DNA from: Acidimicrobiia bacterium
GTDB lineage: Bacteria > Actinomycetota > Acidimicrobiia > Spongiisociales > ZC4RG35
Direction of reading: 5' to 3'
Length of the DNA stretch: 43,014 bases
NCBI GenBank assembly: GCA_025928935.1
Contig: JAICNB010000023.1
Coordinates: 1-43,014 of the forward strand
Part shown: positions 1 through 43,014 of the stretch, piece by piece
Layout: every line of letters begins with the position of its first letter
Numbering within the stretch: position 1 is the stretch's first letter
Notes under the pieces: model-generated
Told to the model about the DNA's origin: nothing
Seen by the model: the letters and a program-made list of their open reading frames with translations, nothing else
Databases searched by the model: none
Translations under genes and position numbers: made by a program

Positions 1-1
1 C

Positions 2-241
2 GGTGTCGGACTCGTCGTGGCATTCCTCGTGTTCGTCGGTCCCAACACGACCCCGACCCTCGATCCAGTCGCCGCCTGGTGTCGGGGATGGATCGACGGG
101 CTCTCCTACACCGATTTCCGCTCGGGCAACGAATACGAGCCGCAAACCCTCGACGATGCGGAGGCGAAGTGTTACTCCCGATTCGAGACCGGCCTTAGGG
201 CGCCGGCCGCTCGGGGCCCGCTCACTGGCGAAGAGGAGTGA
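2..241 (+). CDS. C-terminal part of a small membrane-anchored protein (5' end outside window)
   Basis: The frame is open from the first bases of the window to a TGA at 239-241 and gives 79 residues. It starts within a hydrophobic stretch (GVGLVVAFLVFVG) that looks like the second half of a membrane segment or signal anchor. A short soluble tail follows with two cysteines (WCRGW and KCYSR), which could form a disulphide if the tail is outside the cell. The true start lies upstream of the window. No family is recognised. It ends 50 bp before the STAND fusion gene on the same strand, so the two may be co-transcribed. Confidence 0.5.
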   Translation, partial: GVGLVVAFLVFVGPNTTPTLDPVAAWCRGWIDGLSYTDFRSGNEYEPQTLDDAEAKCYSRFETGLRAPAARGPLTGEEE

Positions 242-291
242 CGCCAGGACCTCCGGAGCGTATGTTTCGACCCTGAGGAGGGAGCACACCG

Positions 292-3200
292 ATGCCTCCT
301 GCGACCAACGGTTACGCGGTAGACGACTCCGCTGTGGAGTACCGGGTGTTAGGCCCGCTGGCCGCCACCTCCGGGCCCAACCGGGTGCAGCTCGGAGGGA
401 AACGGCAGCGAATGGTCCTCGCCGTCCTCCTCGCCAACGCCAACCGCGTCCTCCCCCAGGACGCACTGGTTGACGCAGTCTGGAACGGCGAAATGCCCGA
501 TAGTGGCGCCCGCAGTCTCCATACCTACGTATCGACATTGCGCAGGACGCTCCACGGGGCCATCGAACGCGACGGCACCGGTTACATCCTCAACGTCGAG
601 CCGGAGCGGGTCGACGCCCTCCGATTCGAACGCCTGGTAACCGAGGCCCGGAGCATGCTCGTGGAGGACACAGCTAGAGCCGGGGACCTGCTGCGTCGTG
701 GCCTCGGCCTCTGGACCGGAACCCCTTATGGGGACCTCGGCTTCGAGCCGGCACTGTTCGACGAGGCGAACCGGCTCGCCGAGAGCCGGGTGGCGGCACT
801 CGAGCTGAGATTCGAGGTCGACCTCCTCCTCGGCGCCCACGAGCAGATCATCCCCGAAATCGAAGCTCTGGTGAGAGAAGAGCCGTTCCGGGAGAGTGTC
901 GCCGGCATGCTCATGCTCGCCCTCTACCGCTCCGGTCGGCAGGCCGAGGCGCTGCGGTTATACGGCGGAGTTCGGGAGCGACTGGTCGAGGAGCTCGGCA
1001 TCGAGCCCGGCCCAGACCTCCAGGACCTCGAGCTGAGGATCCTCGAAGCCGACTCCACCCTGCGCAGCCCACTGGCCGGGAGACGGGTCGCCGCCCTCGA
1101 CCTGATGCGCGGCGCACGCGGCTACGAGATCCACGAGCGAATCGGTGGGACGGAGTTCGGTGATCGATTCCGGGGATTTCACAGCACGATGGCACGCGAG
1201 GTCGGAGTGCTCGTGATCGACCGGTCGCTGGCCGACGCCGCACGGTTCATCCGTCACTTCGAGCCCGAGATGGAGGCCATCGCAAGGCTGGAGCACCCCC
1301 ATCTCGCCCCGGTGCTCGACTACTGGCGCGATCCCAACACCGCCTACGTGATCACCCCCTTCTATCGAGGCGGAACCCTCCAGGAGGCAATCGCCGACCG
1401 ACCGCTCACCTTGGGTGAGGCGATACGGCTCGCCGACCAGCTCTCGGCTGCGCTGGGCTTTCTCCACCGGCAAGGGCGGGTCCATGGCGCCATCTCGGCT
1501 GATTCGGTGCTTCTCGACGAAGACTCGAACGCCTATCTCACCGACATCGGGCTAACGGAAATCACGGGTGGCAGCGACCAGGCCGAGGCGGATGACGTCT
1601 TTCAGCTGGGCAGCCTCATCTACCAGGTCCTCACCCTGCGACGTCCCGACGGGGTGGCCACCCTCAGCGAATGGCGCAGTGACCTGCCCTCCGAGCTCGA
1701 CCACGCCGTCTCCCGAGCCCTCCACCCAAACCCGGGCCTCCGCTACCTCCACGTGGAGGACTTCGCCCGTTCCCTGCGACAAAGCGCCGGTCTCGACATG
1801 GTCGCGGTCCCAGGTGAGGGGATTCGAAAGGTCGACCGACGCAACCCCTATAAAGGGCTGAGGGCGTTCCAAGAGGCGGATGCATCCGACTTCCACGGAC
1901 GCGACGCCCTGGTCGAAGAGTTGGTCGAGGCTCTCACCTCAAGCCGGCTCGTCGCCCTGGTCGGCCCGTCGGGCTCGGGGAAGTCCTCTGCAGTGCGCGC
2001 CGGGCTTCTCCCCAGGCTGAGACAGGGGGCAATCCCCTCCTCGCGGGACTGGCTGATCACCGACATGTTCCCCGGCGCCCATCCCTTCGAAGCACTGGAG
2101 GCAGCCCTCCTCCGGGTGGCGGTCATCCGGCCGACGGATCTCTACGGCGCATTGACAGCCGACTCGGAGGGTTTGAGCGGCGTCGTCGACCAGCTTGTGC
2201 CCTCGGAAGAATCAGAGATCCTCATAGTCGTCGACCAGTTCGAAGAGCTGTTCTCGATGGTCGCCTCCGCCTCTCAGCGAAAGCTGTTCCTCGACACTCT
2301 GGTCGCAGCCACTGCGTCCCAAGGCAGGCTCCGCCTCGTGCTCACCCTGCGCGCCGACTTCTTCGATCATCCGCTGCAGTATCCCGAGTTCGCCGAGGTC
2401 TTCGGCTCCAACGTGGTCACGGTCAGTCCGCCTACCCGCGACAGCCTGGCCCGGGCGATAACCCAACCTGCCCTGAGTGTCGGAGTGAGTCTGGACCCGG
2501 GGCTGGTCACCCGGATCATTGACGACGTCCGGGAACAGCCGGGCGGACTGCCCCTTCTCCAGTTCGCCCTCACCGAGCTGTTCACCCGCCGGGATGGGGA
2601 CATCCTCACGGTCGACGCCTATGAGGCATCGGGGGGCGTCGAGGGCGCTTTGGCGAAACGAGCCGAGGAGGCCTATACCAGCCTGTCGCCTCAGGGGAAG
2701 GAGGCAGCCCGTCAGCTGTTTCTCAGACTGGTCACCGTCGACGAGCTCGCCGACGACACGAGACGCCGAGTCCGGCAGAGCGAATTGCTCGGTCTCGACG
2801 TCGACCGGGGAGTGATGAGTGACATCATGCGGCAGTTCGGCGCACTGCGGTTCCTCTCCTTCGACCGGGACGTGGCGAGCCGGGCGCCGACGGTGGAGTT
2901 GGCCCATGAGGCACTGCTCCGAGAGTGGCATCGTCTCCGAAGCTGGATCGACGAAAGACGGGAAGACCTGCTGATCCATCGTCGGATCCAGCTCACGTTC
3001 CAGGAGTGGCATGACAGCGGCGAAGATGCGAGCTATCTGCTGCGAGGGAACCGACTCGAGCAAGCCCTCGCCTGGGCCGACCGCACCGATCTCGCCGTAT
3101 CCGGCGAGGAGACCAGCTTGATCGACGCCAGCATCGAGGCGGAGAAGGTCGAACGGGCGGAGCGTCAAACCCTCGAAGCGAAGGCGGCGCGTCGGCGCAT

Positions 3201-5448
3201 GGCCGTGATCGGCGCCCTGGCCGGAGGCCTGGTGGTAGCCGGGGTGCTCGGCGCGGTGGCCCTCGATCGTGCCGGGGACGCCCGAGTGAGCGCCGCTGAA
3301 GCCACCGCCCGTGACCTGGCCTCGGCCGCTATCGCCTCCATCGACGAGGACCCCGAGCTCGGGGTCCTGCTCTCACTGGAGGCAATCGCCGCCACCGACA
3401 CGGTGGGAGTGGAGACGGTCCCCGAGGCCGGGTCGGCACTACGCACCACCCTGGCCCATACCCGTATCGAGGCAAGGCTCCCCACCGGATTCAATGCGGT
3501 CGCGTTCAGCATTGATGGGACCCGGGTGGTCACCGACGCTGCGACAGACCGTTCCACGCTTCACCTCTGGGATGCCGCCTCGACCCGCCCGCTCGCGCAA
3601 TGGTCCGGGTCAGACCAGGGCGGGTTCCCCCCGGGCGAGATCACAAAGGTGAGGCTCTCCCCCGACAACGGACTGTTTGCCGCGACCTGGAACACCAACG
3701 TCGAACAGTTCGACGCCGAGAGCACGGTTGCCCTGACCCTCCACGACCCTGACACCCTTGACCTGGAGCAGATTCTTATGGGTCCGCCCGGCACATATGA
3801 CGCTCCGAGCTTTGGGGCCAAAGATCTCATCGCGGCCAGCTTTATCGGAGACACCGGCGAGGGGGCGCAGGTATGGGACCGGGAGACCGGAGAGGTGGTC
3901 GGAACATTCGTCTCCGACACCGCGCTCTCGGGTGAGCTCATCCCCGGCACCACCACACTGGTTCTGGCCCATGGCGAGAGCCATGATGATGGTGGAGGGC
4001 TGGTCGAGACGGCCCACCTCCAAGCTGTCGACGTGATCACGTCAGAAGAGGTCTGGAGCGTCCCCGGACTAGGTATCGATCCCGGTCTGGTGTGGCTCAG
4101 CCCTGATGGGACGAAAGCGGCGATCGGGGGGGAGGACCTCGTCGAAATCTGGGATCTGGACACTCAGGACTTGATGCAATCCCATCCCCATCCTGACCCA
4201 CAGGTCATGACCTGGTCCGGAAACGGCTCACGGCTGGCGGTCAGTGGCAACGACGCCGACGTCACCATTCTCGATCAGGGCCTCGGGTGGGAGCCGGGTC
4301 TCGTCCTGACCGGTCACAGCACCTCGGTATGGGCCACATCGTTTCACCCGAGCGGGGAAACCCTCGCCTCCGCCTCAGAGGATGGAGCGGTCCTGATCTG
4401 GGATGTCACCGAGGCCGGGGCAGTCGGGGATGAAGCGGTCGCCCTAGGAACCCCGGTCGGTCTTATCTTCCTCGGTCCCGACAGTCGGATGATCGCCGGA
4501 TCCGGATCAGGAGCCATGACCGTCGACCTCACCACCGGAGGCGTGGAGGCAACCCTGCCGATCAATCAACCAACCGATCTCATCCCCAACGACCGGTTGA
4601 CCACGGTGGCCGGCGTGAACTTTGTCGACCCGGGACCCGTCGCCGGCCGCCTGGTCGACGCCGGAAGTGGACAGATCACGGAAGAGTTCTCGGACTGTCT
4701 CCTCCCAAGAGGGATCTCCTTCGACGACAGACTGGTGGTTCTCGATGCAGTCGAGGCGTGTGAACCCGGGATCACGACCACTCCGAGCCAGGTTCTTGAT
4801 CTCGAGACAGGCGACATCGTCATCGACTTAGGCGGACGAAACGTGCAGAGGGCAGTCTTCTCGCCGGAGGCCTATGACGGACCCACATTCGTCGCGGTCA
4901 AAAGCAACGACACCGAGGTAGAGATCTACTCCCTCAAAGACCGCGAGCTGGTCACCTCGTACTCTGCCGAAGACCTCGGTGTCACCGTCTTCGGGGTGTT
5001 GTCATTGGACCCTGAAGGCAGGTATCTGGGAATTGGGACCCAAGGTCGCAACTCGATCGTGATCGACATGACATCGGTAATGGCCGGCGAAGCCAGGATG
5101 GACGCGGTCATCTTCAACATGGAAGGCAACAACGCCAATGCCCCGCAGTTCCGGGTCACCAGCGATGGCATCGGGGCGAGCGCCTCCTTCGACCCTGTCT
5201 ACCGTGTTTGGGACATCAACACAGAAGAGCTGTTGTTCGAAATCAGGGTGGACGGTCTCGACGATGTCGGCGCAGTCAACTTCACGCCAGACGGCACCCA
5301 GCTCGCCTACGAGGACGCCAATGGTGTCATCAGGTTCACCCCTCTCGACACGGGCGAAGTCATCGAGCGCGCCCGTGCCACAGTGACCAGAGGCCTGACC
5401 GGCGACGAATGCCTTCAGTACTTCAAGACCGCCAAATGTGTCGGTTAG
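292..5448 (+). CDS. BTAD regulator - pseudokinase - nSTAND1 NTPase - WD40 fusion protein
   Basis: A 1718-residue multidomain signalling protein. Residues about 15-260 are a winged-helix DNA-binding domain plus BTAD domain, as in SARP/AfsR regulators. About 278-500 is a Ser/Thr kinase fold. The catalytic loop reads HGAISADS at 398-405, so the HRD Asp, the Lys and the Asn are A400, S402 and S405; the VAIK lysine appears to be Asp, while D418 of the DFG motif (DIG) remains. It is therefore probably a pseudokinase. An nSTAND1 NTPase follows, with Walker A GPSGSGKS at 558-565 and Walker B IVVDQFEE around D648. A single membrane segment lies at 970-991, then degenerate WD40 repeats to the end (best one GHSTSVWATSFHPSGE near 1342). 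The C-terminal Cys-containing tail is usual in nSTAND1-WD40 proteins. The ATG has a strong GAGGAGG ribosome site. The topology puts the DNA-binding, kinase and NTPase parts inside and the WD40 part outside. The ligand and target genes are unknown. Confidence 0.9.
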   Translation: MPPATNGYAVDDSAVEYRVLGPLAATSGPNRVQLGGKRQRMVLAVLLANANRVLPQDALVDAVWNGEMPDSGARSLHTYVSTLRRTLHGAIERDGTGYILNVEPERVDALRFERLVTEARSMLVEDTARAGDLLRRGLGLWTGTPYGDLGFEPALFDEANRLAESRVAALELRFEVDLLLGAHEQIIPEIEALVREEPFRESVAGMLMLALYRSGRQAEALRLYGGVRERLVEELGIEPGPDLQDLELRILEADSTLRSPLAGRRVAALDLMRGARGYEIHERIGGTEFGDRFRGFHSTMAREVGVLVIDRSLADAARFIRHFEPEMEAIARLEHPHLAPVLDYWRDPNTAYVITPFYRGGTLQEAIADRPLTLGEAIRLADQLSAALGFLHRQGRVHGAISADSVLLDEDSNAYLTDIGLTEITGGSDQAEADDVFQLGSLIYQVLTLRRPDGVATLSEWRSDLPSELDHAVSRALHPNPGLRYLHVEDFARSLRQSAGLDMVAVPGEGIRKVDRRNPYKGLRAFQEADASDFHGRDALVEELVEALTSSRLVALVGPSGSGKSSAVRAGLLPRLRQGAIPSSRDWLITDMFPGAHPFEALEAALLRVAVIRPTDLYGALTADSEGLSGVVDQLVPSEESEILIVVDQFEELFSMVASASQRKLFLDTLVAATASQGRLRLVLTLRADFFDHPLQYPEFAEVFGSNVVTVSPPTRDSLARAITQPALSVGVSLDPGLVTRIIDDVREQPGGLPLLQFALTELFTRRDGDILTVDAYEASGGVEGALAKRAEEAYTSLSPQGKEAARQLFLRLVTVDELADDTRRRVRQSELLGLDVDRGVMSDIMRQFGALRFLSFDRDVASRAPTVELAHEALLREWHRLRSWIDERREDLLIHRRIQLTFQEWHDSGEDASYLLRGNRLEQALAWADRTDLAVSGEETSLIDASIEAEKVERAERQTLEAKAARRRMAVIGALAGGLVVAGVLGAVALDRAGDARVSAAEATARDLASAAIASIDEDPELGVLLSLEAIAATDTVGVETVPEAGSALRTTLAHTRIEARLPTGFNAVAFSIDGTRVVTDAATDRSTLHLWDAASTRPLAQWSGSDQGGFPPGEITKVRLSPDNGLFAATWNTNVEQFDAESTVALTLHDPDTLDLEQILMGPPGTYDAPSFGAKDLIAASFIGDTGEGAQVWDRETGEVVGTFVSDTALSGELIPGTTTLVLAHGESHDDGGGLVETAHLQAVDVITSEEVWSVPGLGIDPGLVWLSPDGTKAAIGGEDLVEIWDLDTQDLMQSHPHPDPQVMTWSGNGSRLAVSGNDADVTILDQGLGWEPGLVLTGHSTSVWATSFHPSGETLASASEDGAVLIWDVTEAGAVGDEAVALGTPVGLIFLGPDSRMIAGSGSGAMTVDLTTGGVEATLPINQPTDLIPNDRLTTVAGVNFVDPGPVAGRLVDAGSGQITEEFSDCLLPRGISFDDRLVVLDAVEACEPGITTTPSQVLDLETGDIVIDLGGRNVQRAVFSPEAYDGPTFVAVKSNDTEVEIYSLKDRELVTSYSAEDLGVTVFGVLSLDPEGRYLGIGTQGRNSIVIDMTSVMAGEARMDAVIFNMEGNNANAPQFRVTSDGIGASASFDPVYRVWDINTEELLFEIRVDGLDDVGAVNFTPDGTQLAYEDANGVIRFTPLDTGEVIERARATVTRGLTGDECLQYFKTAKCVG

Positions 5449-5550
5449 CTGACTCTCTCAATGGCTGTGAAGCCAAACGGGTGTGAGTCCGTGAGCACCT
5501 TTCTGGACAAGAGGTGCTTCGGCGCAGAATCCTGTGGCGCAGGAGGCGAA

Positions 5551-5597
5551 ATCGGTGGAGCTGACGGGATTTGAACCTGCGACCCCCTCGTTGCGAA
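5551..5597 (-). repeat. Partial tRNA-Ala 3' half, left copy of 47-bp direct repeat (att-like)
   Basis: These 47 bases match 8874-8920 at 45 positions and in the same orientation. They correspond to the acceptor 3' strand, the T arm and part of the anticodon arm of the tRNA-Ala(CGC) at 8879-8952. The two differences fall in the T stem and break a pair, so this copy is not a working tRNA. Duplication of a tRNA 3' end is the typical footprint of site-specific integration. Confidence 0.75.
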
Positions 5598-5607
5598 AGA
5601 TGCGGTC

Positions 5608-5630
5608 AAAAGCCCCTGACCAGGGGTTTT
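5608..5630. terminator. Bidirectional terminator-like hairpin
   Basis: AAAAGCCCCT and AGGGGTTTT pair around a four-base loop (one bulged G), with A4 on one side and T4 on the other, so it could stop transcription on either strand. It sits just inside the left repeat of the island. Confidence 0.5.
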
Positions 5631-5783
5631 GTAGCCATTCCAGGTGCTTGTGGCGCTGTTGTGGCGCCAGCCACGTGAGGCGTGGTAAGACATGTGAGAT
5701 GTGCGGGCCCGCTTCAGCGGCAGTTAGGCCGAGCCTACGTCGTGCCCGGCTTGCTCAACATCAGGGCGAACGTCTGAGGTTGA

Positions 5784-6548
5784 CTATCCGGAGTCCCAGT
5801 CGTCTGTGGCGAGGCTGAAGACCAGCCTGAAGCCCCGACGGTTGTCCCAGGATTGCGTCCGCATTGAGTCGATGATGGCATGGGCTTCATCCAGGTCGGC
5901 TTGGCTCGTGCCCGGTTCCGCCTCGAGGCGGATGGCGACCGTAGTCGCTTCGATGTCGACGATCCATTCCTCTCGTCGATCATCAATTCGTCGATAGGTC
6001 CCATCATGTCCGGCGATGCTGACCGCAGTCGCGTCGCCAACGTCGGCGGGCCTCTCGGACAGGGCATCAATGCGGATTTCGACGTCACCTGATCCGTATC
6101 CGTTGTGCATGAAACCCATTACGCAGGAGGAACCGCAGGCCCCGCCCCAGGAATACAAGCCCGCCGGGTTCTCGGTGGTGCTCGGCCAGCCGTGGACGAC
6201 CTCGCCCAATGTCGTAGTCGGGTCGGGGATGGTTGTGAGCACAGTGGTCGGAGTGGGAACGGTCGTTTGATCGACTACCTGGTCATTGTCTCCACTGAAT
6301 GCGAGATACAACCCGCCCACGGTGAGGATGACGACGAATGCTGCCGCCGCCCAAGCCAGTCCCCGCCCTGGACCGACGGCGAGGGTCTTCACGGACCTAC
6401 GCTCCGGTGAAGAGTGCCTCTCCCATTGTCTGGGTACGACCTGCAGTTCTCCGCTCCGTTCGAGGATGTCCCCGACTGAGAGGGCCCCCTGTTTCTCGTC
6501 GATGAGTCGGCAGTACTCCTGGAGCTGACGGTTGAGATCAACACTCAT
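5784..6548 (-). CDS. Membrane-anchored sigma-factor partner with HNGYGSGDV-type outer domain
   Basis: A 254-residue single-pass membrane protein. The ATG (6548) overlaps the TGA of the sigma gene as ATGA, so the two are translationally coupled, which is the usual arrangement for an anti-sigma factor. Residues 1 to about 60 are the predicted cytoplasmic part with no HxxxCxxC zinc motif. A membrane helix (AWAAAAFVVILTVGGLYLAF) follows, then a Thr/Pro-rich linker and an outer domain of about 145 residues beginning VVHGWP and ending ATDDWDSG. That outer domain is clearly related to the C-terminal domain of the lipoprotein at 7946-8629: both share AGxYS, MHNGYGSGDV, REEW, TVAIRL and DEAHAIIDS. The anti-sigma role is inferred from position and topology; the outer domain is not one I recognise. 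Confidence 0.75.
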   Translation of the reverse strand: MSVDLNRQLQEYCRLIDEKQGALSVGDILERSGELQVVPRQWERHSSPERRSVKTLAVGPGRGLAWAAAAFVVILTVGGLYLAFSGDNDQVVDQTTVPTPTTVLTTIPDPTTTLGEVVHGWPSTTENPAGLYSWGGACGSSCVMGFMHNGYGSGDVEIRIDALSERPADVGDATAVSIAGHDGTYRRIDDRREEWIVDIEATTVAIRLEAEPGTSQADLDEAHAIIDSMRTQSWDNRRGFRLVFSLATDDWDSG

Positions 6549-7012
6549 CGCTCGACCCCTAGCTTGTGACGCAGCTTTCGCATTCCCCGCTCGGCGTGGG
6601 TCTGCACCGTGCTCTTCGCCACCCCCAGGGTTTCGGCCACCTCGGTCATATGCCATCCGTAGCCATGGAGCAACAAGAGAACGGCTCGTTCCTTTTCGGG
6701 GAGAGCAGCAAGGGCGGCCGGCAAACCTGGCTCGAACCATGGTGTCCGGTCCTCCGGGATCGCAGGGAAGACGGGTCTCGACCACGAGAGCAGCTTTCGT
6801 CCTTTGGATCGGCCGACGGTATAGAGATATCCCACCGGGTTGGCCATCACCCCGACTCTTTCCCAATGCTCCCAGCCGTAAGCCAAAGCTTCGGCTGCTG
6901 CCTCCCTACCGGCCTCCAGACCCAACGCTGCGGTCAGAGCGTGACGCAGCCTCCTCTCGTTGGTTTGAACAAATTCGACGAAGCCGTCGGCCCTGATCTG
7001 TTCGGGAAGCAA
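6545..7012 (-). CDS. ECF-type RNA polymerase sigma factor
   Basis: 155 residues with a sigma region 2 (about 15-75, including the NPVGYLYTVGRSKGRK stretch) and a region 4 helix-turn-helix (about 105-150, LPEKERAVLLLLHGYGWHMTEVAETLGVAKSTVQTH split over two helices). It would direct RNA polymerase to a small stress or envelope regulon. The start is TTG at 7012, preceded by AGGAG seven bases upstream. The stop overlaps the start of the membrane partner. It is divergent from the lipoprotein gene at 7156 across a 143-bp region holding a palindrome. The ECF subgroup cannot be assigned by eye. Confidence 0.85.
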   Translation of the reverse strand: MLPEQIRADGFVEFVQTNERRLRHALTAALGLEAGREAAAEALAYGWEHWERVGVMANPVGYLYTVGRSKGRKLLSWSRPVFPAIPEDRTPWFEPGLPAALAALPEKERAVLLLLHGYGWHMTEVAETLGVAKSTVQTHAERGMRKLRHKLGVER

Positions 7013-7057
7013 TCTGTCTCCTGAGCTAACACTTGATAAAGCTCAGCGGATCGTCAG

Positions 7058-7130
7058 CGTACGACACGAAACTCGGGAAGGGTTATCGAAGTGCCTGGGA
7101 GTGCCGGGCAGAAACTTCTTGTCGTACGAC
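7058..7130. promoter_or_regulatory. Inverted repeat CGTACGACA / TGTCGTACG in divergent promoter region
   Basis: CGTACGACA (7058-7066) and its complement TGTCGTACG (7120-7128) face each other across 53 bases. The right arm extends to the perfect palindrome GTCGTACGAC (7121-7130). Two GAAACT words (about 7068 and 7111) resemble ECF -35 elements facing the lipoprotein gene. The site lies between the sigma gene and the lipoprotein gene, so control of both is plausible. Confidence 0.4.
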
Positions 7131-7155
7131 CGTGTTCGTTCAGGCTTTCTCAATC

Positions 7156-7902
7156 ATGCTGCAAAGGAAGCTGCGAAACATCGGGCTCGTGGCCGCCGTC
7201 CTGGCGTTGGCTGCCTGCTCCACTCCAATCGGGCAAAATCCATCTACAACCAATAATCCGTTCCCGTCGAGCACCCTGGCCCCGGCAACCCCGACCACGA
7301 CCGCGACCGCCGACCCGCCGGCCGACCCCGAATGGCCATCAGAAGGACCGATAGAACCGGGCACCCACCACCTCGCGCCTTCAGAATGGTCCGTCGCCGG
7401 TTTGACCTTGACCATTCCCGAAGGCTGGGAAACCGAACTCGGCCCACCCACCGGCATCAAACACCCTGACCGAGACGGCGAGCTGGCCTTCTATTTCGTG
7501 ACCGTCGACAGGATCTTCTCCGATCCGTGCGAAGGAATCGAAGGAGAGAAAATCGGCCCCAGCGTCGGTGATCTGGTCACGGCCCTGGTCGAACAGCCTG
7601 TCACCGAGACCAGTGAGCCGGTCGACACGACGCTGGGAGGCTTACCGGCAACGCAGATCCTGCTGACAGTCCCCGCCGGTTTCGACACCACAGAGTGCAA
7701 CGCCTCCGTAGGTCTTCAGATCTGGTACAGCCAGCCAGCAGACAAGTATCTGGTGGCGTTGGCTGACGGCACAGTGGCCATCTACATCCTCGACGTGAAC
7801 GGCGAACGCCAGGTGTTCTACACCCAGCACCAAGTCGGAACTTCAGCCAATGACCTCGACGAGATGCGAATCATTCAAGAGTCGATCCACATCGACGCGT
7901 AG
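7156..7902 (+). CDS. Secreted lipoprotein of unknown function
   Basis: 248 residues. The N terminus is a lipoprotein signal (MLQRKLRN, then a hydrophobic core ending ALAAC with the lipidated Cys at 21). A Thr/Pro-rich spacer of about 45 residues follows, then a soluble domain with two further Cys (DPCEG and TTECN). The frame is open further upstream, but only the ATG at 7156 places the signal peptide at the N terminus. The mature part (LTLTIPEGWE... and ...DEMRIIQESIHID) looks like domains that measure or bind something at the outer membrane face of actinobacteria. It is divergent from the sigma gene and 43 bp ahead of another lipoprotein. No named family is recognised. Confidence 0.75.
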   Translation: MLQRKLRNIGLVAAVLALAACSTPIGQNPSTTNNPFPSSTLAPATPTTTATADPPADPEWPSEGPIEPGTHHLAPSEWSVAGLTLTIPEGWETELGPPTGIKHPDRDGELAFYFVTVDRIFSDPCEGIEGEKIGPSVGDLVTALVEQPVTETSEPVDTTLGGLPATQILLTVPAGFDTTECNASVGLQIWYSQPADKYLVALADGTVAIYILDVNGERQVFYTQHQVGTSANDLDEMRIIQESIHIDA

Positions 7903-7945
7903 CGAGTCGGCGTTGAAGCCTGGACGCACGGAAGGAAAGACCGAG

Positions 7946-8629
7946 ATGAGGGATCGCTTTGGACGTGGGGTTGCGGTGGCCGTGCTGCTCGCGATCCTCA
8001 CCGGATGCGTGGGAGGCGTGACCGGTGAGCCCCCGACGGCCACTGTCGGTGGGGCCGGTTCCAAGACCGCCACCACGGAGGCGACCACCACCGCCGAGAC
8101 GACCACCACCACCACGCAAGCGACCACCACCACGGAGGCGACCAAAAGGTCGGAGGACGAGGTCGTCCACGGCTGGCCTACCGGCTCGCGGAACCTGGCG
8201 GGCGTGTACTCGCTGGACTGGACCCGCTGCATAGTCTCCAGGATTGATGGCACTACATCCGGCTGCAATGTCGGTTGGATGCACAACGGCTACGGGTCAG
8301 GTGACGTTCAAATCACCATTGATATCCTGCCCGCGCTGCCCCCCATCGATGACGGGTCGACCGCGGTCACCCTCGCTGCGCATGACGCGCTCTACCTACG
8401 GCGCAGCAATTGGCGAGAGGAGTGGTTCGTTGACGTTGATGGGAAGACGGTAGCCATCCGCCTTAATGCGGTCCAGCAAACGAGCCAGGCCGACATGGAT
8501 GAAGCCCACGCCATCATCGACTCGATTCGTATAGAACCGACGGACTCGATCCGTACAGCACCGGAGGACAACGACTGGGGTTTCATGGTGGTGTTCACAC
8601 TCGCCACAGACGACTGGGACTCCGGATAG
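7946..8629 (+). CDS. Lipoprotein with HNGYGSGDV-type domain, paralogous to the sigma partner's outer domain
   Basis: 227 residues. The start is chosen at 7946 because a GGAAGG-like site precedes it and the signal peptide (MRDRFGRG... ending LTGC, lipidated Cys 21) begins there. A Thr-rich low-complexity linker (about residues 45-72) leads into a domain of about 150 residues that begins VVHGWP and ends ATDDWDSG. This domain is collinear with the outer domain of the membrane protein at 5784-6548. Conserved pieces include GWMHNGYGSGDV, REEWFVDV, TVAIRL, TSQAD and DEAHAIIDS. It has two cysteines around the variable loop. A plausible role is a secreted competitor or co-receptor of the sigma partner; that is inference. 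Confidence 0.8.
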   Translation: MRDRFGRGVAVAVLLAILTGCVGGVTGEPPTATVGGAGSKTATTEATTTAETTTTTTQATTTTEATKRSEDEVVHGWPTGSRNLAGVYSLDWTRCIVSRIDGTTSGCNVGWMHNGYGSGDVQITIDILPALPPIDDGSTAVTLAAHDALYLRRSNWREEWFVDVDGKTVAIRLNAVQQTSQADMDEAHAIIDSIRIEPTDSIRTAPEDNDWGFMVVFTLATDDWDSG

Positions 8630-8873
8630 CCGCGAATCTCTGTCAGAGCGTGCACTCGAGCAGGCCCCCCTTGACTGCAGATCTCTCGTCTACATTGAAG
8701 AACCTGTGAGCATCGTATGAGGCCCCCGGTGTGATGCCTCCCTGAGACTTGCTGAGACTTGACAGCAGCTTCCTCCGCCCCTCGAGCGACGGCATCGACG
8801 CCGAACAGATCCGCCGTGTCGCCGCTTATGTAGCGAACAGAGACGAGCCGACAACGCCCTGACCAGGTCGGCG

Positions 8874-8920
8874 ATCGGTGGAGCTGACGGGATTTGAACC
8901 CGTGACCCCCTCGTTGCGAA
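8874..8920 (-). repeat. Right copy of the 47-bp direct repeat (within tRNA-Ala 3' half)
   Basis: Matches 5551-5597 at 45 of 47 bases. It covers the acceptor 3' strand, T arm and part of the anticodon arm of the intact tRNA plus five bases beyond the tRNA end, as expected for an attachment core. Confidence 0.75.
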
Positions 8921-8952
8921 CGAGGTGCTCTGCCAGGCTGAGCTACAGCCCC
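8879..8952 (-). tRNA. tRNA-Ala(CGC)
   Basis: Read on the minus strand, a full cloverleaf is seen: acceptor GGGGCTG with CAGCTCC, D stem GCTC/GAGC, anticodon stem CCTCG/CGAGG with loop TTCGCAA (anticodon CGC), and T stem ACGGG/CCCGT with loop TTCAAAT. The G3:U70 pair that marks alanine tRNAs is present. 74 nt; the CCA end is not encoded (the next bases are CCG). A partial copy lies at 5551-5597. Confidence 0.95.
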
Positions 8953-8965
8953 TTGCGGGCAACGG

Positions 8966-8971
8966 ATTCTA
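8966..8971 (-). promoter_or_regulatory. -10 element for tRNA-Ala
   Basis: TAGAAT on the minus strand, 13 bases before the mature tRNA start. No clear TTGACA-type -35 is seen at 16-18 bases upstream. Confidence 0.4.
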
Positions 8972-9081
8972 CCGAGAGGCCAATTACAGGCCAGATCGGG
9001 TTTCTTTGTCGCCCCATCGCACACAGCCCCATCCCCGCCTTCGGCAGTACTCCCCAGACGGGGGAGGAAAGCACGCCTGCC

Positions 9082-9690
9082 TTAGGTTCGACGTAGGTCG
9101 TCTCGGAGACGCTCCTGGACCACCGTGGCGGTGAGGTCGGAGCGGGAGCGTTCCACCAGGGCGCGGGCCACGTCCGTTGTGCGGCGGAGACCGTTGGTCA
9201 TTCCGTCGGGATAGTCCATCTCGGCGAGGAGGTCGACGATGTGGTCCATCCTCACGAGAGTGGTCTCGGCCGTCTCCACATTGCCGGCCCGGAGCAGGTC
9301 GAGGAGCCTTCGGCGCAGCTCCCCCACGGCCTCCCCCAGCCCGTGCAGGTAGGGCACCGGGTCGATACCGAGGTCTGCGAAGCCCGGCACCGGCTCGCCC
9401 TTGAACAACGCCTCGGTGATCCTGGCCTCGGCATACTCCTTGGCCGCATCGGCGACGAACCCGGCATAGAGGATGTCGGGATGCCCGGCCAACGCCGCAG
9501 AGATCTCGGCCAACTCGGCTCCGGCCTCCCCGATCAACTCCGTCGCCGAATCCCACTCCTCACGATGCAAGGCCCTGATCCCGTTCGCACAGGATCGGAT
9601 CACCTTCCTCGAACCGGTGATGCCCCTCTCGCGCGCGGCGAAGCGCGCATCGAGGACGGATCTGGCGTCGTCGGCGAAGTCAGGGCCCAT
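9082..9690 (-). CDS. Translin-family protein
   Basis: 202 residues, all helical. It has the layout of translin/TRAX proteins: an N-terminal RKVIRSCANGIRALHREEW segment, a middle YAGFVADAAKEYAEA segment, then PYLHGLGEAVGELRRRLLDLL and a C-terminal LRRTTDVARALVERSRSDLT. Translins are nucleic-acid binding, ring-forming proteins, and some are RNases; they are standard in eukaryotes and archaea and rare in bacteria. It is the last gene of the plsY-to-GlpR operon, 17 bp after the GlpR-like gene, and an IS630-like end lies in that gap. An in-frame GTG at 9693 is an alternative start. Whether the acidic catalytic residues of TRAX are present cannot be settled by eye. Confidence 0.8.
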   Translation of the reverse strand: MGPDFADDARSVLDARFAARERGITGSRKVIRSCANGIRALHREEWDSATELIGEAGAELAEISAALAGHPDILYAGFVADAAKEYAEARITEALFKGEPVPGFADLGIDPVPYLHGLGEAVGELRRRLLDLLRAGNVETAETTLVRMDHIVDLLAEMDYPDGMTNGLRRTTDVARALVERSRSDLTATVVQERLRDDLRRT

Positions 9691-9693
9691 CAC

Positions 9694-9713
9694 CTAGTGG
9701 TCTGTCGCTAATT
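9694..9713. repeat. Solo IS630-like terminal sequence beginning with CTAG
   Basis: These 20 bases (starting CTAGTGGT, ending TCGCTAATT) match 17 of the 20 bases at 42654-42673, where they form the end of an IS630-type transposase remnant. CTAG is the usual IS630 target. The stretch contains the stop codon of the GlpR-like gene and ends next to the translin start. No transposase is nearby. Confidence 0.4.
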
Positions 9714-10148
9714 GGCGATGACCTTGACCTGGGGCTCTTCCCACTCGGTTGGACGCTCGGATACGTGGGTGACCTTGAGCCGCCATTGCCGCTGCTGCTT
9801 CATCTGGGCCAGCGCGACGAGGTAGAGGGCGATCAGGGAGTCGATGAAGAGATGGAGGAGGAGCAACGGCAGCGAGTTCCGCCAAAGAGCCAGACCCGCG
9901 GTGACCACGGCAAGGCCGACGAGTATCGACATGGCGCGACGACGGCGAAGGCGGATCACGTCACGCTGCCCCACCGCCCGACGGTTGTAGCTCCGTTTCT
10001 GGACGTCGGCCATCAAGTGGGTCCAGCGATCGAACTCCTCGGTCGAGTTCTTGGGAGCATTTTGCCGGTCACCGAAGACCGAGGGGAGCAGGTACACACT
10101 CCACACGGCCGCTATCAGCAACAGCCCGACTATCACGCTTGTTGACAT
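9708..10148 (-). CDS. GlpR-like membrane protein (partner of MoeA-like Glp)
   Basis: 146 residues. An N-terminal membrane helix (STSVIVGLLLIAAVWSVYLLP) is followed by a cytoplasmic stretch (NSTEEFDRW...), a basic RRRR run, and a pair of membrane helices (MSILVGLAVVTAGLALW and LPLLLLHLFIDSLIALYLVALAQM), then a short charged tail. This layout and the position after galU-moeA match the actinobacterial membrane protein family of Mycobacterium Rv0996 and Corynebacterium GlpR, the receptor of the gephyrin-like divisome protein Glp. The ATG at 10148 is preceded by AAAGG; a GTG at 10169 is an alternative. The stop codon lies in an IS630-like end, so the last residues may be altered. The family call is from pattern and context. 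Confidence 0.6.
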   Translation of the reverse strand: MSTSVIVGLLLIAAVWSVYLLPSVFGDRQNAPKNSTEEFDRWTHLMADVQKRSYNRRAVGQRDVIRLRRRRAMSILVGLAVVTAGLALWRNSLPLLLLHLFIDSLIALYLVALAQMKQQRQWRLKVTHVSERPTEWEEPQVKVIAN

Positions 10149-10208
10149 CTGGCCTTTGACTCCGTCCACGGGTGAGCGTAGTGGGCAACCCCTTGCCCGA
10201 TCAACGAC

Positions 10209-10688
10209 TCAACCTCGTTCCCACTTTCCGGACTTTCCACCTGTCTTCCTCATCAACCTGACTGTCTCGATCGTGACGCCGCGCTCGACGCCCTTGACCA
10301 TGTCGTAGATGGTGAGAGCGGCGACTGCCACTGCCGTCATCGCCTCCATCTCGACACCGGTTCGATCAGTCGCTCGAACGCTAGCAATGACCCGGATGCC
10401 ACGCCCACTCGGCTCGAGGGCGACATCCAGCCCGGTGAGGGTGATCGGGTGACAGAGAGGGATCAGCTCCGAAGTCCGCTTGGCTGCCATTATCCCGGCC
10501 AGGCGTGCCGCCGCGGCAGCATCGCCCTTGGGAAGATCGCCGGAGAAGAAGCGCTCGGCCAACTCGGGAGCCATCGCCACGTGGCCCTCGGCGACTGCCT
10601 CCCGGTCGGTGACCTCCTTGGCTCCGATGTCGACCATGTGCGCCCTGCCCGCCTCGTCGAGGTGGGTCAACTCCGTCTCAGCGCCCAT
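10209..10688 (-). CDS. moaC: Cyclic pyranopterin monophosphate synthase MoaC
   Basis: 159 residues, the usual MoaC length. It converts the MoaA product (3',8-cyclo-GTP) into cyclic pyranopterin monophosphate, the second step of molybdenum cofactor synthesis in the cytoplasm. The sequence shows the strictly conserved KGD (K54), the LCHPI motif (78-82), and TGVEMEAMTAVAVAALTIYDMVK with D129 and K132 of the active site. Its start lies 11 bp inside the end of moeA, so it is translationally coupled. No moaA, moaD or moaE is in the window; the rest of the pathway must be elsewhere. Confidence 0.95.
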   Translation of the reverse strand: MGAETELTHLDEAGRAHMVDIGAKEVTDREAVAEGHVAMAPELAERFFSGDLPKGDAAAAARLAGIMAAKRTSELIPLCHPITLTGLDVALEPSGRGIRVIASVRATDRTGVEMEAMTAVAVAALTIYDMVKGVERGVTIETVRLMRKTGGKSGKWERG

Positions 10689-11907
10689 CGGTCCACTCCC
10701 TCGACTCGGGCCACTTGAACATCTCTACGGTGACCTCTTCACCCTTGCCCACCTTGGCCGTTCCCCGGGGCACCAGGGCGAACCCGTCAGCCGCAGCCGC
10801 TGCCGACAGCACATTCGAGGCCTGACCTCCCGACTTCACCACGCTGGGGACGCCCTCATCGAGGCCATCGACCAACACCCGGACAAAGACGGTCTTCGCG
10901 GGGTCCGTGTCGAAGTCCTCACCCGCCCGGGCGACGATCTGGGGTCGGAGGATGGCCCGGGCCCCCTGCATCTTGAGAAGAGCGGGACGGGCGAACTGCT
11001 CGAAGGAGACGAGCACCGAGACCGGGTTGCCGGGAAGGCCGAAGAAGAGGGCGTCACCGATGTGCCCGAAGGCGAAGGGCTTGGCCGGCTGGATCGCCAA
11101 CTGCCAGAAGTCGACCCGGGCGTCCCCCTGGAGCACCAGCTTTGTCACGTCGTAGTCACCCATGGACACCCCGCCGGTCGACACCACCACATCGGCCTTG
11201 CTCCCCTCGTCGAGAGCCTCTCGGAGAGCAGCGGTGTCGTCGGGCACGATGCCCAGGTCCACCGTGTCGACGCCGGTGTCCTCGAGCAGCGAGAGCAGCA
11301 TCGGGCGATTCGAGTCTCTTATCGCACCGGGGGCCAAAACGGCAGACTCGGGCGGGGTGAGCTCATCACCCGTCGACATGAACGCGACACGCGGCCTGCG
11401 GTAGACGAGGGGGTGACCCACCCCGATGGTGGCCAGGACCCCGACGTGCATCGGGGTCAGCCTGGTCCCTGCGGTGAAAACCACATCACCCAGGGCGACG
11501 TCGCCACCGGCGGGACGGACCGAAGTGCCCGTCTCGACAGCGGTCGTCACGGTCACCCTCGAGCCGTCGACGCGGGTGTCCTCGACTCGCACCACCGTGT
11601 CGGCGCCCGGTGGGATGGGGGCCCCGGTCATGATCTTGATCGCCTGGCCGGGGCCCACCACGCTATCCGTGGTCGATCCGGCGGGGAGATCGCCGATGAC
11701 ATCCAGGACCGTACCCGGACCGGCCACGTCGGCGCCTAGGACGGCGAACCCGTCCATGGCCGAGTTGGCCCAAGGAGGGACATTCTCCGGAGCGGTGATA
11801 TCGCCCGCCAGGACCCGCCCCTTCGCTTCCCAGATCGGAACCTCTTCGACATCGAGGAGTCCCGCCGACGTCAGCACCTCGGCCCTTGCTTCCTCGAGGG
11901 GCCTCAC
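10678..11907 (-). CDS. moeA: Molybdopterin molybdenumtransferase MoeA / gephyrin-like Glp
   Basis: 409 residues, full length. MoeA inserts molybdate into adenylated molybdopterin. Motifs seen: PPWANSAMDGFAV (NSAMDG 48-53), GAPIPPGADTVVRVED, FMSTGDEL, STGGVSMGDYD, QPAKPFAFG and FFGLPGNPVSVLVSFEQF. The start is GTG at 11907, overlapping the galU stop as GTGA. The order galU-moeA-membrane protein is the one seen for moeA1 in mycobacteria and for glp in corynebacteria, where the protein works with FtsZ and GlpR in division. The adjacent moaC supports the cofactor role, so both roles remain open. Confidence 0.9.
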   Translation of the reverse strand: MRPLEEARAEVLTSAGLLDVEEVPIWEAKGRVLAGDITAPENVPPWANSAMDGFAVLGADVAGPGTVLDVIGDLPAGSTTDSVVGPGQAIKIMTGAPIPPGADTVVRVEDTRVDGSRVTVTTAVETGTSVRPAGGDVALGDVVFTAGTRLTPMHVGVLATIGVGHPLVYRRPRVAFMSTGDELTPPESAVLAPGAIRDSNRPMLLSLLEDTGVDTVDLGIVPDDTAALREALDEGSKADVVVSTGGVSMGDYDVTKLVLQGDARVDFWQLAIQPAKPFAFGHIGDALFFGLPGNPVSVLVSFEQFARPALLKMQGARAILRPQIVARAGEDFDTDPAKTVFVRVLVDGLDEGVPSVVKSGGQASNVLSAAAAADGFALVPRGTAKVGKGEEVTVEMFKWPESREWTDGR

Positions 11908-12716
11908 CCGGCCCGCTCCCTCAGCCAGGACTTGAACTCCTCCCCGAACTCGTGCTCCCCCAGCTCGACCGAAGCCTCGAGCAGGCCGATGGGCGTGCCC
12001 ACATCGAGGAGGTCTTCCTCGGCGACATAACCGCGAAGACGACCCCTGGAGCCCAATTCGTTTATGGCATCGGTGAGCTGGATCTCACCGCCATGGCCCG
12101 GCTCGAGCTTGCCCAGGATCTCGAAGACCTCGGGGGTGAACAGATAGCGGCCGACCAACCCGAGGCGTGACGGCGCGTTGGCCGGGCCGGGTTTCTCCAC
12201 CGCGCCGGCGAGATCGAGATATCGGTCCTCTACGTCGGAGGCAGGGACCACCACTCCGTACTTGCTCAAGAACTCCTGGGTGAGCTCCCGGAGGCACATG
12301 ACCGACACGGCTCCGTCATGACTCCCTGCGGCGAGCCCGGCGAGGACGTCGTGGCCGGGCCGGACGATGTTGTCGGAGAGGAGACAGAAAAAGGGCCGGT
12401 CGCCCACCATGTGCGCCGCCTCGTTGACGGCGTGCCCCAGCCCGAGCGCCTCCTCCTGGACCACAGGGCGCAGATGGATGTCCTCGAGCCCGGTGAGAGG
12501 GCCTTCGATACTGAAGTGTTGGGCCACCAGGTGCCCGGCGTCGAGGTCGACGACCACCACGGCCTCCTTGGCGCCGGCGCGGGCTGCCTCTTCCACCGCA
12601 TACTGGATTGCGGGGCGATCGATGACGGTGAGCAGCGCCTTGGGCACCACCCGGCTCGCCGGGCGCATCCTCGTCCCCCGGCCGGCAGCAGGGATAACCG
12701 CTACTTCGATGCTCAT
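11904..12716 (-). CDS. galU: UTP-glucose-1-phosphate uridylyltransferase
   Basis: 270 residues. It forms UDP-glucose from UTP and glucose 1-phosphate for envelope polysaccharide and glycolipid synthesis. The nucleotide-binding signature PAAGRGTRMRP (9-19) with VPKALL (24-29), QEEALGLGHAV, SDNIV, VEKPGPANAPS and GGEIQLTDAI are all present, as in bacterial GalU. The ATG overlaps the plsY stop (ATGA), and its own stop overlaps the moeA GTG, so it sits in the middle of a coupled operon. It is slightly shorter than most GalU proteins (about 290-300). Confidence 0.93.
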   Translation of the reverse strand: MSIEVAVIPAAGRGTRMRPASRVVPKALLTVIDRPAIQYAVEEAARAGAKEAVVVVDLDAGHLVAQHFSIEGPLTGLEDIHLRPVVQEEALGLGHAVNEAAHMVGDRPFFCLLSDNIVRPGHDVLAGLAAGSHDGAVSVMCLRELTQEFLSKYGVVVPASDVEDRYLDLAGAVEKPGPANAPSRLGLVGRYLFTPEVFEILGKLEPGHGGEIQLTDAINELGSRGRLRGYVAEEDLLDVGTPIGLLEASVELGEHEFGEEFKSWLRERAG

Positions 12717-13318
12717 GTCGAGACTCGCTCCTCGCTGCCGGAGACCATGCGCTTGATGTTCCCACGATGACGCCAGACCACCAACGCGATGATCAAGCCG
12801 ACCCAGACCAGGGCCAGCCCGCTCACGCCCTGCCAGATCAGAAGAGGAACCGTGATGACGACGATGACCATCGAGCCGATCGAGGCGGTCCTGGTAACGA
12901 AGAAGATGAGGAACCAGATTGCGATCTCGATCACTGCGAGGAGCGGCACGGTGAAGAGGAGCACGCCACCACCGGTGGCCACGCCCTTGCCACCCTTGAA
13001 TCGGTGAAAGATCGGATAGCAGTGCCCGACCACGGCAGCCAGACCGGTCAGGAAGGCCCAGTGGACCATCGGGTCGGGGACACCGGAAGCGACCATTCCC
13101 ATCGCCGCCCCGATCGTCCCCTTGAGCGTGTCACCGATGAAGACCATGGCGGCAGGGACGCGTCCCAGGGTCCGCAGGACGTTCGACATCCCGGGGTTGC
13201 CGCTCCCCTCCTGATGGATGTCCACCCCGTGCATCCGGGCCACGATCACCGCAAAGTCGATGCTCCCCACGAGATAGGCGGCGACGATCGCCAGCGGCAG
13301 AGCGACGGCGGGCGGCAT
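12713..13318 (-). CDS. plsY: Glycerol-3-phosphate acyltransferase PlsY
   Basis: 201 residues with five or so membrane helices. It transfers the acyl group of acyl phosphate to glycerol 3-phosphate, the first step of membrane phospholipid synthesis. All three PlsY motifs are seen: GSGNPGMSN (38-46), GDTLKG (62-67) and GHCYPIFHRFKGGKGVAT (98-115). The C terminus is WRHRGNIKRMVSGSE. It is the first gene of the six-gene minus-strand operon, and a TATGAT -10 element lies eight bases before the ATG, implying a leaderless message. Confidence 0.95.
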   Translation of the reverse strand: MPPAVALPLAIVAAYLVGSIDFAVIVARMHGVDIHQEGSGNPGMSNVLRTLGRVPAAMVFIGDTLKGTIGAAMGMVASGVPDPMVHWAFLTGLAAVVGHCYPIFHRFKGGKGVATGGGVLLFTVPLLAVIEIAIWFLIFFVTRTASIGSMVIVVITVPLLIWQGVSGLALVWVGLIIALVVWRHRGNIKRMVSGSEERVST

Positions 13319-13326
13319 GGGGGCGG

Positions 13327-13332
13327 ATCATA
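13327..13332 (-). promoter_or_regulatory. -10 element of the plsY operon (leaderless layout)
   Basis: TATGAT on the minus strand, 8 bases before the plsY ATG. With this spacing transcription would begin at or next to the start codon. It is divergent from fmdB. Confidence 0.55.
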
Positions 13333-13367
13333 TGCGACAGGGAATGGAAGACCCATACCCCCGGTTG

Positions 13368-13373
13368 TAGAAT
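13368..13373 (+). promoter_or_regulatory. -10 element of the FmdB-family gene
   Basis: TAGAAT, 31 bases before the ATG, in the 86-bp divergent region shared with plsY. Unlike most promoters here it leaves a short leader. Confidence 0.4.
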
Positions 13374-13404
13374 CCGGTCACTCCACACGCGGTCAGAGTC
13401 GGTC

Positions 13405-13704
13405 ATGCCTACCTACGAATACACGTGCAAAAACTGCGGCGAGACCCTCGAGGTCTTCCAATCATTCTCAGAAAAGCCGCTGCGCAAGCACGCCGAGTGT
13501 GGTGGCGAACTGAAGAAGGTGTTCCACGCCCGGGGCGTGGTATTCAAGGGATCGGGCTTCTACTCCACCGATTCCCGATCCTCCTCCGCCAGCTCGTCGA
13601 AGAAGAGCGAGCCTTCGAAGAAGGGTGAGTCTTCCAAGAGCGAGAAGACGACCAAGAGCGAAACTTCGACCCCGGCTGCGTCTTCGAGCACCGCCTCGGA
13701 CTGA
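13405..13704 (+). CDS. FmdB-family zinc-ribbon protein with Ser/Lys-rich tail
   Basis: 99 residues. The N-terminal 45 residues are the FmdB/CxxC_CxxC regulatory domain: MPTYEYTCKNCG with a first CxxC, and HAECGG with only one Cys of the second pair (ECGGEL), so the second knuckle is incomplete. Then GVVFKGSGFYSTD, the usual end of the domain, and a low-complexity Ser/Lys/Glu/Thr tail to the end. The family is widespread in actinobacteria and its function is not settled. A hairpin overlapping the stop codon (13698-13716) probably ends transcription. Confidence 0.88.
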   Translation: MPTYEYTCKNCGETLEVFQSFSEKPLRKHAECGGELKKVFHARGVVFKGSGFYSTDSRSSSASSSKKSEPSKKGESSKSEKTTKSETSTPAASSSTASD

Positions 13705-13716
13705 CCGGGTCAGTCC
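13698..13716. terminator. Shared terminator hairpin overlapping two convergent stop codons
   Basis: GGACTGA and TCAGTCC pair around CCGGG, followed by CTTTCGTT on the plus strand. The hairpin contains the TGA of the FmdB gene and the stop of the small minus-strand gene at 13710, so it could serve both. Confidence 0.55.
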
Positions 13717-13847
13717 CTTTCGTTGATCAGGTACCAGACTCCGGCCGTCAGCGCCGCGATCAGCAAGACGATCAAGATCGATCGCAAACGGTGTGTCTCG
13801 GTGGCTTCCATCGTGGTCTCTTCGATCCGCACGGTCTCGCCGCCCAT
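13710..13847 (-). CDS. Small single-pass membrane protein (45 aa)
   Basis: 45 residues: an acidic N-terminal half (MGGETVRIEETTMEATETH) and one membrane helix (SILIVLLIAALTAGVWYLI), ending NERD. The start is well supported by a strong AAGGAGGG ribosome site five bases before the ATG. The frame is open further upstream, but that part is Arg/Pro-rich and lacks a ribosome site. It is convergent with the FmdB gene, sharing a terminator hairpin. Function unknown. Confidence 0.65.
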   Translation of the reverse strand: MGGETVRIEETTMEATETHRLRSILIVLLIAALTAGVWYLINERD

Positions 13848-13953
13848 GTTCCCTCCTTGTTCGACTCGATTTGCGGGGGTGGACCGCTTTCCGTGGAAGA
13901 TCAGTGGCCTCCGATGATTCACGGACCACGGTCCACTCCCTCGCCGTCGCCAC

Positions 13954-14796
13954 CTACCCCGACGCGGTGGCGTCGAAACCATCGGGATCAGGCGGCGGAG
14001 GCGGGACCGGAGGAGATATCTCGGTCCGGGCAGCCCGACCCAGGGTGAACAGCCCAAGGCCGAGGGCGACGCCTGCGATCGTCATCAGCACGATGATCAG
14101 CCGGAGCAGCCAGGTGGTCGTCGACAGAGAGGAACGGGTTCTCTCGATCACGGCCTGCGCCTGGTCGAGGGTGGTGCGGTACGAGTCCATGATCTGCTGG
14201 GTGGAGCCCAGCTCGGCGCTCAACCCTGCGAATGACTCAGCCGTCGCGGCTGCATCTTCGGCGAATTGCTCGGAGATCGGGCCCAGGCCACGGATCGCCT
14301 CGGCCTGAGTGGCCAACTGGGCTGGGATCCCCACGAGCGCGTCCTCGACTGCCCTCAACGACTCGTCGAACGGCTGAGAGGGGTCATAGTCCACACCCAG
14401 GAAGGAGAGTGCGTTCAACGTGCTGTCGATGACCCCAGCGGTCTGGATGGCCGCAGGCATCGTGTCGAGGATCGCCTGGAGACTGCCCGAGAGATCGTCG
14501 TCGAGGAAGTCCGCCACCGTCTCCAGGTCCCCCGAGGCGGTGGAGGCAGCCTCCGAGATGGCGGCGATGCTCTGCGCCGCGCCCCCAACTGCCCCCTCGA
14601 CCTCGTTGGTCACCGATTCGATCAAGCCGAGGGTCTCCTCGACGGCGCCCAGCGCCGACTCGGTGACCCCCACCGACTCTTCCAGGTAGTCGGAGAGGTT
14701 TCCCACCATCACCAGGCCGAGGACGAGGCCGATGACGCTGGCCACGATCGCAGTCACTCCGACGACAACCAGCGTCTTGGCCTGGGAATCCGACAT
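13954..14796 (-). CDS. Membrane protein with long coiled-coil outer domain
   Basis: 280 residues. A membrane helix near the N terminus (about 8-32, VVVGVTAIVASVIGLVLGLVMVG), about 185 residues of Ala/Ser/Glu-rich helical sequence with heptad character, a second membrane helix (about 233-257, LLRLIIVLMTIAGVALGLGLFTLG) and a Pro-rich cytoplasmic tail. It resembles receptor- or apolipoprotein-like coiled coils but has no signalling domain. A TATGTT element lies nine bases before the ATG. The frame runs on upstream of 14796, but that part has arginine-rich antisense-like composition. Function unknown. Confidence 0.7.
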   Translation of the reverse strand: MSDSQAKTLVVVGVTAIVASVIGLVLGLVMVGNLSDYLEESVGVTESALGAVEETLGLIESVTNEVEGAVGGAAQSIAAISEAASTASGDLETVADFLDDDLSGSLQAILDTMPAAIQTAGVIDSTLNALSFLGVDYDPSQPFDESLRAVEDALVGIPAQLATQAEAIRGLGPISEQFAEDAAATAESFAGLSAELGSTQQIMDSYRTTLDQAQAVIERTRSSLSTTTWLLRLIIVLMTIAGVALGLGLFTLGRAARTEISPPVPPPPPDPDGFDATASG

Positions 14797-14864
14797 GGCG
14801 CCGGGAACATACCCGGCCGGCCATCGTCTTACCCGGGTCTCTTCCCCACGCCACCCGCACTCCG

Positions 14865-14870
14865 TACCGT
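14865..14870 (+). promoter_or_regulatory. -10 element of the SAF-protein gene (leaderless layout)
   Basis: TACCGT, seven bases before the ATG at 14878. Confidence 0.45.
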
Positions 14871-14877
14871 CGGTGGG

Positions 14878-15396
14878 ATGATCTGGCTGCAAACGCCGCC
14901 GTGGGGCCGATGGGCCGTTGCCGCACTGATCGCCGCGGTTTCTCTGTGGATCGAGTTTCGCCCCGATGAGATGACCGAGCACCCGTTCGCTCTGGACGAG
15001 ATTGCGGCGGGTACCACGGTCGACGGCACCAACACGGAGACGCGGATGGTTCCGGTCGGTACGTTCACCGCGGTGGAACTGGGGCAGGTGGCCCGGATCA
15101 CGATCCCGGCGGGTGATCCGGTCCTGTTCTCGCACCTCGGCGACCAGGGCACCGCGGCGCCGAAAGGGTGGTGGAGCCTGGAGATGCCCTTGCCGCTCGG
15201 GTCCCGGCCGGGCGACACCGCCCTGATCGTGCTGCTCGACAGCGACCAGGTCGCCGACGCCGTCGTGATCGAGGACCCCGACGACGACCCACTCGGGGCC
15301 GGCACGGGATTGGTGGCCGTCGAGGCGGGCAAGGCTCCAGACGTGGCCCGGGCCGCCGGCGAGGGCAGGGCCGTGGTAATGGTTGCCCCACCGTGA
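14878..15396 (+). CDS. SAF-domain membrane protein
   Basis: 172 residues. One membrane segment near the N terminus (RWAVAALIAAVSLWI) is followed by an outer SAF-like domain (MVPVGTFTAVELGQVARITIPAGDPVL and RPGDTALIVLLDSDQVADAVVIE). Such domains occur in CpaB/RcpC pilus assembly and FlgA proteins, but no pilus genes are near. The start is placed at the ATG that follows a TACCGT element by seven bases; the frame upstream is antisense to the gene at 13954-14796. It is followed closely by uppP, probably in one transcript. Confidence 0.7.
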   Translation: MIWLQTPPWGRWAVAALIAAVSLWIEFRPDEMTEHPFALDEIAAGTTVDGTNTETRMVPVGTFTAVELGQVARITIPAGDPVLFSHLGDQGTAAPKGWWSLEMPLPLGSRPGDTALIVLLDSDQVADAVVIEDPDDDPLGAGTGLVAVEAGKAPDVARAAGEGRAVVMVAPP

Positions 15397-15412
15397 GCAT
15401 TACCGTGCCGCC

Positions 15413-16186
15413 GTGCTCGCCGCGGTCATCTGGGGCCTGATCCAGGGTCTCACCGAATTCCTGCCCGTCTCCTCGTCGGGTCACCTAGTCGTCATCCCTG
15501 CCTTCCTCTCCGAGATGGGCATCGATGTGCCCGTGCCATCACTAGCCGTCTCCACGGTCATCCATCTCGGGACTCTCGCCGCGGTCCTGCTCTATTACCG
15601 GTCCGAGGTGATGGCTGTGCTCCGCCTCCGGACCAACCCCGAAGGACGCAAGCTCGCCCTGCTCGTCGGCATCGGCACAATCCCGGCTGTCATCGGCCTG
15701 CCCCTGGCCGACGAGATCGAGGGTATGCAGCAGTCCGTGGCCGCGGTCGGGTGGCAGATCGTGGCCACAGGTTTGATCCTCGTCGTCGGGCAGAGGGTCG
15801 CCACCGGGGCCAGGAAGCTGATGGAGGGCCGGATCCCGGACGCGGTCGTGGTAGGCGTCGCCCAGGCTATCGCCCTCATTCCCGGCATCTCACGCTCAGG
15901 CGTAACCATCTCCGCCGGCAACCTGAGGAAGTTCGACCCGGTGGAAGCGGCCCGATTCTCATTCCTCCTCGGCATCCCGGCCATCGCCGGCGCCGGCTTC
16001 AGCCAGCTCTTCGCACTCCCCGATCAGGGCGGTTTCACCCTCGAGCTGGCCGTGGCGATGGTGGTGGCGGGGGTGTCCGGATACCTGGCGATCGCCTTCA
16101 TGATGAATTCGATCAACCGGATCGGCCTCTACCCATTCGCCATCTACTGCATCATCCTCGGCCTGGCCACGGTGGTTTTCTTCTGA
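15413..16186 (+). CDS. uppP: Undecaprenyl-diphosphatase UppP (BacA)
   Basis: 257 residues with about eight membrane helices. It dephosphorylates undecaprenyl diphosphate so the lipid carrier can be reused in peptidoglycan synthesis. The two BacA motifs are seen: QGLTEFLPVSSSGH (11-24) and PGISRSGVTISAG. The GTG at 15413 gives the standard BacA N terminus directly ahead of the first motif; a TTG at 15383, overlapping the SAF gene, is an alternative that adds ten residues. It is co-directional with the SAF gene 16 bp upstream. Confidence 0.92.
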   Translation: MLAAVIWGLIQGLTEFLPVSSSGHLVVIPAFLSEMGIDVPVPSLAVSTVIHLGTLAAVLLYYRSEVMAVLRLRTNPEGRKLALLVGIGTIPAVIGLPLADEIEGMQQSVAAVGWQIVATGLILVVGQRVATGARKLMEGRIPDAVVVGVAQAIALIPGISRSGVTISAGNLRKFDPVEAARFSFLLGIPAIAGAGFSQLFALPDQGGFTLELAVAMVVAGVSGYLAIAFMMNSINRIGLYPFAIYCIILGLATVVFF

Positions 16187-16220
16187 GCGGTAGCCTCGAA
16201 GCTCCCGGCAGGAAGGCCCC

Positions 16221-16715
16221 ATGACGCACCCCCTCATCCAGGAGTCGATCGACAAGCGGCAGCAGGTGCGTGACCTTCTCGCTCAAACGCCGGACGACTA
16301 CGCCGCCGTGCGTGACCTGTGGAAGGCCCACTCCATGGCCGAGGACGCCCGGGACATCGCCGGGTTGATGGCGACCCTGACCGACGACTGTGTGTATGAG
16401 CTGGTCCAGACCGGGCACCGCTGGGAGGGGAAGGAAGGGGCGACTCGTTTCTACCTCGAGCTCCTGTCCGCGTTCCCCGACATCGACTTCGCCCTGACCA
16501 GCATCGTGGTCGGCCCGCAGGGAGTGTGTGAGGAAGCTGTCGTCAACGGAACGTTCACCAACTCCTGGCTGGGGTTGGAGCCGAGCGGAGAGAAGCTGGT
16601 GTGGCGCAACGTCATCTTCTTCCCTTGGGACCCCTCCGCCCGGCTCTTCACCGGCGAACGGGTTTACTCGTTCTTCCCCGACCTGCCGACGGGAAACCTG
16701 CCAGACGGGATGTGA
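16221..16715 (+). CDS. SnoaL/NTF2-like protein
   Basis: 164 residues of the NTF2-like cone fold, as in SnoaL polyketide cyclases and ketosteroid isomerase relatives. Signature pieces are HSMAEDARDIAGLMATLTDDCVYEL, then GATRFYLELLSAFPDIDF and the long strand VNGTFTNSWLGL. AGGAAGG precedes the ATG. Substrate unknown. It is convergent with dapB, the two stop codons lying side by side, and co-directional with uppP. Confidence 0.8.
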   Translation: MTHPLIQESIDKRQQVRDLLAQTPDDYAAVRDLWKAHSMAEDARDIAGLMATLTDDCVYELVQTGHRWEGKEGATRFYLELLSAFPDIDFALTSIVVGPQGVCEEAVVNGTFTNSWLGLEPSGEKLVWRNVIFFPWDPSARLFTGERVYSFFPDLPTGNLPDGM

Positions 16716-17465
16716 CTAGAGGACGGCGTCCAAACCCAGGTGGACCCCCGGAGCGAGGTCCCTGACCTTGCGGACAGCGGTGAGGGCGCCATTGGCGAAC
16801 GACTCGTAGCTGGTCGATAGATGCTCTATGGAGAGCACCTCCCCGACGTTGGACAGAGCGACCTCCTGTTGAGAGATGAGCCCGGGAAGACGGACGGCGT
16901 GGACCCGCACTCCCTCGACGTCGGCGCCGCGTGCCCCCTCGACCAACTCGGCCGACCCCTGAGCCGAGGACCCTCCCCCGGTGGCGATTCCCATGGCGGT
17001 GGCCAACGCGGTCCCTGACGGGGCATCGGGTTTGGTCGAGTGGTGCCGCTCGATGATCTCCACGGACTCGAAGTGACCGGCGGCCTCGGCGGCGTAACGC
17101 ATCATCAACACCGCCCCGATGGAGAAGTTGGGGACCACCAGCACAGGAGGGCCGTCGCTCCCCCAGGCCTGACGCAGAAGATCGAGCCGCTCGGGAGTGA
17201 ACCCGGAGGTCCCGACCACCGTGGCCAGCCCCGATGCCCGCCAGACGGCCAGGTTCTCGAACACGACGTCGGGGTTTGACGTCTCCACCATCACGTCGGC
17301 TTTGATGCCGTCCGCCGACCCGGTCACCTCCATCCCGTGGAGCTCGGACCCGGCCCGGTTCGGGTTGTAGAGGGAGATCAGCTCGAGGTCGTCCGAGGCG
17401 AGCACGCCCTCGGCGATGGGCGTGGCCAGCTTCCCCCCCGCCCCGGAGATGGCAACGCGGATCAC
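16716..17465 (-). CDS. dapB: 4-hydroxy-tetrahydrodipicolinate reductase DapB
   Basis: 249 residues. It reduces 4-hydroxy-tetrahydrodipicolinate with NAD(P)H in the lysine/diaminopimelate pathway, which feeds peptidoglycan. The N terminus is the nucleotide-binding MIRVAISGAGGK, VVGTSGFTPE follows, and the active-site signature is EIIERHHSTKPDAPSGTA with the catalytic His and Lys. The start is GTG at 17465, six bases after a TAGCGT element. No other lysine gene is adjacent. Confidence 0.93.
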   Translation of the reverse strand: MIRVAISGAGGKLATPIAEGVLASDDLELISLYNPNRAGSELHGMEVTGSADGIKADVMVETSNPDVVFENLAVWRASGLATVVGTSGFTPERLDLLRQAWGSDGPPVLVVPNFSIGAVLMMRYAAEAAGHFESVEIIERHHSTKPDAPSGTALATAMGIATGGGSSAQGSAELVEGARGADVEGVRVHAVRLPGLISQQEVALSNVGEVLSIEHLSTSYESFANGALTAVRKVRDLAPGVHLGLDAVL

Positions 17466-17471
17466 CAGGTC

Positions 17472-17477
17472 ACGCTA
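17472..17477 (-). promoter_or_regulatory. -10 element of dapB (leaderless layout)
   Basis: TAGCGT on the minus strand, six bases before the GTG start. Confidence 0.45.
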
Positions 17478-17510
17478 TCTCGTGCCACAGTCGCACACCG
17501 GCCTTCGAGT

Positions 17511-18821
17511 TCAACCCAACGCCTCGGCCAACGATTCGTCGAAGACCTGGAGGGTCTTCGCCACGTCTTCGTCGGTGTGGGCCGCACAGACGAACCAGGG
17601 CTCGAGGGCGTCGGGGCAGGGCATCACGCCCCGGGCGATCATCTTGAAGAGGACCGACTCGTAGAGATGCTCGTCGTGCTTTGACGTGTCCCTGAACTCG
17701 TCCAAGCCACCTTCTCCGAAGAACAGGGAGAACATCGACGGGTGGCCCGTTGCCCGGCCCTCCACGCCCCGTTCGGCCATCACCTTCTCCAGCCCCTCCA
17801 TCAGGCTCCGCCCCACCTTCTCGATCCGGGCGTGGGGCTCACCGGTAGACAGCTTGTCGACGGTCGCCGCTGCGGCCGCAGATGCGATCCCGTTGCCCGA
17901 GTAGGTCCCGGCCTGGGCGATGCCCGAGGACCGCCATCCGTCGGCGACGGCGTCGGTCATCGCTATCGCGGCCACGGGATAGCCGTTGCCCATCGCCTTG
18001 GCGTAGGTGCCGATGTCGGGTCTGACCCCGAAACACTCGCAGGCGCCGCCCACCGCGACCCGGAACCCTGTCTTCACCTCATCGAAGACGAGCAAGGACC
18101 AGTTCTCGTCGCACAGACGCCGTAACCCCTCGAGGAAGCCGGGCAGGGGCATGATCCCGAAGGCGTTGCCCAGCATCGGCTCCACGATGACCGCAGCTAT
18201 CCGCTGTCCCTCGTCTCTGAAGGCCCGTTCCGCCAGCTCCAGGTCGTTGAAGGGAAGGGTCCTGACCAGAGAGCGGATCGGCTCGGGGATGCCAGAGCTC
18301 GACTGGAGGGCGATCGGCCTGAAACGCGAGCCGAGCCCTTCCACCGGGACGCCCGCCGTGGAGAAGAGCACGTAGTCGTGCATGCCGTGGTACTGGCCCT
18401 CGAACTTGATGACGACGTCACGGCCGGTGAGCCCGCGGGCGAGACGGATGGCGTGCATCGTGGCTTCGGTGCCGGTGTTGGTGAACCGCATGGCGTCGGG
18501 CCATTCCAGGGCAGCCATCACCTTCTCGGCCGCCTCCACCTCACGTCGCTGGGTCATGGCGAAGCTGGTCGCCTGCCCCGCGGTCTCGGTCACCGCCTGC
18601 CAGACGTCGGGATCGCCATGGCCCAGGATCACCGGTCCAAACCCGCACTGGTAATCGATGTAGTGCTTCCCGTCCATGTCGATGAGGTGACCGCCTTCGC
18701 CATGGTCGATCACGAGGGTGTCGTCGGGGCCCCAGTACCTGAACTGACTCGATACCCCGTTGACGAGGACTTTGCTAGCCCTCTCGTACCACTCTCTGGT
18801 CTGCTCTCCCTGAAGACTCAT
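17511..18821 (-). CDS. Class III aminotransferase, glutamate-1-semialdehyde aminomutase-like
   Basis: 436 residues. The PLP enzyme resembles HemL most: NTGTEATMHAIRLARG, KFEGQYHGMHDY, EPMLGN, LLVFDEVKTGF and YAKAMGNGYPVAA with the PLP lysine K275. True HemL is usually near heme genes; here the gene is divergent from an aldehyde dehydrogenase in a polyamine/amino-acid region, so an omega-amino acid or GABA-type transaminase is as likely. The ATG at 18821 is supported by a TATCAT element six bases upstream. Specificity cannot be told from sequence. Confidence 0.85.
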   Translation of the reverse strand: MSLQGEQTREWYERASKVLVNGVSSQFRYWGPDDTLVIDHGEGGHLIDMDGKHYIDYQCGFGPVILGHGDPDVWQAVTETAGQATSFAMTQRREVEAAEKVMAALEWPDAMRFTNTGTEATMHAIRLARGLTGRDVVIKFEGQYHGMHDYVLFSTAGVPVEGLGSRFRPIALQSSSGIPEPIRSLVRTLPFNDLELAERAFRDEGQRIAAVIVEPMLGNAFGIMPLPGFLEGLRRLCDENWSLLVFDEVKTGFRVAVGGACECFGVRPDIGTYAKAMGNGYPVAAIAMTDAVADGWRSSGIAQAGTYSGNGIASAAAAATVDKLSTGEPHARIEKVGRSLMEGLEKVMAERGVEGRATGHPSMFSLFFGEGGLDEFRDTSKHDEHLYESVLFKMIARGVMPCPDALEPWFVCAAHTDEDVAKTLQVFDESLAEALG

Positions 18822-18827
18822 CTGGCC

Positions 18828-18833
18828 ATGATA
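18828..18833 (-). promoter_or_regulatory. -10 element of the GSA-aminomutase-like gene (leaderless layout)
   Basis: TATCAT on the minus strand, six bases before the ATG. It supports the chosen start. Confidence 0.5.
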
Positions 18834-18867
18834 CTGAACCGCCATTCAGTCCGGCCCCGGCCCCGAT

Positions 18868-18873
18868 TACCGT
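18868..18873 (+). promoter_or_regulatory. -10 element of the aldehyde dehydrogenase gene (leaderless layout)
   Basis: TACCGT, seven bases before the ATG at 18881, in the 59-bp divergent region. Confidence 0.5.
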
Positions 18874-18880
18874 TCGACCG

Positions 18881-20320
18881 ATGGCGACCGACCTCAAGCT
18901 CTTCATCGCCGGCGAGTGGACCGAGGGAACCGGCGAGGACCACTATGAGGTCCACTCCCCCTCGACCGGTGAGCACCTCTACAACGTCCCCAAAGCCTCA
19001 CCCTCCGACATCGACCGGGCCGTGGCGTCGGCACGGGAGGCGACCGAGGAGATGCGACACTGGACCGCCTTCGAGCGAGCCGAACTCTGCCTCCGGATCT
19101 ACGACCTCTGCCAGACCCGGGTCGACGACGTGGCCCGCATCCTCTCCATGGAGCAGGGCAAGCCTTACGAAGCCGAGGCGAAGGACGACATCGCCGAGTC
19201 GGGCGACTACTTCCAGATCGCCGCCGAAGACGTAAAGCGTCTCACCGGTGAGCTGATCCCCACCACCTCCCGGCACAGGCGGATGTTCACGGTCCGACGC
19301 CCGGTCGGCGTCTGGGTGGCCATCACCCCCTGGAACTTCCCGGTCATGATCCCGATGGAGTACGTGGGGCCGGGGCTCGCAACCGGAAACGCCATCATCG
19401 CCAAGCCGCCCGAGTTCACGTCGTGGGCTCTGCTCGAGATGGCCAAGGTCTTCGAGGAGGCGGGCGCCCCCAAAGGCGCTATCCAGGTGATCCCAGGTGC
19501 CGGCGACATCGGCACCCAGCTGGTGACACATGACGGCGTCGACGCGGTCGGCTTCACCGGATCGTCGGCCACTGGCAAGAAGATCGTGTCGGTCATGGGA
19601 TTGAAGCGCTCGATCATGGAGATGTCGGGCAATGGCCCGACCGTGGTCACCGCCGATGCCGACGTCGCCAAGGCGGCGGAGGCGGCCGTCTACGGTGCCT
19701 ATTACAACGCGGGGCAGGTCTGCGTGGCCACCGAGCGTGTGATCGTCGTCGACGAGGTGCACGACGAGTTCGTGGAGGCGTCGCTCAAGGCAGCCGAGAT
19801 CGTGAGTCTGGGTGACCCCTTCGACGACGCCACCAACATGGGCCCGCTCAACAACGAGCCGACCGCGGCCAAGATGGATCGCCACATCGCAGATGCCGTC
19901 GACAAGGGGGCCGAGCTGCTGATGGGCGGAGGACGGGCTGCTGGATTCCCCACCGATCTCTACTACGACTTCACCATCCTCGACCGTGTCCCCGAAGAGT
20001 CCGAGGTGGCCCAAGAGGAGTCGTTCGGGCCGGTGCTGCCGATCATCGGCGCCCGGGACGACGAGGAGGCGGTGGGGGTTGCCAACCGAACCCACCTCGG
20101 GCTCCAGGCGGCTGTTTTCACCAACGACCTCTCCAAGGCGTTCTGGTACGCCGATCGCATCAGATCGGGCACGGTGGTGGTCAACGACTCGACCGGTTTC
20201 TGGGAGACCTTCCAGCCTTTCGGTGGCGCCGCCGGGACCGACACGGGCTGGGGTCGTCAACGCATCGACGAGTTCACCGACCTCCAGACCGTCGTGTTCG
20301 TCCTCCGAGAGGAGAGCTAG
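18881..20320 (+). CDS. NAD(P)-dependent aldehyde dehydrogenase (semialdehyde type)
   Basis: 479 residues, full-length ALDH. It oxidises an aldehyde to its acid in the cytoplasm. ITPWNFP, the cofactor loop FTGSSATGKKI, the general base E247 in EMSGNGPTV and the nucleophile C281 in NAGQVCVATERV are seen. The base motif is usually ELGG, and EMSG is a variant. With the neighbouring aminotransferase and the Pot/agmatinase genes, 4-aminobutyraldehyde or succinate semialdehyde is a likely substrate (inference). A hairpin follows the stop (20344-20360). Confidence 0.9.
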   Translation: MATDLKLFIAGEWTEGTGEDHYEVHSPSTGEHLYNVPKASPSDIDRAVASAREATEEMRHWTAFERAELCLRIYDLCQTRVDDVARILSMEQGKPYEAEAKDDIAESGDYFQIAAEDVKRLTGELIPTTSRHRRMFTVRRPVGVWVAITPWNFPVMIPMEYVGPGLATGNAIIAKPPEFTSWALLEMAKVFEEAGAPKGAIQVIPGAGDIGTQLVTHDGVDAVGFTGSSATGKKIVSVMGLKRSIMEMSGNGPTVVTADADVAKAAEAAVYGAYYNAGQVCVATERVIVVDEVHDEFVEASLKAAEIVSLGDPFDDATNMGPLNNEPTAAKMDRHIADAVDKGAELLMGGGRAAGFPTDLYYDFTILDRVPEESEVAQEESFGPVLPIIGARDDEEAVGVANRTHLGLQAAVFTNDLSKAFWYADRIRSGTVVVNDSTGFWETFQPFGGAAGTDTGWGRQRIDEFTDLQTVVFVLREES

Positions 20321-20343
20321 GACAAAGAACGTGGCAACGAGAC

Positions 20344-20360
20344 AGCGAGCGCCGCTCGCT
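20344..20360 (+). terminator. Terminator-like hairpin after the aldehyde dehydrogenase gene
   Basis: AGCGAG and CTCGCT pair around CGCCG, followed by ATTCCTT. It overlaps the end of the convergent small membrane gene. There is no proper T run, so it is weak. Confidence 0.3.
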
Positions 20361-20580
20361 ATTCCTTCATCGTCGCCGCCATGCCGGCGAAGCCGCCGCC
20401 GAAGGCCCCGAGGAGGATCCCGGGGAGGAGGGCCGTTGTGATCGACTCGAAGAAGTCGAGGTCGGTGATGAGCCAGATCCCGACGCTGAGGCCGACGAGG
20501 ACCACCGGGACCCCGATCAGTATGCCGCGGAGGATTGCCGGGCCCATCGGGTCGCGCTCGGTGCCCTCTTGCTCGGTCAT
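20359..20580 (-). CDS. Small two-helix membrane protein (73 aa)
   Basis: 73 residues: a short polar N terminus (MTEQEGTERD), two membrane helices (ILIGVPVVLVGLSVGIWLI and ALLPGILLGAFGGGFAGMAA), and MKE at the end. It lies 19 bp after the MFS gene on the same strand, so it is probably co-transcribed with it. The Gly-rich second helix suggests helix packing in a complex. The frame is open upstream, but the ATG at 20580 gives the sensible membrane protein. Function unknown. Confidence 0.6.
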   Translation of the reverse strand: MTEQEGTERDPMGPAILRGILIGVPVVLVGLSVGIWLITDLDFFESITTALLPGILLGAFGGGFAGMAATMKE

Positions 20581-20599
20581 CACCCCATGATGCCAGACG

Positions 20600-21868
20600 T
20601 CAGGCGACGATGGTCTTCTCGCCACCGGTGACGCGATCGGCCGCCAACCCCATCCGCTTCACGGCGATCAGGAAGGGAAGACTGAGGACGTAGATCACCC
20701 CGGCCACGATATAGGCGACGCCAAAGGAGAAGACGTCGGCGACCCTACCGAGGGCGGGTTGGGCGACTACCCCGCCGGCGCTTCCCGTCAACGACACGAA
20801 CGAGAGCACCGTCGCCCGTTGCTCCGATGGGATGCAGCCGTTCATGTAGGCCTGTTGGATCGGGAAGGCGATGGAGGAGAACAGCGAGAACAGGGTGAGC
20901 AGGGCGATGGCCACCCAGAAACCGACCGGGATCTCCAGCCCTTCGGCGAGACCGACACCGATGAGGGCCAGCGATCCCACCACGATCTGGGTGATGAGAA
21001 CCCCGGACCTGGTGGTAGAGACCCTTCTGACCAGGCGGATCGAAGCGCCCCCGATCATCTGAGCTACCGCGAACACGGCGGCGGCGATACCGGCGAGATA
21101 GGTGGCGTTGGGGTCACCGAACAGCTCGAGGAGGTAGGGCTGGAAGGCGTAGAAGATCCATATGGAGACTCCTGAGGCAAAGGGCGCGGCCAGCATGAAC
21201 ATCCGAATCGGAGGGTTGTTGTATCCGTGCTTGATCGAGGAGCGCAGGATGCCCCGCACCTGGGCACCAATCGCCACGCCCTTGGTGGGCTCGTAGCCGA
21301 GATCGTGCATCCAGGCCCATGCCGCCCCGATCACCGCCAGGAGGAGCACCGACCGGGCGATGTAGGGGAGTCCGAGATTGATCTGACCGAGGAGGCCGCC
21401 GCCGATCGTCCCGATGAGGGTGGCCGCGCCGGTGACGGCCTGGCCCTTGCCGAAGACCGTCTCCGTGACCCCTTCGAACCCCGTGGCCTCGAGCGCATCC
21501 ACCAGCCAAGCCTCGGTTGCACCTGAGAAGAACGTGAACCCCAGGCCTATCAGAGCCGAGACGAGGATCCACCACCCGATCCCCGCCTGGGCATACCAGA
21601 GCCCAAGGTAGGCGGCGGTGGTGACCAGCAAGGTGGCTGCTCCGAGGATGAAGGAGACGCGCCTGCCGAAGGTGTCGGCGACCACCCCGGTCGGCACCTC
21701 GAAGATCACCATCCCGGCGGTATAGGCGGCATTGGCCACGAAGGCCTCGGTGATGCTGAGGCCTGCGTCGAGGAGGAACAACGTGTTGATCCCCCAAATC
21801 AGAGACGCCGCCAGGGTCTGGAGGAGGAGCAGGACCAAATACGTACGTTGAACGCGCTCTGGCGTCAT
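20600..21868 (-). CDS. MFS transporter
   Basis: 422 residues with about twelve membrane helices. The loop between helices 2 and 3 has the MFS signature (GVVADTFGRRVSF). The middle loop and the second half (ALGRVADVFSFG...) repeat the pattern. It moves a small solute across the membrane by proton or solute exchange; the substrate is unknown. It is divergent from the agmatinase-family gene with only 39 bp between them, so a role in export or uptake of amines or guanidines is possible but unproven. The ATG is preceded by a GGTGAG site. Confidence 0.85.
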   Translation of the reverse strand: MTPERVQRTYLVLLLLQTLAASLIWGINTLFLLDAGLSITEAFVANAAYTAGMVIFEVPTGVVADTFGRRVSFILGAATLLVTTAAYLGLWYAQAGIGWWILVSALIGLGFTFFSGATEAWLVDALEATGFEGVTETVFGKGQAVTGAATLIGTIGGGLLGQINLGLPYIARSVLLLAVIGAAWAWMHDLGYEPTKGVAIGAQVRGILRSSIKHGYNNPPIRMFMLAAPFASGVSIWIFYAFQPYLLELFGDPNATYLAGIAAAVFAVAQMIGGASIRLVRRVSTTRSGVLITQIVVGSLALIGVGLAEGLEIPVGFWVAIALLTLFSLFSSIAFPIQQAYMNGCIPSEQRATVLSFVSLTGSAGGVVAQPALGRVADVFSFGVAYIVAGVIYVLSLPFLIAVKRMGLAADRVTGGEKTIVA

Positions 21869-21892
21869 GGCTCACCGAAGGGACTGGGCAGT

Positions 21893-21898
21893 TAGCGT
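21893..21898 (+). promoter_or_regulatory. -10 element of the ureohydrolase gene
   Basis: TAGCGT nine bases before the ATG at 21908. Its complement overlaps TACGCT on the minus strand, facing the MFS gene. Confidence 0.4.
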
Positions 21899-21907
21899 AA
21901 CGAGCGG

Positions 21908-22921
21908 ATGTACACGCCTTATGAACAACGGAAGGGCGAGATTCCTTTCGCCTCGGCCGAATACATCTCGTTCGCCTCGCGCAACTCCTTTCTCGGCGTT
22001 CCTGCCGTCACCATGGACGAGCTGGGCGACGGATCCGTGGTGATACTGGGGGCGCCCTTCGACTGGGGCACCACCTACCGACCCGGCGCCCGATTCGGCC
22101 CGCAAGCCATCCGCAATGCCGACTACGGGGCGATGGACGGCTATCGGCCCCATCTCCCCACCGGGATCGACCCCTTCGAGGCACTCGGCGTGGTCGACGT
22201 GGGCGACGTCTACGTTCGGCCCGGGGAGCTGGAGATCTCGATCGCGCGGATCGCCGACGCCGTCGAAGAGGTTTGTGCGTCGGGCAAGGTGCCCATCGTG
22301 CTCGGTGGGGATCACACCATCACCTGGCCCGACGCCCTGGGCGTCGCTCGGGTCCACGGGTTCGGTGAGGTCGCCCTCATCCACTTCGACGCCCACGCCG
22401 ACACCGGCTTCACCCAGAACGGGTCCCTCTACGGGCATGGCACACCGATGCGCCGGCTCATCGAATCCGGGGCCGTGCCGGGACATCGCTTCGTCCAGAT
22501 CGGCCTGCGCGGCTATTGGCCCGAGCCCGAGGTCATGGAGTGGATGAGGGAGCAGAAGATGCGGTCGTTCCTCATGAGCGAGATCGTGGAGCGAGGTCTG
22601 CCTGCTGTGGTTGACGAGGCGGTGGCCTACTCGCTGGAGGGCGGGGCCAAGGGCGTGTTCATCAGTGTCGACATCGACGTGGTCGATCCCGGGTTCGCGC
22701 CAGGGACCGGCACACCGGAGCCAGGAGGCCTTGGCTCACGGGAGTTGCTCGACACGGTTCGGCGGCTGGCCCGCGACCTGGAGGTGCTCGGCGCCGATGT
22801 GGTGGAGGTGTCCCCTCCCTACGACGGGGCCGGCGAGCAAACGGCATACCTGGCCAACCGGGTCGTGCTCGAGATCCTCAACGGGATGGCCGAGAGGAAA
22901 GCCGCGGCGCCAGAACGCTAG
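21908..22921 (+). CDS. Agmatinase-family ureohydrolase
   Basis: 337 residues of the arginase/agmatinase fold. It hydrolyses a guanidino compound to an amine and urea with two Mn ions. All ligands are seen: H136 in GGDHTI, D161/H163/D165 in DAHAD, and D255/D257 in SVDIDVVDP. The N-terminal GAPFDWGTTYRPGARFGP is typical of the agmatinase branch. Agmatine giving putrescine would fit the Pot importer and oxidase genes; guanidinobutyrate or another guanidino acid cannot be excluded. Its stop codon overlaps that of the convergent DUF4870 gene in a CTAG. Confidence 0.9.
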   Translation: MYTPYEQRKGEIPFASAEYISFASRNSFLGVPAVTMDELGDGSVVILGAPFDWGTTYRPGARFGPQAIRNADYGAMDGYRPHLPTGIDPFEALGVVDVGDVYVRPGELEISIARIADAVEEVCASGKVPIVLGGDHTITWPDALGVARVHGFGEVALIHFDAHADTGFTQNGSLYGHGTPMRRLIESGAVPGHRFVQIGLRGYWPEPEVMEWMREQKMRSFLMSEIVERGLPAVVDEAVAYSLEGGAKGVFISVDIDVVDPGFAPGTGTPEPGGLGSRELLDTVRRLARDLEVLGADVVEVSPPYDGAGEQTAYLANRVVLEILNGMAERKAAAPER

Positions 22922-23430
22922 GGCTTGATCAGGTCCAGACTCAGCGGATAGGCATAGAGCTCGCCCCGTGACGCTGCCAGAGAGGCGAGCAGAGCGAAAA
23001 CCAACTCCAGCACGAACAACACCGCCAGGGCGATGAGCAGAGGGATGGTGACGACGAGGCCAACGACCGTCACCGCGAAGAGAAACGCCAGGATCGACCC
23101 GACGATGAAATAGATGAGCACCGAAAGCTGGAAGTTGAGGGCGGCCCGGGCGTGGGGCTCGACCGCCGGGTCCTCGCGCTTCATCAGCCAGATCACCAGC
23201 GGGCCCACCAGGGAAGGTATGCCGACCACCTGGATGAAGGCCGAGGCGTGGGAGAGAACCTGCCACATCTGCTGATCGCCGGTTCGGGCCGGGGCCGTCT
23301 GCTGGAGGGAAGACGGTGGCACTTCGGCGGGCGGAGCCGGGGTCGACTCGACGGGGACCGAGGGCGTCTCCGTAGTGGCAGGCGGTTGCGGCTGCGGGTC
23401 GGGCGGGTTGGCGGGCGGTCCCTCGGTCAT
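22918..23430 (-). CDS. DUF4870 membrane protein
   Basis: 170 residues. A Pro/Thr-rich cytoplasmic N terminus of about 65 residues is followed by the DUF4870 domain: MWQVLSHASAFIQVVGIP, GPLVIWLMKREDPAVEPHARAALNFQ, and two long hydrophobic helices. The family is common and of unknown function. A TACGAT element lies six bases before the ATG at 23430, so it may have its own leaderless promoter although it follows the GNAT gene by only 14 bp. Confidence 0.88.
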   Translation of the reverse strand: MTEGPPANPPDPQPQPPATTETPSVPVESTPAPPAEVPPSSLQQTAPARTGDQQMWQVLSHASAFIQVVGIPSLVGPLVIWLMKREDPAVEPHARAALNFQLSVLIYFIVGSILAFLFAVTVVGLVVTIPLLIALAVLFVLELVFALLASLAASRGELYAYPLSLDLIKP

Positions 23431-23436
23431 GACCCA

Positions 23437-23442
23437 ATCGTA
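23437..23442 (-). promoter_or_regulatory. -10 element of the DUF4870 gene (leaderless layout)
   Basis: TACGAT on the minus strand, six bases before the ATG. Confidence 0.4.
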
Positions 23443-23444
23443 GG

Positions 23445-24089
23445 TCAGGCGTGGCCCGACCTGTTCTCCCAGACGATCAACGCTGCCCACCCGTCATCTG
23501 CCTCGTCCTCCAGATAGTTCTCCAGAAGGCCCCGCACCTCGAAGCCATGTGACATCTGAAAGCTCAGCGTGGGATCGTGGAGCTCACCGGCCACAACCTT
23601 GTCCACGTACTTGTCGATGGGCATCGTCGCCTTGTGGTGGTAATACCCGGGCAGGGAGCCACCGGCGATGATGCCCCGCTTGCCGTCCCGTATCACCAGC
23701 GCCTTGCGTCTGTCGTACAGCATCCCACCGATGCCACGCCCCCGGTATTGAGGGAGGACCGTCATGTCCGTCCCGTAGTACCACTCCCCATCCGGGTCGT
23801 GGTTGCCGCATTGGTGCGCCCCGGTGATCCCGGCGATGGTGTGCTGGGGATGCTGGAAGTCGAAGTCGAGATAGATGCCCGCCCCCATCCCGACCGGACG
23901 GCCGTCGGCAATGGCGACGAAGTACCCCTCGGGGAACACATCGGCATAGGCCAGGATGTCCTCCTTCGAGAGCAAGTCGTCGGGGTTTGCCATCGGGAAG
24001 CAGGTGAGCTCGATCCTCTCCAGCTCATCCGCCATTCCCGGCTCGAGGTTGACGATGACGACCTCGCTCAAAGCTGAAAGGACTCCCAT
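23445..24089 (-). CDS. GNAT-family N-acetyltransferase
   Basis: 214 residues. The acetyl-CoA loop is seen in MTVLPQYRGRGIGGMLYDRRKALV, with a preceding strand GYFVAIADGRPVGMGAG. Between them is an insert (DFQHPQHTIAGITGAHQCGNHDPDG) seen in few GNATs. It transfers an acetyl group to an amine; the substrate is unknown. The start (ATG 24089, preceded by GGGGAG) lies 22 bp inside the end of the C45 gene, so the two are coupled, and a polyamine or amino-acid substrate is a reasonable guess. Confidence 0.82.
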   Translation of the reverse strand: MGVLSALSEVVIVNLEPGMADELERIELTCFPMANPDDLLSKEDILAYADVFPEGYFVAIADGRPVGMGAGIYLDFDFQHPQHTIAGITGAHQCGNHDPDGEWYYGTDMTVLPQYRGRGIGGMLYDRRKALVIRDGKRGIIAGGSLPGYYHHKATMPIDKYVDKVVAGELHDPTLSFQMSHGFEVRGLLENYLEDEADDGWAALIVWENRSGHA

Positions 24090-25099
24090 GGGCTCTCCCC
24101 AGGTATCCCCCACACGGACTCGAGGCGTTTCTCCCTCGGCCGGATCACCACGGCGCCACAAGTCGCCACTTCCTCGGGCGATGAAGCGCGTCGCGCTATC
24201 GATGGCTCGGCGAAGAACGCATCGAGGTCCTGGGCCAGCTCCGAGCCACGCTCCAGTCTGGTGGCGCTGCCGGTGACGTGCTCCGGTGTTCGCTCACCCT
24301 CCTCGAGCCGTGTCCCATCGTCGAGGCAGTGGTTGGTGTGGACGAACGGAGAAGCGGTGACAGGGGTGACCTCGATCGTGCCCGGCATGGCCTCGATGTT
24401 CGCCCCCGACCCGTCTGGCCCCATCACCAGGTAATTGTGCCCCCCGGCGAGGTCGGCCGAGGTAACAGCTTCGATTGCAGAATCCAGGTCGGTCTGCTGG
24501 AGGACCTTCCTGACCACGAATGGCCAGGTCACACCGGGCTTCCCGACCGACGTCAGGTTGTTGATGCCCACGCCGATCCCGGCCTCGTTCATGCCGATCT
24601 GACCCAGGCACCCCGCCGTCGTCTGGACCACCGCGTCGGGACCGGAGATCGGGTCGAGCTTGAGCATCACCACATAGTCGCCCGCCGAGGCGTGCATGTC
24701 CCAGGTCTGGGCCAGGACCCCGTTGATCGGATCGAGGACGGCGGTGCAATCGTCCTCGATCGGCGCCCAGCCGGCGTGAGCGCGAACCACGTCGACCAAA
24801 TCGGTGAATCCCCCAACCACAACTGCCTCGGCCAGGCTGATCCCCGCCGCCTCGGCCATCGCAGCCATCTCCTCGTAGAGCTCGGTCGAGTAATCGAGGT
24901 GATAGGGCAGAGTGGCCTCCGCCAGGCTCAAGACGGTATCGACCTGGGCCGGCCTTCCGGCCCAGGTCGCGTCGCCGGACAGACCCAGACGATCATCGAG
25001 GTAGTCGCGGATCATCAGCCTGCACTCCGACCCATGCACCCGACCGAAGTCGGCGGGATCGCCATAGATCTCGAGCACCCGGAGCGGCCCACTGTTCAT
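24068..25099 (-). CDS. C45-family acyltransferase/hydrolase (acyl-CoA:6-APA acyltransferase-like)
   Basis: 343 residues of the Ntn-type C45 family (penicillin acyltransferase relatives), which self-cleave before a nucleophilic Cys and act on amide bonds. The expected cleavage site is EDDC at C118 (EDDCTAVLDP), followed by the family pieces AQTWDMHA, GCLGQIGMNEAGIGVGINN and GHNYLVMG. The N terminus has YGDPADFGRVHGSE. No signal peptide is seen. A TACCGT element lies seven bases before the ATG. Bacterial members are mostly uncharacterised; with the coupled GNAT it might remove or exchange acyl groups on amines (inference). Confidence 0.85.
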   Translation of the reverse strand: MNSGPLRVLEIYGDPADFGRVHGSECRLMIRDYLDDRLGLSGDATWAGRPAQVDTVLSLAEATLPYHLDYSTELYEEMAAMAEAAGISLAEAVVVGGFTDLVDVVRAHAGWAPIEDDCTAVLDPINGVLAQTWDMHASAGDYVVMLKLDPISGPDAVVQTTAGCLGQIGMNEAGIGVGINNLTSVGKPGVTWPFVVRKVLQQTDLDSAIEAVTSADLAGGHNYLVMGPDGSGANIEAMPGTIEVTPVTASPFVHTNHCLDDGTRLEEGERTPEHVTGSATRLERGSELAQDLDAFFAEPSIARRASSPEEVATCGAVVIRPREKRLESVWGIPGESPWESFQL

Positions 25100-25106
25100 G
25101 GGGTCA

Positions 25107-25112
25107 ACGGTA
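25107..25112 (-). promoter_or_regulatory. -10 element of the C45 gene (leaderless layout)
   Basis: TACCGT on the minus strand, seven bases before the ATG. Confidence 0.45.
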
Positions 25113-25266
25113 ATGCACCCTCCCTCTCCCGTAATTGGGTTCCCCCGTGTCGCATATGACACCGCACGGTCCCAATTTCGATCCGGTCCGGTCCGGAACC
25201 GTATGGAGGCTCGTCTCGTCCAACCGCCAAGCCCCGAGATCGGGGTCTGAAGAGGAGAAGACAGAC

Positions 25267-26202
25267 ATGAGACGAGTGGCATTGATCATCGCCCTCGGCC
25301 TGACCCTGGCTGCTTGCAGCGGCGCCGAGGGAGGCGACACGACGGCGGCCGAGGCGGAGGTCTTCGCCAACGCCGACCAGGCGACTGGGACGACCTCGGC
25401 CGGAGAGGGAGCACCCGCTGCGGGTGAGGGCGACATCGCCGTCGACATCGAACTGGCCCAGGACCGGATGGTGATCCGCAACGCCGAGCTCCAGCTCGAG
25501 GCCGACGACACGAGAGCGGCGCTGGATCGCATCATCGCTCTCACCGAGGCGGCCGGGGGGTTCGTCGCCGACGCGACGGTTCACCCGGTGCAGGATCCGC
25601 AGGACCAGCCTGCGGCGAACATCACCCTGCGCATCCCGTCCGACGAGTTGACGCGGGTCATGGACGGGATCAAGGACAGCGTCGAGAAGGTGGTCTCGGA
25701 AGCGCAGACGGCCGATGACGTCACCGAGCAGTTCATCGACCTGGAGGCGCGGCTGACCAATCTGGAGGCACTGGAGGTCGAGCTGCGGGCCCTTCTCACC
25801 GAGGTGCGGCAGCAGCCCGACGCGGACCCGGACAAGCTGCTCAGGGTCTTCAACGAGATCGCCGCAGTGCGGGGTCAGATCGAGCAGATCGAGGGTCAGC
25901 TCGAGTATCTGGAGAACGTGGTCGACCTGGCCACCCTCACGATTGGCCTCGCCCCGACCCCCGCGGTCGTGCCCATTGCCGACGACACCTGGGAGCCGAT
26001 CGAAGTGGCCCGCGATGCCCTGCGCAACCTGGTCAATGGGGTCCAGGGGGTGGCCGACTGGGCGATCCACTTCGCCCTCTACACGCTGCCGATGTTGTTG
26101 ATCCTGCTCGGTGTCCCGGCTGCGGTGGGGATCTACGTCTACCGCCGGTGGCGGAAGCGTCCCCCGTCGGCGCCAACGGCACCGATGCCCAGCGAGTCCT
26201 GA
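25267..26202 (+). CDS. DUF4349-containing lipoprotein
   Basis: 311 residues. A lipoprotein signal (MRRVALIIALGLTLAAC, lipidated Cys 17), an acidic Ala/Gly/Thr spacer, then the DUF4349 domain: IRNAELQLEADDTRAALDRI, FVADATV, ITLRIPSDELTRVMD, a long coiled coil (about 145-215) and LATLTIGLAPT. A C-terminal membrane helix (LPMLLILLGVPAAVGIYVYRRW) ends with a basic tail. GAGGAG precedes the ATG. The family sits at the cell envelope in many bacteria; function unknown. Confidence 0.9.
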   Translation: MRRVALIIALGLTLAACSGAEGGDTTAAEAEVFANADQATGTTSAGEGAPAAGEGDIAVDIELAQDRMVIRNAELQLEADDTRAALDRIIALTEAAGGFVADATVHPVQDPQDQPAANITLRIPSDELTRVMDGIKDSVEKVVSEAQTADDVTEQFIDLEARLTNLEALEVELRALLTEVRQQPDADPDKLLRVFNEIAAVRGQIEQIEGQLEYLENVVDLATLTIGLAPTPAVVPIADDTWEPIEVARDALRNLVNGVQGVADWAIHFALYTLPMLLILLGVPAAVGIYVYRRWRKRPPSAPTAPMPSES

Positions 26203-26227
26203 GGCATCGCTTTTCGGGTGGGGTGGG

Positions 26228-27580
26228 TCATGGCCAGTCCAGACCCACCCCGCCTTGATCGATGAGGGACTGGACCGTCGATTTCAACTGTCCGGAGGTG
26301 AGGAACGCTTCGAGGTGAGCACCCGGGCACAGCGTGGCGGCGTGGTCTGAATGACCGCTGATCGTCGCCGGCGAGACCCCGTAGTGCTCGGATGCCCAGG
26401 CGAGCACCGCGGCAAGCGAATCGAGTTGCGCCGGGGTGGGATGATCGATCTCGAAGTCTCCCTCCACCACCACCAGGAAGTGACCCGCGGTGTCGTAGGC
26501 GGTGCCGGTGTCACCCCGGAAGGCGGGGTCGCGGCCCTCGTAGACCGTGCCATCCACACCGATGATCACGTGATAGGCGAGGTCGGGCCAGCCCTGCCCA
26601 CTCATGTGCCAGTCCTGCCAACCGCGGTACTGGGGTGGGCCCGTCGTCGTCCTCTGCGTTCCGGCATGATGGATGGTGAGACGCGACACGCTGTGCGTGG
26701 AAAATCGCCCGATGTCGGCGGGCCGGGCTCCCCATTCCTCCCTGGAGATCATCGTGATGATGCGGGCCGGGCCGGGCGGCGGCTCCGGTAGCACTCCGAA
26801 GTCTCCCGCTATGGGCATGCCCGAGCCCGGGATGGTCATGTCGGCGACACCCGTCGAGTTGGAATTGCGGAGGTATGTCGTCGCCGTCGCAGGGCGGTGC
26901 AGCCCAACAGTGTCGAATCCATCCCCGTCCCAGTCGCCGGCGAAGGGTAGGTCTCCCGGATCGCCGTAGAAATAGGAGACGTCGGCGGCTCCGGCCGCGT
27001 GCTCGTTGGTCAGGTAGACGAAGCCGTCGGAGTGTCGACGCAGACCGATGGTGTCGACCCGGTCCCCATCCCAGTCCCCGGCGAAGGGGACGTCACCCGG
27101 GTTACCGAAGCGATACGACTGGTCTGCCCGTCCCAGGCCCCCGCCATCACGCCCGAGTTCGTTGATCACGTGGACGCTTGCATCCGCCGGCCGGTAGATG
27201 GAGAGGGTGTCGCACCCGTCGCCGTCGAAGTCGCCTGCAACGGGGACATCGCCCGGGTTGCCGAACATGAACGTCAGCTCGGCCGGCCCCGTGCTGCTGC
27301 TGTTGCGCAGGAACACCTGGCCGGTGGACCTGCGATACAGACCAGGAGTGTCGACACCATCACAGTCCCAGTCGCCGGCGAACGGCACGTCCGACGGATT
27401 GCCATAGAGAAAGCTGAGCCGCCCACCGGTGACCGGGTCGATCAGCCACCACTGGCCGTCCTGGTCGACCATCCCGACCGAATCACGTCCCGAGACCTGG
27501 GCGGCGGCGGGCATGGCGAGGGACAACAGGACGAGACACCCGACGAGAAGATGGAGACGTGATGCCGAAGGAAGGGGCAG
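26228..27580 (-). CDS. Secreted N-acetylmuramoyl-L-alanine amidase (PGRP type) with FG-GAP-like repeats
   Basis: About 450 residues. After a signal peptide (SRLHLLVGCLVLLSLAMPAAA-Q) come four copies of a roughly 48-residue repeat (core FGNPGDVPFAGDWDGDG) and part of a fifth, then an Amidase_2/PGRP domain with ISREEWGARP, LTIHHAG, YHVIIGVDGTVYEGRD and GHSDHAATLCPG holding the His and Cys zinc ligands. It should cleave peptidoglycan or sense muropeptides outside the cell. No ATG, GTG or TTG lies in frame between the upstream potD stop and the signal peptide. CTG at 27580, after a GGGAAGGGG stretch, is the best placed start; the next ATG (27514) would remove the signal peptide. Confidence 0.8.
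   Translation of the reverse strand: MPLPSASRLHLLVGCLVLLSLAMPAAAQVSGRDSVGMVDQDGQWWLIDPVTGGRLSFLYGNPSDVPFAGDWDCDGVDTPGLYRRSTGQVFLRNSSSTGPAELTFMFGNPGDVPVAGDFDGDGCDTLSIYRPADASVHVINELGRDGGGLGRADQSYRFGNPGDVPFAGDWDGDRVDTIGLRRHSDGFVYLTNEHAAGAADVSYFYGDPGDLPFAGDWDGDGFDTVGLHRPATATTYLRNSNSTGVADMTIPGSGMPIAGDFGVLPEPPPGPARIITMISREEWGARPADIGRFSTHSVSRLTIHHAGTQRTTTGPPQYRGWQDWHMSGQGWPDLAYHVIIGVDGTVYEGRDPAFRGDTGTAYDTAGHFLVVVEGDFEIDHPTPAQLDSLAAVLAWASEHYGVSPATISGHSDHAATLCPGAHLEAFLTSGQLKSTVQSLIDQGGVGLDWP
26790..27420 (-). repeat. Tandem FG-GAP-like protein repeats (4.5 units)
   Basis: Units of about 48 codons with core F-G-N-P-G-D-x-P-x-A-G-D-W-D-G-D-G-x-D-T-x-G-L-x-R. The Asp-rich DWDGDG loops look like calcium sites of beta-propeller blades. 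The cores are also conserved at DNA level (CCCAGTCGCCGGCGAA recurs), so the array is prone to recombination. The third unit has DGDR in place of DGDG. Confidence 0.75.
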
Positions 27581-27592
27581 GAAGCCCCTTCC
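27570..27592 (-). terminator. Hairpin after potD
   Basis: GGAAGGGGC and GCCCCTTCC form a perfect 9-bp stem with a five-base loop, one base after the potD stop. There is no T run. It overlaps the probable start of the amidase gene, so it could also act on translation. Confidence 0.4.
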
Positions 27593-27593
27593 C

Positions 27594-28727
27594 TCAGCCC
27601 TTCGCCTGAGCCAGGTAGTCGGTGAAGTTGATCTCGTAGTCGCCGGTGTCCTCGATGATCTCGAGACCTTCGGCTTCGAAGGTCGGGGCATAGAAGTCGA
27701 GCACCTCTTGATCCACACCTTCCATCGCCGCTTCATTGGGGGTCCCGTAGTAGTTCCAGTTGGTGAGGGTGGCCCCGTTACCGGCATCGAGGATGTAGTT
27801 CATGAACGTGAACGCCGTGCAGGGGTGCTCGGCATTGGCCGGCACCGCCATGTTGTCGATCCAGAGAGTCGCCCCCTCCTCCGGGAGGATGTACTCGTAG
27901 TCATCGGGGTTCTCGGCCTCGCCGATGCCGATGATCATGTTCCCCGAGTACCCGTGCGAGACGGCCACCTCTCCGGCGACCAGCGCTTCGTCGTACTGGT
28001 CGGAGTCGAAGGTGGCGATGTGCTCGATGTTGCCCGAGATCGTGTCGGTGGCTTCCTGCAGATGCTCGAGATCGGTGTCGTTTAGCGAGTAGCCCAGGTA
28101 CTTGAGGGCGGCGCCCATAGCCTCCCTGGGGTCGTTCAAGACCGAGACGCCACCCGGGAAATCAGCCGTGAGCTCGGGATCGAAGATCAAGGCCCAGCTC
28201 CGGGGGAAGTCCTCACCCACCACCGAGACATTCACCCCCAGGCCGGTGGTGCCGTATTGGTAGGCAGCCGAGTACTCCGGTCCCGGGTCGTAGGGGAGCT
28301 CGGTGAACCTGGCCAAGAGGTTGGACAAGTTGGGCACCGCCTCGTCGTTGACCGGGGCGAGGAGCCCGTTCTGGATCATGATGCCGACCATGTAGTCCGA
28401 CGGCACGATCAGGTCGTAGACGGCTCCCGCCTGCATCTGGGCGAGAAGGGCTTCGTTGGACTCGTAGAAGTCCTCTACCACGTCCACGGCGTACTGCTCC
28501 TCGAATGCCGTGACCAGCTCCGGATCCAGGTATTCGGACCAGTTGTACAGATTGAGGTCGCCGTCGACCTCATCGAGAGCGCAACTGGCGCCGGTCGCCC
28601 CTTCGGGCGACTCACCCCCCTCGGCCGAGGTGCCGTCAGGTTCCTCGGCCCCTTCGTCGCCACCACAGGCGGCAACGAAGAGCGCAAGCACCATCAATGG
28701 GGCGATGAGTCTCGACAAGCGTCGCAT
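27594..28727 (-). CDS. potD: Spermidine/putrescine-binding lipoprotein PotD
   Basis: 377 residues. The solute-binding subunit of a polyamine ABC importer, anchored outside the membrane. Lipoprotein signal with Cys 21 (ALFVAAC), then an acidic spacer and the PotD fold: LNLYNWSEYLDPELVTAFEEQ, YDLIVPSDYMV, YQYGTTGLGVN, SVLNDPREAMGAALKYLGYSLN and TLWIDNMAVP. The NWSEY and TTG pieces are usual for PotD/PotF. A good GGGAGGA ribosome site precedes the ATG. It is the last Pot gene, 78 bp after potC with a possible own promoter. Confidence 0.93.
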   Translation of the reverse strand: MRRLSRLIAPLMVLALFVAACGGDEGAEEPDGTSAEGGESPEGATGASCALDEVDGDLNLYNWSEYLDPELVTAFEEQYAVDVVEDFYESNEALLAQMQAGAVYDLIVPSDYMVGIMIQNGLLAPVNDEAVPNLSNLLARFTELPYDPGPEYSAAYQYGTTGLGVNVSVVGEDFPRSWALIFDPELTADFPGGVSVLNDPREAMGAALKYLGYSLNDTDLEHLQEATDTISGNIEHIATFDSDQYDEALVAGEVAVSHGYSGNMIIGIGEAENPDDYEYILPEEGATLWIDNMAVPANAEHPCTAFTFMNYILDAGNGATLTNWNYYGTPNEAAMEGVDQEVLDFYAPTFEAEGLEIIEDTGDYEINFTDYLAQAKG

Positions 28728-28760
28728 CAGGCTTCCTCCCAGAATCCCGGAATTGCCGAC

Positions 28761-28766
28761 ACCTTA
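28761..28766 (-). promoter_or_regulatory. Possible -10 element for potD
   Basis: TAAGGT on the minus strand in the 78-bp gap between potC and potD, 33 bases before the ATG. A separate promoter would explain the higher need for binding protein; no -35 is evident. Confidence 0.3.
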
Positions 28767-28805
28767 TTCCACGTCCCGAACTTTGGGAGCGCGAGGTGGC
28801 GGGCG

Positions 28806-29687
28806 CTAGTCCGTCGAGAACTCCTCGAGCAGTGCCTCGGGGTCGGCCAGTCGCTGCCCCCGGGCCTCTGCCCCTCTCTGGAACCCGAGCGAGATGGCGA
28901 CGAGCACCATCGATGCGACGAGCATCACGGTGCTGACGGCGTTGATGAGGGGGGTCACCCCCCTCCGCACCAGGCCGAACACGTACACCGGGAGGGTGGT
29001 CGACCCGGCGCCGGACACGAACTGGGTGACGACCACGTCGTCGAGTGAGAGGGTGAGGGCGAGAAGGGCCCCTCCGGCCACGCCGGGAGCGATGAGGGGC
29101 AGGGTCACCTTGCGGAAAGCCTGCCACCGGTTGGCGTACAGGTCGGCCGCCGCCTCCTCGAGCGAGCTGTCGAGCTGGGAGAGGCGGGCCCGCACCACCA
29201 CCGCCACGAAGGAGATGCAGAAGGCGATGTGGGCGAGGGTGATGGTCATCAAACCGCTGGTCAGGTGGATGCCGAGCAGGTCGTCGAGGATGCCGAAGGC
29301 CTGGAAGAAGAAGATGAGCAGCATGACGGCCATGGTCACGTCGGGGATGATGATGGGCAGATAGGCGATCCCGTCGAGGGTCCCCCTCCCCCGGAACCGA
29401 TACCTCTCCAGGGCGATGGCCAGCATCGTCCCCAGGACCGTGGAGACGATCGTGGCGAACAGGGCAACCACCAGCGAGTTGCGAAGGGCGCCCATGACCC
29501 GGTCGTCCTGGAACATCTCGCCGTACCACCGGAATGAGGCCTCGGTCCAGATCCCCACGTTGTTGTTGTCGTTGAAGGAGAAGACGATGAGGAGGACGAT
29601 CGGGGCATAGAAGAAGAGGAACAGCAGCCAGGCGTTGAGCCCGAGGAGCCGATGGGCGAGTCCGCCGGGGGTGGTGCCCTCGTTCAC
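28806..29687 (-). CDS. potC: Spermidine/putrescine ABC transporter permease PotC
   Basis: 293 residues with six membrane helices. The second permease of the polyamine importer. YAPIVLLIVFSFND is the typical PotC N-terminal helix, and the EAA loop that contacts the ATPase reads EEAAADLYANRWQAFRKVTLPLIAPG. The start is GTG at 29687, overlapping the potB stop as GTGA. Confidence 0.93.
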   Translation of the reverse strand: MNEGTTPGGLAHRLLGLNAWLLFLFFYAPIVLLIVFSFNDNNNVGIWTEASFRWYGEMFQDDRVMGALRNSLVVALFATIVSTVLGTMLAIALERYRFRGRGTLDGIAYLPIIIPDVTMAVMLLIFFFQAFGILDDLLGIHLTSGLMTITLAHIAFCISFVAVVVRARLSQLDSSLEEAAADLYANRWQAFRKVTLPLIAPGVAGGALLALTLSLDDVVVTQFVSGAGSTTLPVYVFGLVRRGVTPLINAVSTVMLVASMVLVAISLGFQRGAEARGQRLADPEALLEEFSTD

Positions 29688-30643
29688 AACGTTTTCGCCC
29701 CGGCCCGGAAGTAGAAGATCGTCGCCACCAGCATCACGAACATCACCGCAAATGAGAGCGCAGACCCGAACGGCCAGTTGCGGGCGGCGAGGAACTGGCT
29801 GACGATGTAATCGCCCATCAACACGGTTCGCGCCCCGCCCAGCAGGGCCGGGGTCACATAGGCGCCCAGCGACGGGATGAAGACGAGGATCGAGCCGGCC
29901 ACCACCCCGGGCATGGAAAGGGGCAGCGTGACCTTGCGGAACGCAGTCCATCCATCGGCGTAGAGGTCACGGGCTGCCTCCACCAGGCGCCAATCCATCC
30001 GTTCCAGGGCTGCGTAGAGGGGTAGGACCATGAAGGGCATGAACCCATAGACCAGGCCGATCAGGACGGCGACGTTGGTGAAGAGCAGCCGGAACGGCTC
30101 GCCCCCCAAGGCCTGGCTTATCTGCGACAGGGGGCCTTCCGAGCCGAGGATCACCCGCCAGGCGTAGGTCCGGACCAGGAAATTCGACCAGAAGGGGATC
30201 ATCACCAATACCAGGAGGATGTTCCGCATCCGTGGGCCCCTGGTCGCGATGTAGAAGGCAAACGGATAGGCGAGGGCGAGGCAGATCGCGGTGGTGACCG
30301 TCGCCAGCAAGAACGATCTGACGAAGATCTCCAGGACTTCGGCCGAGAACAGGCGCCGATAGGAATCCAGGTTCCAGCCCTCCAGGACCGTCTGGCCCGT
30401 TGCGTCCCTGGTTGCGAAGGAGTAGACGAAGACGAGGAGCAGTGGGACCACGAAGAGCAGGACGAGATAGACGAAGGACGGCAGCGCGATGAATAAGCCC
30501 CGCCTCGCCTCGGCTCGCCTCGAGGCCTTCTCCAACTCGGGGGTGACCGGTGCCGCCGTCTCGGGCTTCGATATTGGAGGCCCGGGTGGTGGGAGGGGAG
30601 AGCTCCCGGGTGGTGGGGTGGGTGGGATCTCCGACACCGCCAT
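29684..30643 (-). CDS. potB: Spermidine/putrescine ABC transporter permease PotB
   Basis: 319 residues. The first permease of the polyamine importer. A Pro-rich cytoplasmic N terminus of about 50 residues precedes the helices, longer than in most PotB proteins. Helix 1 is LPSFVYLVLLFVVPLLLVFVYSF, and the EAA loop reads VEAARDLYADGWTAFRKVTLPLSMPG. The ATG at 30643 shares one base with the potA stop (TGATG). Confidence 0.93.
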   Translation of the reverse strand: MAVSEIPPTPPPGSSPLPPPGPPISKPETAAPVTPELEKASRRAEARRGLFIALPSFVYLVLLFVVPLLLVFVYSFATRDATGQTVLEGWNLDSYRRLFSAEVLEIFVRSFLLATVTTAICLALAYPFAFYIATRGPRMRNILLVLVMIPFWSNFLVRTYAWRVILGSEGPLSQISQALGGEPFRLLFTNVAVLIGLVYGFMPFMVLPLYAALERMDWRLVEAARDLYADGWTAFRKVTLPLSMPGVVAGSILVFIPSLGAYVTPALLGGARTVLMGDYIVSQFLAARNWPFGSALSFAVMFVMLVATIFYFRAGAKTL

Positions 30644-31719
30644 CAGGAGGTCACAAGGTTCGCCGCCTCCGGGCTCCACACCAGATAAGCCTCGTCGCCC
30701 ACCTCGTAGAGGTCGACACCGGGGCGATTCTCCTCCTTGACCTCGATCTCGGTCCCGATGCCGCCGTCCACGTCGTAGAAGTGGACGTCGCCGTAATAGA
30801 GCCTCCGCAGCACCTTCACCCGGACCCTGTTGTGACCGCTCGGGATCTCCTCGTCCAGGTCGTAGAGAGCGAGACGCTCGGGGCGTAGCGCCAGGGTGAT
30901 CTTCCCCTGGGACGGCGGTGTGCCGCTTCCCACCGCGATCTCCGCCCCGTTGGCCAGGCTCGCCTTCCCAGACCCGTTCATCGTCACATCGACGAGGTTG
31001 ATATCCCCGATGAAGTCGGCGACGAAGCGAGAGTTGGGGTTCTCGTATATCTCCTCGGAGGCCCCGACCTGGAGCAGGCTCCCCTCATTCATGACCCCGA
31101 TCCGATCCGACATGGTCAGGGCTTCCTCCTGATCATGGGTCACGTAGACGAATGTGATCCCGACCCTTCCCTGGAGATCCTTCAACTCGACCTGCATCGC
31201 CTGTCGCAGCTTGAGGTCGAGGGCGCCCAGCGGCTCGTCGAGGAGGAGCACCTCCGGCTCGTTTACCAGGGCCCGGGCCAATGCCACCCGCTGCTGCATG
31301 CCCCCGGATAGCTGGCTCGGCTTGGCGTCGGCTCTCTTGGTGAGCTGCACCTGGTCGAGCACCCGGCTCACCCGCTTCTGCACCTCCGACTTCTCCACCT
31401 TCAGCATGTTGAGGCCGAAGGCCACGTTCTCGAACACGGTCATGTGGGGGAACAGCGCATATGACTGAAACACCGTGTTGACCGGTCTGTCGTTGGGAGG
31501 GCTGAGACCCATCTCCACCCCGTGGATACGGATGCTGCCCTCGGTGGGGAACTCGAAGCCGGCGATCATCCGCAGCGTGGTCGTCTTCCCGCACCCGGAT
31601 GGCCCGAGCAGGGAGAAGAACTCCCCGTCCTCGATGACGAGGTCGATCCCGGCGACCGCCACCACGTCGTCGCCAAACCGCTTCACCACACCTGCCAGCT
31701 CCACCGCAGGGTTCACCAT
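30643..31719 (-). CDS. potA: Spermidine/putrescine ABC transporter ATPase PotA
   Basis: 358 residues. It hydrolyses ATP to power polyamine import. Walker [10 protein letters not shown] (K45), Q loop [13 protein letters not shown], signature [15 protein letters not shown], Walker [13 protein letters not shown] and the H loop [10 protein letters not shown] are all present. A TOBE domain forms the C terminus ([14 protein letters not shown]...). Its start shares one base with the amidohydrolase stop (TGATG). Confidence 0.95.
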
Positions 31720-33338
31720 CAGGTCTCCTCGTACACCACCCGTCCGCCCGCCACGGTCATCGCCACTTCGGCGTCCCGGATCTTCCCCTCCGCAATAGGG
31801 TCCCGATCCAGGACCGCCAGGTCGGCGAGCATACCGGGGGCCAGGGTCCCTCGGCCGTTGTCGAGGTGGTTGACGTAGGCCGAGCCCGCGGTGAATCCGG
31901 CCAGCGCATCGAGGAAGGTGATGCACTCGTCTTCGTTGAGCGGGGGGAGGTCGGGCTCGTCGTGGTTGGACCGGGTCACGGCTGCGTCGATCTGATCCAT
32001 GACGTCGGCGGTGGAGACTCCCCAATCGGACCCCATGGCGAGGCTCGCCCCGGCTCGGAGGAAGCTGCCGAAGGGGTACTGCCATCCGGATCGTTCCGCC
32101 CCGAGATACGGGCGGGTCAGCACCGCCTGGTCCTCCCCGTCCTGGGCCCACAGGGCCTGGGCGTTGGCCACGACCCCGAGTCGTCTGAACCGGGAGATGT
32201 CTTGGGGGTGGACCACCTGGATGTGACTGATGTGATGCCGCGCCTCGGTCCACCCATTGGCCAGACGCGCCGTCTCCACAGCGTCGAGCCCGTTGCGGAC
32301 GGCGGCGTCACCGATGGCGTGGAAATGACAGGAGAACCCTCGTCGGTCGAGCTCGGTGACTATCTCCCGAAGCCGGCTCGGCTCCACGAAGTCGATCCCG
32401 GTGTTGTCGGTGGCGCCGCCATCACCGTCTAGATACGGCTCCAGCATCGAGGCGGTGTGGTTCTCCACCACACCGTCGAGCATGATCTTGACGGTGGTCG
32501 GCAGGTAGCGGCCCAGGGGCTCGGACCGCATCTGCTCCAGATCATCCAACTGCTCCATGCCAAGGTCGCGACGCCACCACATCGCCCCTACCGCGGTCCC
32601 GATCAACTCTTCGGAGGCCGCCAACCGGCGATAGGCGGCGTGAGTCTCCAGGTCGACGTGGGCGTCCTGCCAGGCCGTGATCCCTTTGGAGAGGAGGTAC
32701 TCCTGTCCGGCGAGCAGGCCCGACCTCAGCTCGTCGGGGGTGTCATCCGGTATGAGTTGCTCGACGGCCTGAGTGGCCCCCTCGTGGAGGGTCCCCTGTG
32801 GCTCGTTCCCGATTGCCCGCTCGATTCGGCCATCGGCCGGGTCGGGTGTGCTCGCGTCGATCCCTGCCATCCGGAGGGCCACCGAGTTGGCCCAGGCCCC
32901 GTGCCCGTCGGCGTTGTAGACCAAGACCGGCCTATCCGGCACCACCGCGTCGAGCGCCTCTTTGGGAGGGCAGCCCTTGGGGAACCAGGTCTGGATCCAC
33001 CCCCCGCCCACGATCCAGGGTCGGTTGGGATGTTCGGCCGCATAACGGGCGACATAGGCCACGGCATCGTCTGCGTCATGACATCCCTCGAACGAGCAAC
33101 GCAACAGGTCGAGCCCGCTGCTTCCCGGGTGGCAATGCGCGTCCTGGAACCCGGGCGTCAGCATCCGGCCGGCGAGGTCCACCACCCTGGTCTTCTTGCC
33201 TACCGACTCCGCGACTGTCTTCTCGTCGCCGATCGCACTGACCCGATCCCCGGTCACGGCGATGGCTCTTGCGAACGCCCTCGCCGGCCCCGCGGTGAAC
33301 ACGGGCCCGTTGACGAAGACGAGGTCGGCCGTCGGCAT
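31719..33338 (-). CDS. YtcJ-type metal-dependent amidohydrolase
   Basis: 539 residues of the amidohydrolase superfamily, YtcJ/exoenzyme-regulatory branch. Metal site pieces: LTPGFQDAHCHPG (DxHxH), HFHAIGDAAV and MGSDWGVS. A small N- and C-terminal beta domain (TLAPGMLADLAVLDRDP) completes the fold. It hydrolyses an amide or similar bond; the substrate is not known. It is the first gene of the pot operon, coupled to potA, so an acylated or carbamoylated amine is a fair guess. A TACTCT element lies nine bases before the ATG. Confidence 0.88.
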   Translation of the reverse strand: MPTADLVFVNGPVFTAGPARAFARAIAVTGDRVSAIGDEKTVAESVGKKTRVVDLAGRMLTPGFQDAHCHPGSSGLDLLRCSFEGCHDADDAVAYVARYAAEHPNRPWIVGGGWIQTWFPKGCPPKEALDAVVPDRPVLVYNADGHGAWANSVALRMAGIDASTPDPADGRIERAIGNEPQGTLHEGATQAVEQLIPDDTPDELRSGLLAGQEYLLSKGITAWQDAHVDLETHAAYRRLAASEELIGTAVGAMWWRRDLGMEQLDDLEQMRSEPLGRYLPTTVKIMLDGVVENHTASMLEPYLDGDGGATDNTGIDFVEPSRLREIVTELDRRGFSCHFHAIGDAAVRNGLDAVETARLANGWTEARHHISHIQVVHPQDISRFRRLGVVANAQALWAQDGEDQAVLTRPYLGAERSGWQYPFGSFLRAGASLAMGSDWGVSTADVMDQIDAAVTRSNHDEPDLPPLNEDECITFLDALAGFTAGSAYVNHLDNGRGTLAPGMLADLAVLDRDPIAEGKIRDAEVAMTVAGGRVVYEET

Positions 33339-33347
33339 GGGCGGGGC

Positions 33348-33353
33348 AGAGTA
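33348..33353 (-). promoter_or_regulatory. -10 element of the amidohydrolase-potABC operon (leaderless layout)
   Basis: TACTCT on the minus strand, nine bases before the ATG at 33338, within the 48-bp divergent region. Confidence 0.45.
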
Positions 33354-33372
33354 CAGCCGTCCACCCCACGGC

Positions 33373-33378
33373 TACCCT
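33373..33378 (+). promoter_or_regulatory. -10 element of the aminotransferase-oxidase operon (leaderless layout)
   Basis: TACCCT, eight bases before the ATG at 33387. With the opposite element only 19 bases away, the two promoters overlap and could be co-regulated. Confidence 0.45.
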
Positions 33379-33386
33379 CACCGCTC

Positions 33387-34625
33387 ATGTCCGCTTTCTG
33401 GCACCCCTTTGCCGAGATGAGCAAGGTGCAGCATGCGCCGTTCATCATCGACCGCGGCGAGGGGATCTACGTATACGACGAGTCGGGTCGCAAGTACTTG
33501 GATGCCGCTGCCTCGCTCTGGTACATGAACATCGGCTATGGCCGGGCCGAGGTCATCGATGCCATGGCCGAGCAGGCGCGCAAGCTGCCCGCCTTCCACT
33601 CCTTCATCGACTACGCGACGCGGCCGCCGATCGATTTGGCCGATCGCATCGCCGCCGTGGCCCCGGTGCCCGGTTCGAAGGTCTTCTTCGGCTCGGGCGG
33701 ATCGGACGCAGTCGACACCGCGGCCAAGATGGCCCGACGCTACTTCAACGCCATCGGCCAGCCGGAGCGGACGGTGTTCATCTCACGGGAATGGGCCTAT
33801 CACGGCATGCATCCCTACGGCACAACCCTGGGCGGGATGGAGCCCAACCGGGCCGGCTACGGCGGTGACATGGTGGCCGACGTCGTGATCGTCCCCTTCG
33901 ACGACACCGAAGCGGTGGAGAAGGCGATCGACCACGCCGGTGCAGAGCGAATCGCCGGCATCTTCGTCGAACCGGTGATCGGGGCCGGTGGCGTTCGACC
34001 CGTCGAGAGTGGCTACTTCGGCAAGGTCGGCGAGCTGGTGAAGAGTGCCGGTGGTCTCTACATCTCGGACGAGGTCATAACCGGGTTCGGACGGGTCGGT
34101 GACTGGTTCGCTGCCAACAAGTTCGGGCTCCAGCCTGACCTGGTCACATTCGCCAAAGGCGTCACATGCGGGTACGCCCCCCTCGGCGGTGTGATCGCCT
34201 CGCCCGAGGTCGCGGGCCCGTTCTTCGAGACACCAGGGCTCATGTTCCGCCACGGGTACACGTACTCGGGGCACACCACGGCCTGCGTGGCCGGCCTGGT
34301 GGTGATGGAGATCCTGGAGAGGGAGGGGTTGCTCGAGCGAGCCGCCTCCCTGGAAGAGGAGCTCTATCAGGCCCTCCTCCCCCTCGAGGAGCTGCCGGTG
34401 GTGGACCACGTGCGGCGTGGCGTCGGCGCCCTGGCCGCCATCCAGCTCACGGTCGGCGAGGACGAGACCCTCCCCTATCGGGCGGCGGCCGCATGTCGTG
34501 ATGCAGGGGTCCTGACCCGGGCCGTCGGCGGCGGTGGTCTTCAGGTGTCGCCCCCCTTCATCATGACCCCGGAGCAGGTATCGGAGATGGCGACCCTGTT
34601 CCGACAGGGCCTCGAGGGTGTGTGA
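33387..34625 (+). CDS. Class III omega-aminotransferase (putrescine/beta-alanine:pyruvate type)
   Basis: 412 residues. A PLP enzyme moving a terminal amino group to a keto acid. FWHPFAEM, GEGIYVYDESGRKYLDAAASLWYMN (broken by the cofactor-binding loop), FFGSGGSDAVDTAAKMAR, YHGMHPYG, EPVIGAGG, ISDEVITGFGRVG and FAKGVTCGYAPLGG with K257 are present. The FWHPF start and these motifs match SpuC-like putrescine and beta-alanine:pyruvate transaminases. The frame is open far upstream, but that part is antisense to the amidohydrolase. It overlaps the FAD oxidase gene by GTGA, and both are divergent from the pot operon. Confidence 0.88.
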   Translation: MSAFWHPFAEMSKVQHAPFIIDRGEGIYVYDESGRKYLDAAASLWYMNIGYGRAEVIDAMAEQARKLPAFHSFIDYATRPPIDLADRIAAVAPVPGSKVFFGSGGSDAVDTAAKMARRYFNAIGQPERTVFISREWAYHGMHPYGTTLGGMEPNRAGYGGDMVADVVIVPFDDTEAVEKAIDHAGAERIAGIFVEPVIGAGGVRPVESGYFGKVGELVKSAGGLYISDEVITGFGRVGDWFAANKFGLQPDLVTFAKGVTCGYAPLGGVIASPEVAGPFFETPGLMFRHGYTYSGHTTACVAGLVVMEILEREGLLERAASLEEELYQALLPLEELPVVDHVRRGVGALAAIQLTVGEDETLPYRAAAACRDAGVLTRAVGGGGLQVSPPFIMTPEQVSEMATLFRQGLEGV

Positions 34626-35890
34626 GGCACACGCCGTTCTGGGTCGAGGAGCATCCGAGACCCGGAGGAATCACTTCTGAGCTCCCCCCGGAGGCCGATG
34701 TGGTCATCGTCGGCTCCGGGCTCACCGGTCTCACCGCCGCGCTGCGTCTGGCCCGCGGCGGCAGGTCGGTGGCGGTCGTCGACGCGGGCGAGATCGCCTC
34801 GGGTGCATCGAGCATCAACGGCGGGATGGTCTCCCCCGACATCAAGGCCGGGATCAAGCTCATATTCGCCCACCACGGACCCGAGCTCGGTCGTGAGATG
34901 TGGCAGGCCACGGTTCGCTCCGTGGACATCGTGTCCGATCTGGCCGACACGGAGGGCATCGACATGCGGATCATGCGCGGGGGGATGGCTGCCCTCGGCA
35001 TCGGGCCGGATTCCCAGGCCAGCTTCGAGCAAAGCGTCTCGTGGTACCGGGAGCACGTCGGAGTCGAATGGGAGGTGCTCGGCCCGGGTCGGATCGAAGA
35101 GGTGATCGGGGCCGGGCCGTTCACGACCGCGATCTACGAGCCAGAGGGATTCGGAATCCAGCCAGCCCGGTTCGTGTTCGGGATCGCCGAAAGGGCGGCG
35201 GCGGCCGGGGCCTTGCTGGTACCCAATTGCGAGGCCATCTCCTACCAGCATGAGCCAAGCGGGTTTCGTGTGGTCACGTCTTCGGGAACGGTCCGGGCCG
35301 GAGAGGTGGTCCTGGCCACCAACGGCTACACCACCGCCCACCCCTCGTCGGAGCTGGCCCGTCGCATCGTCCCGGTCGGGTCCTACATCGTCGTGACCGA
35401 GCCGATCGAGGAGTTGGCCACCGGGCTGTTCCCGGGTGGGGCTATGACCTACACCAAGAAGCGTCTCCTCAACTACATGCGGCGCACCCCGGATGGCCGT
35501 GTTCTGATCGGAGGGCGTCGCAACCTGCACACCGGGCTCGACCTGGAGGAGTCGGCGGCCGCCCTCAGAGTGCAGCTGGTCGGCTACTTCCCGCAACTGG
35601 CCGATGTGCCGCTCACCCACGTGTGGGGAGGCAAGCTGGCCGTCCCCTTCGACCTGGTTCCCCACATGGGCCAGGTCGACGGAGCCTGGTATGCCCTGGG
35701 TTACGCCGGACATGGCGTTGGCCTCTCCACCCTCATGGGCCACGAGCTCGGTGGGATGCTCCTGGGGGAGGACCCGCCTAGCGTGTTCACCAAGATCCCC
35801 CACCCCACCCGCTTCTACTACCGCGGCAAGCCATGGTTCCTCACCCCGGCCTCGGTCCTCTATCGCACCCTCGACCGCCTCAACCGATAG
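34622..35890 (+). CDS. FAD-dependent amine oxidoreductase (PuuB/DAO family)
   Basis: 422 residues of the D-amino-acid oxidase superfamily. The Rossmann motif is VVIVGSGLTGLTAAL (GSGLTG 31-36), followed by GASSINGGMVSP; later pieces are VLATNGYT, RRIVPVGSYIVVTEP and YALGYAGHGVGLSTLMG. The pattern resembles gamma-glutamylputrescine oxidase PuuB. No glutamylputrescine synthetase is in the window, so free putrescine, a related amine or a product of the aminotransferase may be the substrate. The start is GTG, overlapping the aminotransferase stop. Confidence 0.87.
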   Translation: MRHTPFWVEEHPRPGGITSELPPEADVVIVGSGLTGLTAALRLARGGRSVAVVDAGEIASGASSINGGMVSPDIKAGIKLIFAHHGPELGREMWQATVRSVDIVSDLADTEGIDMRIMRGGMAALGIGPDSQASFEQSVSWYREHVGVEWEVLGPGRIEEVIGAGPFTTAIYEPEGFGIQPARFVFGIAERAAAAGALLVPNCEAISYQHEPSGFRVVTSSGTVRAGEVVLATNGYTTAHPSSELARRIVPVGSYIVVTEPIEELATGLFPGGAMTYTKKRLLNYMRRTPDGRVLIGGRRNLHTGLDLEESAAALRVQLVGYFPQLADVPLTHVWGGKLAVPFDLVPHMGQVDGAWYALGYAGHGVGLSTLMGHELGGMLLGEDPPSVFTKIPHPTRFYYRGKPWFLTPASVLYRTLDRLNR

Positions 35891-35893
35891 GCT
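35888..35893 (+). promoter_or_regulatory. -10 element of the DUF4190 gene (leaderless layout)
   Basis: TAGGCT, seven bases before the ATG at 35901, overlapping the stop codon of the oxidase gene. Confidence 0.4.
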
Positions 35894-35900
35894 CGATCCC

Positions 35901-36230
35901 ATGAGCTTCCCGGAAACCACCCCGTACCCGGAGTCCAGTCAGGCCTCCACCGCACTCGTCCTCTCCATCGTCGGCCTGGTCTGTTGCCAGGTGCTGGGAA
36001 TCGTGGCCTGGGTCATGGCCCACAACGAGCTCCAGGCGATCAAGGCGGGAAAGCGCAACCCGGCCAACGAAGGGACCGCCAGTGCTGCCCGCATCATCGG
36101 GATTATCGGCACCGTCCTCTTCGGCCTTGGAGTGCTCGCCCTGATCTTCTTCGGCATAAGCATGGCTTTCGTCCCCTGGTCTGAGATCCGCTTCGACGAG
36201 GAGTTCTGGCGACAAGAGATGTTCCGTTGA
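35901..36230 (+). CDS. DUF4190 membrane protein
   Basis: 109 residues. A short Ser/Pro N terminus, then two membrane helices with the DUF4190 pattern: ALVLSIVGLVCCQVLGIVAWVMAHNELQAIKAG is the first helix and loop, and AARIIGIIGTVLFGLGVLALIFFG the second. Function unknown. The stop overlaps the TTG start of the DUF2752 gene (TTGA), so the two are translated together. Confidence 0.82.
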   Translation: MSFPETTPYPESSQASTALVLSIVGLVCCQVLGIVAWVMAHNELQAIKAGKRNPANEGTASAARIIGIIGTVLFGLGVLALIFFGISMAFVPWSEIRFDEEFWRQEMFR

Positions 36231-36613
36231 CACGTGTCTGGCGAGATCGGCTGACCCTCGCCGCACCCCTGGGGGTGGCCGTTCTCCTCCTGGCCGGCAG
36301 CCCCGGGGACGATGGCCCCACCATCTGCCCATTCGCCCTCATGACGGGCACGGCCTGCCCCGGCTGCGGGATGACCCGCGCCGCCTCACACCTGCTACGC
36401 GGAGACGTGAGCACCGCAATCGGCTATCACCCACTGATTCCGCTGGTCATGGCCCTGGCGGTTGGTGGCTGGGTTTGGTTCCTGCTGGTCAGATCGGGAC
36501 GGGCCCGGCCCCTGCCGGCTCGGGCAATCAACACCATGCTGATCGCCACCGGCGCGCTGATGGTGGGGGTGTGGCTGGTCCGCCTGATCAGCGGGACGTT
36601 GCCGCCGGTCTGA
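36227..36613 (+). CDS. DUF2752 membrane protein
   Basis: 128 residues. The DUF2752 signature CPGCGMTRA is present, with CPFALMTG just before it, and about three membrane helices. The start is TTG at 36227, inferred from its overlap with the upstream stop. Function of the family is unknown; the Cys pair may bind metal. Its end overlaps the convergent gene at 36588 by 26 bp. Confidence 0.82.
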   Translation: MTRVWRDRLTLAAPLGVAVLLLAGSPGDDGPTICPFALMTGTACPGCGMTRAASHLLRGDVSTAIGYHPLIPLVMALAVGGWVWFLLVRSGRARPLPARAINTMLIATGALMVGVWLVRLISGTLPPV

Positions 36614-37433
36614 TCCTCTTCCGGGCCAAGCGCATGACCAGGGCGGCGCCGGCCGCGGCCAGCCCAATGGTCAGGGGCACCATCCACTTGGAATCGGCGA
36701 GGAGGGCAAAGCTCTCACGAAACGGTGCCCTGCCCCCGGCGGGATCGACCAGCCAGGATCCGACCCTCAGGATGACCGCGAAGGACAGCGCCCCGAGTGC
36801 GAAACGGGTGACCAGGGAGCGGGCCGCCTTCACCCGGTCCCGTGACATCGCGACGTAGGCCGACCCGGACAGGAGCATCAGGATCGCACCGAGGATCGCG
36901 GCCGTGCCCAGGCTGGTAGCCAGCGGCGAGCCGGCTCCGATCAGGGGCTGATCCGCAGGATCGCGGATGACGATCGGATCGAGTCGGGTGAGCGCATCCG
37001 CAACCTGGTCTTCGCCCACCGGCACGCCTGCCAGGTTGAGGCCGGCAGTGATCTGGCCCGTGGCCGGGACCAGGATGGCTGCCACGTCCACCGACGTGCC
37101 GTCTGGATCGCCCGTGGCGGCCGCTTCCACACCCTCTGCGACCAACTGCTCCACCACCGGGCCGACCGAGGGATGGGCGAGGATCTGCGCGGCGGCGACG
37201 CCCGCCTCGGCCTCACCGAGGCCCGCCCCGGCGAGCTCCGTCTCCAACCAGGCGGAGATGCGTCCCGCCACCAGCTCGCTGGCGGCGAGTGGGCTGAGGG
37301 TGTCTGCCAGCTCGTTGGTGTCGACCACGACGGCGCGACCCCAGATGCCGCCGAGGAGCACCGTCGCAGCCAGCCCGAAGACCCAACCGGCAACCCCGAT
37401 CGCGAAACTACGGCTGCGTTCGCGCGGGCTCAA
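36588..37433 (-). CDS. Membrane protein of unknown function downstream of mrp
   Basis: 281 residues. An N-terminal membrane helix (IGVAGWVFGLAATVLLGGIWG), an Ala/Val-rich outer domain of about 130 residues (about 35-165), and three C-terminal membrane helices with a basic tail (RLARKRIRPAATSR). It resembles integral membrane proteins found in actinobacteria but no family name is clear. The TTG start at 37433 overlaps the mrp stop as TTGA, so it is coupled to mrp. It is convergent with the DUF2752 gene. Confidence 0.7.
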   Translation of the reverse strand: MSPRERSRSFAIGVAGWVFGLAATVLLGGIWGRAVVVDTNELADTLSPLAASELVAGRISAWLETELAGAGLGEAEAGVAAAQILAHPSVGPVVEQLVAEGVEAAATGDPDGTSVDVAAILVPATGQITAGLNLAGVPVGEDQVADALTRLDPIVIRDPADQPLIGAGSPLATSLGTAAILGAILMLLSGSAYVAMSRDRVKAARSLVTRFALGALSFAVILRVGSWLVDPAGGRAPFRESFALLADSKWMVPLTIGLAAAGAALVMRLARKRIRPAATSR

Positions 37434-38512
37434 TGGATCACGAGCGCCGGGTTGGTGCGAATACGGGGGCGGCTCTCCACTACGGCCGCGGCCAGATCGT
37501 CGAACGCCCTGGCCGCCTCCGACCCGGGAGCGGCGAGATACACCGGATGACCGGCGTCGGCGCCTCGTCCCATGGCAGGGAGCAGCGGGATCTGGCCCAT
37601 GAGCGCCACCCCGAGCTCATCGGCGAGGGCGGCCCCTCCACCGCTGCCAAACAGCTCGTAGCGCCTGCCGTCGTCGCCTGTGAACCAGGACATGTTCTCG
37701 ATCACCCCGATCACCTGCTGATCGACTTCGGCGGCCATGAGGGCTGCCCGTCGCGCCACCCGCTGGGCCGTGGGCTGCGGGGTGGTGACCAGCAACACCT
37801 GGGCACGGGGGAGGAACTGGGACATGGAGATTGCGATGTCACCGGTACCGGGCGGCATGTCAACCACGAGAAAGTCGAGTGTGTCCCAGAACACGTCCTT
37901 GAGGAACTGCTCGATGGCCTTGTGGAGCATGGGCCCCCTCCATATGACCGCCTTGTCGTCACCGACGAAGTAGTCCATCGACATGACCTTCACCCCGTGT
38001 GCCGTGGGAGGGAGGATCGATCCGCCGATCAATGTGGGGGGATGATCGACACCGAGCATGCGGGGAATCGAGAAGCCCCAGATGTCGCCGTCGACGATGC
38101 CGACCCTATGGCCGGCTTGGCGCAGCGACACCGCCAGGTTGACGCTGACCGACGACTTGCCGACACCGCCCTTGCCCGATGAGACTGCCAGGACGCGGGC
38201 TGGCGAGCCGGGCTCGCCGAGTGCGGGACCGGATCCACGATGTAACCCGGCCATCCACTCGGAGGCCATCTCATCCGTCATGACCTCCACCGTGACGTCG
38301 GCACCGCGGCCGAAGGGCTCGAGGGCCTTCTGGAGCCGATCGTTGAGCGCCTGCTCGGGGTTGGCGTCGGGGAGGAGGAGGTCCACCTTGATCTTGCCGG
38401 CCAGCTTTCGCTCCGCCCCCTTGACCAATCCCAGGTCACCCAGGGTCCGCCCGGGCAGGAGTGGGGACTCGATGGACGCGACCGCCTCGAAGATCTCGTC
38501 GTTGGAAGCCAT
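37430..38512 (-). CDS. mrp: Mrp/NBP35-family iron-sulfur carrier ATPase
   Basis: 360 residues. An N-terminal MIP18/DUF59 domain (about 1-90) is followed by a ParA-like NTPase with the deviant Walker A SSGKGGVGKSS, a DGDIWGFSIPRMLG switch and VVDMPPGTGDIAISMSQ. It is expected to carry or assemble Fe-S clusters in the cytoplasm. The CxxC near ENMS that binds the cluster in many Mrp proteins is absent (ENMSWFTGDDGRRYELFG), which I believe is also the case in mycobacterial Mrp. The divergent neighbour is a SufR-like regulator. Confidence 0.92.
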   Translation of the reverse strand: MASNDEIFEAVASIESPLLPGRTLGDLGLVKGAERKLAGKIKVDLLLPDANPEQALNDRLQKALEPFGRGADVTVEVMTDEMASEWMAGLHRGSGPALGEPGSPARVLAVSSGKGGVGKSSVSVNLAVSLRQAGHRVGIVDGDIWGFSIPRMLGVDHPPTLIGGSILPPTAHGVKVMSMDYFVGDDKAVIWRGPMLHKAIEQFLKDVFWDTLDFLVVDMPPGTGDIAISMSQFLPRAQVLLVTTPQPTAQRVARRAALMAAEVDQQVIGVIENMSWFTGDDGRRYELFGSGGGAALADELGVALMGQIPLLPAMGRGADAGHPVYLAAPGSEAARAFDDLAAAVVESRPRIRTNPALVIH

Positions 38513-38552
38513 CGATTTCCCCTACGCAGACAGTGGTTAGAAGGGCTCTGGC

Positions 38553-38562
38553 AACTATAGTT
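38553..38562. promoter_or_regulatory. Palindrome AACTATAGTT overlapping a TATAGT -10 element
   Basis: A perfect 10-bp palindrome in the 70-bp region between mrp and the SufR-like gene. It contains TATAGT (38556-38561), a good -10 for the regulator gene. An autoregulatory operator is likely. Confidence 0.45.
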
Positions 38563-38582
38563 TTGGCCGGTTGGTACCCCTC

Positions 38583-39293
38583 ATGGACCCGATGACCCTC
38601 GAATCGAGGATCTCAGACCTGACCTCGGCCCTCGGTGACCCCACGCGCAGGGCCATCTACATCGCGGTCAGGGAGTCGGCCGAGCCTCTCACCACTTCCA
38701 ACATCGCCGAGCTCTTCGGAATCCATCCCAATGTGGCGCGTCATCACCTCGATCGTCTCGCCGACGACGGCTATGTCAGGGTGAGCCATCGCCGGCCGAT
38801 CGGGAAGGCAGGGCCGGGCGCGGGCAGGCCCGCCAAATGCTACGAGGCCAGCAACAAGGAGGTCTCGGTTCATTTCGCTCCCCGTCGTTTCGAGATGCTG
38901 GTCGACATGTTGATCCGTGTGCTGGACCAGGTCGCCCCCGAGAACATCGGGCAGGTAGCCGAGTCGGTGGGCAGGGCATATGGAGCGGAGCTCGCTGCCG
39001 AGATCGGCGTGCCCGACGATGCCGGATACGACGGGGCGGTGCAGGCGGTGGCGCGGGCGATGACCGGGCTCGGCTTCACGATCGACCCCGATCTGGAGGG
39101 GCAGCGGCTCCTCACCACCCATTGTCCGTTCGGTGAGGCAGCCACCAGTCACCCCGAGGTGATCTGCTCGCTCGATCGCGGCATCGTGACCGGTTTGTTC
39201 GGCGGCCTTGCCTATGACTGCCGCCCGGTGCTGATCCCCCACACCGACCTGCACGAAGACTGTGTCACCCGGGTCCCGGTGTCTATTTCGTAG
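38583..39293 (+). CDS. SufR-like HTH regulator with cysteine-rich C terminus
   Basis: 236 residues. The winged helix-turn-helix N terminus is ArsR/DeoR-like (ALGDPTRRAIYIAV, NIAELFGIHPNVARHHLDRLADDGYVR). The C-terminal half has four cysteines: THCPFGE, VICSLDRG, AYDCRP and EDCVTR. The first two and the surrounding pattern match SufR, the [4Fe-4S] repressor of suf genes. It probably controls itself and the divergent mrp through the palindrome at 38553-38562 (inference). The start is ATG 38583; an upstream TTG at 38571 is possible. Confidence 0.82.
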   Translation: MDPMTLESRISDLTSALGDPTRRAIYIAVRESAEPLTTSNIAELFGIHPNVARHHLDRLADDGYVRVSHRRPIGKAGPGAGRPAKCYEASNKEVSVHFAPRRFEMLVDMLIRVLDQVAPENIGQVAESVGRAYGAELAAEIGVPDDAGYDGAVQAVARAMTGLGFTIDPDLEGQRLLTTHCPFGEAATSHPEVICSLDRGIVTGLFGGLAYDCRPVLIPHTDLHEDCVTRVPVSIS

Positions 39294-39365
39294 GGATCTG
39301 CGTTCTGCGAAAGAGATTGGCCAACTTTCGCGACCTCCCGATCGGTGGAGAGCCGGGCCCCTCGG

Positions 39366-39371
39366 TAACCT
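39366..39371 (+). promoter_or_regulatory. -10 element of acnA (leaderless layout)
   Basis: TAACCT, six bases before the ATG at 39378. Confidence 0.45.
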
Positions 39372-39377
39372 TGGCTC

Positions 39378-42134
<2,757 letters not shown>

Positions 42135-42180
42135 GGAACCGGCCGGGCCGCTGCCCAGGCGGGGATTTCTGCTCACCGGG

Positions 42181-42657
42181 GTGTTCGTCGCGGTCCTGGT
42201 AATCGGGCTCGCCATCGCTTGGGCGATAGATGGCACAGGTGACGGCGGCGTCGCCGAAGTCGGAGAGCCGGCACCCGACTTCACGGTCGACCTGCTCGAC
42301 GAAGGCGCATTCCAGCTATCCGACCATTTCAGAGACGATGGCCGGCCGTTGATCGTCAACCTGTGGGCCTCGTGGTGCGTGCCGTGTCGGGAGGAGATGC
42401 CCGCCCTGTCAGCCTTCGCCGAGGCAAACCCGGGGATCGCCATCCTCGGGGTCGCCGTCGAAGACTCCCTCGTCGACGCCACCGCCTTCGGCGAGGAGAT
42501 AGACCCGGTCTACCCGCTTGCCTTCGGGAACACCGCCTTCGACGAGGCGTACCCCAACTTCGGCCTTCCCGTCACCTACTTCCTCGACGAGGCCGGAGTC
42601 GTGACCAGGGTGCACAACGGCATCCTCACCATCGAGACGCTGGAGGAGATCAGCTAG
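42181..42657 (+). CDS. Membrane-anchored thioredoxin-like protein (TlpA/ResA type)
   Basis: 158 residues from the GTG at 42181. A signal anchor (VAVLVIGLAIAWAI) precedes a redoxin domain: GEPAPDF, VNLWASWCVPCREEMPALSAF with the CVPC active site, GVAVEDS and GLPVTYFLDEAG with the cis-Pro. It reduces disulphides outside the membrane, for example in cytochrome c maturation. A good AGGAGGA site lies six bases ahead of a CTG at 42127, which would add 18 residues including PRRGFLLTG, a sensible N-terminal charge for the anchor. The 3' end stops within CTAG at the edge of an IS630-type remnant, so the last residues may be lost. Confidence 0.8.
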   Translation: MFVAVLVIGLAIAWAIDGTGDGGVAEVGEPAPDFTVDLLDEGAFQLSDHFRDDGRPLIVNLWASWCVPCREEMPALSAFAEANPGIAILGVAVEDSLVDATAFGEEIDPVYPLAFGNTAFDEAYPNFGLPVTYFLDEAGVVTRVHNGILTIETLEEIS

Positions 42658-42673
42658 TGGTGTGTCGCGGATT
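42654..42673. repeat. IS630-type terminal sequence
   Basis: CTAGTGGTGTGTCGCGGATT forms the outer edge of the transposase remnant and contains the transposase stop codon. It matches 17 of 20 bases at 9694-9713. The partner end is not in the window. Confidence 0.5.
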
Positions 42674-42824
42674 CAGTGACGCGATCGAGGGCGGCCCGTC
42701 CTCGCTTGACCTTGGTGATGATGTCGTCGAGGGTCTTGGTCCACACGAAGGGTTTCGGGTCGTCGTTCCAGTGTGATGCCCACACGTCGATCGCGGCTGC
42801 GACCTGCGCGAACGCAGCCGGAGG
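42654..42824 (-). pseudogene. 3' fragment of an IS630-family transposase
   Basis: Minus-strand reading gives the C terminus of an IS630/Tc1-type transposase: PPAAFAQVAAAIDVWAS, HWNDDPKPFVWTKTLDDII, then KVKRGRAALDRVTESATHH and stop. The WTK motif and the helix before it are typical. The catalytic DDE part is missing; upstream the sequence runs into the end of another gene by 42880. CTAG at the outer edge is the usual IS630 target. Confidence 0.75.
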
Positions 42825-42879
42825 TCCGATCCGGTCTCGCCGTGGGTAGTCGACTTCTTCGCGTACCCGCTCGGATCGG

Positions 42880-43014
42880 TCAACGGCGCACCCGATAGCG
42901 CAGGTGAAGCACCCGGTTGCCCTGGATCACCACATCAGGATCCTCCAACAGGTGCTGCGCGTCGACCGACCCGAAGTAGCGCTTGCCGGACCCGAACACG
43001 ACGGGTACGACGTC
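42880..43014 (-). CDS. C-terminal part of a RibD/DHFR-like reductase (5' end outside window)
   Basis: The last 44 residues of a minus-strand protein reading in from beyond the window: VVPVVFGSGKRYFGS, then LLEDPDVVIQGNRVLHLRYRVRR and stop. This is the end of the dihydrofolate reductase-like RibD C-terminal family (YyaP/YwjB type), which binds NADPH. The stop lies about 55 bp from the transposase remnant, so an insertion took place next to its 3' end. Confidence 0.7.
   Translation of the reverse strand, partial: DVVPVVFGSGKRYFGSVDAQHLLEDPDVVIQGNRVLHLRYRVRR

Follow-up and report, generated by a model that had tools for sequence, protein, structure and literature searches.

A tRNA-anchored array of apparently mobilizable, integrase-less gene cassettes in uncultured Acidimicrobiia

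Perhaps the best point of departure is the ssrA locus of Dehalococcoides, where tandem islands follow one RNA gene on its downstream side and are delimited by 20-bp direct repeats of the 3′ end of that gene; 16 islands at this locus encode a serine recombinase, and the 15 without an integration module have been suggested to be cis-mobilizable and to move by accretion (PMC3146451). The locus that we describe here is similar in forming a tandem chain at one RNA gene and in having integrase-less members, but the Acidimicrobiia array is without any recombinase-encoding member, and its site has a tRNA-Ala anticodon-loop core from which both arms lie at a distance. Additive flexible genomic islands form a second point of comparison: in the portions of the two accounts available to us, Ca. 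Actinomarinales carry tRNA-repeat-marked gene cassettes at tRNAs, with recent insertions at several of them (PMC7771536), and fGI-2 of Ca. Methylopumilus is an additive island of tRNA-repeat-marked cassettes (PMC10872708). The latter belongs to the Methylophilaceae (Proteobacteria) and differs from our locus in having short repeats, arms not being described in the accessible part of that report (PMC10872708). The Ca. Actinomarinales cassettes differ in lying at other loci, apparently in another order, and long two-armed sites of constant spacing, chained at one tRNA, go unmentioned in the available part of their description. Ca. Actinomarinales are themselves Acidimicrobiia.

Integrons and CALIN are arrays of small cassettes with recombination sites in one orientation, some of them integrase-less, and our locus shares with them the one-orientation sites between small cassettes; it differs in having a tRNA-derived site with distant arms instead of attC, no IntI, and cargo that can comprise many genes and lie in either orientation. 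Tycheposons are tRNA-anchored cargo elements too, but they have a tyrosine recombinase, whereas the Acidimicrobiia cassettes have none and are mostly shorter. Tandem RNA-gene islands with integrase-less members, and cassettes marked by tRNA repeats, are already known; what we consider new is that the two-armed site has fixed spacing and is chained at one tRNA, and that no member bears a recombinase, in an array that works like a cis-mobilizable or additive-island array.

The cassette in the window and its attachment site

The window is the whole stretch of DNA that we analysed, namely the entire contig C39 (43,014 bases). It comes from assembly G000, which measures 3.08 Mb, is 98.5% complete and has its relatives among the Acidimicrobiia; all genomes compared are fragmented assemblies. 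We think it quite probable, on the strength of the sequence comparisons set out below, that positions 5551–8952 form a single cassette, integrated in a tandem array at the genome's sole tRNA-Ala(CGC) gene and moved by an enzyme acting in trans. That gene (8877–8952, minus strand) was found by both ARAGORN and Rfam and occurs once in the genome. Its 3′ half, up to the anticodon loop, forms one copy of a direct repeat (8874–8920, plus strand), and a partial tRNA-Ala 3′ half at 5551–5597 (plus strand), the core of an attachment site, forms the other, so that an intact tRNA lies at one end of the block and a repeat of its 3′ part at the other. The copies share 45 of 47 positions, the mismatches falling at 5578 and 5580, and a 30-base core of the repeat occurs twice in the window, compared with 0 of 100 shuffles, all of which bears out the first-pass annotation. 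The orientation of the repeat is that expected for an element inserted downstream of a tRNA, giving the geometry of an island. Identity runs through GTTGCGAA and ends in the anticodon loop, with AGATG in place of CGAGG, and the presumed crossover is accordingly placed there. A weak, below-cut-off tmRNA match at 5553–5616 merely reflects the tRNA fragment. An apparent remnant of a cytochrome c C-terminus adjoins the window tRNA.

Between the repeat copies lie exactly the genes that the first reading had listed, and no integrase gene. On the minus strand are an ECF-type sigma factor (6545–7012; Sigma70_r4_2, E 1.4e-11) and its membrane partner (5784–6548), a probable anti-sigma factor with one transmembrane segment, a C-terminal outer domain and no Pfam match; on the plus strand are two lipoprotein genes (7156–7902 and 7946–8629). 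The C-terminal domain of the second lipoprotein repeats the outer domain of the membrane partner, of which it is a diverged, inverted duplicate at 53% identity. The content is lineage-specific: the partner and the first lipoprotein have no full-length match in the congeners G001 and G002, in both of which the flank beyond the tRNA is syntenic at 79–89% DNA identity, and among 33 other genomes of the family the first lipoprotein has no full-length relative and the partner has partial relatives only. The idea of a tRNA-integrated unit without an integrase is supported by these absences beside a syntenic tRNA side, and by ends that are conserved sites.

The 47-bp repeat is only the core of a longer site, the inner flank of which (5598–5694) has conserved counterparts at two more copies in the same genome, both on contig C30, and in G001, G002, G006 and G013. 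This two-armed attachment site recurs about 25 times in the genome and its relatives. Every site of the family has a tRNA 3′-half core that breaks off at the anticodon loop and is flanked by hairpins (GCCCTGACCAGGGC and AAAACCCCTGACCAGGGGTTTT, one each side), together with arm repeats TGTGGNRCGNNTGTGG whose distances from a fixed core point are about 100 bp on the left and about 80 bp on the right. The left arm repeat TGTGGNRCGCCTGTGG nearly always lies 99–103 bases left of that point, and the right arm repeat TGTGGCGCGGCTGTGG lies 47–52 bases past the core; a further hairpin, GAGCACCTC...GAGGTGCTC, stands outside the left arm. When arm repeats with at most one mismatch are counted, the positions are nearly always −99 to −102 and +47 to +52, with one exception at −115. 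The left arm of one site is displaced, and at several sites only one of the two arms is present. The exact arm motif was present at 38 of 231 fetched loci, where it accompanied such sites, and contig C30 holds three near-exact copies of it where 0.03 would be expected (at most one mismatch).

In the window, the inner side of the partial core carries the conserved terminator-like hairpin AAAAGCCCCTGACCAGGGGTTTT, with A and T runs (5608–5630), followed at the constant distance from the core by the right arm repeat TGTGGCGCTGTTGTGG (5649–5664, plus strand), a probable integrase arm-binding site, and by a GTGAG-rich outer tail (5665–5694, plus strand) that aligns with other sites. Just outside the block is the truncated left arm of a neighbouring cassette (5493–5546, plus strand; profile E 4.8e-7), made up of a hairpin GAGCACCT...AGGTGCT and CCTGTGGCGCAGGAGG, and sitting about 65 bp nearer the core than at other sites. 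At the other end, the hairpin CGCCCTGACCAGGTCGGCG by the 3′ end of the tRNA (8855–8873) is common in this site family, but no left arm is present at the expected distance of about 100 bp from the window tRNA. Both window sites are partly decayed, and for this reason the window cassette may no longer move.

Arrays, cargo and site occupancy in related genomes

Sites that share a contig always point one way, and the blocks between them range from about 1 to 9.5 kb, which argues that the block in the window belongs to a tandem array as one of its cassettes. In the window's own genome, contig C30, separate from the tRNA contig, has two sites in the same orientation, 9.5 kb apart, that match the window arm at 5555–5694 at about 83%. 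A profile search found the site in large numbers in G002 and G006 and in smaller numbers in G001 and G013: two sites on contig C84 of G001, three on C222 of G002, and, in G006, three contigs overlapping at 97.5% and 98.7% that join into an array of about 19 kb with at least six sites in one orientation. Further sites lie on G002 contigs C88 (two), C166 and C1 and on G006 contig C237 (one each). The intact tRNA of G001, G002, G013 and G015 has a left arm at the expected distance, which suggests that the inserted cassette supplies the 3′ end of the tRNA. We take tRNA-Ala(CGC) to be the integration target, its present 3′ half having come with a cassette. Variable cassettes that would accumulate at one tRNA, with tRNA-fragment repeats between them, are the organization of an additive flexible genomic island, with the proviso that some of the cassettes, such as those of C30, lie on contigs separate from that of the tRNA.

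Cassettes are also shared between genera. Their DNA matches that of G006 over 3.8 kb at 83% in G001 (ending about 100–120 bp from the left arm in both), over 880 bp at 90.8% in G002 and over 483 bp at 92.3% in G000, so that cassette DNA is 83–92% identical between genera as against 54–77% for core proteins (G002 compared with G006). The cargo is mixed: the C30 cassette encodes a FecCD-type ABC transporter, a two-component system and an APH-family protein, and others encode Hsp20, OsmC, SufBD, Rrf2 and SnoaL-like proteins, among more. The sigma module itself is also found in a G006 cassette, where the sigma factor is 52% identical to that of the window. The first-pass annotation had put its emphasis on a mobile sigma-factor cassette; since sigma relatives occur in 133 of 137 genomes of the order, we regard the module as common cargo and not as the point of the system. 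Its suggestion that the same block might sit at other tRNAs found no support, a core-independent search with the right arm having matched tRNA-Ala(CGC)-type sites only (5 of 138 genomes).

What, then, does an unoccupied site look like? A tRNA joined directly to the large STAND gene to the left (292–5448, plus strand), which encodes a SARP/BTAD, kinase-like, nSTAND1 and WD40 regulator, had been proposed as the empty site. The surviving left arm at 5493–5546 belongs to the left-hand DNA, and the regulator is therefore probably the cargo of the next cassette, not an empty-site flank, so that such a junction would not be an empty site at all. In G018, a BTAD regulator 40% identical to the window's over the first 240 residues adjoins a decayed site. 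In three genera without arms (g4, g6 and g9; four genomes, G005 and G021, G007, and G010), the tRNA abuts a conserved lipoprotein-rsmI-tatD-rsmA cluster, and this is the unoccupied site in relatives of other genera, as distinct from a same-species empty site; in the assemblies compared, one per species, neither a same-species empty site nor excision was seen. The cluster does not serve as a marker of the distal end of the array: in the window's genus it lies on another contig, beside formate dehydrogenase-like genes and without a site, and rsmI is 72 kb from the partial copy in G013 and 165 kb from the tRNA in G015, with no further sites between.

The search for the enzyme and competing explanations

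Arm-type binding sites are part of the anatomy of attachment sites used by lambda-type tyrosine integrases, and by analogy we infer that the two-armed site is the attachment site of a tyrosine integrase. No recombinase is encoded in any cassette read, and no integrase linked to the arms was found in genomes of the order, phages, plasmids or viral contigs, so the enzyme class rests on site anatomy and supply in trans is the likely arrangement. Two tyrosine recombinases are encoded in the window's genome, and their gene contexts are typical of XerD and XerC: the first adjoins alanine dehydrogenase, and the second is flanked by dprA and a WhiG-like sigma gene. The third tyrosine recombinases of G001, G006 and G013 have no linked site of the two-armed family, and that of G002 is a fragment. 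No serine recombinase was found in the window's genome, and among the other genomes tested G006 alone has one. Integrases beside tRNA-Ala(CGC) in G014, G024 and G033 were considered as the cognate enzyme and set aside because their site flanks differ. An exact-pattern scan of GTDB returned only contigs of three Acidimicrobiia assemblies, apparently G002, G006 and G013. It is possible that fragmented assembly hides the enzyme, but this is less likely given 98.5% completeness.

These results also bear on classification. The element is an island without an integrase gene, and the lack of a recombinase module in any cassette read sets it apart from tycheposons. As in a CIME, there are left and right attachment sites (one arm missing and one truncated in the window) and no integration or transfer genes of its own; no related autonomous element with the same sites emerged from the order, the GTDB scan, viral contigs, phages or plasmids, which leaves membership of that class incomplete.

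Could the cassettes instead make up a stable, integron-like gene-capture system, in which the two-arm tRNA-Ala anticodon-loop site and a tRNA-like hairpin would define small recombinase-less cassettes, all of them worked in trans by an enzyme resident in the host, be it Xer or one so far unrecognised? We consider this unlikely. The array is in any case no integron or CALIN in the strict sense, in which IntI recombines attC sites: its sites contain a tRNA 3′ half as well as distant arms, and the only tyrosine recombinases of the window's genome are of the Xer kind. The single-strand folding of the site is ordinary (z −1.35), which does not favour a folded substrate like attC. It is also distinctly unlikely that the block is a single ordinary tRNA-integrated island, that is, a prophage or integrative element whose integrase was deleted, with the partial tRNA as a relic and no array. 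The window alone would fit this well enough, with its one block, its two partly decayed sites and the cytochrome c remnant by the tRNA, and integrase-bearing elements do use tRNA-Ala(CGC) in the related genera of G014, G024 and G033. In several genomes, however, armed sites are repeated along a contig and all face one way, the blocks go down to about 1 kb, which hardly leaves room for a full element, and they contain no integrase remnant.

Rather more doubtful is the proposal that host XerC/XerD move the cassettes, as they do for phages integrating at dif; the XerC/XerD-like proteins are indeed the sole tyrosine recombinases that the G000 and G002 assemblies encode in full, but the core is a tRNA anticodon arm in which an unsystematic comparison noticed no resemblance to dif, and phage-type integrases, with their arm-binding domains, are a good fit for arm repeats that lie far out at a fixed spacing. 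Finally, a small mobile repeat that acquired the tRNA 3′ half and spread by transposition would account for a repeated, hairpin-bearing unit of a few hundred bases, but it is scarcely credible when neighbouring sites all point the same way, homologous cargo lies between sites of different genera, and neither a transposase nor a target duplication was seen.

A proposed mechanism and what the array means

Our preferred reading, based on sequence comparison, is that of a tRNA-site, integrase-less array of cassettes that would be mobilizable. Each cassette would carry one two-armed attachment site, its core a copy of the tRNA 3′ half. The enzyme would be a tyrosine integrase acting in trans, either provided by a helper element or since lost, and it would join a circular cassette to the tRNA by recombination at the anticodon-loop core. 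The incoming cassette would restore the tRNA 3′ half and push the older half, together with older cassettes, downstream, so that repeated insertion would build the array and leave the most recent cassette closest to the tRNA. Where cassettes meet, the hairpin terminators may insulate adjacent cargo.

Because no cassette encodes the enzyme that moves it, the genome seems to gather genes at one spot with borrowed machinery, and the missing enzyme makes for a clear and testable question. The two-armed site gives metagenome searches a defined recombination site to look for. Uncultured Acidimicrobiia appear to gather regulators, iron-type transporters, stress proteins and other genes as swappable packets at one tRNA. 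Should the enzyme act in trans, a single helper could mobilize many unlinked cargo genes from genus to genus.

Genes of the cassette and its neighbour

The outer domain of the membrane partner of the sigma factor is present twice in the window, at 5784-6207 and, as an inverted and diverged copy (71-79%), at 8155-8629, where it forms a free lipoprotein. The neighbouring STAND regulator (292-5448) is a 1718-aa fusion of SARP/BTAD, kinase-like, nSTAND1 and WD40 parts, and among the PADLOC matches listed only its kinase part is covered.

Sequences resembling site parts and the tRNA

Near the window's tRNA-Ala(CGC), CTGAGACTTGCTGAGACTTGAC (8741-8762) is similar to the outer tail of the sites' right arms, and it is possibly a remnant of another site. 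Adjoining the tRNA, the reading frame DGIDAEQIRRVAAYVANRDEP (8795-8863) resembles, by eye, the remnant of a cytochrome c C-terminus. The left arm's outer hairpin looks like an inverted tRNA-Ala anticodon arm (at the loci L041:471-558, L049:1227-1312, L039:10049-10135 and L091:18470-18600), and in a profile search it matches several intact tRNAs on the opposite strand, with E about 5e-5 to 3e-3.

tRNA-Ala genes as possible hotspots in relatives

In the related genomes G014, G024 and G033, tRNA-Ala(CGC) hosts other elements, which carry their own tyrosine integrase (L092:16719-17933, L186:1711-2844 and L187:1674-2825). G019 has a decayed partial copy 12.4 kb from its tRNA-Ala(CGC), and a heme-biosynthesis-like gene cluster lies between the two (L080:2084-14570). 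G025, G012 and G014 (L204, L202, L211) contain comparable partial copies, here of the 3' half of tRNA-Ala(GGC), which suggests a second tRNA-Ala hotspot with elements of its own.

Follow-up and report, generated by a model that had tools for sequence, protein, structure and literature searches.

The gene at positions 9,082–9,690 on the minus strand of the window (the whole 43,014-nucleotide stretch of Acidimicrobiia DNA that was analyzed) encodes a member of the translin/TRAX superfamily that is closest to archaeal TRAX ("C3PO"). The explanation favored in this study, and judged probable, is that it represents a bacterial branch of archaeal-type TRAX that would assemble with itself, cut RNA in a metal-dependent manner, be inherited mostly vertically in a fixed slot and have been lost repeatedly.

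The open reading frame spans 9082–9693 on the minus strand with its stop at 9082, and its product has 203 aa if the start is GTG 9693 or 202 aa if it is ATG 9690. Of 60 related genomes, 38 carry a homologue, and no inner stops occur in these copies, which points to a real coding gene. The Nei-Gojobori dN/dS values against two congeneric copies were 0.20 and 0.12, and the gene is under purifying selection. Among named relatives, metagenome-assembled genomes of Acidimicrobiia are the closest. Five genes precede the TRAX gene in a minus-strand run, which is given here in the order of reading together with the tRNA gene that follows it:

12713..13318, minus: plsY glycerol-3-phosphate acyltransferase (PF02660, 1.4e-48)
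11904..12716, minus: galU-like nucleotidyltransferase (PF00483, 1.8e-26; TIGR01099, 1.6e-54)
10678..11907, minus: moeA/glp, molybdotransferase or gephyrin-like Glp (PF03453, 1.5e-46; MoeA 397 bits and Glp 335 bits, both below cut-off)
10209..10688, minus: moaC (PF01967, 1.1e-51)
9708..10169, minus: small membrane protein, weakly SepX/GlpR-like (NCBIfam SepX/GlpR, 3.3e-4 to 9.7e-4, far below cut-offs), separated by 17 nt from the TRAX gene downstream
9082..9690, minus: TRAX-like protein of the archaeal C3PO type, 202 aa if counted from ATG 9690, with the putative acidic catalytic set E85, E88, E120 and E124
8877..8952, minus: tRNA-Ala(CGC), which follows the TRAX stop codon on the same strand at a distance of 129 nt

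The initial annotation placed the TRAX gene at the end of a plsY-galU-moeA operon, and this agrees with the gene order, the single strand and gaps or overlaps of no more than 39 nt. A search for a terminator or promoter between the TRAX gene and the tRNA found none, though such a search is uninformative in GC-rich DNA. The SepX/GlpR-like gene was found in 55 of the 60 relatives. Its position near moeA raises the separate point that the run may match the actinobacterial Glp-GlpR pair described in the accessible part of PMC10522489, in which case "MoeA" here could be Glp. Elsewhere in the window, a 1718-aa protein at 292–5448 contains a BTAD transcriptional-activator part, a kinase-like part, an nSTAND1 NTPase and WD40 repeats, and the ORFs at 5784–6866 (minus) and 7850–8629 (plus) have similar ends (SLATDDWDSG and TLATDDWDSG), a sign of local duplication.

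When solved structures were searched, phmmer matched the window protein to TRAX of Archaeoglobus fulgidus (AfTRAX) at an E-value of 5.8e-18 over residues 8–197 of 203. A profile built from 50 homologues matched AfTRAX at 1.2e-34 over nearly the full length of the window protein, followed by Nanoarchaeum equitans NEQ131 (1.1e-12), human TRAX (3.2e-5) and Drosophila TRAX (8.7e-5), and the next row after the TRAX entries was ribosomal S15 at 0.2. The AlphaFold2 model, a single chain predicted from the same 50 sequences, consists entirely of helices (pLDDT 95.0, pTM 0.89), and the best 46 rows of a Foldseek search with it were all C3PO or translin entries. Structural alignment with VIA-align gave a Z of 24.9 for AfC3PO (188 residues aligned, rmsd 1.4, 31% identity), 22.3 for the N. 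equitans complex (NeC3PO), 20.8 for chain J (TRAX) of human C3PO and 19.2 for the TRAX chain 3axj_B of Drosophila C3PO. Translins scored 16.4–18.3, and two partial Drosophila translin chains scored 13.0. The predicted structure thus has the all-helical translin fold, with AfC3PO as the nearest solved relative in both sequence and fold. The phmmer match, the profile match and the model fold bear out the original assignment to the translin family. The finer assignment is TRAX-like, not translin-like, because the fold Z is higher for TRAX chains than for translins and because the four TRAX acids are kept.

All TRAX-only complexes of known structure that the searches found come from archaea. AfTRAX (PDB 3zc0, 3zc1) resembles the window protein in being a single-gene TRAX of similar length, with a whole-length match in fold and aligned acids, but it is archaeal, has D where the window protein has E120, and has alanine in place of the bacterial R39 and R43. 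NeC3PO (NEQ131; PDB 5jr9, 5jrc, 5jre) is likewise a TRAX-only complex with a fold Z of about 22 and with E-x-x-E and D-x-x-x-E aligned with the acids of the window protein, but it is archaeal, about 20% identical and has D instead of E120. NeC3PO has been solved with ssRNA (5jrc) and with ssDNA (5jre), and TRAX alone in N. equitans is described as degrading RNA through oligomerization in the accessible part of PMC9051087. TRAX of human and Drosophila C3PO (PDB 3pja, 3qb5, 3axj, 3riu) shares the fold (Z 17.9–20.8) and the same spacing within the acid pairs. However, it is only 17–18% identical and partners with translin in a hetero-oligomer (C3PO is called a hetero-octomeric RNase in the portion of PMC9246224 consulted), whereas the window genome has one copy of the family only and no Argonaute.

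The nuclease residues of human TRAX are given as E126, E129, D193 and E197 in the part of PMC9753400 that was available. Their counterparts in the window protein are E85, E88, E120 and E124, a placement that rests on the spacings of 3 and 4 within the pairs and on the alignment to AfTRAX and NEQ131. An alignment of 134 rows combined 133 distinct sequences, drawn from 190 loci, with the query, itself a repeat of one of them. In it, E85, E88 and E124 were invariant in 134/134, and position 120 was E in 133 and D in 1. The check for TRAX-type acidic residues suggested at the outset was therefore passed. Position 120 is D in AfTRAX, NEQ131 and human TRAX, and the change from D to E, although conservative, may affect function. 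At the residue that pairs with E120, one of the two deposited AfTRAX sequences has D and the other A. The A version belongs to 3zc0, the RNA complex, which would fit a catalytic mutant used as a trap and hence a catalytic role for this residue. R20, R28, R39, H42, R43, R126, R127, D173 and R183 are among the other residues conserved without or almost without exception. AfTRAX has alanine opposite both R39 and R43, which suggests that the bacterial branch has distinct features and that its RNA contacts may differ.

An alternative is that the protein has the TRAX fold and binds nucleic acid without nuclease activity, storing or shielding RNA as a translin-like scaffold. Translin keeps the fold while the TRAX subunits are said to hold the catalytic sites (PMC3834833, seen in part), and the D-to-E change at position 120 is in line with such a role. 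However, all four positions are acidic in 134/134 rows, which is stronger conservation than binding alone needs, and the fold is nearer to TRAX (Z 20.8) than to translin (16.4–18.3). This alternative is therefore considered unlikely.

Across the 60 relatives, the TRAX gene was missing from 22; among the 43 genomes of best quality it was present in 29 and missing from 14. Since many related genera lack it, the gene is dispensable for RNA metabolism in these bacteria. Bacterial sampling covered two phyla. In the phylum of the window, 105 of 396 genomes, requested at a completeness of at least 90%, carried the gene, as did 82 of 151 genomes of the second phylum, that of locus L095, which is Chloroflexota (Dehalococcoidia) by the label of its record. 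The expectation that translin-family proteins are uncommon in bacteria did not hold for these two phyla. A 2012 paper on evolution of the translin superfamily in eubacteria is also cited in the accessible portions of PMC5424206 and PMC8762117. Bacterial members are thus widespread in two phyla and already described, and the window gene is one more member of a known family. The original observation was correct, its rarity was overstated and the finding is a fairly ordinary one.

A quick tree of 80 rows (the window, 77 loci chosen from 190 fetched and two archaeal chains) formed one clade from the 23 rows of the window's order and another from 4 rows that represent other families of the class, each with an SH-aLRT of 99. 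Deeper forks were weakly supported, with Chloroflexota and Actinomycetota rows partly mixed there, and the two archaeal rows lay on very long branches that meet, which the tree program flagged. Mostly vertical inheritance inside Actinomycetota with repeated loss forms part of the explanation judged probable above. An origin from a mobile element was rejected, since the TRAX protein had no match in plasmid or phage collections and none in PHROGs.

Across Acidimicrobiia the TRAX gene is flanked by the SepX/GlpR-like gene and tRNA-Ala(CGC), and the tRNA also adjoins it in a number of other families within the phylum. A tRNA-Ala(CGC) on the same strand lay within 1 kb downstream of TRAX in 54 of 80 named loci; the remaining loci were either cut within 200 nt (6) or without the tRNA (20, 10 of them Chloroflexota). 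The same arrangement was seen in 10 of 20 loci from other Actinomycetota families, and no tRNA lay within 1 kb of the TRAX gene in a Chloroflexota-type sample (0/20 loci). One could therefore propose that a single-protein C3PO trims or destroys tRNA leaders or fragments and is for this reason kept directly upstream of tRNA-Ala(CGC). If true, this would parallel the part that C3PO plays in Neurospora tRNA processing, and also the pairing of TRAX with SepRS in archaeal operons (PMC5424206 and PMC8762117, each seen in part). However, relatives without the TRAX gene still had the tRNA downstream of the same operon in 12 of 16 fetched loci (it was absent there in 4). In 12 TRAX-less genomes from other families of the same class, 6 distinct tRNA-Ala(CGC) genes were found, all six with moaC no more than 1.4 kb upstream; a seventh tRNA locus (L242) repeats one of the six, and no tRNA-Ala(CGC) was recognized in the other 6 genomes. 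Because 12/16 TRAX-less relatives keep the tRNA after the operon, the tRNA is an inherited neighbor and gives no evidence of a substrate. Together with the 0/20 loci of the Chloroflexota-type sample, this led to rejection of a functional coupling between TRAX and the tRNA, and a tRNA-directed role that explains the position of the gene is doubtful, slightly more so than the scaffold. The clean reading is an ancestral operon-tRNA neighborhood with the TRAX gene in between, lost several times.

One TRAX-less relative (L202, genome G016) has about 1.2 kb (3337–4536) between its SepX/GlpR-like gene and tRNA-Ala(CGC), in the slot of the TRAX gene.

Beyond this neighborhood, the commonest shared neighbor of Chloroflexota-type and other Actinomycetota loci occurred in only 6 of 32 by a crude and weak longest-ORF method (44 loci were tried and 12 dropped because the ORF caller missed the gene). 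With so little shared, gene context gives no substrate.

Membership in the family is less apparent from Pfam. The window protein alone scored 11.8 bits against PF01997 (Translin), short of the cut-off of 25.9 bits, which is a score threshold and not a biological trait, and PF01997 had 0 matches when the whole genome was scanned. This means that Pfam alone would miss the window protein as a translin/TRAX member. Scanned singly, 28 of the 50 homologues did match PF01997 at E≤0.1 (best 4.4e-7), which made it the most frequent Pfam match; others at this threshold were YfdX (15/50), PhoU (7/50, best 0.0053) and PTS_IIA (5/50). These matches, the sub-threshold PF01997 score and the Z of 11.3 for PTS IIA and 10.7 for PhoU-like chains over 86–90 residues (no unrelated row scored above 11.3) could be taken to mean that the protein belongs to another all-helical family (PhoU, DUF47 or PTS IIA) and resembles translin in helical make-up only. 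Against this stand the near whole-length AfTRAX profile match at 1.2e-34, the Z of 24.9 over 188 residues and the position of Translin as the top Pfam match. A better PhoU- or DUF47-type match, named beforehand as the result that would speak against translin, was not seen (PhoU 7/50 compared with Translin 28/50; Z 10.7 compared with 24.9). The profile match and the fold Z rule out these families at the family level, and this reading is considered highly improbable.

That the protein is a haloacid dehalogenase superfamily enzyme, a title borne by its best NCBIfam match (NF011160, 4.5e-67) and five sister models, has next to no likelihood, because NF011160 and PF01997 match exactly the same three archaeal control genomes, Pfam yields no HAD family even at E-values as high as 1 and the predicted fold is that of an all-helical TRAX. 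Each of these six PRK14562 models (NF011156–NF011161) was matched by 50/50 aligned homologues at E≤1e-5, but they are titled "haloacid dehalogenase superfamily protein" and the window protein falls below every curated cut-off. The title is likely a misnomer carried over in annotation.

The preferred reading, a self-assembling TRAX of archaeal type, suggests the following mode of action. By analogy with AfC3PO and NeC3PO, the all-helical protein would assemble with itself into a closed hollow oligomer, short RNA would be taken inside, and the RNA would be cut by a metal-dependent acidic site formed by E85, E88, E120 and E124. The oligomer, the use of a metal and the cleavage of RNA are thus predicted features, and the protein is probably a homo-oligomeric endoribonuclease. 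Our best guess is that it serves the general turnover of RNA pieces that are short or structured, tRNA leaders and fragments included. It is unlikely to partner with Argonaute as its eukaryotic relatives do, because 59 of the 60 relatives have no Piwi domain (PF02171) and the sole carrier (G024) has no TRAX gene.

Literature searches, which covered few subscription papers, found no experimental work on bacterial TRAX. The NCBI title of "haloacid dehalogenase superfamily" probably hides the TRAX family in a large number of bacteria. Species that have one TRAX gene and lack Argonaute would offer a simple setting in which to study the role of this family without RNA interference.
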